From: Treponema sp.
Lineage (GTDB): Bacteria > Spirochaetota > Spirochaetia > Treponematales > Breznakiellaceae
Length of the DNA stretch: 44,330 nt
Assembly (NCBI GenBank): GCA_031280155.1
Contig: JAITHD010000027.1
Coordinates: 1 to 44,330, forward strand
Reading direction: 5' to 3'
Positions 1-44,330 of the stretch are shown piece by piece. Numbering within the stretch: the first letter of the stretch is position 1; every line of letters starts with the position of its first letter. Below the pieces are notes generated by a model. That model had not been told where the DNA came from and did not search any database. It saw only the letters and a program-made list of their open reading frames with translations. The position numbers were made by a program, and so were the translations under genes.

Positions 1-191
1 GCCGTCAGGTTATCAAGGAAAGCAAAACCCTTGAGGAGCTGACCGCCGGGATAACAAACGGCATGAATGAAATGGTTGCCGGGGCGGATCAAATCGACAG
101 CGAGGTGCGTCATGTAAACGATATCAGCGTACATAATAAAAAGCAAATTGACGTACTCCTCACTGAAGTTTCAAAATTTAAGGTCGAATAA
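1..191 (+). CDS. Methyl-accepting chemotaxis protein, C-terminal end (partial)
   Basis: The window opens inside this gene. Reading from base 3, the last 62 codons end in a TAA at 189-191. The translated tail (LTAGITNGMNEMVAG, then SEVRHVN, then a terminal FKVE) aligns by eye with the C-termini of the three complete chemoreceptors at 34721-41471, which end [16 protein letters not shown] and EVSRFKVQ. This is the distal coiled coil of the cytoplasmic signalling domain. No CheR-binding pentapeptide (NWETF type) is present at the end, as in the three full-length paralogues. The sensor domain lies outside the window, so nothing can be said about its ligand. The assignment as an MCP tail rests on paralogue similarity. 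Confidence 0.85.
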   Translation, partial: RQVIKESKTLEELTAGITNGMNEMVAGADQIDSEVRHVNDISVHNKKQIDVLLTEVSKFKVE

Positions 192-231
192 CAAGCTGCC
201 AGCTCAAAACCGCCGTAGAAATACCCGCTTA

Positions 232-260
232 GAAAAAAGAAAAAAGAAAAAAGAAAAAAG
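232..260. repeat. Four tandem copies of the heptamer GAAAAAA
   Basis: Bases 232-259 are four perfect units of GAAAAAA followed by another G. The tract fills the loop between CCCGCTT (224-230) and AAGCGGG (258-264), a 7-bp inverted repeat. No U-rich tail follows, so it is not a normal terminator for the MCP gene upstream. It sits directly before the IS605-like end at 263-332. Confidence 0.8.
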
Positions 261-262
261 CG

Positions 263-340
263 GGAAGAAAGTAGAAATCTTGGGGAGCAAGGGCAACCAC
301 CCCAAGCCCCCCCTGTCTTTAGTCGGGGGTGGCTGACAAT
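263..340 (+). mobile_element. IS200/IS605-family right-end remnant
   Basis: Bases 263-290 match 1571-1599, next to the tnpB remnant, with only a few changes and one gap. They are followed by a hairpin whose stem is CCACCCC (297-303) with GGGGTGG (326-332) and whose loop carries CTTTAG, ending in GGCTGACAAT. Hairpins with a TTTAG core are typical of IS605-group transposon ends. No transposase is left on this side. With the copy at 1378-1660 it flanks kduI in the same orientation. The family call is from memory of end structures, not a search. Confidence 0.5.
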
Positions 341-400
341 GAACTAGGAATGAAAATACCCAGATAGGAATTTCTCTATTAAACAGGAATCAGCGCTTGC

Positions 401-425
401 CTTGTGGTCAAGCATCTGATAGGAT
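401..425 (+). promoter_or_regulatory. Candidate operator and promoter of kduI
   Basis: A perfect 12-bp palindrome CTTGTGGTCAAG lies at 401-412. It falls between a -35-like TTGCCT (397-402) and a -10-like TAGGAT (420-425), spaced 17 bp, each matching consensus at 4 of 6 positions. A palindrome between -35 and -10 is where a repressor would block transcription, and sugar-acid genes are often controlled by GntR- or IclR-type repressors. The regulator is not in the window. The match is short and may be chance. Confidence 0.3.
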
Positions 426-455
426 TAATTAAAATACATAACGGAGATTTTAAAG

Positions 456-1292
456 ATGAAACTGGATATACGGTATGCGGAACATCCTGAGGATGTGAAA
501 GGGTATGATACCAAGACCCTGCGGGATCATTTTCTATTTGAAAAGGTTTTTGTTCCTGATGAAATAAGTTTGGGCTATACCCATGTGGATCGGGTGGTCT
601 TCGGCGGCGCTATGCCGGTAACTAAAAAGCTGCGGCTTGAAGGGGGAAAGGATTTTGGAAGCGATGTATTTCTAGACCGCCGAGAATTGGGGATCATCTG
701 TATTGGGGGAACCGGAACTGTCAGCGCCGACGGGAAAGAGTATCCCATGAAAAAAGGCGACGGCTTGTATATCGGGAAAGGCGTCAAAGAGGTGACCTTT
801 GCCGGGGCGGATAAGAATAATCCTCCTAAGTTTTACCTTGCCAGTGCGCCGGCTCATATACCATATCCAACGGTTTTTATTCCCATTGAGAAGGCGAATC
901 CCCGGAAACTTGGAGAAGCCCCAACCGTGAATGTCCGTACTATCTATCAGTATGTGCATCCTGCGGTTTGTCAGAGCTGTCAGCTTGTGATGGGTATGAC
1001 TATTTTAGAAGAAGGGTCTGTTTGGAATACCATGCCCTGTCATACTCATGAACGGCGGATGGAAGTGTATGTCTATTTTGATATGAAACCCGGCGCTGTA
1101 GTATTCCATCTTCATGGACAAGCCGGCGAGACCCGTCATCTGGTCGTCCAGAATGAGCAGGCGGTGATTTCTCCGTCCTGGTCGATTCATTCCGGCGTAG
1201 GAACCGGGGCGTATACATTTATCTGGGCTATGGCTGGAGAAAATCAGACTTTTGATGATATGGATGCTGTCCAGACTCCAGACCTTAGATAG
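456..1292 (+). CDS. kduI: 5-keto-4-deoxyuronate isomerase (4-deoxy-L-threo-5-hexosulose-uronate ketol-isomerase)
   Basis: This cytoplasmic enzyme converts 5-keto-4-deoxyuronate to 3-deoxy-D-glycero-2,5-hexodiulosonate, the step after lyase cleavage of pectin or other uronate polymers. The product is 278 residues, the length of the Escherichia coli protein. Two cupin halves are visible. The zinc ligands known for the family fall at the same positions: His196, His198 and Glu203 in PCHTHERRMEVY, and His245 in SIHSGVG. A GGAGA Shine-Dalgarno site sits 9 nt before the ATG. The gene is alone: kduD and the kdg genes are absent here. It lies between two remnants of an IS605-type element, which raises the possibility of transfer or local rearrangement. 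The C-rich hairpin at 1330-1352 may serve as its terminator. Confidence 0.95.
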   Translation: MKLDIRYAEHPEDVKGYDTKTLRDHFLFEKVFVPDEISLGYTHVDRVVFGGAMPVTKKLRLEGGKDFGSDVFLDRRELGIICIGGTGTVSADGKEYPMKKGDGLYIGKGVKEVTFAGADKNNPPKFYLASAPAHIPYPTVFIPIEKANPRKLGEAPTVNVRTIYQYVHPAVCQSCQLVMGMTILEEGSVWNTMPCHTHERRMEVYVYFDMKPGAVVFHLHGQAGETRHLVVQNEQAVISPSWSIHSGVGTGAYTFIWAMAGENQTFDDMDAVQTPDLR

Positions 1293-1325
1293 CAGTCAAA
1301 TAAGGGATTTATCGCAACCATTTTG

Positions 1326-1356
1326 ACACTCCCCGTGCCTAAAGGCGGGGGCTTTA
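1326..1356 (-). mobile_element. Inverted copy of an IS605-like terminal hairpin
   Basis: Read on the minus strand this segment gives AAGCCCCCG, CCTTTAGG, CACGGGG and AGTGTCA, the same layout as the plus-strand end at 297-337. The stem pairs CCCC (1331-1334) with GGGG (1347-1350) and GCC with GGC around CTAAA. It lies 34 nt after kduI and could also stop kduI transcription. It opposes the right end at 1614-1660, so the tnpB fragment is bracketed by inverted hairpins. Confidence 0.45.
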
Positions 1357-1377
1357 CGGCGTGTTTGGTAAAAAAAG

Positions 1378-1590
1378 ATTTGTTGCTGCAAGAGCGGGAA
1401 TCGACGTGTCCTCAGTACGGGACACAGCGCGGCCGCGATAAGAATGCGGCAATAAATCTAGCTGAATTAGGGAAAACAATTTCCGTGAGACCCGGGAAAT
1501 TAACGTTTGGACCTGGCGGCGCTGGTTCTTGAAAACAAGGGTGAAACTGTCATGGAAATCCCCAGCAATGGGAAGAAGCATAAATCTTGA
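1378..1590 (+). pseudogene. tnpB (IS605 OrfB / Fanzor-like RuvC nuclease) C-terminal remnant, frameshifted
   Basis: The frame around 1378-1470 encodes a tail resembling the end of TnpB: a zinc-ribbon half CPQYGT, in which the second Cys of CPxCG is Tyr, followed by GRDKNAAINLAELG. The latter resembles the third RuvC motif (RDxNAAxN) that closes TnpB. The rest of the gene (RuvC I and II and the first zinc knuckle) is missing. After about 1515 the likely reading shifts to the +1 frame and ends KGETVMEIPSNGKKHKS with a TGA at 1588-1590, similar to other TnpB tails. The missing domains, the lost Cys and the frame break all indicate decay. No tnpA is present. Confidence 0.65.
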
Positions 1591-1660
1591 AGAGCAAGCC
1601 GGGCAATCGAGCCCTGCCTCAAGCCCTAGAAAAAACTTTAGGCAGCGGGTGTTGACGTTT
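1591..1660 (+). mobile_element. IS605-like right end, possible omega-RNA scaffold relic
   Basis: Immediately after the tnpB remnant comes a hairpin with CTGCCT (1614-1619) pairing with AGGCAG (1640-1645), a CTTTAGG core and the terminal GGGTGTTGAC. In intact IS605-group elements this stretch overlaps the guide (omega or re) RNA that directs TnpB. Here it is only a relic, since the nuclease is broken. Similarity to 263-337 supports a shared origin. Confidence 0.45.
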
Positions 1661-1714
1661 TAATACAACAAAATCCCTTGCGGATTATTTCAAATAGGTA
1701 TAGGATATCACGGC

Positions 1715-2149
1715 ATGATTACACGATTAGGACATATTGCTATTAGGGCAAAAGATATTGAAGCAACCGCTGGTTTTTATCGGAATGTGTTAGGTTTACA
1801 GGAAGCTTTTCGGATGTACAATCTTCCGGGAGAAAAACTAGGAAGCGTTCATATTTTTATTGCTCCCAGCCAGTTTATAGAGATTTTCCCCAAAGGCGCT
1901 GAAGAATATATCCCAAATCAGCAGACCATTGGATGCGTTCATTTCTGTTTTGAGGTAGACGATGCTGCCAAGACGTTAGAAGAACTGCGAACCCGGGGCG
2001 CACCTATTGACGTTGAGCTGAAACGGGGATTTTCTCGGTGTATTCAATTCTGGACTCATGATCCAGACGGGAATCAGATTGAATTTGTGGAATTGCCTCC
2101 AGATTGTCTTCAGATCGAGGCTAATAAACGCTGCATTGGAGGTTGTTGA
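1715..2149 (+). CDS. VOC (glyoxalase/dioxygenase fold) family protein
   Basis: This 144-residue protein has two paired beta-alpha-beta-beta-beta modules. The first opens with RLGHIAIRAKDIEATAGFYRNVLGL and the second with IGCVHFCFEVDD. Candidate metal ligands are His7, Glu56 (FIEIF), His76 and Glu123 (IEFVEL), the spacing seen in glyoxalase I-like and methylmalonyl-CoA epimerase-like members. The substrate cannot be told. Its place after kduI would fit a role in sugar-acid handling, but the IS605 relic separates the two genes and there is no shared operon signal. The Shine-Dalgarno site is weak. A TTGCGG-N17-TAGGAT pair (1678-1706) ends 8 nt before the ATG. The tail ends CIGGC, an unusual Cys pair. 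Confidence 0.8.
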   Translation: MITRLGHIAIRAKDIEATAGFYRNVLGLQEAFRMYNLPGEKLGSVHIFIAPSQFIEIFPKGAEEYIPNQQTIGCVHFCFEVDDAAKTLEELRTRGAPIDVELKRGFSRCIQFWTHDPDGNQIEFVELPPDCLQIEANKRCIGGC

Positions 2150-2174
2150 CATATTCCGTTGAATCTGATATAAG
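2146..2174 (+). promoter_or_regulatory. Near-consensus sigma-70 promoter with extended -10
   Basis: TTGACA (2146-2151), a 17-bp spacer and TATAAG (2169-2174) match the consensus at 11 of 12 positions. A TG dinucleotide at 2166-2167 makes an extended -10. Transcription would start near 2181 and give a leader of about 50 nt to the small gene at 2232. It overlaps the end of the VOC gene. Confidence 0.75.
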
Positions 2175-2231
2175 TAATGTATTATATTGTCTAAGAAAAT
2201 AGTATATCTAATTAGTTATTAAGGAGTTATG

Positions 2232-2480
2232 ATGAGTGTAAGAGCAACCGGCTCTCTTATTGCAGAAACCGTTATTGTTTCAGGAGTTCCGAACAGTCCC
2301 AAAATGATAGTACAGGATATTGATCCTGATAAAAAGACGGTTACGACGATATGGTTTTCTGACGCCAATGAGGCGCAACAGGGAGTATTTCCTGCGGCTG
2401 CGCTTGATAGAGCGCCAGAGGAGCCTAAAAAAGCCGCTCCTCCCCCGCGCGGCAAAGGGCCTGCAACAAAAAGGAAGTAA
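2232..2480 (+). CDS. Small DUF2158 (YodC)-like protein
   Basis: This is an 82-residue protein of unknown function. The core (PKMIVQDID, then TIWFSDANEAQQGVFPAAAL) resembles the DUF2158/YodC pattern, in which a short beta-rich domain has a MxV..I tract, a WF pair and a final F-P-A-x-x-L segment. The tail from residue 60 is rich in Pro, Lys and Ala and is probably disordered. Two ATGs lie in tandem at 2229 and 2232. AAGGAG at 2221-2226 is 5 nt from the second and only 2 nt from the first, so the second is preferred. It is a single-gene unit under a strong promoter and faces the HEAT gene. The family call is tentative. Confidence 0.6.
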   Translation: MSVRATGSLIAETVIVSGVPNSPKMIVQDIDPDKKTVTTIWFSDANEAQQGVFPAAALDRAPEEPKKAAPPPRGKGPATKRK

Positions 2481-2495
2481 TTTTCCGAGTCCTGG

Positions 2496-2542
2496 GGACA
2501 GCGGTAGAGGAGCCTGAAACAGTCCCCCTGCCTCTGTCCTTT
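2496..2542 (+). terminator. Imperfect hairpin between convergent genes
   Basis: GGACAG (2496-2501) pairs with CTGTCC (2534-2539). The inner bases GGTAG and GG pair partly with CTGCC and CC across mismatches, and TTT follows. It lies between the convergent small gene and the HEAT gene and may stop transcription from the strong promoter at 2146. The short T run makes the call uncertain. Confidence 0.35.
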
Positions 2543-3257
2543 AAGATTCAGATGCAGTGTTTCGGTGATAGGTACGCAGTTGGGTTAATAACGTACGCGC
2601 CCGTTGCCGAATAGTTCCGTGATATCGTCCTTCCGCAATATGAGAGATAACCGCCACTGATGCGTGGTCTAGTTTCCAGCCGTTTTGAGCGGCAAAGGCT
2701 TCGTAAGCCTCAATGCCTGAAAGAGCCAGCAGATTATCAGGAGAAAGCAGATCAAACCGGTTAAGTATGGTGGTTATGGCTTTTACGGTTTCTTGATTTT
2801 CATTAATGCCTATCTTTTTTAGAGACGTTACAACTTGGGTCAGAACAGTGGTTTCAAATTCCGCTTTAGCCATGCGTATTAAAACATTCTGCGCTTCAGG
2901 AGTGCCTAATTCTCCAAGATAAACCGCGGCTTTGCTTCGTACATCTGGATAGCCCATAGGGTTTTGATGTACGGTTCGCCGGGCGGTTCCTTCCAGCCCC
3001 AGATATTCCAAGGAACTCAGCACTTCACCGCTGATAATTCCCCGTTTGATGGCTCCTTCAATGTTTGACAAGGCGTTCAGTTTCATCTCCCGGCTTTCAG
3101 CTCTGCTTTGTTCACGGATAATCATGAGTTCTACTGATTCCTGTAGGTATGACGCTTCTGAGTCTAGTCCCTGATCAAGATTAAAATCAAACTCTTGAGC
3201 CTTCGCCGTACCCAGCGCAATACTGAACAGCAGGACGATTAAATACGCAGCTTTCAT
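2541..3257 (-). CDS. Exported HEAT-repeat-like protein
   Basis: This 238-residue protein begins with a clear signal peptide (MKAAYLIVLLFSIALGTAKA, cleavage likely after AKA), so it should act in the periplasm. The mature part is helical. A segment SKAAVYLGELGTPEAQNVLIRMAKAE and the following TTVLTQVVTSLKKIG look like HEAT or armadillo-type helix pairs, around residues 105-160. No catalytic motif is seen. Its ATG overlaps the leuB TGA (ATGA), and the Shine-Dalgarno AAGGAG is inside the last codons of leuB, so translation is probably coupled. The link to amino-acid synthesis is not obvious and may be only positional. Confidence 0.75.
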   Translation of the reverse strand: MKAAYLIVLLFSIALGTAKAQEFDFNLDQGLDSEASYLQESVELMIIREQSRAESREMKLNALSNIEGAIKRGIISGEVLSSLEYLGLEGTARRTVHQNPMGYPDVRSKAAVYLGELGTPEAQNVLIRMAKAEFETTVLTQVVTSLKKIGINENQETVKAITTILNRFDLLSPDNLLALSGIEAYEAFAAQNGWKLDHASVAVISHIAEGRYHGTIRQRARTLLTQLRTYHRNTASES

Positions 3258-4399
3258 AAAAACTCCTTACCCTCTAGGGCGTGTAAAACCGCTTTTCCCA
3301 TAGCTTTAGTTCCTAAGATTTTCTCACCCTCAGAACCGTCATTAGACTGGGCTATGTCTTGAGTCCTAAAACCCGCGTCTAGGACTGCATTGACCCCCGC
3401 CTCAATCGCGGCGGCTTCTTGTTCCAGCCCAAAAGAATAACGGAGCATCATAGCCGCCGAGAGTATCGTCCCTAGAGGATTGGCTATATCCTTTCCGGCA
3501 AGGTCTGGGGCGGAACCGTGAATCGGCTCATACATTCCCATAGGATGCCCGTCTTTTGCTAACATATCTTGAGGGCTGCCGAGACTTGCGGAAGGGAGCA
3601 TACCAATAGAGCCGGTAAGCACTGAAGCTTCATCAGACAAGATATCCCCAAAGAGATTAGACGTCACGATCACGTCAAACTGCCCCGGACTGCGGATAAG
3701 CTGCATGGCGCAGTTATCCACATACATATAGGAAGTTTCTACAGACGGATAATCCTCGCTTACCGCCGCGGCGACTTCCCGCCATAACCGAGAAGATTCA
3801 AGCACATTAGCCTTATCGACTACACAAAGTTTTTTCCGTCGTACCGCAGCGGCAGCGTAACCGGTTCTCAAAACCCGCTCGATCTCTTCCCAAGCATAAG
3901 TTTCAGTATCAAAGGCTAATTTATTGTCATTACTTCGTCCCTGTTCGCCGAAGTACAGTCCGCCGGTTAGTTCCCGAACAATAAGCACATCGAACTGAGG
4001 CTTGCCCTCAGGATTGCTCTTGATGAGCACCTCATCTTTGAGGGGACAAGCCCTGCGAAGCTGAGGCAGTAAAACCGCGGGACGAAGATTGGCAAATACC
4101 CGCAGCCCTGCTCGCAGTCCCAACAGCGCCCGTTCAGGACGAAGATGACCGGGAAGGGCATCCCATTTGGGTCCGCCGACCGCGCCGAGAAGCAATGCGT
4201 CACATTCCCGGGCTGCTTCTAAGGTGTTCTCAGGCAGAGGTTCACCGGCTGTATCAATAGCGTTACCTCCTGCCTCAAGTTCCACATAATTAAACACATG
4301 ACCGTATATATCTCCAACAGCGTCCAGCGCTTCCATTGCCGGACCGACAACTTCCGGTCCTATCCCATCTCCTGGAATCAAGGCTATTGCATATTTCAT
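3254..4399 (-). CDS. leuB: 3-isopropylmalate dehydrogenase
   Basis: This cytoplasmic, NAD-dependent enzyme oxidises and decarboxylates 3-isopropylmalate to 2-oxoisocaproate in leucine synthesis, and beta-methylmalate in the citramalate route to isoleucine. The 381 residues are slightly longer than usual. Visible family motifs are GDGIGPEVV near the start, the substrate arginines in LRPERALLGLRAGLRVFANLRP, RELTGGLYFGE, the catalytic Lys in VDKANVLESSRLW, the metal-binding SNLFGDILSDE and the NAD site MYEPIHGSAPDLAGK. AAGGAG lies 11 nt before the ATG. It follows cimA by 26 nt, so the pair is one transcription unit. leuC and leuD are not in the window. Confidence 0.95.
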   Translation of the reverse strand: MKYAIALIPGDGIGPEVVGPAMEALDAVGDIYGHVFNYVELEAGGNAIDTAGEPLPENTLEAARECDALLLGAVGGPKWDALPGHLRPERALLGLRAGLRVFANLRPAVLLPQLRRACPLKDEVLIKSNPEGKPQFDVLIVRELTGGLYFGEQGRSNDNKLAFDTETYAWEEIERVLRTGYAAAAVRRKKLCVVDKANVLESSRLWREVAAAVSEDYPSVETSYMYVDNCAMQLIRSPGQFDVIVTSNLFGDILSDEASVLTGSIGMLPSASLGSPQDMLAKDGHPMGMYEPIHGSAPDLAGKDIANPLGTILSAAMMLRYSFGLEQEAAAIEAGVNAVLDAGFRTQDIAQSNDGSEGEKILGTKAMGKAVLHALEGKEFL

Positions 4400-4425
4400 A
4401 TCTTAATTTTCTCCTTTTTACGCGC

Positions 4426-6033
4426 TTAAAACAAGCCTTTGAATCGACGTTCTATAACGCTGATCAGCTTGTATTCAATAGAATCCACCAAAGCCGCCCG
4501 GCTTGCATCAATAATATCTTCCGAAACCCCAACGGTACTCCAGGTATTTACCCCGTCGGTGGATTCAATGAGGACTCTAACCTTAGCGGCGGTAGCGTCT
4601 TTACCGTCAATAACCCGAACTTTGTAATCCGCAAGGCGGACCTTTTCAATATCAAAATTGTAAAAAAACGGGTTAAGGGCTTTGCGTAAAGCCTTATCTA
4701 AAGCGTTTACCGGACCATGCCCTTCAGCGGCGGCAATCTCTTGCTGACCCTCTACCCAAACCTTTGCCCAGGCGTAACAGCAGGAAATAGCGCTGCCTCC
4801 GGGATGTTCGCTTACCACTCGATAAGCGTCGATCTTGAAAAGAGGTTTGTATTTCCCCAGCTCTCGGCGGACTAATAGTTCAAAACTTCCGTCAGCTCCC
4901 TCAAACTGCCAGCCTTCTGCTTCCAAGGTTTTGAGCTTCCCTGCCAAACTCGCGGTTACCGGATGATCTTTGGTGATAGAAGGATCGATTTTCCGGGCCC
5001 GCTCCGCGATGGCGGAACGTCCCCCAACTTCACTCATCAAAAAATGCCTATCGTTCCCTACTGAACGGGGATCGATATGTTCAAAAGAATGGCGCACCTT
5101 GAGGATAGCGTCGGCGTGCATTCCGGCTTTGTGAGAAAACGCATGATTTCCAATATAAGGCATATTATCCGGCACAAGTACATTAGCGACTTCCCCAATC
5201 CTGCGGCTCAGTTCGCTAAGACTTTCTAAGTTTCCCTGCGGAAGACACCGAAACCCTAGTTTGAGTTCTAAACTGGGGATGATTGCGGCAAGAGCGGCAT
5301 TGCCGCAGCGCTCGCCAAACCCGAGAAGCGTTCCTTGTACATGGCGGCACCCAGCCTGAACCGCGGCGATAGAACAGGCGCTTGCCATATCCGCGTCGTT
5401 GTGAGCGTGTATGCCTATCCGCCCAAAGGACAGAACCGCATTAACCCCTTCAGTTATGGTATTAGGAAAGTTTCCGCCATTAGTGTCGCAAAGCACAATC
5501 CGATCCGCCCCGGCTTCTAACGCGGTTTTCACGGTTTTCAGCGCGTATTCAGGATTGGCAGTCCACCCGTCAAAGAAGTGTTCCGCATCATACAGCACAA
5601 TCCGTCCTTGATCCTTGAGAAACGCTATGGTTTCAGCGATCATAGCGAGATTTTCTTCTAAAGAAACCCCAAGCACTTCAGTTACATGCAAATCCCAGCT
5701 TTTGCCAAAGATAACCACCCCTTCGGTAGCCGCGTCAAGAAGGCTTTTCAAGAACGGGTCTTCCCTCGGGGTAACTCCCTTTTTTCTGGTTGAACCAAAC
5801 GCGCACAGCCGGCTCTGTTTTAATGAGAGATTTCCCGCAAGCCTGAAGAATTCCATATCTTTCGGATTGCTTCCCGGATTTCCCGCTTCAATCCAGCTCA
5901 CCCCTAACTCGTCCAAAGCGCAGGCTATTGACAGCTTATCCTGTACGGAAAAACCGATTCCTTCTCCCTGAGCGCCGTCCCTCAGCGTCGTATCGAGGAT
6001 TTCGACGTCTGCCTGGTATGTTTCATTATTCAC
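4426..6033 (-). CDS. cimA: (R)-citramalate synthase
   Basis: The enzyme condenses pyruvate with acetyl-CoA to give citramalate, the first step of threonine-independent isoleucine synthesis. The 535 residues contain an HMGL-like TIM barrel (about 10-280) with DTTLRDGAQGEG and IHAHNDADMASA metal-binding motifs. A C-terminal LeuA-type regulatory domain follows (about 390-530) and ends STVGVSEDIIDASRAAL. The GAQGEG signature and IEAGNPGSNPKD separate it from 2-isopropylmalate synthase and point to the CimA branch. The start is GTG at 6031-6033, with GAGG 10 nt upstream. Together with leuB it implies isoleucine made from pyruvate. Feedback control by isoleucine is expected from the family. Confidence 0.93.
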   Translation of the reverse strand: MNNETYQADVEILDTTLRDGAQGEGIGFSVQDKLSIACALDELGVSWIEAGNPGSNPKDMEFFRLAGNLSLKQSRLCAFGSTRKKGVTPREDPFLKSLLDAATEGVVIFGKSWDLHVTEVLGVSLEENLAMIAETIAFLKDQGRIVLYDAEHFFDGWTANPEYALKTVKTALEAGADRIVLCDTNGGNFPNTITEGVNAVLSFGRIGIHAHNDADMASACSIAAVQAGCRHVQGTLLGFGERCGNAALAAIIPSLELKLGFRCLPQGNLESLSELSRRIGEVANVLVPDNMPYIGNHAFSHKAGMHADAILKVRHSFEHIDPRSVGNDRHFLMSEVGGRSAIAERARKIDPSITKDHPVTASLAGKLKTLEAEGWQFEGADGSFELLVRRELGKYKPLFKIDAYRVVSEHPGGSAISCCYAWAKVWVEGQQEIAAAEGHGPVNALDKALRKALNPFFYNFDIEKVRLADYKVRVIDGKDATAAKVRVLIESTDGVNTWSTVGVSEDIIDASRAALVDSIEYKLISVIERRFKGLF

Positions 6034-6370
6034 GCTTCATCTACCTCGCGTAGGTACTGTACCCTAAATCATCGGAATTTTCAATCCGCTGTAAAGAGAA
6101 TAATGTCCCTATCCACGGCTTTTCATGTCTGCCTTGAGACAGGTTATCCCTTTATATTATTTTATAAAAAATAGAATCTTATTTAAAAAGCGGGTGGAAA
6201 TACAGAATAACTGTTCTATAATTTAGGGCATTTTTTATTTTATTTATAAAATAGGTAGTTTTTCTGTTTTACTTGAACAGCCGAAAAGACTTGATTTCGA
6301 TATCTGGGACGATATCCGCTGAAACCCTATATTATTCGTCCATTGTAGACGATAATAAAAAAGGGTTATC
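6034..6370. other. Intergenic region between divergent cimA and a membrane-protein gene
   Basis: These 337 bases are AT-rich and hold no credible ORF. On the cimA side, TACCT (6042-6046) and AGGTA (6052-6056) form an inverted repeat that covers the cimA Shine-Dalgarno GAGG, and GGTACTGTACC is palindromic at 6053-6063. Poly-T and TATAAA-like stretches around 6160-6175 could be a minus-strand -10 for cimA, but no good -35 is seen. On the other side are two GATATC sites 6 bp apart (6299-6316) and a hairpin ATTATTCGTC/GACGATAAT (6331-6357). No T-box or other named riboswitch was recognised. Confidence 0.5.
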
Positions 6371-6733
6371 ATGTTTAGTTTACCGATTCCATTATTAATA
6401 GTACCCATAGGATTGTTCGTACTCATCGTTTATTTTGCTGTTTCAAAGAAATCGAGCCTGCTTATACGGTGGACTGCAATCATGGCGCTCATTCTCATTG
6501 GGATATCCACAGTGGTATGTTTGTTTATCTTGTTCGCTGAACCTGAGGCGATAGTGATTAATGGTCCGAATATCAATATTATCTCCGAGAAAGAAGCGAC
6601 AGTAGTCAGCAAAGCAAATCCTCTGCTGCTTCTGATATGCGCGGCAGTCCTGCTTTTGTTTATAGCTTTTGTGGTATATCATGCGTTGCAGGAACAGCAG
6701 CGGCTTAGTAAAAAAGATAAAGAAAAATCATAA
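6371..6733 (+). CDS. Small inner-membrane protein of unknown function
   Basis: This 120-residue protein is not recognised. Three hydrophobic helices are visible: about residues 5-24, 33-56 and 84-107. A polar stretch of about 25 residues (EPEAIVINGPNINIISEKEA) lies between the second and third, and a basic tail (SKKDKEKS) suggests a cytoplasmic C-terminus. The Shine-Dalgarno site is weak (AAGGG 6 nt from the ATG). It converges with the epimerase gene. Codon use looks like its neighbours, and the regular hydrophobic pattern supports a real gene. Confidence 0.7.
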   Translation: MFSLPIPLLIVPIGLFVLIVYFAVSKKSSLLIRWTAIMALILIGISTVVCLFILFAEPEAIVINGPNINIISEKEATVVSKANPLLLLICAAVLLLFIAFVVYHALQEQQRLSKKDKEKS

Positions 6734-6746
6734 AACTGCCGAATAA

Positions 6747-6779
6747 GCGCGAATTACACAACAATCGTATTATTCGCGC
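6747..6779. terminator. Hairpin between convergent genes, possible bidirectional terminator
   Basis: GCGCGAAT (6747-6754) and ATTCGCGC (6772-6779) form a perfect 8-bp stem with a 17-nt loop. It lies 14 nt after the membrane-protein gene and 11 nt from the end of the convergent epimerase gene. Neither side has a continuous T run, so termination is an inference. Confidence 0.4.
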
Positions 6780-6790
6780 CGTTTCCGGGC

Positions 6791-7822
6791 TTATCCTTGG
6801 ATCCCGGATTCTCGTATTTCCTGGAGGGCTTTTTCCTGGGCCCCAATGACTTTATCACACCACTCGTCAAATTCAGGATCCTCTTTCTGTAGTTCCGGGT
6901 GGGCGAGAATATATTCAACCGTTGCTTTGACCCCCTGATCAAAACGGACGGTTGCCTTGAAATCCGGGACGAGACGTTTGAGTTTGGCGTTGTCAAAGAC
7001 CACTGAGTTGGCTTTATCCCCGATAAGTCCCCCCATAAAATTATAGGGACCGCATTGAGCGAGAAATTCGCTTGATATGTGGACGGCTTTGAGTTCAACT
7101 CCTAAGGCCTGCGCGACGGCTTGGTAAATTTGATTCCATGTGAGGGTTTCATCAGAGGTGAGCTGAACCGTTTCTCCAATGGCGTGGATATTTCCCATTA
7201 AGCCGGTGAATCCCTTGGCGAAATCACTGTTATGCGTCGCGGTCCAGAGGCTTGTACCGTCGCCGTGAATGATTACCGGTTTCCCCTCAAGCATCCGCTT
7301 GAGCACCTGCCAGCTTCCGTTTTTGCCGTGAATCCCTACAGGGGCGTTCCGTTCATCATAGGTATGACTTGGGCGGACAATCGTAATCGGAAACCCCTGG
7401 TCTCGGTACAATTTGCCAAGGAAATCTTCGCAGGCGATTTTATTCCGGGAGTATTCCCAGTAGGGATTTGCTAAGGGGGTGCTCTCGTTTATCAAATAGT
7501 TTGACAAGGGTTTTTGGTAGGCTGAAGCTGAACTGAAACAGATATACTGTTTGGTCTTATCCTTAAAAAGCCGGTAATCCCGCTCGATCTGGTTTGGCAC
7601 AAAGGTAATAAAATCCGCTACCACATCAAAGTTCAGCCCCCAGATTTTTTCCACTACCTCCCCGTCGTTGTTGATATCGCAGATGATCTCTTTAACCTTG
7701 CCGGAAAACAAATTATTCCGATTGCCCCGGTTAAGGAGAAACAATTCGCCGCCTTCTTCTAAAAATCTTCGAGAAATAGCGGCGCTAATGGTTCCAGTGC
7801 CGCCGATAAATAAAGCCTTCAT
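6791..7822 (-). CDS. NAD-dependent epimerase/dehydratase (extended SDR)
   Basis: The 343-residue protein has an N-terminal Rossmann fold with GGTGTIS near residue 8 (Gly-rich dinucleotide site), an FITFVPNQIERD segment, FSSASAY around residue 98 (catalytic Ser) and YSRNKIACE around residue 125 (Tyr-x-x-x-Lys). These are the marks of extended short-chain dehydrogenases acting on nucleotide sugars or similar. The C-terminal part (GDGTSLWTATHNSDFAKGF) resembles NAD-dependent epimerases and the CSP41-like group. The exact substrate is unknown. AGGAG is 8 nt from the ATG, with TATAAT-like sequence just upstream, so it probably has its own promoter downstream of the ppdK terminator. Confidence 0.85.
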   Translation of the reverse strand: MKALFIGGTGTISAAISRRFLEEGGELFLLNRGNRNNLFSGKVKEIICDINNDGEVVEKIWGLNFDVVADFITFVPNQIERDYRLFKDKTKQYICFSSASAYQKPLSNYLINESTPLANPYWEYSRNKIACEDFLGKLYRDQGFPITIVRPSHTYDERNAPVGIHGKNGSWQVLKRMLEGKPVIIHGDGTSLWTATHNSDFAKGFTGLMGNIHAIGETVQLTSDETLTWNQIYQAVAQALGVELKAVHISSEFLAQCGPYNFMGGLIGDKANSVVFDNAKLKRLVPDFKATVRFDQGVKATVEYILAHPELQKEDPEFDEWCDKVIGAQEKALQEIRESGIQG

Positions 7823-7870
7823 TAGTTTGCTCCTAATATGGTATTATAAAATAATAATCCTAAAATGTAC

Positions 7871-7912
7871 TAAAAGAAATAAGCGCTCAGTGAGCTGACT
7901 CAAACCGAGCGC
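7871..7912 (-). terminator. Intrinsic terminator of ppdK
   Basis: Read on the minus strand, GCGCTCGGT pairs with ACTGAGCGC as a 9-bp stem with one G-U pair and a 12-nt loop. The run TTATTTCTTTT follows. It begins 43 nt after the ppdK stop and separates ppdK from the epimerase gene. Confidence 0.65.
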
Positions 7913-7955
7913 ACAGGTAATACATGAAATCAGCCTAACTGCCCGCTCCCTGGGA

Positions 7956-10757
7956 TTAGGACTTTTTAGAGCTTCGCGTTTTTCGGACTGGTTTTATAGA
8001 TTTTCCCTCTTTTGCCGGAGGGACTCGTCCCTGTTTTGCGGGTTTATCCGCTTTGACCGTCCCTGACGTCCGTCCCCGGGGTTTTACGCTGTCCCGGGCG
8101 CCGCTGTTTCTGATAACCGCCTGAGCCGCCGCAAGCCGCGCTATAGGCACTCGGTAGGGTGAACAAGAAACATAACTTAACCCTGAACGGTAACAGAAAT
8201 CAATGGTCCCAGGATCCCCGCCGTGTTCACCGCAGATACCGATTTTAAGGTCCTTAGAAACAGACCGTCCTTTCTCAACCGCGCCGGTGATCAAAATCCC
8301 GACGCCGTGTTCGTCAATGGACTTAAACGGATCTTCCTCCAGAATCTGCTTTTCAAGATAAGAAGGCAGAAAAGATGCCGCATCGTCTCGGCTGAATGCG
8401 AACGTCATCTGAGTGAGATCGTTAGTGCCAAAGCTGAAGAAGTCCGCGTATTGTGCAACCTTATCCGCCCGCAGGGCCGCTCGGGGAACTTCGATCATAG
8501 TACCGATCTTAACGGGAATGTCTACGCCGGCTTCCTGAAATACCTTCTTGAGAATTTTTTCCGTTCTGGGACGGAGCAGGGACAGTTCTTTTTCGTCGCA
8601 CACAATAGGGATCATAATCTCAGGAACTACCGGAATATGGCGTCTTACGCAATCCACCGCGGCCCGGGCAATGGCTTCAACCTGCATATCGTAGATCTCA
8701 GGATACGTCACCGCAAGACGGCATCCCCGATGACCCAGCATAGGGTTAGCTTCATGGAGTTTTTCGATTTTGGGCAGGAGTTTTTTAGGAGACACTTTCA
8801 GTTGATCCGCAAGTTCGTTAATCTCTTCCTTGGTATGAGGAACAAATTCATGAAGCGGCGGATCAAGCAGCCGTATCGTTACCGGTCTGCCTTCCATAGC
8901 TTTAAAGATTCCGAAAAAATCCTGCTGCTGTAAGGGCAGAATCTGTTGCAGCGCGGCTTCCCGCTCCTCTTTGGTGTCAGCCACAATCATAGACCTGAAA
9001 TGGAGGAGTTTTTCTTTGTGAAAGAACATGTGTTCAGTACGGCAAAGCCCTACGCCTTGGGCGCCGAATTCAAATGCCCGTTGAGCGTCTTGGGGCAGGT
9101 CCGCATTAGTCCGGACCTCAAAGCCTCGGAGGGTTCCCCGAACTGAAGTCCCCCGGACTTCGTCGCACCAGCCCAAGAAAGTCTTCGTATCTTCCGAAAT
9201 TTCCGGCTGTATCAAGGGCAGTTCTCCTTTGTATACATACCCGGTAGAACCGTCAATCGTGATCCAATCCCCCTCGTCAAAAGAAACGTTCCCGATATCG
9301 ACTTTTTTACCCTTAATCGTAACCCCTTTAGCGCCGGCGATACAAGGGGTTCCCATACCGCGGGCTACAACCGCGGCATGGCTGGTCATGCCGCCGGTAG
9401 CGGTAAGGATTCCTTGAGAAACCACCATGCCGCCGATGTCTTCAGGACTGGTTTCCTGCCGAACCAGTAATACTTTTTCTCCATTGTGATGCCACTCTTC
9501 CGCTTCTTTCGCTGAAAACACGATTCTGCCCGCCGCCGCTCCGGGAGAGGCGTTGAGTCCTTTGGTTAGAGGCTCCGCGTTTTTCCGCGCCGCCGGATCG
9601 ATCCATGGATGCAGAAGCTGATCTAAATGTTCCGGTCCCACTCGGCAAATAGCGGTATTTTTATCAATGAGTTTTTCAGCTACCATGTCCAGCGCGACTT
9701 TAACCGCCGCCGCGCCGGAACGTTTTCCGTTTCTGGTCTGGAGCAGAAACAATTTACCCCGCTGTACGGTAAATTCCATGTCCTGCATATCTTTGAAATG
9801 CTTTTCCAGTTTATTTCTGATTCGCACCAACTCGTCATAAATATGTTTGTTCTCCTGTTCCAAAGCGCTGATGGTCTCAGGGGTTCTGATGCCGGCTACC
9901 ACGTCTTCCCCTTGGGCGTTCATAAGGTATTCACCATAGAACACATTTTCACCGGTAGAAGGGTCTCGGCTGAAACAGACCCCTGTACCTGAATCATCGC
10001 CGAAATTACCGAATACCATAGACTGCACATTAACCGCAGTACCTTTGATATTTTTAATGCCGTTGATCTGCCGGTATTTAATTGCCCGTTCATTCATCCA
10101 TGAACCAAACACCGCGTTAATCGCGCCCCAAAGCTGATCCAGCGGGTCTTGCGGAAAATCCTTTCCCGCGTTCTGCTGCACGATTTTTTTATATTTTCCT
10201 ACTAATTTCTGTAGATCAGAGGCATCTAACTCAGTATCTAATTCAACGCCTTTAGCGGTCTTGATGGAAGCAATGGCTTTTTCAAACACCTCGCCCGGCA
10301 CATGCATGACTACGTCGCCGTACATTTGAATAAACCGCCGGTACGCATCCCAGGCAAACCGAGGATTACCGGTTTTTTCCGCAAGTCCCAGAACCGCTTT
10401 ATCATTAATACCCAGATTAAGGATAGTATCCATCATACCCGGCATAGACACAGGCGCGCCGGAACGGACTGAAACAAGAAGCGGATCCTCTGGGTCTCCT
10501 AGTTTTTTGCCCATTACCTTTTCAAGTTTCTTCAGGGTTTTTAACACCGTATCCTCAAGTCCTTCAGGATACTGCTCATTATTTTCATAATAAGCCGCGC
10601 ATACTTCAGTAGAAATCGTAAACCCCGGGGGAACAGGAATTCCAAGATTAGTCATTTCCGCTAAGTTAGCGCCCTTGCCCCCAAGGATATCCCGCATCTG
10701 GGCATCCCCTTCTGATTTTCCCTCGCCGAAGAAGAACACGCTTTTCTGCTTTGCCAT
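7956..10757 (-). CDS. ppdK: Pyruvate, phosphate dikinase with basic C-terminal tail
   Basis: The enzyme reversibly converts pyruvate, ATP and phosphate to PEP, AMP and pyrophosphate. In fermenting anaerobes it often runs toward pyruvate and saves energy through PPi. In order are the ATP-grasp domain (GGKGANLAEMTNLGIPVPPG near the start), the swivelling phosphohistidine domain with GGMTSHAAVVARGMGTPC, and the PEP-binding barrel (GTMIEVPRAAL, FGTNDLTQ, CGEHGGDP). The first ATG of the frame (10769) carries the Shine-Dalgarno GGAGG inside its own first codons, so the start is the ATG at 10757, giving 933 residues. The last 51 residues, after the usual end IARLAAAQAVI, are a Lys/Arg-rich extension not expected in this family. 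A TATAAT lies at 10811-10816 on the minus strand. Confidence 0.95.
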   Translation of the reverse strand: MAKQKSVFFFGEGKSEGDAQMRDILGGKGANLAEMTNLGIPVPPGFTISTEVCAAYYENNEQYPEGLEDTVLKTLKKLEKVMGKKLGDPEDPLLVSVRSGAPVSMPGMMDTILNLGINDKAVLGLAEKTGNPRFAWDAYRRFIQMYGDVVMHVPGEVFEKAIASIKTAKGVELDTELDASDLQKLVGKYKKIVQQNAGKDFPQDPLDQLWGAINAVFGSWMNERAIKYRQINGIKNIKGTAVNVQSMVFGNFGDDSGTGVCFSRDPSTGENVFYGEYLMNAQGEDVVAGIRTPETISALEQENKHIYDELVRIRNKLEKHFKDMQDMEFTVQRGKLFLLQTRNGKRSGAAAVKVALDMVAEKLIDKNTAICRVGPEHLDQLLHPWIDPAARKNAEPLTKGLNASPGAAAGRIVFSAKEAEEWHHNGEKVLLVRQETSPEDIGGMVVSQGILTATGGMTSHAAVVARGMGTPCIAGAKGVTIKGKKVDIGNVSFDEGDWITIDGSTGYVYKGELPLIQPEISEDTKTFLGWCDEVRGTSVRGTLRGFEVRTNADLPQDAQRAFEFGAQGVGLCRTEHMFFHKEKLLHFRSMIVADTKEEREAALQQILPLQQQDFFGIFKAMEGRPVTIRLLDPPLHEFVPHTKEEINELADQLKVSPKKLLPKIEKLHEANPMLGHRGCRLAVTYPEIYDMQVEAIARAAVDCVRRHIPVVPEIMIPIVCDEKELSLLRPRTEKILKKVFQEAGVDIPVKIGTMIEVPRAALRADKVAQYADFFSFGTNDLTQMTFAFSRDDAASFLPSYLEKQILEEDPFKSIDEHGVGILITGAVEKGRSVSKDLKIGICGEHGGDPGTIDFCYRSGLSYVSCSPYRVPIARLAAAQAVIRNSGARDSVKPRGRTSGTVKADKPAKQGRVPPAKEGKSIKPVRKTRSSKKS

Positions 10758-11022
10758 GAAAGCCTCCATAAAAATAGAAAATGTAGAAAAAGAAAAATAG
10801 AATATCTAATATTATAAACTTCTTGTTATAAAAATAACGGAAATTGTAAAGAAGCGCAATAACATTAGGCTTTTTTATTATATATTACCCTTCGCTAATC
10901 CCGCAACAATTATTTATTTCATTCACTTCATTCAGTCTTTTTATCAAAACCAAGTACATACCGAATATAGCAAGTATTATAAAATTATGTTTTCTTCCTG
11001 GTTGTCCCGGGTTTTGATCGGC
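10758..11022. other. AT-rich intergenic region between divergent ppdK and yjbQ-like gene
   Basis: No ORF or RNA gene was recognised. Toward ppdK it holds the GGAGG ribosome site (10763-10767) and a minus-strand TATAAT (10811-10816). A short inverted repeat GTTAT-AAAA-ATAAC lies near 10824-10837. The rest is A/T-rich filler up to the promoter of the yjbQ-like gene. Confidence 0.5.
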
Positions 11023-11051
11023 TTGACGTTTTACCTGGGTCAATTTATAAT
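11023..11051 (+). promoter_or_regulatory. Sigma-70 promoter giving a leaderless yjbQ mRNA
   Basis: TTGACG (11023-11028), a 17-bp spacer and TATAAT (11046-11051) match consensus at 11 of 12 positions. The ATG of the next gene begins at 11060, so transcription would start about at the start codon. There is no Shine-Dalgarno sequence in the 8 nt between. Confidence 0.75.
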
Positions 11052-11059
11052 TTTTACCT

Positions 11060-11476
11060 ATGAAATCAGTTGCTAAAGAATTATGGTTCAATACTCCGCA
11101 GGAACGAGCATTTATTAATATTACCCCTCAGGTTGAGTCGTTACTGCAAGAATCCGGTATTCAGGAAGGATTATGTCTTGTAAACGCTATGCACATTACC
11201 TCAAGCGTTTTTATTAATGACGACGAGGCGGGACTGCACCATGACTTTGATGTATGGCTTGAAAAACTTGCGCCTCATGAACCGGTTTCTTTTTACCGGC
11301 ATAATCAAGGAGAAGAAAACGCTGACGCCCACATGAAACGGCAAATTATGGGGCGGGAAGTTGTGGTTGGGGTAACCAAAGGCAAGCTTCATTTTGGACC
11401 TTGGGAACAAATTTTTTATGGTGAATTTGACGGAAAACGACGCAAGCGGGTATTAGTAAAAATTATCGGTGAATAG
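11060..11476 (+). CDS. yjbQ: YjbQ/UPF0047 family protein
   Basis: The 138 residues match the length and conserved pattern of the YjbQ (UPF0047, secondary thiamine-phosphate synthase-like) family: [15 protein letters not shown] near residue 45, [14 protein letters not shown] near 60-70, then [15 protein letters not shown] and [18 protein letters not shown] before the end. Family members form small trimeric beta-rich enzymes. One activity reported is weak thiamine-phosphate synthesis, and the main cellular role is unclear. It stands alone. Its ATG follows the -10 box by 8 nt with no ribosome site, so a leaderless transcript is likely. Confidence 0.88.
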
Positions 11477-11590
11477 GGGCGTCCTCGGAATAGGTAATTT
11501 CACCTAAAAGCATACAAAAATTATCGTAAAGAAAATCCTAGTTTGACCGATTTACTAATAGAAAAACTATGTATAAAAGAAGTAGTAATC

Positions 11591-11651
11591 TCAAGCACTC
11601 CCCTACGAGCGCAGACTGCTTGACCAGTATCCTCAAAAGGAGCATTATTAT
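11591..11651 (+). promoter_or_regulatory. Candidate promoter and inverted repeat before the flagellar run
   Basis: TCAAGCA (11591-11597) and TGCTTGA (11617-11623) are a perfect 7-bp inverted repeat with a 19-nt gap. The right arm overlaps a -35-like TTGACC (11620-11625). CATTAT at 11643-11648 is 17 bp away, and TATTAT at 11646-11651 is an alternative -10. The flbB Shine-Dalgarno AAGGAG (11660-11665) and GTG (11673) follow. The repeat could be an operator. The promoter match is moderate. Confidence 0.4.
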
Positions 11652-11672
11652 TATAGATAAAGGAGACCTAAA

Positions 11673-12302
11673 GTGGCCGGAGATGGAGGAAAGGTTTTAG
11701 TTAAGACCATTGTATTGCTGCTCCTTATTATTGCTTTAGCTGGCGGCGGGCTGGTATGGTTTGATTATCTCAATGTTATAGATGCGAAGACGCTGCTGTC
11801 TCCGCTGTACCGCTTTATAGGCAAGGATGGGCGCAATCAGACCCTAGCCCAAGCGGATGAGACCCTTTCTTTAGATGCTGAACGGCTTGCGGTACGGCTT
11901 GAAGCCTTGGATCTGCGAGAACTGGAACTAGAAAAACAGGAACAGGAAGCCCAAAGCCGCCGCGGTGAAATCGAGCAGATGGCCCAAGAACTGGAAGAAC
12001 GGCAGAAAGCATTGGATGAACGTGAAAAATCCTTCAATGAGATTGTTCAAGCAGCCGAAACTAAGAGTAGAAACATCGAACAGTACGCTCGTTATTTGAA
12101 CGGTATGCCTCCTCAAAGCGCGGTAGGCATTATGTCCCAAATGGACGATCAGAACGTTATTGATGTTCTCCGGAAGACCGAAGAGATTGCTCAGGCTGAG
12201 GGAACCGCTTCTATTGTTTCTTTCTGGCTGTCTCTCATGGATCCTACCCGGGCTGCAGAGTTACAGCGGAAAATGGTAGGAAGACCTTCAAGTTTGAATT
12301 AA
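11673..12302 (+). CDS. flbB: Periplasmic flagellar collar protein FlbB
   Basis: This 209-residue protein has one membrane helix (about residues 10-30), a long charged coiled coil (about 65-140, ERLAVRLEALDLRELELEKQ and onward) and a C-terminal MgtE_N/MotE-like helical module (MPPQSAVGIMSQMDDQNVIDVLRK). In Borrelia, FlbB is a base of the periplasmic collar that holds the stators. The same position directly before fliK and flgD supports this name. The start is GTG with AAGGAG 7 nt upstream. It is the first gene of the cluster here. flgBC, fliEFGHIJ are not upstream, as in other treponemes, where the flagellar genes are split into loci. Confidence 0.8.
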   Translation: MAGDGGKVLVKTIVLLLLIIALAGGGLVWFDYLNVIDAKTLLSPLYRFIGKDGRNQTLAQADETLSLDAERLAVRLEALDLRELELEKQEQEAQSRRGEIEQMAQELEERQKALDEREKSFNEIVQAAETKSRNIEQYARYLNGMPPQSAVGIMSQMDDQNVIDVLRKTEEIAQAEGTASIVSFWLSLMDPTRAAELQRKMVGRPSSLN

Positions 12303-12347
12303 ATAAGGTCTAGGAATCCGGAATTATACCATTTAAGGAGGCCGGCG

Positions 12348-13754
12348 GTGATGCAAGTATCTACCCCAGCACACGTTCCGGGAGAACAGGAGTTTATTCA
12401 ATCAAAGTCGGGTCAGACAAAATCTCTTAAACATGATAAACTGGGGGTATTCGCCAAGATTCTGGAGGGATTGACCCAGAATCCCAAAGGTGAAGCCCCT
12501 GGAAGCGGTCTTCTTGCAAAATCCTCCGCCAAAGGAGCGATTCCTGACGAGAAAGGTACGGTTCATAATCAAGAGGTTAAGGGAAAGAAAAAAGCCTCTG
12601 GACTTTCAGGAGAAAAGAAGTCTAAGGAAACCGCGCTTGTTACGGCTCGAAGTTCCCGACGGAATACAAAGGTTTCCGAGGAAGGTGTTGTCTCGCTGGT
12701 TTCTCAGAACAATGAAAAAAAATCTCCTGCTCAAGAGGGTAATCATATACATCAAAAAGCAAAAAAAGACGAGGCTTCTCTAAAAAATCTTAGTTCTCAT
12801 AGTCCTGTACATACTTCTCAGCCAGAAACGCCGGCGGAGGGCTCTGAAATTCCATCAGCAGAAGTTCTTGCCAAGCTCTTATCTAAGGAAGAATCTGAAC
12901 CTAAAACCCGTAAAGCCCCTGAAAAAGAGGAAACCTTGAAGGCTGAATCCGGTTCTCGAACAGTCCGGTCTGAAGGCGCGGCGGAATCAGCCCCTTTCAA
13001 TACTCAGCGGGTTTCAAGAAATATTGAGAAAGATTTAGGGACCGATAAAGCTGTAGAATCCAAAGGCAAAGATAAGCGCCGGGAGCGGCTGAACGTTGAA
13101 GTCCGGGATCTGCGATCTTCGGAAGAGGTGCAGTACGCCCAAACCCAAGGCTCTCAACCGATAGCTGAAGCACAGTCCGGGATAGAAGCCGAAACCCCAG
13201 ACCTCAGCGTAGACCTCTCGTCAGGCAGCAAAACCCGGGAAGAAGCGTTCCGAGAAATAGACTATCGACCGGTACAAGCCTTTGAGGATATTCTCGCACG
13301 GGAACTCCATCAGAATCTGAATAATGATATAGTCAGGCAAGCTCAAATTATTTTGCGGGAACATGGGGAAGGCACTATCCGGCTTGCGCTTAAACCGGAA
13401 ACATTAGGAAATGTAAAGATACAACTTGAAATGACCGAAAACAAGATAACAGGGCATATTATTGTAGAAAGCAATGAGGCTCTGCGGGCATTTGAACGGG
13501 AGATACATTCCTTGGAACAGGCTTTTAAGGATTCAGGATTTGCCGGGGCGCATCTTGATATGTCTTTGGCTTCAGGGAACGGGGGAAACGGAGCTGAACA
13601 GCGGCGGCGGGACCTGGAAGCCCAGCCTTTCTTGTCCGAGAGGTTTGCGGCTTCTATCTATGATGCGGCGTCAGATAATGCGGAAGCGACATCGAGTTTG
13701 ATATTCGCCAATCGGTCTGATTCAGGGTTATCTCAAGTCAATATGCTGGTATAA
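12348..13754 (+). CDS. fliK: Flagellar hook-length control protein FliK (Tap1)
   Basis: The 468 residues divide into a long, low-complexity N-terminal part rich in Lys, Glu and Ser (about 1-310), acting as a molecular ruler, and a Flg_hook C-terminal domain (about 320-400, ILREHGEGTIRLALKPETLG followed by VKIQLEMTENKITGHIIVES). That domain contacts FlhB to switch export from hook to filament substrates. In treponemes this gene is called tap1. AAGGAGG (12335-12341) serves either the GTG at 12348 or the ATG at 12351. It lies between flbB (45 nt) and flgD (14 nt). The ruler part is poorly conserved in the family, so the identity rests on the C-terminus and position. Confidence 0.88.
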   Translation: MMQVSTPAHVPGEQEFIQSKSGQTKSLKHDKLGVFAKILEGLTQNPKGEAPGSGLLAKSSAKGAIPDEKGTVHNQEVKGKKKASGLSGEKKSKETALVTARSSRRNTKVSEEGVVSLVSQNNEKKSPAQEGNHIHQKAKKDEASLKNLSSHSPVHTSQPETPAEGSEIPSAEVLAKLLSKEESEPKTRKAPEKEETLKAESGSRTVRSEGAAESAPFNTQRVSRNIEKDLGTDKAVESKGKDKRRERLNVEVRDLRSSEEVQYAQTQGSQPIAEAQSGIEAETPDLSVDLSSGSKTREEAFREIDYRPVQAFEDILARELHQNLNNDIVRQAQIILREHGEGTIRLALKPETLGNVKIQLEMTENKITGHIIVESNEALRAFEREIHSLEQAFKDSGFAGAHLDMSLASGNGGNGAEQRRRDLEAQPFLSERFAASIYDAASDNAEATSSLIFANRSDSGLSQVNMLV

Positions 13755-13768
13755 GGAGGATTCAATAC

Positions 13769-14215
13769 ATGGAGTCTAATTTTAAAGCGGTTCTTAGTTC
13801 TCAGGAACAGTCGGATACAGCCCAAATGGTGAGAGACTTTAATAAGACCATAAATCAGGGGAAAAGCCCTCAGCAGAACTTAGGGAAAGATGATTTTCTT
13901 AAAATCCTTATCACCCAGTTGAGTTATCAAGATCCTACTGCCCCTATGGAAGATAAAGAATTTATCGCCCAAATGGCTCAATTTTCTACCTTGGATCAGA
14001 TAACCAGTATGGCGAATGATTTTTCTCGTTTGACCGCTATGTTAAGCGGGAATGAGGCGACTAACAGTCTCGGTAAGTCTGTGGAAGTAGTATCCGGGGA
14101 AGATCAGGTCCTTCAGGGTACGGTTAAAGCGGTTGCCAGAGGCGATTCCCCGAGGATTCTAGTAAATGGTACCTATTATCAATGGGATCAGGTAACAAAA
14201 GTATTTGAGGAGTAA
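13769..14215 (+). CDS. flgD: Hook assembly (capping) protein FlgD
   Basis: FlgD caps the growing hook and lets FlgE subunits assemble in the periplasm. The 148 residues hold the FlgD N-terminal signature GKDDFLKILITQLSYQDPT, then MEDKEFIAQMAQFSTLDQ, and a short C-terminal beta part. The protein is much shorter than the enterobacterial one (about 230 residues) because the Ig-like insert is missing, as is usual in spirochaetes. AAGGAGG precedes the ATG by 9 nt. It is followed after 6 nt by flgE. Confidence 0.93.
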   Translation: MESNFKAVLSSQEQSDTAQMVRDFNKTINQGKSPQQNLGKDDFLKILITQLSYQDPTAPMEDKEFIAQMAQFSTLDQITSMANDFSRLTAMLSGNEATNSLGKSVEVVSGEDQVLQGTVKAVARGDSPRILVNGTYYQWDQVTKVFEE

Positions 14216-14221
14216 TGCGAT

Positions 14222-15628
14222 ATGATGCGATCATTGTTTTCCGGCGTATCCGGTCTTCAAAACCATCAGACAAGAATGGATGTGATTGGTAATAACATTG
14301 CCAATATCAATACGACAGGCTTTAAAAAGGGGCGGGTCAATTTTCAAGACCTGCTTTATCAGCAGGTCCAGGGCGCGTCCCGCCCCACTGAGGACTTAGG
14401 AGGCGTGAATCCTAAAGAGATTGGTCTTGGTATGTCGGTAGCTACGGTTGATACGGTTCATACTCAAGGAGCCTTGCAGTCTACTGGGGTAGGTACGGAT
14501 CTGGCTATTCTAGGAAGCGGATTTTTTGTATTGAAAGAAGGGTCGAATTCGTATTATACGAGAGCCGGCGCGTTTAATGTGGACGCAGAAGGTACGCTGG
14601 TAAATCCCGCCAACGGTATGAAGGTGCAGGGATGGATGGCTCAGGATGTACAGGGCGTTCAGACCTTGGATGTGTCCCGAGATGTGGAAAATCTGATTAT
14701 TCCCGTTGGGTCTAAGGACCCGGCAAAGTCTACCACAATGGTAAACTTTGCGTGCAACCTTGATAAGCGAATTCCAGAAATTCCAGAAAACCCTACAGCG
14801 CTGGATATACAGCGGGGAACCTGGAATACTACCATCAAAATCTATGACAGTTTCGGACAGGAACATTCTTTGCAGGTACAGTTTACCCGTATTCCAGATA
14901 CCGCCAATAGCTGGAACGCCGTTGTAGCGGTAGACCCTGAAGCGGAAGTGGCTACCAACGCCGCTATAGGGCTTGGCGAAGAAGCTCCCGCCGCCGGAGG
15001 AGCCGCGAATTTTACGATCAATTTTTCCAATAACGGTACGCTGTTGAGCGCAGTAGACGGCGACGGAAACGCCTCCGGCAATGACGCCGGCGCAAATGTG
15101 ATTATGAATGTGGCCTATGATGTGGCGAATACGGATCCCGACGCTGAGGGCGCCCAGGTGCGCCAGGAATTCAGCCTTAACTTGGGGACTGTCGGAGGGT
15201 TTGTTGATTCTATCACCCAGTATGCGGAAACAAGTTCTTCCAAAGCGGTGAAACAAGACGGGTACGGTATGGGCTATTTGGATAATTTCAAAATTGATTC
15301 CAGCGGCGTCATTACCGGCGTGTATTCTAATGGGTCAACCCGGACTATCGCGCAGATTGGAATGGCGAGTTTCACCAATCCAGGAGGATTAGAAAAAGCC
15401 GGGGATAACGCGTATGTAGTCTCCACCAACTCAGGAGCGGCGAATATCGGACCTTCAGGTATTGCGGGAAAAGGGGAAATTCGCACCGGAGTTTTGGAGA
15501 TGTCTAATGTAGACATGGCTGAACAATTTACGGATATGATTGTTACCCAGCGGGGTTTTCAGGCAAATTCCCGGACCATTCAGACTGCGGATCAGTTGCT
15601 ACAGGAACTGTTAAGCCTAAAACGGTAA
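14222..15628 (+). CDS. flgE: Flagellar hook protein FlgE
   Basis: This subunit builds the periplasmic hook joining rod and filament. The 468 residues begin with the rod/hook N-terminal motif MMRSLFSGVSGLQNHQTRMD, then IGNNIANINTTGFKKGR, and end with the conserved TDMIVTQRGFQANSRTIQTA, which pairs with the N-terminus as a coiled coil. Lys165 (PVGSK), Cys178 and Asn179 (NFACN) are present. In Treponema denticola, Lys165 and Cys178 of neighbouring subunits form the lysinoalanine cross-link that stiffens spirochaete hooks. The numbering match supports both the start and the lineage. The middle domain is Gly/Ala/Asp-rich. GAGGAG lies 9 nt upstream of the ATG. Confidence 0.96.
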   Translation: MMRSLFSGVSGLQNHQTRMDVIGNNIANINTTGFKKGRVNFQDLLYQQVQGASRPTEDLGGVNPKEIGLGMSVATVDTVHTQGALQSTGVGTDLAILGSGFFVLKEGSNSYYTRAGAFNVDAEGTLVNPANGMKVQGWMAQDVQGVQTLDVSRDVENLIIPVGSKDPAKSTTMVNFACNLDKRIPEIPENPTALDIQRGTWNTTIKIYDSFGQEHSLQVQFTRIPDTANSWNAVVAVDPEAEVATNAAIGLGEEAPAAGGAANFTINFSNNGTLLSAVDGDGNASGNDAGANVIMNVAYDVANTDPDAEGAQVRQEFSLNLGTVGGFVDSITQYAETSSSKAVKQDGYGMGYLDNFKIDSSGVITGVYSNGSTRTIAQIGMASFTNPGGLEKAGDNAYVVSTNSGAANIGPSGIAGKGEIRTGVLEMSNVDMAEQFTDMIVTQRGFQANSRTIQTADQLLQELLSLKR

Positions 15629-15636
15629 GAGAAGAA

Positions 15637-15664
15637 TCTCCGTGACCACGAGACAAAGCGGAGA
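15637..15664 (+). other. Hairpin after flgE
   Basis: TCTCCG (15637-15642) and CGGAGA (15659-15664) form a 6-bp stem with a 16-nt loop just after flgE. No T run follows, so it may be an attenuator or an RNA-stability element and not a full terminator. Confidence 0.35.
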
Positions 15665-15669
15665 GACGC

Positions 15670-15699
15670 TTGACAAACCTAGATAGATAGGTGTATTTT
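15670..15699 (+). promoter_or_regulatory. Candidate internal promoter before flbD
   Basis: A perfect -35 TTGACA (15670-15675) is followed after 18 bp by TATTTT (15694-15699), which matches 4 of 6 positions. It lies in the 106-nt gap between flgE and flbD, the widest gap among the hook and stator genes. It could raise stator gene expression separately from the hook genes. Confidence 0.5.
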
Positions 15700-15704
15700 A
15701 CTTA

Positions 15705-15734
15705 GGGAGGTTAGGCTAAAGCCTATAAATTGGT
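15705..15734 (+). promoter_or_regulatory. Distant ribosome site with hairpin spacer for flbD
   Basis: GGGAGG (15705-15710) is 24 nt from the flbD ATG, too far for normal initiation. TAGGC/GCCTA (15712-15716 with 15721-15725) folds between them. The hairpin would bring the ribosome site to about 10 nt from the ATG. No closer Shine-Dalgarno exists. Confidence 0.45.
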
Positions 15735-15932
15735 ATGATAAAGGTAACTCCGCTTAAAGGAACAGAATACTATATTAATCCTCATCAAATTGAATATATC
15801 GAGAACAAGCCGGATACAACGATATTGATGTTGTCAGGGAAACATCTGGTGGTACAGGAAAAAGTACCGGTAATTATCGAACGGATTGTTGAATATCGTC
15901 GGATGATCGGGGCTTTTAAGAATGAGGAGTGA
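15735..15932 (+). CDS. flbD: FlbD family flagellar protein
   Basis: The 65-residue product matches the FlbD family of very small proteins found between hook and stator genes (MIKVTPLKGTEYYINPHQIE, then a TTILMLSGKHLVV strand pair and a helical ERIVEYRRMIG end). Its function is poorly defined. Its name is shared with, but unrelated to, the Caulobacter regulator FlbD. It is separated from motA by 6 nt, so the two are co-translated. Initiation may use the hairpin-spaced ribosome site. Confidence 0.9.
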   Translation: MIKVTPLKGTEYYINPHQIEYIENKPDTTILMLSGKHLVVQEKVPVIIERIVEYRRMIGAFKNEE

Positions 15933-15938
15933 TCGGAT

Positions 15939-16721
15939 ATGAATTTAGCAACCCTGATAGGAATGGCCGGCGCTTTTGGTATGATTCTCATGTCAATCCT
16001 TGTAGGCGGCAACTCGCCGTTGACGTATGTTGACATTCCGTCGGTCTTTATGACCGTTCTTGGTTCATACTTTGCGGTGTTTATTTTTTCCAGTGTTCCC
16101 GGAGCTATTGGATTATGGAAAACCATAGGGCTTAGTATGAAAACTCCCGCGTTTGACGAAAAAGGGATAATTACCAAGCTCCTTGCATTTTCCGATAAAG
16201 CCCGCCGGGAGGGGCTGCTTGCACTGGAAGAGGAACTCGAAGACTTGGACGATGAGTTTTTGAAAAAAGGGATGCGTCTCGTCGTAGACGGCACTGACGG
16301 CGCTATCATTCGGGACCTCCTTGAACTGGAATTAAGCCAAGTCCAAGCCCGGCATGGGGATAAACTCGCGGTAGTCAATATGTGGGGAACCTTAGCCCCC
16401 GGTCTGGGAATGATCGGTACTGTTGTCGGTCTTATTGGTATGTTGGGAAGTTTGGAAGACAAGAGCGCTTTGGGACCTAACATGGCGGTAGCCCTTATGA
16501 CTACTCTCTACGGCGCTATCATAGCTAACGTCATTTGTATTCCAGTTTCAGGAAAACTGAAAGGCTTTGACGGCGCGGAAGCTCAGATAAAAGAAATGGA
16601 AATTGAAGGTATTCTTTCGATTCAGTCAGGAGAGAACAGCCGCGTTTTGGCTATAAAACTTCTTTCATACCTTGATCCGGCAACTCGCAAAGTGGTTGAA
16701 GCGGAAGTGATGCGGGATTAA
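15939..16721 (+). CDS. motA: Flagellar motor stator protein MotA
   Basis: MotA forms, with MotB, the proton-driven stator in the inner membrane. The 260 residues show four membrane helices: two near the N-terminus (about 3-22 and 30-50) and two in the C-terminal half (around residues 148-170 and 180-202, LAPGLGMIGTVVGLIGML and ALMTTLYGAIIANVICIP). Between them is a large cytoplasmic loop with charged residues that touches FliG. The PGxGMIGTVxGL signature is diagnostic. GAGG-type ribosome site within the end of flbD. It is followed by motB after 54 nt. Confidence 0.96.
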   Translation: MNLATLIGMAGAFGMILMSILVGGNSPLTYVDIPSVFMTVLGSYFAVFIFSSVPGAIGLWKTIGLSMKTPAFDEKGIITKLLAFSDKARREGLLALEEELEDLDDEFLKKGMRLVVDGTDGAIIRDLLELELSQVQARHGDKLAVVNMWGTLAPGLGMIGTVVGLIGMLGSLEDKSALGPNMAVALMTTLYGAIIANVICIPVSGKLKGFDGAEAQIKEMEIEGILSIQSGENSRVLAIKLLSYLDPATRKVVEAEVMRD

Positions 16722-16775
16722 CAAGATATCCCCCCAACCATGCGTGAACAGAGTATAATAACATAAGGAGTATTA

Positions 16776-17507
16776 ATGGCAAAAAAGAAAAAGAAAGACG
16801 ACGAGGGACCAAAGGGAGACTGGATCGTAACCTATTCCGATATGGTTACGTTGTTGCTGTGCTTTTTTGTCGCTCTTTTCGACGCAAGCGAAATTGAACC
16901 CGGACAAATGGCGCAGTTGATTTCAGCCCTTTCCAATATAGGTATGGGAGCCTCAAGCGGAGGTGAAACCCTTTCCCAAGGGAAAAGCGTTGACCTTGGA
17001 AATACGATCAATTCCTTGCCGTCGATGGATAAGGGAAACTATTTAGGACTTGCCTTGAAAAAGGCGGTGAGTCTTTTTAGTCCTGAAATTAAATCTAAAA
17101 AGGTAAAAGTAACCCATGATGAACGGGGGCTGGTGATCAACCTTGCAGGAGACGCATTCTTTGCCCCTGCCAGCGCCAGAATAAATATAGAGGAAACCCG
17201 AGATATTTTGGTACGATTGGCGGGACTTTTAAATTCCGATGAAATGAAGGGTAAAAAATTCAGGATAGAGGGGCATACTGACGCGGAACCAGTTGATCCT
17301 AATGGTCCTTGGGAATCAAATTGGGACCTGTCAGTCCATCGTTCAATGGCGGTGCTTCAGTATCTGACTGATATGGGCGTAGACGAGAAAAATTTTCAAG
17401 TAGCTGGATTTGCGGATACCGTACCGGTAGCCTCAAATAATACCCCTGAAGGCAGAGCGTATAATCGGCGGGTGGATATCATCATTCTTGATGATGGACA
17501 TTTATAA
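16776..17507 (+). CDS. motB: Flagellar motor stator protein MotB
   Basis: The 243 residues have a basic N-terminus, a single membrane helix (about 17-38, DWIVTYSDMVTLLLCFFVAL) containing the proton-accepting Asp22, a plug region and a C-terminal OmpA/MotB peptidoglycan-binding domain (about 125-240). The motifs include IEGHTDAEPVDP and NRRVDIIIL. MotB anchors the stator to the cell wall in the periplasm. AAGGAG precedes the ATG. A TATAAT in the motA-motB gap has no -35 at a proper distance and is not counted as a promoter. Confidence 0.96.
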   Translation: MAKKKKKDDEGPKGDWIVTYSDMVTLLLCFFVALFDASEIEPGQMAQLISALSNIGMGASSGGETLSQGKSVDLGNTINSLPSMDKGNYLGLALKKAVSLFSPEIKSKKVKVTHDERGLVINLAGDAFFAPASARINIEETRDILVRLAGLLNSDEMKGKKFRIEGHTDAEPVDPNGPWESNWDLSVHRSMAVLQYLTDMGVDEKNFQVAGFADTVPVASNNTPEGRAYNRRVDIIILDDGHL

Positions 17508-17517
17508 CAGGTGGTGG

Positions 17518-17546
17518 TTTACAACATATATGATTCTTGCTATACT
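17518..17546 (+). promoter_or_regulatory. Sigma-70 promoter for fliL
   Basis: TTTACA (17518-17523), 17 bp, TATACT (17541-17546) match consensus at 5 of 6 positions each. The site starts 10 nt after the motB stop. Predicted transcription begins near 17553, leaving about 32 nt of leader with GGAGG (17571-17575) before fliL. Confidence 0.6.
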
Positions 17547-17584
17547 ATAAAATAAGCATAATACAGCAATGGAGGTAACAAGGT

Positions 17585-18151
17585 ATGTCTGATGAAGCAG
17601 AAGCTGGATTAGAACCTGAAGAGTCGGCTTCCGAGGAAGGCGGCGGCAGTTCTAAAAAGAAAAAAGGATTCCCTTTAGCCGCTTTACTCCCTAATTTACT
17701 TAAATTTGTAGCCATAGGGCTTGGGGCTTTAATCTTTATTGTAACGGTATCGGTAATAACCTTTACGCTTCTCAATAAAGGAGGGAAATCACAAACCGTG
17801 ATACCGGAAAATTCTCCGTATGTTGGGACTCGTCCCCAATATCAGACCTTTTCTAATATCGGTATAGTTCGGACTCGTTCTATGGATCCGACCCCCTATA
17901 CAGTAGTAGTAGAAATGGTTATCGCCTATGATATGGGCGCCAACGACGCTCAAAACGAATTAATTGCTCGGAGTACAGAACTCCAAGATTTTGTACGGAG
18001 TTTTTTTAGAACTAAATTTGTGAATGAATTACAGCCCGATAATGAACAGCAGTTAAAACGGGAGATTATAGAACTCCTTAATACCCAGAAATTAAATACC
18101 GCTAAAGTTCGGGATATTTATTTTAAGCAGCTTGAAACAATAGAAAGCTGA
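17585..18151 (+). CDS. fliL: Flagellar basal body-associated protein FliL
   Basis: FliL surrounds the stator units in the inner membrane and periplasm and, in spirochaetes, helps stator recruitment and filament orientation. The 188 residues have an acidic cytoplasmic N-terminus (about 1-22), a Lys-rich step, a membrane helix (about 38-62, FVAIGLGALIFIVTVSVITF) and a periplasmic stomatin-like domain ending NTAKVRDIYFKQLETIES. GGAGG is 9 nt from the ATG. The gene is preceded by its own promoter and followed by an intrinsic terminator, so it can be expressed as a single-gene unit inside the flagellar run. Confidence 0.93.
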   Translation: MSDEAEAGLEPEESASEEGGGSSKKKKGFPLAALLPNLLKFVAIGLGALIFIVTVSVITFTLLNKGGKSQTVIPENSPYVGTRPQYQTFSNIGIVRTRSMDPTPYTVVVEMVIAYDMGANDAQNELIARSTELQDFVRSFFRTKFVNELQPDNEQQLKREIIELLNTQKLNTAKVRDIYFKQLETIES

Positions 18152-18155
18152 TAGA

Positions 18156-18191
18156 AGCGGATAGTCCCTGATTAGGACTGTCCGCTTTTTT
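18156..18191 (+). terminator. Strong intrinsic terminator between fliL and fliM
   Basis: AGCGGATAGTCC (18156-18167) pairs with GGACTGTCCGCT (18175-18186) over 12 bp with one G-U pair and a 7-nt loop. Counting the last base of the stem, it runs into TTTTTT (18186-18191). This is a textbook rho-independent terminator, placed 5 nt after the fliL stop. Confidence 0.9.
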
Positions 18192-18213
18192 ATGCCTATC
18201 CTGTAATTAGGTA

Positions 18214-18242
18214 TTGAATTTCTATCTGTACTGGATTATAAT
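18214..18242 (+). promoter_or_regulatory. Sigma-70 promoter giving a leaderless fliM mRNA
   Basis: TTGAAT (18214-18219), 17 bp, TATAAT (18237-18242). The fliM ATG starts at 18249, exactly where transcription should begin. No ribosome site lies between. It restarts transcription after the terminator at 18156-18191. Confidence 0.75.
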
Positions 18243-18248
18243 GCGGGT

Positions 18249-19283
18249 ATGACTGAAGTTCTTTCCCAGGATGAAATAGATCAGTTGCTCACTGCGATAA
18301 ACGCGGGAGATACTGAAGCAGAGGATTTTAAGCCCGCTCAGGAAATCCCTCGAAGGGTGAAGATATATGATTTTAAGCGTCCTGATAAATTTTCTAAAGA
18401 ACAGATCCGTACTGTCTCAATTATGCACGAGACTTTTGCTCGGCTAACGACTACAAGTCTTTCCGCTCAACTCCGTAGTATGGTGCATGTTCATGTGGCG
18501 TCGGTGGATCAGCTCACATATGAAGAATTTATTCGTTCTATTCCAACGCCGACTACCCTGGCAATTATCAACATGGACCCCTTAAAGGGAAACGCCATCT
18601 TGGAAATTGATCCTACTATATCCTTTTCTATTATTGACCGGCTTTTCGGCGGTACTGGAGAGGGCATTAAAGCTCAACATGAACTTACAGATATAGAATC
18701 ATCAGTTATGGAAGGCATCATCGTCAGGATTCTTGGAAATATGCGGGAAGCCTGGACTACTGTGATAGACCTCAGACCTCGGCTGGGACAGATCGATACG
18801 AACCCTCAGTTTGCTCAGATTGTGCCTCCTACAGAAATGGTGGTTCTCGTAACCTTGGAAACTCGGGTAGGGGAAGTAGAGGGACTGATGAATTTCTGTA
18901 TTCCTTATTTGACTATAGAGCCGATAATTGGAAAATTGTCCGCTCAGTTCTGGTATTCTTCGGTGCGTCGGGGAACCACCACGGAAAACTTGAATATACT
19001 CAAGGAAAAGCTGGCAAGCGTCGATGTTAATGTAGTAGCTGAAATAGGGAAAATCCCGGTTACTGTTGGAGAGGTGTTGTCTCTGCAAACAGGCGATGTA
19101 ATTTGCCTTTACAATACCCGAATTGGGGACCCCTATTCTCTCAATATTGGGAATAAACGTAAATTTCTTTGTCGGCCAGGGGTCATTGGAAAGAAAATGG
19201 CAGTACAGATTACTAAGAAAATCGCAGATCTTGAGCAAGCGGATATTGAAGAGATTGTAACCGATGGGGAGGAAAATGTATGA
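18249..19283 (+). CDS. fliM: Flagellar motor switch protein FliM
   Basis: FliM is the middle C-ring protein that receives phosphorylated CheY. The 344 residues start with the CheY-binding peptide LSQDEIDQLL (5-14). A CheC-like middle domain follows (about 45-230, FKRPDKFSKEQIRTVSIMHE and RLFGGTGEG), then a SpoA/FliN-like C-terminal domain (about 245-330, VNVVAEIGKIPVTVGEVLSL). The conserved N-terminus fixes the ATG at 18249, yet there is no Shine-Dalgarno. It overlaps fliY by 4 nt (ATGA), so fliY translation is coupled to it. Confidence 0.97.
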   Translation: MTEVLSQDEIDQLLTAINAGDTEAEDFKPAQEIPRRVKIYDFKRPDKFSKEQIRTVSIMHETFARLTTTSLSAQLRSMVHVHVASVDQLTYEEFIRSIPTPTTLAIINMDPLKGNAILEIDPTISFSIIDRLFGGTGEGIKAQHELTDIESSVMEGIIVRILGNMREAWTTVIDLRPRLGQIDTNPQFAQIVPPTEMVVLVTLETRVGEVEGLMNFCIPYLTIEPIIGKLSAQFWYSSVRRGTTTENLNILKEKLASVDVNVVAEIGKIPVTVGEVLSLQTGDVICLYNTRIGDPYSLNIGNKRKFLCRPGVIGKKMAVQITKKIADLEQADIEEIVTDGEENV

Positions 19284-20338
19284 GCGAGGGAGCGCTTTCG
19301 CAGGCTGAAATCGATGCGTTGTTGTCAGGAGGAAATGGTGAAAGTTCTACCGCCACCGCAGCGGGAGGGTCTGAAGATGAACGTAAGACGTTGCAGACGT
19401 TTCTTACGGATTCTAAAGAGGCACTCTCGGCTAATTTTTCTCAGTTGACTTCATTGACGGTTTCTCTTAAAGGACCAGAAGTAACTTTTACTAATCGAGA
19501 CGCCATTCTTGAAGGGCTTCCTGATACAGTAACGGCGATTAAGGCGGATTTTAATTCCGGATTTCCAGGGGAACATCTTTTCCTCATGTCCGAAGAGACC
19601 GCTAAAAAGATCGCCAGTCACATGACCCATGAAGAAGATATTAAGATGGACGAGATGGCGCTTTCGGTAATTGGAGAGATGGTGTCTAATCTGGTAGGGA
19701 CTCAGATTACGGGGCTGACCAACAAAACCGGCAATAAGTCTATTGCGTCAGTCTCTCCAGAAGCAACTAATGTACCTAAAGCGGCGGTTGCTTTGCCGGG
19801 AAATGATTTTGCCAGCGCCGTCTATCAGCTCGATTTCGGAGATGGAAACACACAACCGTTTTGGGAAATATACGGCATTGACGTAGTCGGCGGTATTGCC
19901 CGAGCTATTACAGAAAAGGAGAAACCCCAGCATACCGCAGCTCCGCCCCACAGAAACGGTGTTGCTATGACGGGAGGGAGTACGCCAATGGGAGGTACAG
20001 GAGGTAACATGACGGGCTCACCAACGAATGTGCAGTCGGTTCAATTCCCGAATCTTATGCCCCACGCAACCGCTCAAGAGCAGGGGAATATTGGTCTTAT
20101 CATGGATGTCTTCATGGAAATGACTGTGGAATTGGGACGTACCAAAAAGCTTATCAAAGAGATCCTCGGAATGGGCGAAGGTACTATCATTGAACTGGAT
20201 AAACTGGCCGGTGAACCAGTGGATATTTTGGTTAATCATAAACTCATTGCAAAAGGTGAAGTAGTGGTTATTGACGAAAACTTCGGCGTCCGAGTTACGG
20301 AAATTGTTCCCCGGACGGAAAGAATGAGTGAGGTATAG
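19280..20338 (+). CDS. fliY: Flagellar motor switch protein FliY (FliN/FliY)
   Basis: The 352 residues hold an N-terminal motif LSQAEIDALL (6-15) like the CheY-binding peptide of FliM. A CheC-type phosphatase-like domain follows (about 40-215, with MDEMALSVIGEMVSNLVG), then a Gly/Met/Thr-rich linker (about 225-258) and a FliN (SpoA) domain at the C-terminus (about 268-348, LIMDVFMEMTVELGRTKK, IIELDKLAGEPVDILVN). It forms the lower C-ring and may dephosphorylate CheY. Only one clear CheC-type active-site helix is visible. This larger form, and not the short FliN, is usual in spirochaetes. Confidence 0.93.
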   Translation: MSEGALSQAEIDALLSGGNGESSTATAAGGSEDERKTLQTFLTDSKEALSANFSQLTSLTVSLKGPEVTFTNRDAILEGLPDTVTAIKADFNSGFPGEHLFLMSEETAKKIASHMTHEEDIKMDEMALSVIGEMVSNLVGTQITGLTNKTGNKSIASVSPEATNVPKAAVALPGNDFASAVYQLDFGDGNTQPFWEIYGIDVVGGIARAITEKEKPQHTAAPPHRNGVAMTGGSTPMGGTGGNMTGSPTNVQSVQFPNLMPHATAQEQGNIGLIMDVFMEMTVELGRTKKLIKEILGMGEGTIIELDKLAGEPVDILVNHKLIAKGEVVVIDENFGVRVTEIVPRTERMSEV

Positions 20339-20430
20339 ATTCCTGTCGGAATATGCTGTTTATTTGATGGTACCATAACGTAATGTATTCACCTCGTAAA
20401 CATTTCAGTTTGTACTTGGGAGGGGGAAAA

Positions 20431-21081
20431 CTGAAATATTTTCGTATATTAGTAATCATAGCGGTAAGTATTGGGGAGGGCTTGTCGGGGAATACCCTGG
20501 TGTTCGCTCAGACGACAGATCCCGGGGCCCAATCTGTTTCAACGGTTCCAGAGGAAGAGTCTTTTTTACTTCAAAGGGAAGACGCTATTTCTATTGGGGA
20601 GGGGAGTTCTAATCCAAGCCGTAAAACAGGGTCCTTTGGGATGATCCTGCAAATGGTTCTGGTTCTCGCATTGGCTGCCGCCGCAATCTATGGGGTTGTG
20701 TTCTTTTTAAAACGAATCTCAAGACCCCAGGAACAGAAAGACCCTTATCTCAAGATATTAGCCGCCGCGCATCTAGGCTCCAACCGGTTTGTTCATGTAG
20801 TATCGGTAGGTTCTAAGGCGTGGCTTATAGGCGCCAGCGAGGGAGGGGTTTCGCTCATATCTGAGATAGAAGATCCAGAGACGGTTGACGCTATGCTGGT
20901 GGAAGCCTCACGGAAAACCGCTGAAGCGGGAACCGGTAAGTTATCGGACTTTGCCCATCTTTTGAACCGATTTAGCGGCAGAGAGCATACGCCGGTTCAA
21001 ACGAATCTCAATCTAAATGAAAATATCCAGAAACGTCTGGAACGGTTGCAGAAAATGTCTAAAAACCCCAGGAACAGTTAA
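20431..21081 (+). CDS. fliO: Flagellar biosynthesis protein FliO (FliZ); possible CTG start
   Basis: FliO helps assemble the FliP5-Q4-R export gate. The protein has a signal-like hydrophobic N-terminus (KYFRILVIIAVSIGEG, then VFAQ), a second membrane helix (MILQMVLVLALAAAAIYGVV) and a FliO cytoplasmic domain (RPQEQKDPYLKILAAAHLGS, VHVVSVGSKAWLIGASEGGV). An ATG at 20383 opens the frame but lacks a ribosome site. GGGAGG at 20418-20423 sits 7 nt before an in-frame CTG at 20431, which gives a clean signal peptide and 216 residues. The CTG start is an inference. If the ATG is used, the protein has 232 residues. Confidence 0.8.
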   Translation: MKYFRILVIIAVSIGEGLSGNTLVFAQTTDPGAQSVSTVPEEESFLLQREDAISIGEGSSNPSRKTGSFGMILQMVLVLALAAAAIYGVVFFLKRISRPQEQKDPYLKILAAAHLGSNRFVHVVSVGSKAWLIGASEGGVSLISEIEDPETVDAMLVEASRKTAEAGTGKLSDFAHLLNRFSGREHTPVQTNLNLNENIQKRLERLQKMSKNPRNS

Positions 21082-21100
21082 AAAAGGAGGGCTTTGAAGT

Positions 21101-21919
21101 ATGAATCATAAGCGTTGCGTTGTGGGAGTCTTTTTGGCGGGTCTTTTTTTTATGACTGTTCCGGCTTATACACAAAACGCGGCTTTTCCGGATATGTCTA
21201 TTCCGGGGACTATGGGTATTCCGACTCCTCAGTCTTCGGGGGTTCCCTTTATAGATTTAAACATTAGAAATCCGGTATCGGGACAGGAAGTCGCCTTTTC
21301 GCTTCAGCTCCTCCTGTTCCTTACGGTTCTTTCTTTGGCGCCTAGTATCTTTATCCTGATGACCAGTTTTCTGAGAATTGCTATTGTATTGGATTTTGTT
21401 AAACGCGCCTTATCCCTCCAGCAAGTTCCGCCTAATCAGGTGCTTATGGGGATATCCCTTTTTTTGACAATTTTTGTTATGTGGCCTACATTTCAAACAG
21501 TCTATGAAAAATCTTTTCGCCCCTTAGCTGAGGGAACGATTTCGGTGGAGCAGGCTTACCGAGAGGCTGAAGCTCCCCTGCGGCTTTTTATGTATAACCA
21601 GATGCGGGGAAACCCGGATAATATCAGGCTGTTTATGACTATGCGGGGACTGAACCGACCTGAAACCCTAGCAGATGTGCCTACCTATGTGTTGATTCCG
21701 TCGTTTATCTTAAGCGAATTAACGATAGCGTTCAAAATAGGAATTCTTTTATTTATTCCTTTTATTGTAATTGATATGGTGGTGGCAAGCGCCCTTATGT
21801 CTATGGGGATGATCATGCTGCCCCCGGTAATGATCTCGATGCCTTTTAAGCTCATCCTTTTTATTTTGGTTGACGGCTGGGGGCTTTTGACCAATCAGTT
21901 GGTTCGTTCTTTTATGTAG
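21101..21919 (+). CDS. fliP: Flagellar export gate protein FliP
   Basis: FliP forms the core of the type III export gate in the inner membrane. The 272 residues start with a cleavable signal peptide (about 1-25) followed by a Pro/Gly-rich spacer, then the FliP domain: helices in VAFSLQLLLFLTVLSLAPS and FILMTSFLRIAIVLDFVK, LQQVPPNQVLMGISLFLT, and the C-terminal pair IGILLFIPFIVIDMVVASA and MGMIMLPPVMISMPFKL. The sequence is close to the family consensus. GGAGG 11 nt upstream. It is followed by fliQ after 10 nt. Confidence 0.97.
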   Translation: MNHKRCVVGVFLAGLFFMTVPAYTQNAAFPDMSIPGTMGIPTPQSSGVPFIDLNIRNPVSGQEVAFSLQLLLFLTVLSLAPSIFILMTSFLRIAIVLDFVKRALSLQQVPPNQVLMGISLFLTIFVMWPTFQTVYEKSFRPLAEGTISVEQAYREAEAPLRLFMYNQMRGNPDNIRLFMTMRGLNRPETLADVPTYVLIPSFILSELTIAFKIGILLFIPFIVIDMVVASALMSMGMIMLPPVMISMPFKLILFILVDGWGLLTNQLVRSFM

Positions 21920-21929
21920 GAGGTACGCT

Positions 21930-22199
21930 GTGAGTATTGGAGAGATTACCACGCTTCTGCGGGGCGGGATTTTTCAAGTCCTGATTTTAGCGGGTCCTAT
22001 GCTTTTTGCAGCCCTTACCGTAGGACTTGTAGTCGCTATTCTCCAAGCGACCACTTCTATTCAGGAGCAGACCCTTACCTTTGTTCCTAAGATTATTGCT
22101 ATTTTGGTGGTATTGGCGCTTCTTGGAGGCTGGATGTTTGCATCCTTGGGAGATTACACGGTGCGGCTGTTTGAAATGATCCCAGATATGGCGCGATAG
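21930..22199 (+). CDS. fliQ: Flagellar export gate protein FliQ
   Basis: The 89 residues form two membrane hairpin helices (about 15-40 and 50-75), with the FliQ pattern VGLVVAILQATTSIQEQTLTF and PKIIAILVVLALLGGWM. Four copies assemble around FliP/FliR in the gate. The start codon is GTG, with AGGAGG 6 nt upstream. The end lies 10 nt before fliR. Confidence 0.96.
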   Translation: MSIGEITTLLRGGIFQVLILAGPMLFAALTVGLVVAILQATTSIQEQTLTFVPKIIAILVVLALLGGWMFASLGDYTVRLFEMIPDMAR

Positions 22200-22209
22200 T
22201 GGAGGAAGC

Positions 22210-23025
22210 ATGAGCGGAGGAAGCATAATTGAAGAAATAATGGGCTATGGTCCAGCTTTTCTCCTTATTGCGGTCCGAGCTTTAGCTATGATCGAGACTG
22301 CTCCGCTGCTTTCCTCTGACGCAATTCCCCAGACGGCGAAACTCGGCTTGGCGGGGTTTACCGCGTATATAACCTTTCCCTCAGCCCAGATAAGCACTTG
22401 GGATTTAACCCCTTATACGCTTACCTTCATATTTTTGATAATAGGCGAGGGAATTATCGGCATTATTATCGGATTTTTTCTTACTATTATATTTTCGGCT
22501 TTTACAACAGCGGGACAATTCTTTTCGCTCCAAATGGGTTTCGGCGCATCTGAAACCTTTGACCCCCTCTCGCAAATAGAAAATCCTCTGATGGGTCAAT
22601 ATCTTAATCTGGTAGCTATGCTGGTTTTTCTTTCTATCGGAGGTTTTAGGGAACTCTTTATCACCGGCTTCTGGCATTCTGTGCAGTCTATAAATATCGT
22701 TAATCTTATCGAGGGACGGGAAGCGGTGATTACCATGATGCTCAAGGGACTTTCCCAGCTTTTTCTGGACGCGATTATTATTTCTATGCCTATCTTAGGA
22801 ACCCTTTTTTTGACGTCTCTTACTACCGGACTAATCTCTAAAGCGGCGCCTCAAATCAATATTCTTTCCGAAGGCTTTCCTATAAGCATTACCGTAGCCT
22901 TTATACTTATTTTTGCTACATTGCCTTTTATGGTAGATACCTTTAGCCGATTAGTGGATACTGGTTTCAGAACTCTCGAGACCTTGTATATCCATATTGG
23001 GGGACAGATAGGAGGGTCCCAATGA
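22210..23025 (+). CDS. fliR: Flagellar export gate protein FliR
   Basis: The 271-residue membrane protein has about six hydrophobic segments and the conserved GQFFSLQMGFGASETFDP motif, near residue 105, and the C-terminal ITVAFILIFATLPFMVD. One FliR closes the FliP/FliQ ring. GGAGG is 4 nt from the ATG. It overlaps flhB by 4 nt (ATGA), so the two are translationally coupled; in some bacteria they are fused. Confidence 0.96.
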   Translation: MSGGSIIEEIMGYGPAFLLIAVRALAMIETAPLLSSDAIPQTAKLGLAGFTAYITFPSAQISTWDLTPYTLTFIFLIIGEGIIGIIIGFFLTIIFSAFTTAGQFFSLQMGFGASETFDPLSQIENPLMGQYLNLVAMLVFLSIGGFRELFITGFWHSVQSINIVNLIEGREAVITMMLKGLSQLFLDAIIISMPILGTLFLTSLTTGLISKAAPQINILSEGFPISITVAFILIFATLPFMVDTFSRLVDTGFRTLETLYIHIGGQIGGSQ

Positions 23026-24176
23026 AACTGGAGGTTCTACAGCGCGAGAAGTTGAAAGGTCCCTTGAATTGGCATATCGATCTTCAATGGTTTGCTGCTG
23101 AAGATGAAGGACGTACCGAAGAGCCTTCAGAACATAAAATCAGAAAAGCCCGGGAAGATGAGGGACGGGTCGCTAAAAGTCAGGAACTCATCGGCGCTTT
23201 GGGATTGCTTCTTCCTGCGCTGGTCATTCTTTTTCTTGCGCCTTCAATGCTCAGGACTTGCGTGGAAATGGTGCGTTTTTTTCTGCTTCGAGCCTTTGAA
23301 TTAGACCCTACCAGAGACGGAATCATTTCAGCGGCGGCATTATGGTACTATGTACGGCTTACGCTGCCCATCATTATTGTAGCTGTGATAGCCGCGCTTT
23401 TCTCAAACTTGATTCAAGTAGGGGTTCTCTTTACCACTAAACCTCTGGTTCCGAATTTTTCCAAGATCGTTCCCCGATTTGGACGATATTTCCAACGAAC
23501 TCTTTTTTCTGTAGAAGGGCTATTTAATTTTTTCAAATCTATTGTTAAAATGGTAATTATAGGAGCTGTTGCTTTCTTTCTTATCCGTTCTAAGATTGAA
23601 GTATTGGCGAATCTTCAAACCGCGAGTTTGTGGGTAGGGATAACTACGGTGGCTAATGTTGCGATTAGAATGATCATTATCTCGGCGCTCCTATTGCTTT
23701 TCTTGTCAATTCCTGATTATATGTTTCAGCGGTGGCAGTATCGGGAATCTTTAAAAATGTCGGTAGAAGAAGTGAAACGAGAACGGAAGGAACTCGAAGG
23801 AGACCCTTTGATTAAGTCAAGACTTCGCCGGCGGATGCAGGAGATTATGACCAGAAATGTGGCGCGGATTGTACCTAACGCTGATGTGGTTATCACTAAC
23901 CCAACGCATCTGGCGATTGCCTTGGAGTATCATCGGGAAAACATGGCGGCTCCCCAGGTTACTGCCAAAGGAGAAGATCAGACCGCTTTTATGATCCGCC
24001 GGATTGCGGAACAGAACGGTGTACCGATCATAGAGAATAAACCCCTTGCCCGGGCTTTGTACAAGGAGACCCAAGTGGGGGATATGGTGCCGGAAGCTTA
24101 TTGGCAAATTGTAGCCCTGATATTGGGCAAGGTGATGCATATTAATGAAGAGCGCCGGAAAAGGAGTAATAACTAA
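23022..24176 (+). CDS. flhB: Flagellar export specificity-switch protein FlhB
   Basis: FlhB controls which substrates are exported and is switched by FliK. The 384 residues begin with a short extension, then DLQWFAAEDEGRTEEPSE and the usual KARE and VAKSQEL region. Four membrane helices lie between about residues 55 and 230. The cytoplasmic domain holds the autocleavage motif NPTH (293-296), cut between Asn and Pro, followed by LAIALEYHRENMAAP. All key residues are intact. A cytoplasmic tail of about 25 residues follows the core. Confidence 0.97.
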   Translation: MKLEVLQREKLKGPLNWHIDLQWFAAEDEGRTEEPSEHKIRKAREDEGRVAKSQELIGALGLLLPALVILFLAPSMLRTCVEMVRFFLLRAFELDPTRDGIISAAALWYYVRLTLPIIIVAVIAALFSNLIQVGVLFTTKPLVPNFSKIVPRFGRYFQRTLFSVEGLFNFFKSIVKMVIIGAVAFFLIRSKIEVLANLQTASLWVGITTVANVAIRMIIISALLLLFLSIPDYMFQRWQYRESLKMSVEEVKRERKELEGDPLIKSRLRRRMQEIMTRNVARIVPNADVVITNPTHLAIALEYHRENMAAPQVTAKGEDQTAFMIRRIAEQNGVPIIENKPLARALYKETQVGDMVPEAYWQIVALILGKVMHINEERRKRSNN

Positions 24177-24179
24177 GGT

Positions 24180-26297
24180 ATGGCTGACGCGGCAAGAGCG
24201 AATAATACAAACAATACAGGAAATCTCCTGGGGGATCCGCGAGATATTTTTATTGCCCTTGGGGTGGTGATGGTGGTGATTATGATCGTCATACCCCTTC
24301 CCACAGTACTGCTCGACGCTTTTATGGCGCTGAATCTAGTGTTATCTCTGCTTATTCTCTTGACAGTGCTCTATACCCAAAAAGCGACGGATTTCAGTCT
24401 TCTTCCTACGGTACTGTTAGTGGTTACGGTGTTTGGTTTGGCTCTGAATATCTGTTCTACTCGGCTTATTCTAGGTCAGGGAGCGGCTTTTGACGGACGT
24501 ATGATTAAAGCCTTCTCAAGTTTTGTAGTCGGTTCAGGCGGAACCGAAGGGCTTGTAGTGGGATTCATCATCTTTATCGTGATCATCGCGGTTCAAGTGG
24601 TGGTCATTACCAAGGGAGCCACTCGGGTTTCTGAAGTGGCCGCCCGGTTTACCTTAGACGCTTTGCCCGGCAAACAAATGGCGATTGAAGCAGAACTTAA
24701 TTCCCAAGCCATCACCGAAGAGGAAGCGCGTCTTAGAAAGCAGGAGCTTCAGCAGGAAGTTGATTTTTACGGAGCGATGGACGGGGCTAGTAAATTTATT
24801 TCCGGCAATGTGAAAATAGGCATTTTCATTACAGTTCTCAATGCCTTGGGGGGCATCATTATTGGGGCGATCTTTCATGGAGAATCCCTTTCTCAGGCAG
24901 TAGGAACCTATGTGGGTTTTACCATTGGGGACGGACTGCTTTCCCAGTTTCCCGCGTTGCTGGTATCTACGGCTATGGGTATTGTGGTTACTCGTTCCGC
25001 CACCCCGGGTTCTATTGGAGAAGCGGTCTCAATTCAATTCACCAGAGACGCCCGGGTATACTGGATCTGCGCGGTTGTGTTGTTCGGTTTTGCTCTGCTT
25101 CCGGGGTTTCCTTGGTATGTACTTATACCGATGGGAATTCTTATTGGTTTTTACGCCTTTCACATTGGGCAAAAGCAGCGGAAAAAAGCCTATTTTGACG
25201 CAATGATGGCTAAGACCGCAGACGCCAAAAAGCCTAAAGACGAGAATGCTGAGATGTCGCCGGTAGTGCCTTTGGATACCCTGTCTCTGGAATTGGGGTA
25301 TGGGCTTATTCCGCTGGTTGATAAGGATAAAGGAGCGGAACTGCTGGAACGGGTTCAAGGGCTTCGACGGCAGTCAGCGTTGGACTTGGGACTGGTAATA
25401 CCTAAAATCAGAATTATCGACAATATGGGTTTAGAGCCTTCAGAGTATTGTTTCAAAATCCGGGGCGTTGAGGCGGGGCGGGGCATGATTCGGATGGGAT
25501 ATTACCTCTGTATGAATCCGGGTACAGTACGGGAAGAATTGCCCGGGGAAAAGACCCGAGACCCGGCGTTTGGACTGCCCGCAATCTGGATCAGCGAGGA
25601 CAAACGGGACGAAGCTGAACGGGCGGGATACACAGTGGTGGATCCTCCTTCGATTATCACTACTCATTTGACGGAAATCATTAAAACCCATGCGTCTGAA
25701 ATATTGGGACGTCAGGAAACCCAAGCTATTCTTGACACCTTGCGTAAAGAATATCCCGCCTTGGTGGAAGAAGCCCAAAGTCAAAAAGCTCTGAGTCTTG
25801 GGGATATACAGAAGGTTTTACAGGGATTGCTTAAAGAACAGGTTTCTATTCGTAATATGGTGACCATTCTGGAGGCTCTGGCGGATTTTGCGCCCCTTAC
25901 CCGTGATATTCGATTTCTCACTGAAAAAGCCCGGCAAGCCTTGGGACGCCAGATATGTTATCGGTATGCTGATGAGAATCATGTACTCCATGTATTAACC
26001 ATAGAACCTGCGCTGGAACAGAAGATTATTGAAAGCCGCGTAGAAACCAGTTCAGGCGGAGTTATAGCCGCGCTGGATCCGGCGATTCAAAACGCTTGGA
26101 TAAAAAGTCTTGCCCGTTCGGTAACGGTGATTCAGGAACACGGGTGGTTTCCCATTATTGTTTGTTCTGAATCAGCCCGATATCTTGTGAAGGTTTCGGC
26201 GGATCGGGAACTGCCGGAATTAGTGGTTCTTTCGGTGCCGGAAATTGTGTCTGATATTACCCTTGAGGCGGTTGGGGTTATACGGCTGGAGCATTAG
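24180..26297 (+). CDS. flhA: Flagellar export gate protein FlhA
   Basis: FlhA forms the nonameric export channel. The 705 residues have eight membrane helices in the first 340, interrupted by the FHIPEP-family loop (SEVAARFTLDALPGKQMAIE, near residue 150). A large cytoplasmic domain (about 365-705) docks chaperone-substrate complexes. The N-terminal Asn-rich stretch (ANNTNNTGN) is not conserved in the family. AAGGAG occurs in the end of flhB. flhF follows after 16 nt. Confidence 0.97.
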   Translation: MADAARANNTNNTGNLLGDPRDIFIALGVVMVVIMIVIPLPTVLLDAFMALNLVLSLLILLTVLYTQKATDFSLLPTVLLVVTVFGLALNICSTRLILGQGAAFDGRMIKAFSSFVVGSGGTEGLVVGFIIFIVIIAVQVVVITKGATRVSEVAARFTLDALPGKQMAIEAELNSQAITEEEARLRKQELQQEVDFYGAMDGASKFISGNVKIGIFITVLNALGGIIIGAIFHGESLSQAVGTYVGFTIGDGLLSQFPALLVSTAMGIVVTRSATPGSIGEAVSIQFTRDARVYWICAVVLFGFALLPGFPWYVLIPMGILIGFYAFHIGQKQRKKAYFDAMMAKTADAKKPKDENAEMSPVVPLDTLSLELGYGLIPLVDKDKGAELLERVQGLRRQSALDLGLVIPKIRIIDNMGLEPSEYCFKIRGVEAGRGMIRMGYYLCMNPGTVREELPGEKTRDPAFGLPAIWISEDKRDEAERAGYTVVDPPSIITTHLTEIIKTHASEILGRQETQAILDTLRKEYPALVEEAQSQKALSLGDIQKVLQGLLKEQVSIRNMVTILEALADFAPLTRDIRFLTEKARQALGRQICYRYADENHVLHVLTIEPALEQKIIESRVETSSGGVIAALDPAIQNAWIKSLARSVTVIQEHGWFPIIVCSESARYLVKVSADRELPELVVLSVPEIVSDITLEAVGVIRLEH

Positions 26298-26313
26298 GAG
26301 GACTTGAGGAACT

Positions 26314-27594
26314 ATGGAATATTTTGAAGAACAAGCCTTAACGTACACCGAATGTCTCAATAAAATCCGTACCAAGTATGGAGATCGGTTTACGATACTG
26401 AGCCATAGAAATATTCGTATAGGAGGAATTTTTAATGGGCTTTTTTTCGCAAAAGATGGAGTAGAAATTAGAGGATACGCTTCAAACAATGTAATAAAAT
26501 CTGGAACGTTTCAGGGCGGTATTCCGTCAGCACCGATTCTGGGGGGACCAGAATCAGGGTCTCGAAAACAGTCCCAGCCTTTGGATTTTGAGGAAGAGAA
26601 AAAAAAATTTCTGCAAGAAGTTTCGCCTTCAGTTAAAGGGGAAAGCATCGCTTTACAGCAAGTATTGAAAGAAGTACAGGATTTAAAACGGGAAATTGCC
26701 GCTAATACTTCGTCTGTTCAAACTGAAAAACACGCTACTATTAGCCGTATTGAAGAAATTTTGGATCTTAATGATTTTTCACCTGCCTACAGTCAAAATA
26801 TTTTGGATCGTATCAAAAAAGAATTTTCCCTCGATAGTCTTGATGATTACAATACTGTACAAGATAAAGTGCTGGAATGGATCGGAGAAAGTATTATTTT
26901 ATATAAAGAAGAAAAATTTCAACGCCTCCCTCGAATTATGGTGCTGGTAGGACCTACAGGAGTTGGCAAGACCACAACGATTGCTAAATTAGCCGCTATT
27001 TATGGAATTGGGAATTCCGGGCGGCGTCCTATTTCAGTGCGGATGATTACTATCGACGCCTTCAGGATCGGCGCTAAAGAGCAGATAAACGCTTACGGCA
27101 GTATTATGGCGTTGCCGGTTTCTTATGTGGAAGATTATGACGATATGAAAAAAACTATAGCTCAGTATTCAGAAGGCACTGATTTGATGCTGATTGATAC
27201 TATTGGCAAAAGTCCGCGAGATTCGGTGAATCTAGGGCAGATGAAGCAGTTGCTGGATGCCTGCGGAACTCAGGCAGAGCTGTACCTCGCGGTAGCGGCG
27301 ACTACTAAATTAAGCGATCTTAAAGAAATAATACGGCAATTTGAGCCTTTTAATTATCGGTCTGTGATTATTACAAAGCTGGATGAGACGATACGGGTAG
27401 GGAATGTGATCAGTGCGCTTTCTGATTTGGGAAAATCCGTCTCGTATATCACCGATGGGCAGAAGGTTCCTGCTAATATACAAAAAGCTACAATAGTTCG
27501 GTTTCTTATCAATATTGAAGGGTTTCAGGTCAACAGGGCAAAAATTGAAGCCCGATTCCCCACAGATGAAGCCGAACAAATACAATGGAGATAG
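26314..27594 (+). CDS. flhF: SRP-type GTPase FlhF
   Basis: FlhF marks the pole where flagella are built. The 426 residues have an N-terminal basic B domain, a helical N domain (about 120-200) and a GTPase G domain with GPTGVGKT (213-220), TIDAFRIGAKEQI and DTIGKSPRD. The DxxG motif is present, but Ile replaces the common Ala (DTAG). The C-terminal TKLDET box binds guanine. It works with FlhG encoded 3 nt downstream. AGGAGG lies upstream of the ATG. Confidence 0.95.
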   Translation: MEYFEEQALTYTECLNKIRTKYGDRFTILSHRNIRIGGIFNGLFFAKDGVEIRGYASNNVIKSGTFQGGIPSAPILGGPESGSRKQSQPLDFEEEKKKFLQEVSPSVKGESIALQQVLKEVQDLKREIAANTSSVQTEKHATISRIEEILDLNDFSPAYSQNILDRIKKEFSLDSLDDYNTVQDKVLEWIGESIILYKEEKFQRLPRIMVLVGPTGVGKTTTIAKLAAIYGIGNSGRRPISVRMITIDAFRIGAKEQINAYGSIMALPVSYVEDYDDMKKTIAQYSEGTDLMLIDTIGKSPRDSVNLGQMKQLLDACGTQAELYLAVAATTKLSDLKEIIRQFEPFNYRSVIITKLDETIRVGNVISALSDLGKSVSYITDGQKVPANIQKATIVRFLINIEGFQVNRAKIEARFPTDEAEQIQWR

Positions 27595-27597
27595 ATT

Positions 27598-28500
27598 ATG
27601 GCAATAGAAGACCAGGCTGAAATATTACGGGAAATGATGCGTAAAAAGAATAGCGCCGAAAGACCGGTACTGGTTACTCCTAAGGAGACGAAAAAAGCCC
27701 GGATCATAACGGTTACCAGCGGTAAGGGCGGCGTTGGAAAGACTAATATCTCGGTAAATATGGCTTTAGCTTATGTCCGGCTTGGAAAAAAAGTAGTGGT
27801 TATGGATGCGGATTTGGGACTTGCCAATGTAAACGTTATACTCGGTATTATTCCTAAATTTACCTTGTATCATGTGATGCATAAAAATAAAACCATGAAA
27901 GAAATTCTCGTGGAAACTGAGTATGGTATTTCCATTGTGGCTGGCGCTTCAGGGCTTTCCAAAATCGCCAATCTGACTGAAGATGAACGGCAGAATTTAA
28001 TCAATGAACTGGATTCGCTTTCTGATGTGGATATTATTATTATTGATACCAGCGCGGGGGTTTCCAGTAATGTAATTGATTTTATCGTTGCCGCGGACGA
28101 TGCGGTGATCATCACTACTCCAGAACCTACGGCTATTACCGACGCTTACGGCATCATTAAGATAATCGCTACTGAATTCGGCAGTCTTAACTTGGGACTA
28201 AAACTGGTAGTGAATCGGGTAAAAAGCGTTACCGAGGCGAAAAGAGTAGCTGACCGAATGACTAATATCGCGGGGCAGTTTTTGAATCTCAAGGTAGATT
28301 ATTTGGGATTTATTTATGACGATACGGTGGTTGCCCAAGGCGTGTTGCGGCAGAGACCTTTTATGACCATAGACCCCAAGAGCAAGGCATCCCTGTGTGT
28401 CCAACACATTGCGGATCGTATGGAAAAAACTGAAGTCGTCCGAGACCGAGAAGGCGGCGGTTTTACCGCTATGATCCGGCGGCTTTTTGGTCGGGCTTAA
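27598..28500 (+). CDS. flhG: Flagellum number regulator FlhG (MinD/ParA-like ATPase)
   Basis: FlhG limits flagellar number and activates the FlhF GTPase. The 300 residues start with the DQAEILREMM activator helix (5-14) characteristic of FlhG. A deviant Walker A SGKGGVGKT follows (41-49), then MDADLGLANVNVILG, a Walker B in DIIIIDTSAGVS, and a C-terminal amphipathic membrane-targeting helix (MIRRLFGRA). The helix and the DQA motif separate it from true MinD. It lies directly after flhF. Confidence 0.95.
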   Translation: MAIEDQAEILREMMRKKNSAERPVLVTPKETKKARIITVTSGKGGVGKTNISVNMALAYVRLGKKVVVMDADLGLANVNVILGIIPKFTLYHVMHKNKTMKEILVETEYGISIVAGASGLSKIANLTEDERQNLINELDSLSDVDIIIIDTSAGVSSNVIDFIVAADDAVIITTPEPTAITDAYGIIKIIATEFGSLNLGLKLVVNRVKSVTEAKRVADRMTNIAGQFLNLKVDYLGFIYDDTVVAQGVLRQRPFMTIDPKSKASLCVQHIADRMEKTEVVRDREGGGFTAMIRRLFGRA

Positions 28501-28529
28501 GTTCGGCGGCTTGAGAGAGGATAACCGGA

Positions 28530-29312
28530 ATGTTCAGTATAAAAGCAAGCGGTATTTCCGCGGGAATTGCGTTCCTCTTATCTCTGCTGATAGGATTTAT
28601 CAGCGGAGGCAGTTTTTTTATCGTTTTCCTGCGAGCCGGCGCGTGCGGCGCAGTTTTTTTTCTCTTGATTGCGGGACTGTATATGATTGCCCATAAGTTT
28701 ATCCCTGAATTGTTTCAAGCAGTACAGGACGAGGAAACCAAAAATGAGAACGCCCCAGGATCGCATGTGGATATTTCAGTACAGGACGAGGAAACCCAAG
28801 GAGCCCCTGAGACCGCCGCCCCCCCGCCGGAACAGGAGCCGCCAAAGGAAAGCAAACCTCTGGTAAAAGATCCTGATACGGCTTTTAAGGAGGCTGTAGC
28901 GGCGGCATTGAATCCTCAAGAACTTCCCTCAGAAGCCGGTGCGGGTCTAGATCAGAACCATGAAAAAGAGTATACTCAAGAAGAAAAGGCAACGGAAGCG
29001 CCTGTTGAGGCTGGAGTTGAGGCGGTGCCGCCGGAATCCCAGCCTCAGCCCCAACAGGAATCGGCTGCGCCTACAGTCCCAGAGATTACGGTGGCGCCGG
29101 CGGCGTCCCAATCGCAGGAACCAGAGTTAGACCCTTGGGAGGAGATTTCCCCTCCTCCGGCGGAGGGTGAGCATAAGCCTAAATTGTCTATACCGGCAAA
29201 GGCGCAGAGTAGTAATAGCGGGGCGCAAGAGAATAAATCTCAAATGGATCCTAAAAAATTGGACCCAAAACAGATGGCGTCTACGATACAAAACATGTTA
29301 AGACAAGAATAA
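28530..29312 (+). CDS. Membrane-anchored Pro/Glu-rich protein between flhG and fliA
   Basis: This 260-residue protein is of unknown function. The first 60 residues hold two membrane helices (about 6-28 and 31-53, GISAGIAFLLSLLIGFISGG and AGACGAVFFLLIAGLYMI). The rest is a disordered cytoplasmic or periplasmic tail rich in Glu, Pro and Ala. A 20-bp direct repeat (28720-28739 and 28777-28796) encodes VQDEET twice, 57 bp apart, evidence of a small in-frame duplication. The last 25 residues (KLDPKQMASTIQNMLRQE) look like a conserved amphipathic helix. Position inside the FlhF-FlhG-sigma-28 block suggests a flagellar role. Confidence 0.8.
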   Translation: MFSIKASGISAGIAFLLSLLIGFISGGSFFIVFLRAGACGAVFFLLIAGLYMIAHKFIPELFQAVQDEETKNENAPGSHVDISVQDEETQGAPETAAPPPEQEPPKESKPLVKDPDTAFKEAVAAALNPQELPSEAGAGLDQNHEKEYTQEEKATEAPVEAGVEAVPPESQPQPQQESAAPTVPEITVAPAASQSQEPELDPWEEISPPPAEGEHKPKLSIPAKAQSSNSGAQENKSQMDPKKLDPKQMASTIQNMLRQE

Positions 29313-29323
29313 GAGGATGAGAT

Positions 29324-30112
29324 ATGGGGAATGTCCCCCTGGAGCAAAGAACAGAAGAAGAGCTTTGGCTGGCATACCGCCAAAACAGAGATTCAAAAAT
29401 CCGGGAAACTTTTATAAAGCAATATGCCCCTTTAGTCAAGTATGTGGCTGGTAAAGTCGCAATCGGTATGCCTCATAACGTAGAATTTGACGATCTGGTA
29501 GGGTATGGCGTTTTTGGTCTCTTAGACGCTATTGATAAATTTGATCCTGACAAAGGGGTTAAGTTCAAAACCTATGCGGTTACCCGAATTCGAGGCGCTA
29601 TCTTTGATGAGCTTCGTTCTATAGATTGGGTGCCTCGGTCAGTACGGCAGAAAACCAGAGAGGTTGAGGAAGCTATCGGCTCTCTTGAAGCCCAGCTTGG
29701 GCGAACCGCCAGCGAGCAGGAAATCGCTGAACATCTGCGTATGGACGGCGACGAGTACCAGAAAACCATGATGAAAATATCCGGTACTGCTATACTTTCT
29801 CTCAACGATGTATGGTTTTCCGGCGATGAAAATGATAAAGTTTCTATAGGGGACAGTATTGAATCCCCGGTAAGTTTGAATCCTGATGTTATTGTAGAGA
29901 AAGATGAAATCCGTCGAGTCATTGTGGAACATATCAATGAACTGCCGGATAAAGAAAAAAAGATTTTGGTACTGTATTACTATGAGGATCTGACCTTAAA
30001 AGAGATAGGTCAAGTATTAGAAGTAACCGAGTCGCGAGTGTCCCAGTTGCATACCAAGGCAATAAGCAGGCTCCGGTCGAAATTGACGAATATTCGTAAG
30101 GGAATCGTATAG
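29324..30112 (+). CDS. fliA: Flagellar sigma factor sigma-28 (FliA/WhiG)
   Basis: The sigma factor directs late flagellar and chemotaxis genes. The 262 residues have sigma region 2 (about 25-95, [20 protein letters not shown], the -10 reading element with [18 protein letters not shown]), region 3 (about 105-165) and region 4 (about 205-255, [20 protein letters not shown], then [18 protein letters not shown]). The protein matches the FliA/WhiG group. GAGG lies 8 nt upstream. No anti-sigma FlgM gene is seen in the window, and no convincing sigma-28 promoter (TAAA-N15-GCCGATAA) was found in the intergenic regions. Confidence 0.96.
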
Positions 30113-30120
30113 GTGTTTAT

Positions 30121-32082
30121 ATGGTTGATTTTGTCCAGCTTCAGAATTTAATGAAGGAGCAGCTAGACGCGGATAGGGCTATACGCACGGTAGATGTGGA
30201 AGGTTCTAGTCTGGACGACGCGGTTGCTGAAGCGGCGGTAATGCTCAATCTGCCTTTAGGCCGGATAGAATATGAAATTGTGGAACGAGGATTCCCCGGT
30301 TTTTTAGGAACCGGTAAAAAAGTCTGGAAAATCAAAGCCTATGGACGGCTTGTTACTAAAAAGTTAGCCGATATTCTGGTTGCCGCAAAAGCCGAAGCTG
30401 AAGCGGAAGTCGAAGTTATTAAAGATAAAGACGGCGATGTTTTTGTTCTGTTGAACGACGACGGCGCTAATCTCAAAGTCATAGCCCCGAAAGGCGCAGG
30501 GAAAAAGATTACCGAAGCTGACGCTATGAAAGCCTTGCAAGCCAGAGACGCTATGGATATCGACGTAAATCTGGTGCGTATGGTAGTCAAAGAGGCGAAA
30601 GGCATCTATATCCGAGTCGCTGACTTTAACCGTAAATACTCTAATGACAGTATAGCGTCGGTAAATATTACCGATCAGGACATGAAGGCGTTTATTTCAG
30701 TGATGCCTCCGGGCATTGGGGGAGCGGATATGGGGGTTGAGACTATTATTCAGCTTTTGAAGGATAATAAGGTAGTTCACGGCATCAAACAAGATTTTTT
30801 GCAGGACTTTGTAGACCGTCCTGCCTACAAAATGCCGGTTTTAGTGGCTGAAGGAACCCCTCCGACTAACGGCAGAAACGCCTATATACACTATAATTTT
30901 AAAACCGATCCGGGCAGACCTCAGCTCAAAACCGGAAGCGATGGAAGAGTTGATTTCAAAGAGAGCAATACCATTCAGAACGTGGTTAAAGATCAGCCTT
31001 TGGGAAAGAAGGTGCCTGCTGAAGAGGGAGTTATGGGAAAAACCGTAAAAGGCGAGTTCCTTCCCGCTAAAAATGGTCAAGACTTGGATCTTACCCAGTT
31101 AATTGGCAATAACGTCCGGATCGGAGAAGATAAGGTTACGATTCTTGCGAGTTCCGCAGGGCAGGTGGTTCTTGCGGGGAACAAGATCAACGTAGAGCCA
31201 ATATACACGGTCCAGGGCAATGTGAATCTTAAAACCGGCAACATAACCTTTTTGGGATCCGTTATTGTTACCGGCAATGTGGAAGACGGGTTTTCCGTTA
31301 AAGCCACCGGAAACATTGAGATTAAAGGGACCGTTGAAAAGGCGGAGATCGAAGCCGAAGGAAATATTGTCATCCTGAAAGGGGTCAGCGGTAAAAACAT
31401 GGGTACCATAAAGTCTGGAAAATCCGTATACGCTCGGTTTATTGAAAACGCCAAAATCGAAGCCGGAAACATGGTGATCGTTACCGAAGGCATCATCAAT
31501 TCTCAGGTAGACGCATACAAGCGCATAGTTTGTCAGGGCAAGCGGGCCCGGATCGTCGGCGGCCGCTACCGGGCTTCTGAAGAGATTAACGCTAAAACCA
31601 TCGGCAGCGCCGCAAGCAATACCGAAACCCTTTGTGAAGTCGGTATAGACCCAGCCAGCAAGAAACAGCTTGACGAGCTTTTTGAAAGAAAAACGGTTGT
31701 TGAAAAAAACCTTGAAGAAGCTAAACTGAACTTCCAAACCCTCAACAACATCCTCCAGCAGCGCAAATCCCTGCCTGAAGACAAGGAAGTGCAGATGCAG
31801 CAGGTAATGGAGCAGCATAAAGCATTGACCCTTGATTTGAAACAGGTCCGGGAAGAGATAGACCGAATACAGGAAACGTTGAGCGCTATCAAAACTCGCG
31901 GACGGGTTTCGGTATCAGATAAAATCTATCCGGGAGTTAAAGTGATCATTCGGGATCAGATGGAAGATGTAAAAGTTGAGTATAAAGCCACAACCTTTAT
32001 ACTGGAAAATGATCTCATCAAGGGGGTTAAATACGAAGAGCCTGACGAAGAGGCGAAACGTCCGCCCCCGGAAATCGGTTAA
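30121..32082 (+). CDS. fapA: FapA (DUF342) polymer-type protein with N-terminal Jag_N domain
   Basis: The 653 residues begin with a Jag_N-like domain (about 18-75, IRTVDVEGSSLDDAVAEAA and a GFLGTGKKVWKIKA strand), known from the RNA-binding protein KhpB/Jag, but no KH or R3H domain follows. After this come a FapA N-terminal domain (about 150-340) and a right-handed beta-solenoid (about 360-510, repeats of the type NITFLGSVIVTGNV). A coiled coil (about 535-600) and a beta-rich C-terminus complete it. FapA is named as a flagellar assembly protein in Vibrio. The gene is 8 nt after fliA, with a weak ribosome site. Confidence 0.85.
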   Translation: MVDFVQLQNLMKEQLDADRAIRTVDVEGSSLDDAVAEAAVMLNLPLGRIEYEIVERGFPGFLGTGKKVWKIKAYGRLVTKKLADILVAAKAEAEAEVEVIKDKDGDVFVLLNDDGANLKVIAPKGAGKKITEADAMKALQARDAMDIDVNLVRMVVKEAKGIYIRVADFNRKYSNDSIASVNITDQDMKAFISVMPPGIGGADMGVETIIQLLKDNKVVHGIKQDFLQDFVDRPAYKMPVLVAEGTPPTNGRNAYIHYNFKTDPGRPQLKTGSDGRVDFKESNTIQNVVKDQPLGKKVPAEEGVMGKTVKGEFLPAKNGQDLDLTQLIGNNVRIGEDKVTILASSAGQVVLAGNKINVEPIYTVQGNVNLKTGNITFLGSVIVTGNVEDGFSVKATGNIEIKGTVEKAEIEAEGNIVILKGVSGKNMGTIKSGKSVYARFIENAKIEAGNMVIVTEGIINSQVDAYKRIVCQGKRARIVGGRYRASEEINAKTIGSAASNTETLCEVGIDPASKKQLDELFERKTVVEKNLEEAKLNFQTLNNILQQRKSLPEDKEVQMQQVMEQHKALTLDLKQVREEIDRIQETLSAIKTRGRVSVSDKIYPGVKVIIRDQMEDVKVEYKATTFILENDLIKGVKYEEPDEEAKRPPPEIG

Positions 32083-32110
32083 ATCCGAAAAAAAATAAAA
32101 GGAGGCGTTT

Positions 32111-32452
32111 ATGGCTATACAACCGCTTGATCTGCAGACCTTATTCACCCAGCTTGATAAGGTGGGGAAGCTGCAGGCTGCTCAAAAAGATGGGCTGGCT
32201 ATTCAGCAGTCTCTGCAAAATGTGCAGATTCAGAAAAAAACAGAAGAGCAGGTACATTCTGTTGAAGAACCTAAACAGACTGGAGATGGAGCGGAAGCCG
32301 TCAATGACCGAAACGCCCGCAAAAAATCTGGAGGCCAATCCCAGAATAAGGGAGAAACCGGAAAAAAAGAAGCGCCGGCTCAGGAGCAGTCCAAGAGCGC
32401 CGGCATTTTCCGAGACCCCAGTTTAGGAAAAAATATTGATATAAGCGGTTAA
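32111..32452 (+). CDS. Small charged protein of unknown function after fapA
   Basis: The 113 residues are unrecognised. They consist of an amphipathic N-terminal helix (LDLQTLFTQLDKVGKLQAAQ), a Gln-rich helix, a Lys/Glu/Gln-rich disordered middle and a conserved-looking end GIFRDPSLGKNIDISG. There is no signal peptide or membrane helix. A perfect AAGGAGG with 7 nt spacing shows that it is translated. It shares the operon with fapA and two membrane genes, so a scaffold or partner role is possible. Confidence 0.78.
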   Translation: MAIQPLDLQTLFTQLDKVGKLQAAQKDGLAIQQSLQNVQIQKKTEEQVHSVEEPKQTGDGAEAVNDRNARKKSGGQSQNKGETGKKEAPAQEQSKSAGIFRDPSLGKNIDISG

Positions 32453-32482
32453 TAGTTCTATAGTAAAAACTAAGGGGTTTAT

Positions 32483-33145
32483 ATGGATTGGTCTATTATG
32501 TTTTCAGGGACAAGCCTTATACTATGCGGGTTATTTTTTTTCTATTTTAGAGGATATCTCCGCCGCAGAACCGGATCAGAGCGGCTCTTATCGGAATTCC
32601 GGGAAGAAGTATACAAATTGATTGCTGAAATTGACGCCGCCACTGATAAGGACGCACTGCTGGTGGAAGAACGGATAAAAACCCTCAGAAGCATCTTGGA
32701 AGACGTAGATAAGCGCATCGGCGTACATATTCGGGAGATAGACCGCCGGCGTTTTCAGGAAGAAGCCTATGCGGAACTCGGCAGAAAACGGAGTATTATT
32801 GGTTCTTTTTCTGGGACCGTTCCCTCCAAAACCCCTAAAGTGGTTGAACTGTTTCCTGATATTCCCCCCAAAAATCCTGAACTCGTTGTTTTTCCTGAAA
32901 AATCTGAGGGTTCCGGGTCGGCGGACATGATTCAGGAGCCGCCGCCTTTGGAAAAGCCGAATCCCCCTCCGAAACTCCCGCATATTGTGGTTCCTGAACA
33001 GCAGCTCCAGCCTAAACCTCCTCCTTTGAGGGAACAAATCGTTGAATTATCCCGGGCTGGTCTTGATCCTAGTTTGATAGCCCTCAGATTAGGAGTCGGC
33101 GTCGCCGAAGTTGAAACCGTTCTTGCGATTGCGAAGGAATTATAA
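32483..33145 (+). CDS. Membrane-anchored protein with DUF6115/DUF2802-like C-terminus
   Basis: The 220 residues contain an N-terminal membrane helix (about 6-25, MFSGTSLILCGLFFFYF), a charged coiled coil (about 35-90), a Pro-rich disordered spacer (about 110-180) and a C-terminal helical module REQIVELSRAGLDPSLIALR followed by LGVGVAEVETVLAIAKEL. That module resembles the short helix-turn-helix-like ends of DUF2802 and DUF6115 proteins, which often sit beside flagellar genes. The family name is tentative. It is 30 nt after the small charged gene. Confidence 0.75.
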   Translation: MDWSIMFSGTSLILCGLFFFYFRGYLRRRTGSERLLSEFREEVYKLIAEIDAATDKDALLVEERIKTLRSILEDVDKRIGVHIREIDRRRFQEEAYAELGRKRSIIGSFSGTVPSKTPKVVELFPDIPPKNPELVVFPEKSEGSGSADMIQEPPPLEKPNPPPKLPHIVVPEQQLQPKPPPLREQIVELSRAGLDPSLIALRLGVGVAEVETVLAIAKEL

Positions 33146-33185
33146 TCCCTATTGTTTTTCATTAAATTGTGTTAGGATAACCGGT

Positions 33186-33800
33186 ATGAGACTATTTTGC
33201 CTCCTCTGGACGCCTTTATTGTATCTTCTGTGGTCTTCGCTCAGGCCGGAACGTACCGTTTCAGGGGTCGCCGGTATTTTATCCCTCACCTTGGGGAGCA
33301 TCGCAGGCTTAATAGCGTTTTTCTTGGGGGCGTTGGTAGACCCCGGAGGATTTGGATTGTCCCGCTGGATAAGCGGCTTTGTTGATATTGTCAGCGTACC
33401 GGTTTTGCTTCCCTTTATCGTATTTTTGATCCTTCTTCCGTTTAAGAGAACAAAAGATTTCGCTGGTTTCGCGCTGCTCTGGCTTATCCCGGATATAAGT
33501 ATCCGACTGGTGAATTGGAGCGTCCAGAACAATCCGCTGTTCCTCGTAGTGGTGCCGCTTTTGAGAAGCGGCATAGCCTTGGGCATAGGGTTCTGCATCA
33601 GCCTTATCGCGGTGAAGAAAGTTCTTACGGTTATCCTGGGAATTGTGGGAATCTTCGCCTTGCCTCTTGCCGGAGCTACCTGCTACTGGGCTTTTTTTTC
33701 CCATCAGACTGGTTGGGGATATATATGTTTCGCTATTACCTTGATTCCTGGGCTTGCCTGGCTCAGCTCTCTCTTCTTTGCCGAGAAAAATTCTCTCTGA
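33186..33800 (+). CDS. Multi-pass inner-membrane protein
   Basis: This 204-residue protein is not recognised. Five to six hydrophobic segments run through the whole length (for example LFCLLWTPLLYLLWSS, LGSIAGLIAFFLGALV, IVSVPVLLPFIVFLILLP, ALGIGFCISLIAVKK). An upstream ATG at 33111 would overlap the previous gene and add 25 polar residues with no ribosome site. The ATG at 33186 follows AGGA and gives a normal membrane protein start, so it is chosen. It is the last plus-strand gene of the flagellar run, 40 nt after the previous gene. Confidence 0.7.
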   Translation: MRLFCLLWTPLLYLLWSSLRPERTVSGVAGILSLTLGSIAGLIAFFLGALVDPGGFGLSRWISGFVDIVSVPVLLPFIVFLILLPFKRTKDFAGFALLWLIPDISIRLVNWSVQNNPLFLVVVPLLRSGIALGIGFCISLIAVKKVLTVILGIVGIFALPLAGATCYWAFFSHQTGWGYICFAITLIPGLAWLSSLFFAEKNSL

Positions 33801-33861
33801 GCTACCAATATCCTGAAACCTAAGAATTCGTAATTAAAGATTGATAATGATAAAAACACTG

Positions 33862-33890
33862 TTGAAAAAGAACATAATGTGATATATTTT
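33862..33890 (+). promoter_or_regulatory. Candidate promoter of the beta-barrel-like gene
   Basis: TTGAAA (33862-33867), 17 bp, TATTTT (33885-33890), with TATATT two bases earlier as an alternative -10. The leader of about 30 nt includes AGAGGG before the ATG at 33930. Confidence 0.5.
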
Positions 33891-33929
33891 AAAAATATAT
33901 GATACAACACGATAAAGAGGGTACAAAAC

Positions 33930-34547
33930 ATGAAACGAATTCTTATGATCTTAGGGGTCTGCGCCGGAATTAGCGGCTCTTTATGGGCGGAAATACGATT
34001 TGATCTTGGGCTGGACCTGCTTTTTAACCAATCTTCTCGAAATATAGAAGACGATCAGGTTTTACTTAACGGGAACTTTGCCTTTGTACCTGAACTAGGT
34101 TTGTATGCCCAATTCAATATTGGTCCGGTCCATACTGGTTTGGGGCTTAGAGGGTTTTCCTATCTTATCGCGTACACGAGCCTGTGGCCCTCGGTATATA
34201 TCGAGGTGAATGTTTCTAAAGTTACGTTTCATGCGGGGGTAGGGGGCTATGTATACGGTATACTTGATCTTTTCGGCGGCGGCGTGGAGATCGCGGGGGG
34301 CGGCGAAGTCCGCACTTATTCAGCGGCTCAGGTACGGTTAAACAAAACCCTTATCCCTGAAGTTTCAGTCTGGTTCCGATTCGGGAGATTTTCCAGAATC
34401 GGCGGCGGCTGGGTAACTATCATCTCCCTTGAAGAAGGAGGGCAAAACCTTTTCGGACTAGACCCCCGGTTTTATACGGCTCTGAAATGGAGTTTCCCCA
34501 GCGAGGGCAGACGCCTCAATACAGAGGGCAAACAGCGATTTTTTTAA
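33930..34547 (+). CDS. Exported beta-rich protein, possible outer-membrane barrel
   Basis: The 205 residues start with a signal peptide (MKRILMILGVCAGISGSLWA, cleavage likely after LWA). The mature part alternates hydrophobic and polar residues in short strands rich in Gly and aromatics (FDLGLDLLFNQ, LYAQFNIGPVHTGLGLRGF, VYIEVNVSKVTFHAGVGGYVYG, EVSVWFRFGRFSRIGGGW, YTALKWSF), as expected for an outer-membrane beta-barrel of about 8-10 strands. The end is not the usual terminal aromatic strand but a basic stretch. It has its own promoter and a strong terminator, so it is a single-gene unit. Confidence 0.75.
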   Translation: MKRILMILGVCAGISGSLWAEIRFDLGLDLLFNQSSRNIEDDQVLLNGNFAFVPELGLYAQFNIGPVHTGLGLRGFSYLIAYTSLWPSVYIEVNVSKVTFHAGVGGYVYGILDLFGGGVEIAGGGEVRTYSAAQVRLNKTLIPEVSVWFRFGRFSRIGGGWVTIISLEEGGQNLFGLDPRFYTALKWSFPSEGRRLNTEGKQRFF

Positions 34548-34597
34548 TCCTTTTTTTTCATCGAGATAAGCGCTTTGCCTTTCCCGCAGGCTGGCGT

Positions 34598-34634
34598 TTC
34601 CGGGATCAAGCCCTAACTAGTCCCGGAATTTTTT
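34598..34634 (+). terminator. Strong intrinsic terminator
   Basis: TTCCGGGA (34598-34605) and TCCCGGAA (34621-34628) form a perfect 8-bp stem with a 15-nt loop, followed by six T residues (34629-34634). It ends the beta-barrel unit before the MCP genes. Confidence 0.85.
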
Positions 34635-34680
34635 CATCTCTCCCAATAAAAGCAAGTTTTTTCCTTATTATTGAAATAAC

Positions 34681-34710
34681 TTGACATAAATAAAGAAAAT
34701 TATCAATAAT
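34681..34710 (+). promoter_or_regulatory. Promoter of the tandem MCP genes, nearly leaderless
   Basis: A perfect -35 TTGACA (34681-34686) is followed after 18 bp by AATAAT (34705-34710), 5 of 6 consensus. The ATG at 34721 is only 10 nt beyond the -10, giving a leader of about 3 nt, and no Shine-Dalgarno is present. Confidence 0.6.
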
Positions 34711-34720
34711 AAAACTGTCT

Positions 34721-36898
34721 ATGAAACTTAAATTTAAACTAACGATAATAATTGTAACCATGATGTTTGTAGTAATAGCGGGAATTTCGTTTATGCTTCT
34801 TAAACGGGCTGTTGATCTTGAAACTAAATCAGGTTATGAAATTATCCAGAACGCAACTGGTCTGTACGCCACAGACATCCAGCGGCGATATAGAGTGTAT
34901 TATGATACGGTTAAAGCCATGGCGGAAATTATGAATAGTTATGAAGAAGTTGACGTCTCTATGCGGCGGTTTATGTACAGCGAAAATCTCAAAGCCATTG
35001 CCGCGTCAAATCCAAGGTTTGTGCGGATTTATACTGTGTGGAAACCGGGACTCCTTGATGCCAGAGATGAGGAATTAGCCGACACTCCGGGGACCGACGC
35101 TACCGGAAACTTTATCCCCTGTTATACCCGTGAAACCGGCTCAGTAGTCTTACAGCCTTTTAAAAGCGCCCAAAACCTGATCAGCAGGATGCCGAATCTT
35201 CCAGTCATTGGAAATCCCCAGCCCCGTATCGTTGGAGGGCGTAACACCTATACCACCGATATACTGTATCCTATTCTTATAGGGGATGATCCCAATAAAC
35301 TCGTGGGAATCGTGGGAATTAGTCTCGATCTTGAATATACCCAGGAACTCATCACGGGAATCCGTCTCTACGAAGGCACCGGCTATGCGGCATTGTGCAG
35401 TAATGACGGAACTATCGTAGCTCATGGAAAAAACTCTGAACGAATCGGCGGGAAATTTCAGCAGACTTCCGGTTCTTCTCTAGGGGAAGAAGAGATTAGA
35501 ACCTTTGAAAAAGCATTGAAAACCGGTGAGCCTATTACGATTATCGTAGGAAACCGTATCCTCCAAGCCTATCCCTTTCACATAGGCGACAGCGTAACCC
35601 CTTGGATGCTCATAGCCGATGTGGATATTCGGGAAGTCCTAGACTCGGTGTACGACATGATCGGCTACACCGCGATTATCGCGGTAGTTGTTTTGGTCAT
35701 TGCCGGAGGGGTAAGTTTTTTTGTCGCCCACCGGATTGCGGATCCTATTGTTGACGTGTCCCTGACCTTGAAAGATATTTCTGAAGGCGAAGGAGACCTG
35801 ACTCATCATATTAGGGTTCCCTCTCACGACGAAATCGGGGATCTCGGGAATTACTTTAATCATACCTTAGAAAAAATTAAAACCGTTGTGATTACTATTA
35901 AAAATCAGTCTGAAACCCTCTCAAATATTGGCTATGAATTGTCGTCTCACATGATTGAAACCGCCGCGGCGGTAAACCAAATCACTTCTAATATGCAGAG
36001 CATTAAAGGACAGGTCATAAATCAGTCTGCAAGCGTCAGTGAAACTCACGCAACCATAGAACAGATTGTCGCCAATATCGACAAACTCGATGATCAGATT
36101 GACCGCCAGACCGAGAGCGTTGCTCAGTCTTCGTCAGCTATTGAAGAGATGTTGGCAAATATTCAGTCTGTGACTAGGACTCTGGGTAAAAATACCGATA
36201 ATGTTAAAGAGTTAGCCGAAGCCTCTGAGGTGGGACGGTCAGGGCTTCAGGAAGTCGCTGCGGATATTCAAGAGATAGAGCGGGAATCCGCGGGGCTTTT
36301 GGAGATCAACGCGGTCATGGAAAACATCGCCAGCCAGACGAATCTGCTCTCGATGAACGCCGCCATCGAAGCGGCTCACGCCGGAGAAGCCGGCAAGGGC
36401 TTTGCGGTGGTTGCCGACGAGATCCGCAAACTCGCGGAGTCCTCTGGAGAACAGTCAAAAACTATAGCTGAGGTGCTTAAAAAGATCAAAGATTCAATTG
36501 ATAAGATCACCCGCTCTACCGAAGCGGTGTTGAGCAAGTTTGAAGCTATTGATTCAGGGGTACGGCAGGTATTAGATCAGGAGGAGGAGATTCAAAACGC
36601 TATGGAAGAACAGGGCGTTGGAAGCCGGCAGATCTTGGAAGCCATAGGTAAATTGAATGAAATCACCCAATTAGTAAAAAACGGCTCTGTAGAGATGCTT
36701 GAGGGAAGTCAACAGATTTTGAAAGAAAGTATGAATTTGGAGGTAGTAACTCATGAAATAGCCAACGGCATATCTGAAATGTTCATTGGCACGTCCCAAA
36801 TTAATGTTGCGGTAAACCAGGTAAATGTCTTGACCGGCGGCAACAAGGATAATATTGACGTATTAGTACGAGAGGTCGCCCGGTTCAAAGTTGAATGA
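34721..36898 (+). CDS. Methyl-accepting chemotaxis protein, dCache type (first of three)
   Basis: This chemoreceptor has 725 residues. A first membrane helix (about 7-28), a double-Cache periplasmic sensor (about 35-300), a second helix (about 312-335), a HAMP domain (about 336-390, [17 protein letters not shown]) and a long coiled-coil signalling domain (about 420-715) follow in order. The hairpin tip is at about residues 545-565 ([20 protein letters not shown]). The sensor shows the common [15 protein letters not shown] pattern, but the ligand cannot be told. No CheR-tethering pentapeptide ends the protein. It is followed after 33 nt by the second MCP, in the same unit. Confidence 0.95.
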
Positions 36899-36931
36899 TC
36901 TTACATCAGGGATTAGGCGGAAGGAGACAAT

Positions 36932-39103
36932 ATGAAATTAAAATTTAGACTAACCCTCATTATCACGATTCTTATGATCGTGGTAGTAAGCGTTATTTCA
37001 TTGGTATTGTTACTGCGGTCGGTGAATAATCAGATTGAAGCCGCTTACAACAATATGCAGAATACAACCGGCTTGTATGCGAAGGATTTACAGGGACGTT
37101 ACGGAGTGTATTATGGAGTTGTCAAAGCCTTGGCGGAAATTATGAACAGTTATGAAGGAGTCGAACCCGAAGATCGTCGAACCCAGTACAACGACGCTAT
37201 GCTGGGAATCATGGAATCGAATCCTAACTTTGTCGGCATCTACACCCTATGGAAGCCCGGCGTTATAGACGGTAATGATGCGGCTTTTGCTAATACCCTC
37301 GGTACCGATCAGACCGGAAACTATATTTCGTTTTACACCAGAGAATCTGGAAGTCTCAGACTTGAAGCGTATCAGAACTATCAGAGTATCATCAACTCCC
37401 TGTCTAATACGCCGGTTATCACCAAGCTGGTTCCTCGGGTTGTGTCAAACCGCAACACCTTCACGATTGATATTCAGTATCCTATCACCTCTGAACGGTC
37501 CAAGGGGATCGTCGGGACTGTCGGGATTATTGTTGATATGGCTCCTTCTCAGGAAGTAATAAACGGGCTGAAACCCTACAATGCAGGGGAAGCGCTATTG
37601 ATAGCTCATGACGGCACCATAGCGGCTCATGGAAAAGATAACACTCAGCGGGGCAAAAAGTTTCAGCAAGTCGAGATCGATATGGTCGGTTCCGAAGGCA
37701 TCAAAAATTTTGAAAACGCCTTGCAAACCGGATCTCCTTTTTTGGTCAGGTATAAATCGACGATTACTCAGGGTTATCCTTTTTATGTGGGAGATACCAA
37801 GACTCCTTGGCTTTTGGTAACGGATGTTGACGTAAACGTCGTGCTAGGTCCGGTATATGGACTGATCCTGTTTGCCTGTATCTTTGCGTTCTCTGCGTTT
37901 GCCGCTACAGTGATACTGGTATATCTAACGATTAGCCGAGCGGTTAAGCCCATTATCGACGTATCCCTTACACTCAAGGATATTTCTGAAGGCGAGGGAG
38001 ACCTTACTAAGCAGATTGAGGTGAAGTCTAATGACGAAGTAGGAGATTTGGGGCAGTATTTCAATCTTACCTTGGAAAAGATTAAAAATCTGGTGATTAT
38101 CATTAAAAAGCAGGCAGGAACCCTCTTTGATATTGGGTATGAACTGTCTTCTAACATGACCGAGACCGCCTCGGCGGTTAATCAGATTACCGCTAATGTC
38201 CAAAACATTAAAAACCGCGTGATCAACCAGTCCGCAAGCGTAACCGAAACGAATGCGACCATAGAACAGATTGTCTCCAATATTCACAAACTCAACGAAC
38301 ACATTGATGAGCAGTCTGAAAGCGTCGAACAGTCTTCGTCCGCAATCGAACAGATGTTGGTGAATATTCAGTCTGTAACCCAGACTTTAGTTAAAAATGC
38401 AAACAACGTCCAGACCTTGGCTGAGGCCTCTGAGGTGGGACGGTCAGGGCTTCAGGAAGTCGCCGGGGATATTCAGGAGATAGCCAAAGAATCCGCGGGG
38501 CTTTTGGAGATTAACGCGGTCATGGAAAACATCGCCAGCCAGACGAATCTGCTCTCAATGAACGCCGCCATCGAAGCGGCTCATGCCGGAGAAGTCGGCA
38601 AGGGCTTTGCGGTAGTTGCCGACGAGATCCGCAAACTCGCGGAATCTTCCAGCGAACAGTCTAAGACCATAGCCACGGTTCTCAAGAAAATCAAAGAATC
38701 CATTGATAAGATCACGGTTTCCACCAACGAGGTACTGAACAAGTTTGAAGCCATAGATTCAGGAGTGCGGAACGTGCTGGATCAGGAAGAGCATGTCCGA
38801 AACGCTATGGAAGAGCAGGGCATTGGGAGCAAGCAGATTCTGGAAGCTATCAGTAAACTCAATGGGATCACCAATGTCGTGAAGCACGGTTCTATGGAAA
38901 TGCTCGAAGGAAGCCAGCAAATTTTGAAAGAAAGCCGTAATTTGGAGCATGTAACCCAAGAAATCGCCAACGGTATTTCCGAAATGTCCGGCGGCGCGGC
39001 TCAAATCAATGTCGCCGTGAATCGAGTAAATACCATAAGCGGGCAAAATAAAGAAAATATTGATATTCTTGTGCAGGAAGTCTCACGGTTTAAGGTTGAA
39101 TAG
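36932..39103 (+). CDS. Methyl-accepting chemotaxis protein, dCache type (second of three)
   Basis: The 723 residues have the same domain order as the first receptor, and the two are clearly paralogues ([12 protein letters not shown] against [12 protein letters not shown] at the N-terminus). The sensor differs more than the signalling domain, as expected after duplication for a new ligand ([20 protein letters not shown]). The tip carries HAGEVGKG, where Val replaces the Ala of the other two copies. AAGGAG precedes the ATG by 6 nt. Transcription probably continues from the first MCP promoter. A hairpin follows at 39112-39150. Confidence 0.95.
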
Positions 39104-39111
39104 GGGTAATA

Positions 39112-39150
39112 ATTCTTTGGGAAGGGTAAAATTATACTTTCCTAAAGAAT
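39112..39150 (+). terminator. Long hairpin after the second MCP gene
   Basis: ATTCTTTGGGAAGG (39112-39125) pairs with CTTTCCTAAAGAAT (39137-39150) over 14 bp with two G-U pairs. T-rich sequence begins about 11 nt later (TTTTTAAATT, then long T runs). It likely ends the first MCP unit, although the T run is not immediately adjacent. Confidence 0.55.
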
Positions 39151-39214
39151 ATACCAAAATCTTTTTAAATTCTTTCCATTTTTTTTATTTTTTTCTCATT
39201 GAAACGCCGAAATA

Positions 39215-39243
39215 TTGTTTTAGAGTCGTTTTATATTTATTAT
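39215..39243 (+). promoter_or_regulatory. Promoter of the third MCP gene
   Basis: TTGTTT (39215-39220), 17 bp, TATTAT (39238-39243). Transcription would begin near 39250, leaving a leader of about 47 nt that holds AAGGAGG (39279-39285). This is a standard led promoter, unlike the one before the first MCP. Confidence 0.5.
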
Positions 39244-39296
39244 CTATAAAATACTAAATTCTGGATAAACTTTTGATTAAGGAGGTTTACAATTAT

Positions 39297-41471
39297 ATGA
39301 AGCTGAAATACAGATTGACTTTGATTATTGTTTGTTTAATGATTGTAGTGGTAGCGACTATTTCTATTGTGCTTCTATCAAGAGCGGTTGAGTTCCAAAC
39401 TGAATCGGCTTATCAGAATATGGAAAACGCCGCCGCTGTTTTTGCTAAAGAGCTGAAAAGCGGCTATGTTCTATATTATGGAACTGTTAAGTCCATAGCT
39501 GAAGTGATGAACAGTTATGAGGATTTCGCTCCTGAAATGCGGCGCCATCTCTACGCTGAAACGATGCGGGGAATTACCGAATCAAATCCTCGGTATATCG
39601 GAATCTACACTGTGTGGAGACCCGGGGTTATAGACGGCAATGACGAGGCTTTTGTTAATACTCCCGGCACGGATCATACAGGCAATTTTATTTCTTTCTA
39701 TACTAGAGAATCGGGAACCTTAGAATTGAAAGCCTTTCCAGAGGCTCAACATTGGATTAATTCAATGCCTAACGCGCCGACCATGACTAATCCGGTAACT
39801 CGGACTGTAGGGAACCGCCAGGTTCTTACGGTAGATATATGCTACCCTATTATCTCGGAAAAGTCTAAAGCCATAGTGGGACTCGCGGGATTGCGGGTTG
39901 ATCTTTCCTATACCCAAACCTTGGTGAACAGCATAAAACCTTATAGGGGGGCGGGACACGCCGCATTGTACGCCGCTGATGGACTTATCATAGCTCACGG
40001 AGAAGACCAGACCAGAATAGGCAGAAAATTTCAGGATGTCTCCCGCTCAAGCCTTGGAGAACAAGGGATCAGGACCTTTGAAGAGGCCCTCAAAACCGGA
40101 CAGCCCGCATCGGTGCGGTATGGACCGAATATTGTAGCAGGGGTTCCTTTTTACGTCGGGGAAGCCAAAGAACCGCGCATGATGGTTGCGTACGTTGATA
40201 TTCAAGTCGTGCTGCATCAAGTTTATACGCTGATTGAGTTTACTATTGCATTGGCAGTTGTTGCTTTTCTCGCTACAGTCCTGCTGGTATATCTGCTGAT
40301 CAATAAGTCGGTTAAGCCCATCGTAGCCGTATCCCTTACGCTCAAGGATATTTCCGAAGGCGAAGGCGACCTGACCAAACAGATCGATGTACATTCTAAC
40401 GACGAAGTAGGGGATCTGGGACGGTATTTCAATCTTACCCTGAGCAAGATCAAAGCCTTGGTGCTTACCATCAAACAGCAGGCAGGATCCCTTTCTAATA
40501 TTGGATATGAACTGTCTTCCAACATGACTGAGACCGCCGCAGCGGTTAATCAGATTACCGCCAATATCCAAAACATTAAAACCCAGATTATGAATCAGTC
40601 CACCAGTGTAAGCCAAACAAACTCTACAATAGAACAAATCGTGGTGAGCATAAACAAACTCAATGAAAACATTGATATCCAATCAGACGACATAGCTCAT
40701 TCTTCGTCCGCCATTGAACAGATGTTGGCGAGTATCAAAGCCGTAGGTCAGACTCTTGAGAAAAACACGGAAAACGTGAAACTTTTGGCTGACGCTTCTG
40801 AAGTAGGACGTACGGGTTTACAGGATGTTGCGGCAGATATTCAAGAGATAGAGCGGGAATCCGCGGGGCTTTTGGAAATCAATGCGGTCATGGAAAATAT
40901 CGCCAGTCAAACGAATCTGCTTTCGATGAATGCCGCCATCGAAGCCGCCCACGCCGGAGAAGCCGGCAAGGGCTTTGCGGTGGTTGCCGACGAGATCCGC
41001 AAGCTTGCGGAATCTTCCAGCGAACAGTCCAAGACCATAGCCGGGGTTCTCAATAAGATCAAAGATTCGATAGACAAGATCACCAATTCCACCGAAGAGG
41101 TGCTGAACAAATTTGAAGCCATAGATGCAGGGGTTCGGGCGGTGCTGGATCAGGAGGAGCGTATCCGAAACGCTATGGAAGAACAGGGACTTGGGAGCAG
41201 GCAGATTCTCGAAGCCATCAGCAGACTGAATGAAATTACCGATGTTGTAAAAAACAGTTCTTTTGAAATGCTTGAGGGAAGCACCCAAATCTTGAATGAG
41301 AGTCGAAATCTTGAGCAAGTAACTCAGGAGATCGCCAACGGTATGTCTGAAATGTCCAGCGGTACGACTCAGATCAACGTCGCGGTAAACCGCGTGAACG
41401 TGATAAGCAGGGAGAATAAAGAAAACATTGACGTACTTGTCGAGGAAGTGTCCCGCTTCAAAGTTCAGTAA
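39297..41471 (+). CDS. Methyl-accepting chemotaxis protein, dCache type (third of three)
   Basis: This is the third paralogue, with 724 residues from the chosen start. The longer frame begins with TTG at 39273, but AAGGAGG at 39279-39285 would then lie inside the coding region. The ATG at 39297 is 11 nt from it and restores the paralogue start [12 protein letters not shown]. Domain order is as in the first MCP: sensor about 30-300, second helix about 310-335, HAMP, and tip [18 protein letters not shown]. The sensor has [18 protein letters not shown]. The C-terminus is RFKVQ, with no CheR pentapeptide. It has its own promoter. Confidence 0.95.
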
Positions 41472-41487
41472 AACCATCTAAAAATCC

Positions 41488-41523
41488 TTCCCTCTTAAAA
41501 ACAGCGCGTTTTTGGGAGGGAGA
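41488..41523 (+). terminator. Stem-loop after the third MCP gene
   Basis: CTTCCCTC, TT, AAAAAC (from 41488) pair with GTTTTT, GG, GAGGGAG (to 41523) as a 14-15 bp stem with about three G-U pairs and the loop AGCGC. Only a weak T-rich tail (ATTGATTT) follows, so termination is probable but not certain. Confidence 0.5.
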
Positions 41524-41568
41524 TTGATTTCATAGTATTTTTGTCCATCTATTCAAATGAAATATCCA

Positions 41569-41596
41569 TTGTTGCCCTGTTAATAGGGTATATCAT
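41569..41596 (+). promoter_or_regulatory. Candidate promoter of the six-hairpin glycosidase gene
   Basis: TTGTTG (41569-41574), 16 bp, TATCAT (41591-41596). The chosen ATG at 41604 lies 7 nt after the -10, without a Shine-Dalgarno in between, again suggesting a leaderless mRNA. The match is moderate. Confidence 0.4.
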
Positions 41597-41603
41597 AAAA
41601 CCT

Positions 41604-43631
41604 ATGATTGATCGAAAGTCTTTGATAAGCCGTCACAATCCGGTATATGAACATACTAAAACAGGGGATCCCCTCTCAGTAGGGAACGGCGGATTCTGCG
41701 TTACCGTTGATTTTACCGGACTGCAAAGTTTTCCTCAAACCTTATTTCCCTTGTGTACGATGTCTGATTGGGGCTGGCACGGGTATCCTGACGCGCCGCA
41801 AGATGATTCCCTCTTGCGGAAGACCTTCTACGATACCTATGGGCGAAAAGTAGGATATCCGACTGATGAAAGGGGACAGGAACGGCTTTTCAAAGGACTG
41901 CGGCAGAACCTTCATCGATTCAATCTGGGGAATGTCCGTCTTGGGCTTGACGGGGCAGAGCCTGAAGATTATGTCGGGGTCCGGCAGGAACTTTCTCTTT
42001 GGGAAGGGATTATTACGTCGGCTTTTACGGTTCAGGGAAAACCGGTACTGGTTCAGACCTTGGCGCACCCTGATAAAGACGCCCTCTGCGTCCGCATTGA
42101 ATCGGATTCTGGGTTCAGACAAGAAAATAGAAAACTTCGAGTTCAGCTTTCCTTTCCCTACGGCAGTCACAAGAAAGGCGCCGGGGATTTCTCTCATCCT
42201 GCGGGGCATACGACAAGGGTTGAAAACTCAGGGAACAACGGTCTTGTTATCCGCCGGGTAATGGACAAAACCCGATACAGCGCGGCGGTCAGACTGGATA
42301 CGGGTATGGATGCTCAATTTGACGGAGTTCATACGATTACCTTTACAGGAAAGGGTCCAAAACTGGAACTTTCGATCCGCTTTGCCCCTGAGCTTGAGGA
42401 TTTGCCTGAAACCTTTGAACAAAGTAAAAACGCCTGCGCCGGGTTTTGGGAAACTTATTGGAATGAAGGGGCCGCGATTGATTTCAGCGAAGCCCTAGAC
42501 CCCCGGTCCCAGGAATTGGAACGCCGGATTGTGCTTTCCCAGTATCTTTCGGCTATTCAGTGCCGGGGAAATCTGCCTCCTTCTGAGACCGGGCTTACCT
42601 GCAACAGCTGGTACGGCAAGTTTCATCTTGAAATGCACTATTGGCATTGCGGGTATTTTGGGTTGTGGAACCGAACAAAAGAACTGGAAAAAAGCCTGTC
42701 GTATTATGTGAAAATTCTGCCTACAGCTCGGAGTATCGCTGCGGAACAAGGCTATAAAGGAGCCCGGTGGCCTAAAATGTGCGATCCCACAGGCTATAAC
42801 AGTCCTTCGTCTATTGGGGTGCTGCTTGTGTGGCAGCAGCCTCACCCTATCATGCTTGCGGAACTGTGTTACCGGCGTACTAAAAACAGGGATTTCCTTG
42901 TCCAATATCGGGATGTCGTCATAGAAAGCGCCGAGTTTATGGCAAGTTTTCTTCATATACAGGATAACGGCGGCGCGGTATTAGGACCCCCGGTTATTCC
43001 CGCTCAGGAACGATTCGATCCCCGGGAGGTTCTCAATCCGGGATTTGAAGTCGAATATTTCCGCTGGGGACTGAAGCAGGCTAACCTATGGCTTACCCGC
43101 CTTGGGGAGCCGCCTCGTCCTGACTTTGAGGATTCGGCGGAACGCTTGAGTAAGCCTCCAGTACACGAGGGAGTGTATATCGCCCATGAAGGGTGTAATC
43201 AAACCTTTACGGAGCCGGGTTTCCGCACAGATCATCCCTCTATGCTTGCCATGCTGGGTATGCTGCCGGGCAGGGGCATAGATCGAAGGGTCATGTCCCG
43301 CACTCTGGATCGGGTGCTTGCATCCTGGGATACGGAATCCCTGTGGGGTTGGGATTTTCCCCTGATGGCAATGACCGCAGTCCGGCTTGGACGGCTGGAG
43401 GATGGGATTAACCTGCTTTTAATGAATCTGGCGAAGAATACCTATCGCGCCAACGGGCATAACCCCCAAGGGGATCGGGAAGATTTACCCCTGTATCTTC
43501 CCGGAAACGGAGGGCTCTTGCTGGCGGTTGGGATGATGGCTGGCGGCTGGGACGATGATTCAGGGGCTTGCGGATTTCCAGCCAATAAAGACTGGACTAT
43601 TAAGGCGGAAGGTTTTTGCCGGTATATATAG
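41604..43631 (+). CDS. Six-hairpin glycosidase, GH65/GH95-like
   Basis: This enzyme of 675 residues shows a beta-sandwich N-terminal part (about 1-280) and an (alpha/alpha)6 barrel (about 300-675). Key motifs are TCNSWYGKFHLEMHYWHCGY (Glu343 is a possible acid), ARWPKMCDPTG and ESLWGWDFPLMAMTAVRLG. No signal peptide is seen, so it is probably cytoplasmic and acts on imported oligosaccharides. The family is not certain: the HLEMxxWH motif is like GH65 and related clans. The longer frame starts with TTG at 41541 and adds a hydrophobic stretch without a ribosome site. The ATG at 41604 is preferred. It is 31 nt before the GH43 gene. Confidence 0.75.
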   Translation: MIDRKSLISRHNPVYEHTKTGDPLSVGNGGFCVTVDFTGLQSFPQTLFPLCTMSDWGWHGYPDAPQDDSLLRKTFYDTYGRKVGYPTDERGQERLFKGLRQNLHRFNLGNVRLGLDGAEPEDYVGVRQELSLWEGIITSAFTVQGKPVLVQTLAHPDKDALCVRIESDSGFRQENRKLRVQLSFPYGSHKKGAGDFSHPAGHTTRVENSGNNGLVIRRVMDKTRYSAAVRLDTGMDAQFDGVHTITFTGKGPKLELSIRFAPELEDLPETFEQSKNACAGFWETYWNEGAAIDFSEALDPRSQELERRIVLSQYLSAIQCRGNLPPSETGLTCNSWYGKFHLEMHYWHCGYFGLWNRTKELEKSLSYYVKILPTARSIAAEQGYKGARWPKMCDPTGYNSPSSIGVLLVWQQPHPIMLAELCYRRTKNRDFLVQYRDVVIESAEFMASFLHIQDNGGAVLGPPVIPAQERFDPREVLNPGFEVEYFRWGLKQANLWLTRLGEPPRPDFEDSAERLSKPPVHEGVYIAHEGCNQTFTEPGFRTDHPSMLAMLGMLPGRGIDRRVMSRTLDRVLASWDTESLWGWDFPLMAMTAVRLGRLEDGINLLLMNLAKNTYRANGHNPQGDREDLPLYLPGNGGLLLAVGMMAGGWDDDSGACGFPANKDWTIKAEGFCRYI

Positions 43632-43662
43632 GCTTAGGTTACAAGGAGTTGATAACAACAGG

Positions 43663-44330
43663 ATGAAACTTGAAGATATACAGATACGGGACCCCTTTGT
43701 GCTGCGGGATGAGGATAAATGGTATCTTTTCGGGTCAACGGATAAAGATATTTGGTACGGCGACGGTCTGGGTTTTGACGTTTATATCAGCGGCGAACCG
43801 GCTGAACAGGTTCCGCGAGAGTTTTCCGGTCCTGTTCCGGCGTTCCGTCCTCCCCCGGGCTTTTGGTCTTCCAAAAATTTTTGGGCCCCCGAAGTGTATC
43901 GGTATTATGACGAATACTATATGTTCGCTACCTTTAAAGCCAATGAAAACGCCTATCATGGAAGACGGGGAACCGCGGTCCTCAAAGCCTCAGCCCTTCC
44001 CGGTCCTTTTGAGCCTTGGAGCGACGGTCCTGTGACCCCTGCGTTCTGGGAATGTCTTGACGGAACTCTTTATATTGATCCCGCCCTTAACCCCTGGATG
44101 GTCTTCTGCCATGAGTGGAAACAAATCGGGAACGGCGAAATCTGCGCCCTCCCCCTGACCAAAGACCTCCGTGAAGCCGCAGGAGATCCCCTGGTCCTGT
44201 TCCGGGGGGCGGACGCTCCCTGGACCCGTTCCCTCAAAGGACAGCCTAAAGGCTCGTATGTCACTGACGGTCCCTTTCTCTACACCGAGACCCCAGGGGC
44301 CCTGACGATGCTGTGGTCTTCTTTCACCGA
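43663..44330 (+). CDS. Glycoside hydrolase family 43-type enzyme (partial, cut by window end)
   Basis: The gene begins with ATG at 43663 and is open to the end of the window, 222 codons without a stop. AAGGAG lies 14 nt before it. The five-bladed propeller signatures are visible: IRDPFVLRDEDKWYLFGSTD (general base Asp10), FWAPEVYRYYDEYYMFATFK, then DGTLYIDPALNPWMVFCHEW (Asp expected as pKa modulator), and SYVTDGPFLY. In many GH43 enzymes the last segment is TEGP, with Glu as acid; here it is TDGP. Family members act on arabinan or xylan. No signal peptide is seen. It is probably co-transcribed with the six-hairpin gene, as a pair for oligosaccharide breakdown. Confidence 0.85.
   Translation, partial: MKLEDIQIRDPFVLRDEDKWYLFGSTDKDIWYGDGLGFDVYISGEPAEQVPREFSGPVPAFRPPPGFWSSKNFWAPEVYRYYDEYYMFATFKANENAYHGRRGTAVLKASALPGPFEPWSDGPVTPAFWECLDGTLYIDPALNPWMVFCHEWKQIGNGEICALPLTKDLREAAGDPLVLFRGADAPWTRSLKGQPKGSYVTDGPFLYTETPGALTMLWSSFT

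Follow-up and report, generated by a model that had tools for sequence, protein, structure and literature searches.

Systems closest to the locus

FipA (DUF2802, PF10975) is a protein of gammaproteobacteria with a single N-terminal TM helix, a coil and a C-terminal head that binds FlhF, and its gene is the last of the flhA-flhF-flhG-fliA-che block. In the available part of PMC11620751 it is described as a gammaproteobacterial family whose homologues are absent from spirochaetes and Bacillus. SwrB/YlxL of Bacillus (DUF6115, PF19610) likewise combines a TM anchor with a C-terminal head and is encoded after the flagellar sigma factor; by genetics it acts through FliP, and the available part of PMC4526659, which reports this action, does not mention FlhF. 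For spirochaetes, the available text of PMC11607428 (2024) groups sigma28 with FapA, a small protein and a protein labelled 'TM+HTH' into a flagellar submodule next to FlgV, and draws no tie between the TM+HTH protein and SwrB or FipA.

The gene group near the spirochaete flagellar genes is already known and little studied, so the word 'undescribed' in the first-pass annotation of the locus has to be withdrawn. What is added here is the likeness of its TM+HTH protein, ORF3, to SwrB and FipA. The functions of SwrB and FipA are taken from the papers; genes, domains, synteny, profile similarity and residue spacing were computed here.

Gene layout of the locus

The window is the whole analysed stretch of 44,330 nt of Treponema sp. 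contig JAITHD010000027.1, + strand, and all positions refer to it. Its relevant features are the following.

26314..27594, + strand: flhF, SRP-type GTPase, putative docking partner of ORF3 (TIGR03499 E 7.2e-52, above cut-off)
27598..28500, + strand: flhG, MinD-like ATPase, directly after flhF (AAA_31, CbiA and minD family matches)
28530..29312, + strand: FlgV-like protein with two TM stretches, an acidic tail and a hydrophobic C-terminal peptide, in the bb0268 position (assigned by position and shape)
29324..30112, + strand: fliA/whiG, flagellar sigma factor sigma28 (NF004935 E 4.8e-127, TIGR02479 E 3.2e-88)
30121..32082, + strand: FapA, 653 aa, with N-terminal Jag_N (Pfam matches)
30196..30342, + strand: Jag_N domain of FapA, residues 26-74 (PF14804, 50.9 bits against a cut-off of 25, E 2e-13; placed identically in a second search)
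30658..31179, + strand: FapA_N region, residues 180-353 (PF20250 E 3e-44)
31198..32016, + strand: FapA beta-solenoid, residues 360-632 (PF03961 E 3.4e-75)
32111..32452, + strand: ORF2, 113 aa, charged (found by profile across phylum loci)
32483..33145, + strand: ORF3, 220 aa, with TM helix, charged coil, Pro-rich linker and HTH-like three-helix C-terminal domain (candidate SwrB/FipA-type anchor)
33026..33139, + strand: C-terminal three-helix putative docking domain of ORF3, residues 182-219, with G193, E209 and T212 (usually L) at the FipA G-x15-E-x2-L positions
33186..33800 (204 aa, ATG) or 33111-33800 (229 aa, TTG), + strand: ORF4, multi-pass membrane protein, a neighbour outside the module

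The four co-directional ORFs from FapA to ORF4 are those of the ORF listing, where the TTG start given for ORF4 would overlap ORF3. FapA starts 8 nt after the end of fliA, and the gaps that follow are 28 nt (FapA-ORF2), 30 nt (ORF2-ORF3) and 40 nt (ORF3-ORF4, counted to the ORF4 ATG), which bears out the short spacing described earlier. Promoter and terminator scans of the window gave 11 versus 8.1 and 4 versus 7.2, both near chance, and its Rfam and tRNA scans returned nothing.

Conservation of the fliA-FapA-ORF2-ORF3 block

Synteny was followed in 20 loci fetched across Spirochaetota, and in 32 loci in all with 12 of the own family. ORF3 comes directly after FapA, with ORF2 between them where it is found, in 16 of the 20 phylum loci; fliA lies upstream of FapA in 14 of these 16, the two exceptions being Borrelia-like loci without fliA there. 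Jag_N is present in all 17 FapA proteins scanned across loci, and the FapA family is matched by the same number. Both the Jag_N-FapA pairing (17/17 proteins) and the gene order (16/20 loci) exceed chance, and the flagellar block FapA-(ORF2)-ORF3 is ancient. The genes next to FlgV and their order, in the window and in the phylum loci, agree with the submodule in the available text of PMC11607428; bb0267 is fapA, and by position bb0266 would correspond to ORF2 and bb0265 to ORF3.

The first-pass annotation had proposed a fliA-linked accessory module for envelope or flagellar assembly, to be given up if the order were confined to this strain. The order is kept phylum-wide, with synteny reaching far beyond the strain, so this condition did not overturn the module. 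The flagellar half of the proposed role is supported, and the envelope half finds no support in these data. The gene before fliA, absent from that annotation, belongs to no Pfam family; FlgV-like homologues occupy the same position at 13 of the 20 phylum loci, Borrelia-like ones included.

Related arrangements occur in other phyla. Acetoanaerobium noterae (Clostridia) has fliA, FapA and then a 110 aa TM/coil/head protein. In Bacillus velezensis a DUF6115 protein occupies the SwrB position after sigD, with no FapA between them, and in P. aeruginosa a DUF2802 protein closes the flhA-flhF-fleN-fliA-che block.

FapA of the window has FapA_N and the beta-solenoid above cut-off. Jag_N is its only domain of the KhpB set, KH and R3H families being absent from its domain scan, as had been read from the sequence. 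KhpB/Jag, by contrast, has the order Jag_N-KH-R3H, and contig C218 of the same assembly encodes a separate KhpB-like protein, with a Jag_N match followed by what looks by eye like KH/R3H sequence.

ORF2 was found by profile in 15 of the 20 phylum loci and in 12 of 12 own-family loci. An N-terminal IxPIDLQTLF motif and a C-terminal DPxLGKNIDISG motif are conserved around a charged middle, and no Pfam family fits convincingly. The 'YjfB' label in the available text of PMC11607428 is unconfirmed by Pfam for the spirochaete protein (a scan of 8 ORF2 proteins at E<=10 yielded no YjfB family), and CDV3 (E 0.003, below cut-off) was rejected as well, its match resembling charged low-complexity sequence.

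Relation of ORF3 to SwrB and FipA

ORF3 is matched in 73 of 78 family genomes and 123 of 247 phylum genomes. It shares with SwrB the single TM anchor (residues 10-26 in the structure model, which has low confidence there) and the place after the flagellar sigma factor. In the models of ORF3 and FipA alike there are three C-terminal helices with the conserved G between the first two; the Pro-rich linker is longer in ORF3.

When 29 diverse ORF3 proteins were scanned against 24,736 Pfam families (match, E<=1), DUF6115 was matched by 27 (best 2e-6) and DUF2802 by 19 (best 3.1e-6), the next family by 6. Profile-profile comparison gave E 9.8e-11 for ORF3 with SwrB plus Clostridia, against at least 0.0093 for nine other operon families. 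With FipA it gave E 1.1e-8 across 42 C-terminal columns, with a score of 47.6 that none of 200 column shuffles equalled (maximum 20.1); a narrower ORF3 alignment (A1) reached only E 0.0022, with the N-terminus aligned, and the FipA profile also matched one operon family, the coil of FapA, at E 0.0037.

The matches with SwrB run both ways. Searched with the ORF3 profile, the complete 0.81-Mb B. velezensis record yields a single hit, the gene at the swrB position (E 1.1e-9). The top hit in the 2.63-Mb A. noterae record is the gene that follows FapA (E 0.0014); FipA was missed by this profile in the Aeromonas and P. aeruginosa records and genomes. Conversely, DUF6115 located ORF3 in 17 of 21 spirochaete genomes and ranked it first in 2, and the FipA profile matched it in 3 of 21 at E<=1, best-ranked in 1. 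In the own genome DUF2802 did not select ORF3 at E<=1, a threshold at which controls also match PF19610 (13 of 14) and PF10975 (10 of 14). Window ORF3 scores 13.6 bits with DUF6115, under the curated cut-off of 27 bits, which the Borrelia-like L072 (27.2 bits) and G128 (28.7 bits) exceed and a Brachyspira-like protein (G200) passes at 29 bits in six-frame search and misses at 25.7 as a called protein. The best DUF2802 score displayed is 21.8 bits (Borrelia-like) against a cut-off of 33.5; since no displayed score attains it, ORF3 is not filed as FipA. We consider the homology of ORF3 to SwrB well supported, and that to FipA moderately supported, by these sequence comparisons.

Searches outside the flagellar loci add context. 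In most of the other genomes searched with DUF6115, a giant coiled-coil ORF (~1,000-2,300 aa) ranked first, so heads of the ORF3 type are not confined to flagellar loci. The SpiroCoCo proteins (NF047515) have a similar C-terminal head, and the SpiroCoCo_C model matches 18 of 21 ORF3; their likely members are ~1,000-2,300 aa long, compared with ~200 aa for ORF3, and do not adjoin it. One contig scan found 35 FipA loci, all of Pseudomonas or Aeromonas type, and plasmid tblastn with FipA or SwrB returned the query records alone. Loci from Pontibacillus, Rossellomorea, Priestia and Listeria contributed nothing to the comparison. The FlhF model matches 246 of 247 phylum genomes and all 14 controls; co-occurrence with FlhF is uninformative, because this model also reaches related GTPases.

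The FlhF-binding positions of FipA have counterparts in ORF3. G193 (29/29), E209 (28/29) and L212 (20/29) are conserved at the same spacing as G98 (31/31), E114 (31/31) and L117 (30/31) of FipA, the window protein having T at the L position. The available part of PMC11620751 reports G110, E126 and L129 of VpFipA as fully conserved, with FlhF binding abolished by G110A and L129A and unaffected by E126A. The bare pattern G-x15-E-x2-[LIVM] turns up too often to count as evidence by itself: 46 of 705 mechanical ORFs >=100 aa, ORF3 among them, carry it within their last 70 aa.

Proposed mechanism and alternatives

We suggest, with about even confidence, that ORF3 is a spirochaetal member of the SwrB/FipA class, a membrane anchor whose role is to dock FlhF, to activate the nascent basal body, or both. 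The N-terminal helix would sit in the inner membrane, with the charged coil, the flexible Pro-rich linker and the HTH-like head in the cytoplasm. The head would recognise not DNA but a factor of flagellar assembly, most likely FlhF, whose gene lies upstream in this block. Spirochaetes place flagella near the cell ends, and ORF3 would tether FlhF, and with it the forming basal body, to the membrane there. Alternatively or additionally, it would license a new basal body to begin export, as SwrB does. FapA, via Jag_N and the solenoid, and the linker-like ORF2, whose two ends carry conserved motifs, would belong to this assembly complex on its cytoplasmic side. FlhF binding, polar action and the complex with FapA and ORF2 are what we infer for ORF3; binding of FlhF is reported for FipA (PMC11620751, available part) and putative here.

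It is possible, though rather doubtful, that ORF3 is an orthologue of SwrB only, with a putative role in activating type III export at the basal body (FliP/C-ring conformation), FlhF uninvolved and the likeness to FipA that of a generic helical fold. ORF3 does resemble SwrB more than FipA, the Clostridia synteny fits, and the genetics in the available part of PMC4526659 place SwrB action at FliP. However, DUF2802 matches in 19 of 29 ORF3, a FipA profile-profile alignment far above shuffles, and conservation in ORF3 of the very positions critical for FlhF in FipA speak against this reading. That ORF3 is instead a membrane-anchored regulator whose C-terminal HTH binds DNA seems quite improbable. 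Its profile does match ordinary HTH domains in PDB sequences (Sleeping Beauty, E 0.001; RcsB, E 0.01), along with 8vd6, a repeat protein listed simply as 'CAP REPEAT' (E 1.6e-17). The FipA model, which finds nothing at E<=0.001 in a PDB fold search, also has HTH proteins as its best, non-significant hits (best E 0.66). But the top Pfam families of ORF3 are flagellar, FliA with its real HTH aligns to ORF3 outside region 4 (E 0.013, residues 133-152), and the FipA domain binds protein (PMC11620751, available part).

The idea of a single envelope-assembly module made up of all four genes rests on their common direction and gaps of 28-40 nt, and we regard it as scarcely credible. ORF4 has homologues in 69 of 76 family genomes, but among the 32 loci only L105 and L110, both from the window's own genus, have it next to ORF3; otherwise it sits elsewhere in the genome. 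In complete genomes, ORF3 and ORF4 lie at 1.33 and 2.62 Mb (G038), 1.00 and 0.03 Mb (G033), 1.72 and 1.90 Mb (G027), and 2.30 and 1.54 Mb (G028), positions that contradict a module of four. The fourth gene, counted in by the first-pass annotation, is thus rejected as a module member.

If ORF3 and SwrB are relatives of FipA, as the anchor reading would have it, this type of anchor is widespread and SwrB gains a candidate partner in FlhF. The function of an unnamed conserved spirochaete gene (by position bb0265 in Borrelia) would then become testable through the residues mapped in FipA. A link between SwrB and FipA may already have been remarked on in print, and we do not claim it as new.

A bolder version, which we think unlikely, derives SwrB, FipA and ORF3 from one ancestral TM-coil-linker-head anchor ending the flhF-fliA block, all docking FlhF via the G/E/L face in Spirochaetota, Bacillota and gammaproteobacteria. 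If it is true, a single mechanism would underlie both 'activation' in Bacillus and 'polar placement' in Vibrio, and the head on the giant coiled-coil proteins would be a second, long-reach docking site in spirochaetes. Compared directly, the FipA and SwrB profiles align at E 9.5e-4 only.

Gene neighbourhood and borders of the module

The window represents a block of spirochaetal flagellar genes with the order fliP, fliR, flhB, flhA, flhF, flhG, a 260-aa two-TM protein, fliA, FapA, ORF2, ORF3, ORF4, a 205-aa protein and three chemotaxis-like genes; names that lack family-search support were assigned from sequence and position. Its assembly comprises 2.48 Mb in 269 contigs and is 82% complete. 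The first-pass description and coordinates of FapA and ORF2-ORF4 were borne out, and for ORF4 the ATG at 33186 is a more likely start than the listed TTG at 33111. The features flanking these genes are:

28530-29312, gene flanked by flhG and fliA, FlgV-like (bb0268-like) and without a name in Pfam or NCBIfam
33930-34547, protein of 205 aa that looks beta-rich and whose N-terminus resembles a signal peptide, without a Pfam or NCBIfam family
34721-41471, three tandem methyl-accepting-chemotaxis-like proteins of 723-732 aa, very similar to each other

This is a known flagellar neighbourhood, in which one previously unnamed gene, ORF3, is newly placed in a known kind of protein. The module is not undescribed, as had been supposed: the available text of PMC11607428 already names a sigma28-FapA submodule with its ‘TM+HTH’ protein, the counterpart of ORF3, and puts FlgV in the basal body. 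No mention of SwrB, FipA or Jag was found in that text.

Synteny was followed in 20 of the 123 genomes of the phylum that match ORF3, with up to 19.5 kb fetched around each. The first-pass annotation had asked whether the order extends to other spirochaetes, and it does: FapA is directly followed by ORF3, with ORF2 between them where found, in 16/20 loci, and fliA lies 5′ of FapA in 14 of these 16. Within the window's own family FapA-ORF2-ORF3 is present in 11/12 loci, the twelfth being a short contig that ends after ORF2. ORF4, proposed earlier as a member, drops out of the module: it adjoins ORF3 in only 2 of the 32 loci, both of the same genus as the window, and is encoded somewhere in 69/76 family genomes.

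Two loci (L074, at a contig end, and L075) carry ORF3 without the neighbouring flagellar genes searched for, and two that we read as Brachyspira-like (L076, L077) keep the ORF2-ORF3 pair apart from the flagellar block. In a treponeme-like genome of 1.14 Mb (L071, 6195-14237) the block is split, with fliA-FapA-ORF3 on one strand facing flhG-flhF-flhA on the other; ORF2 was not found in this locus. Of the loci L072 (Borrelia-like) and L073, the former was inspected at the ORF2 place; there the ORF2 profile gave no match and a 103-aa protein ending DPKLGKNIDIER occupies the place. By gene order we infer that BB0265, described in the available part of PMC3757035 as a conserved hypothetical, RpoS-regulated protein expressed in vivo, is ORF3.

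ORF2 is conserved towards both ends, in an N-terminal xIxPIDLQTLF stretch and a C-terminal DPxLGKNIDISG stretch, and its charged middle is variable; this anatomy would fit a two-headed linker.

ORF3 and the SwrB and FipA families

The 29 ORF3 sequences of the broader alignment were scanned against 24,736 Pfam families. DUF6115, the SwrB family, was matched by 27/29 (best 2e-6) and DUF2802, the FipA family, by 19/29 (best 3.1e-6); Sigma70_r4_2 ranked third (6/29). Each of the two DUFs was matched by 11/21 of the narrower set. The ORF3 profile has a single match in a B. velezensis record, the swrB-position gene (E 1.1e-9), and its best match in Acetoanaerobium noterae (Clostridia) is the gene after FapA (E 0.0014). 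Conversely, a search with the DUF6115 model recovers ORF3 from 17/21 spirochaete genomes at E<=1 and misses it in 4; by our count it is the top hit in 2 genomes, while 10 have it second, 4 third and 1 fourth.

Giant coiled-coil ORFs (about 1,000-2,334 aa) outscore ORF3 on the SwrB-family model. They are probably the SpiroCoCo family of NCBIfam, on which our literature search found no paper. Examples of their matches are:

G303:C1:542927-543223 (genome:contig:positions)
G307:C1:520699-520992
G108:C1:2314110-2314424

For FipA, DUF2802 was found in 50/114 gammaproteobacterial genomes around P. aeruginosa PA7, and the 30 of them that had loci were aligned together with Aeromonas caviae. Profile-profile comparison of the broader ORF3 alignment with FipA joins the C-terminal 42 columns (probability 95.6, E 1.1e-8) or, under other settings, 125 columns (E 1.7e-7). 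The scores of 200 column-shuffled controls all fall far short, and with nine other operon families the E-values are no better than 0.0093 for ORF3 and 0.0037 for FipA. Conserved G, E and L fall at coinciding positions. The predicted models agree on a three-helix head: helices 182-191, 196-202 and 207-219 in ORF3, with G193 between the first two (single-sequence model, mean pLDDT 58, head blocks 69-85), and 91-104, 109-116 and 120-134 in FipA, with G106 between the first two (mean pLDDT 87). The link is thus likely but not proved, since single-profile searches mostly failed to make it, the narrower alignment gives a weak result and the head has a general HTH flavour. ORF3 is not filed as FipA.

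Judged by titles and the starts of abstracts, none of the papers listed by searches for DUF6115, SwrB with FlhF or SwrB with FipA ties spirochaete ORF3 to SwrB or FipA; a SwrB-FipA remark may exist in the FipA paper.

Proposed role of ORF3

According to the available text of PMC11620751, FipA consists of a TM helix (6-28), a coil (31-58) and DUF2802 (68-135), through which it binds FlhF; G110A and L129A abolish the binding. SwrB is single-pass and promotes basal-body maturation through FliP (PMC4526659, PMC12153297, in part); the latter, where available, compares single and combined FlhF and SwrB mutants for basal-body mobility and reports no interaction. The simplest shared reading of SwrB, FipA and ORF3 would be a membrane anchor with a head that docks an assembly factor. 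We suggest FlhF as the best candidate partner of the ORF3 head, because it is the known partner of FipA and its gene lies in this flagellar block. An anchor of this kind might, in spirochaetes, serve to place flagella near the cell ends.

Jag_N in FapA and minor observations

The family scan confirmed that the window's FapA is Jag_N, FapA_N and solenoid without KH or R3H. All three parts were matched in 17/17 FapA (the window and the 16 phylum loci having FapA); since every one matches Jag_N, spirochaetal FapA carries the fusion as a regular feature, and it is not a strain-specific oddity. FapA of A. noterae gave no Jag_N match. A literature search for FapA together with Jag_N found no paper.

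In A. noterae (L089, 19196-19507) a 103-aa TM protein lies directly 5′ of fliA, the place of FlgV in spirochaetes, and may be a short relative. A second FapA(end)-ORF2-ORF3-ORF4 copy occupies a 3.2-kb contig of genome G000 (C55; locus L105, 1-3186), with identities of 71% for ORF3 and 61% for ORF4; it reflects either a genuine duplication or the presence of a related strain in the bin.
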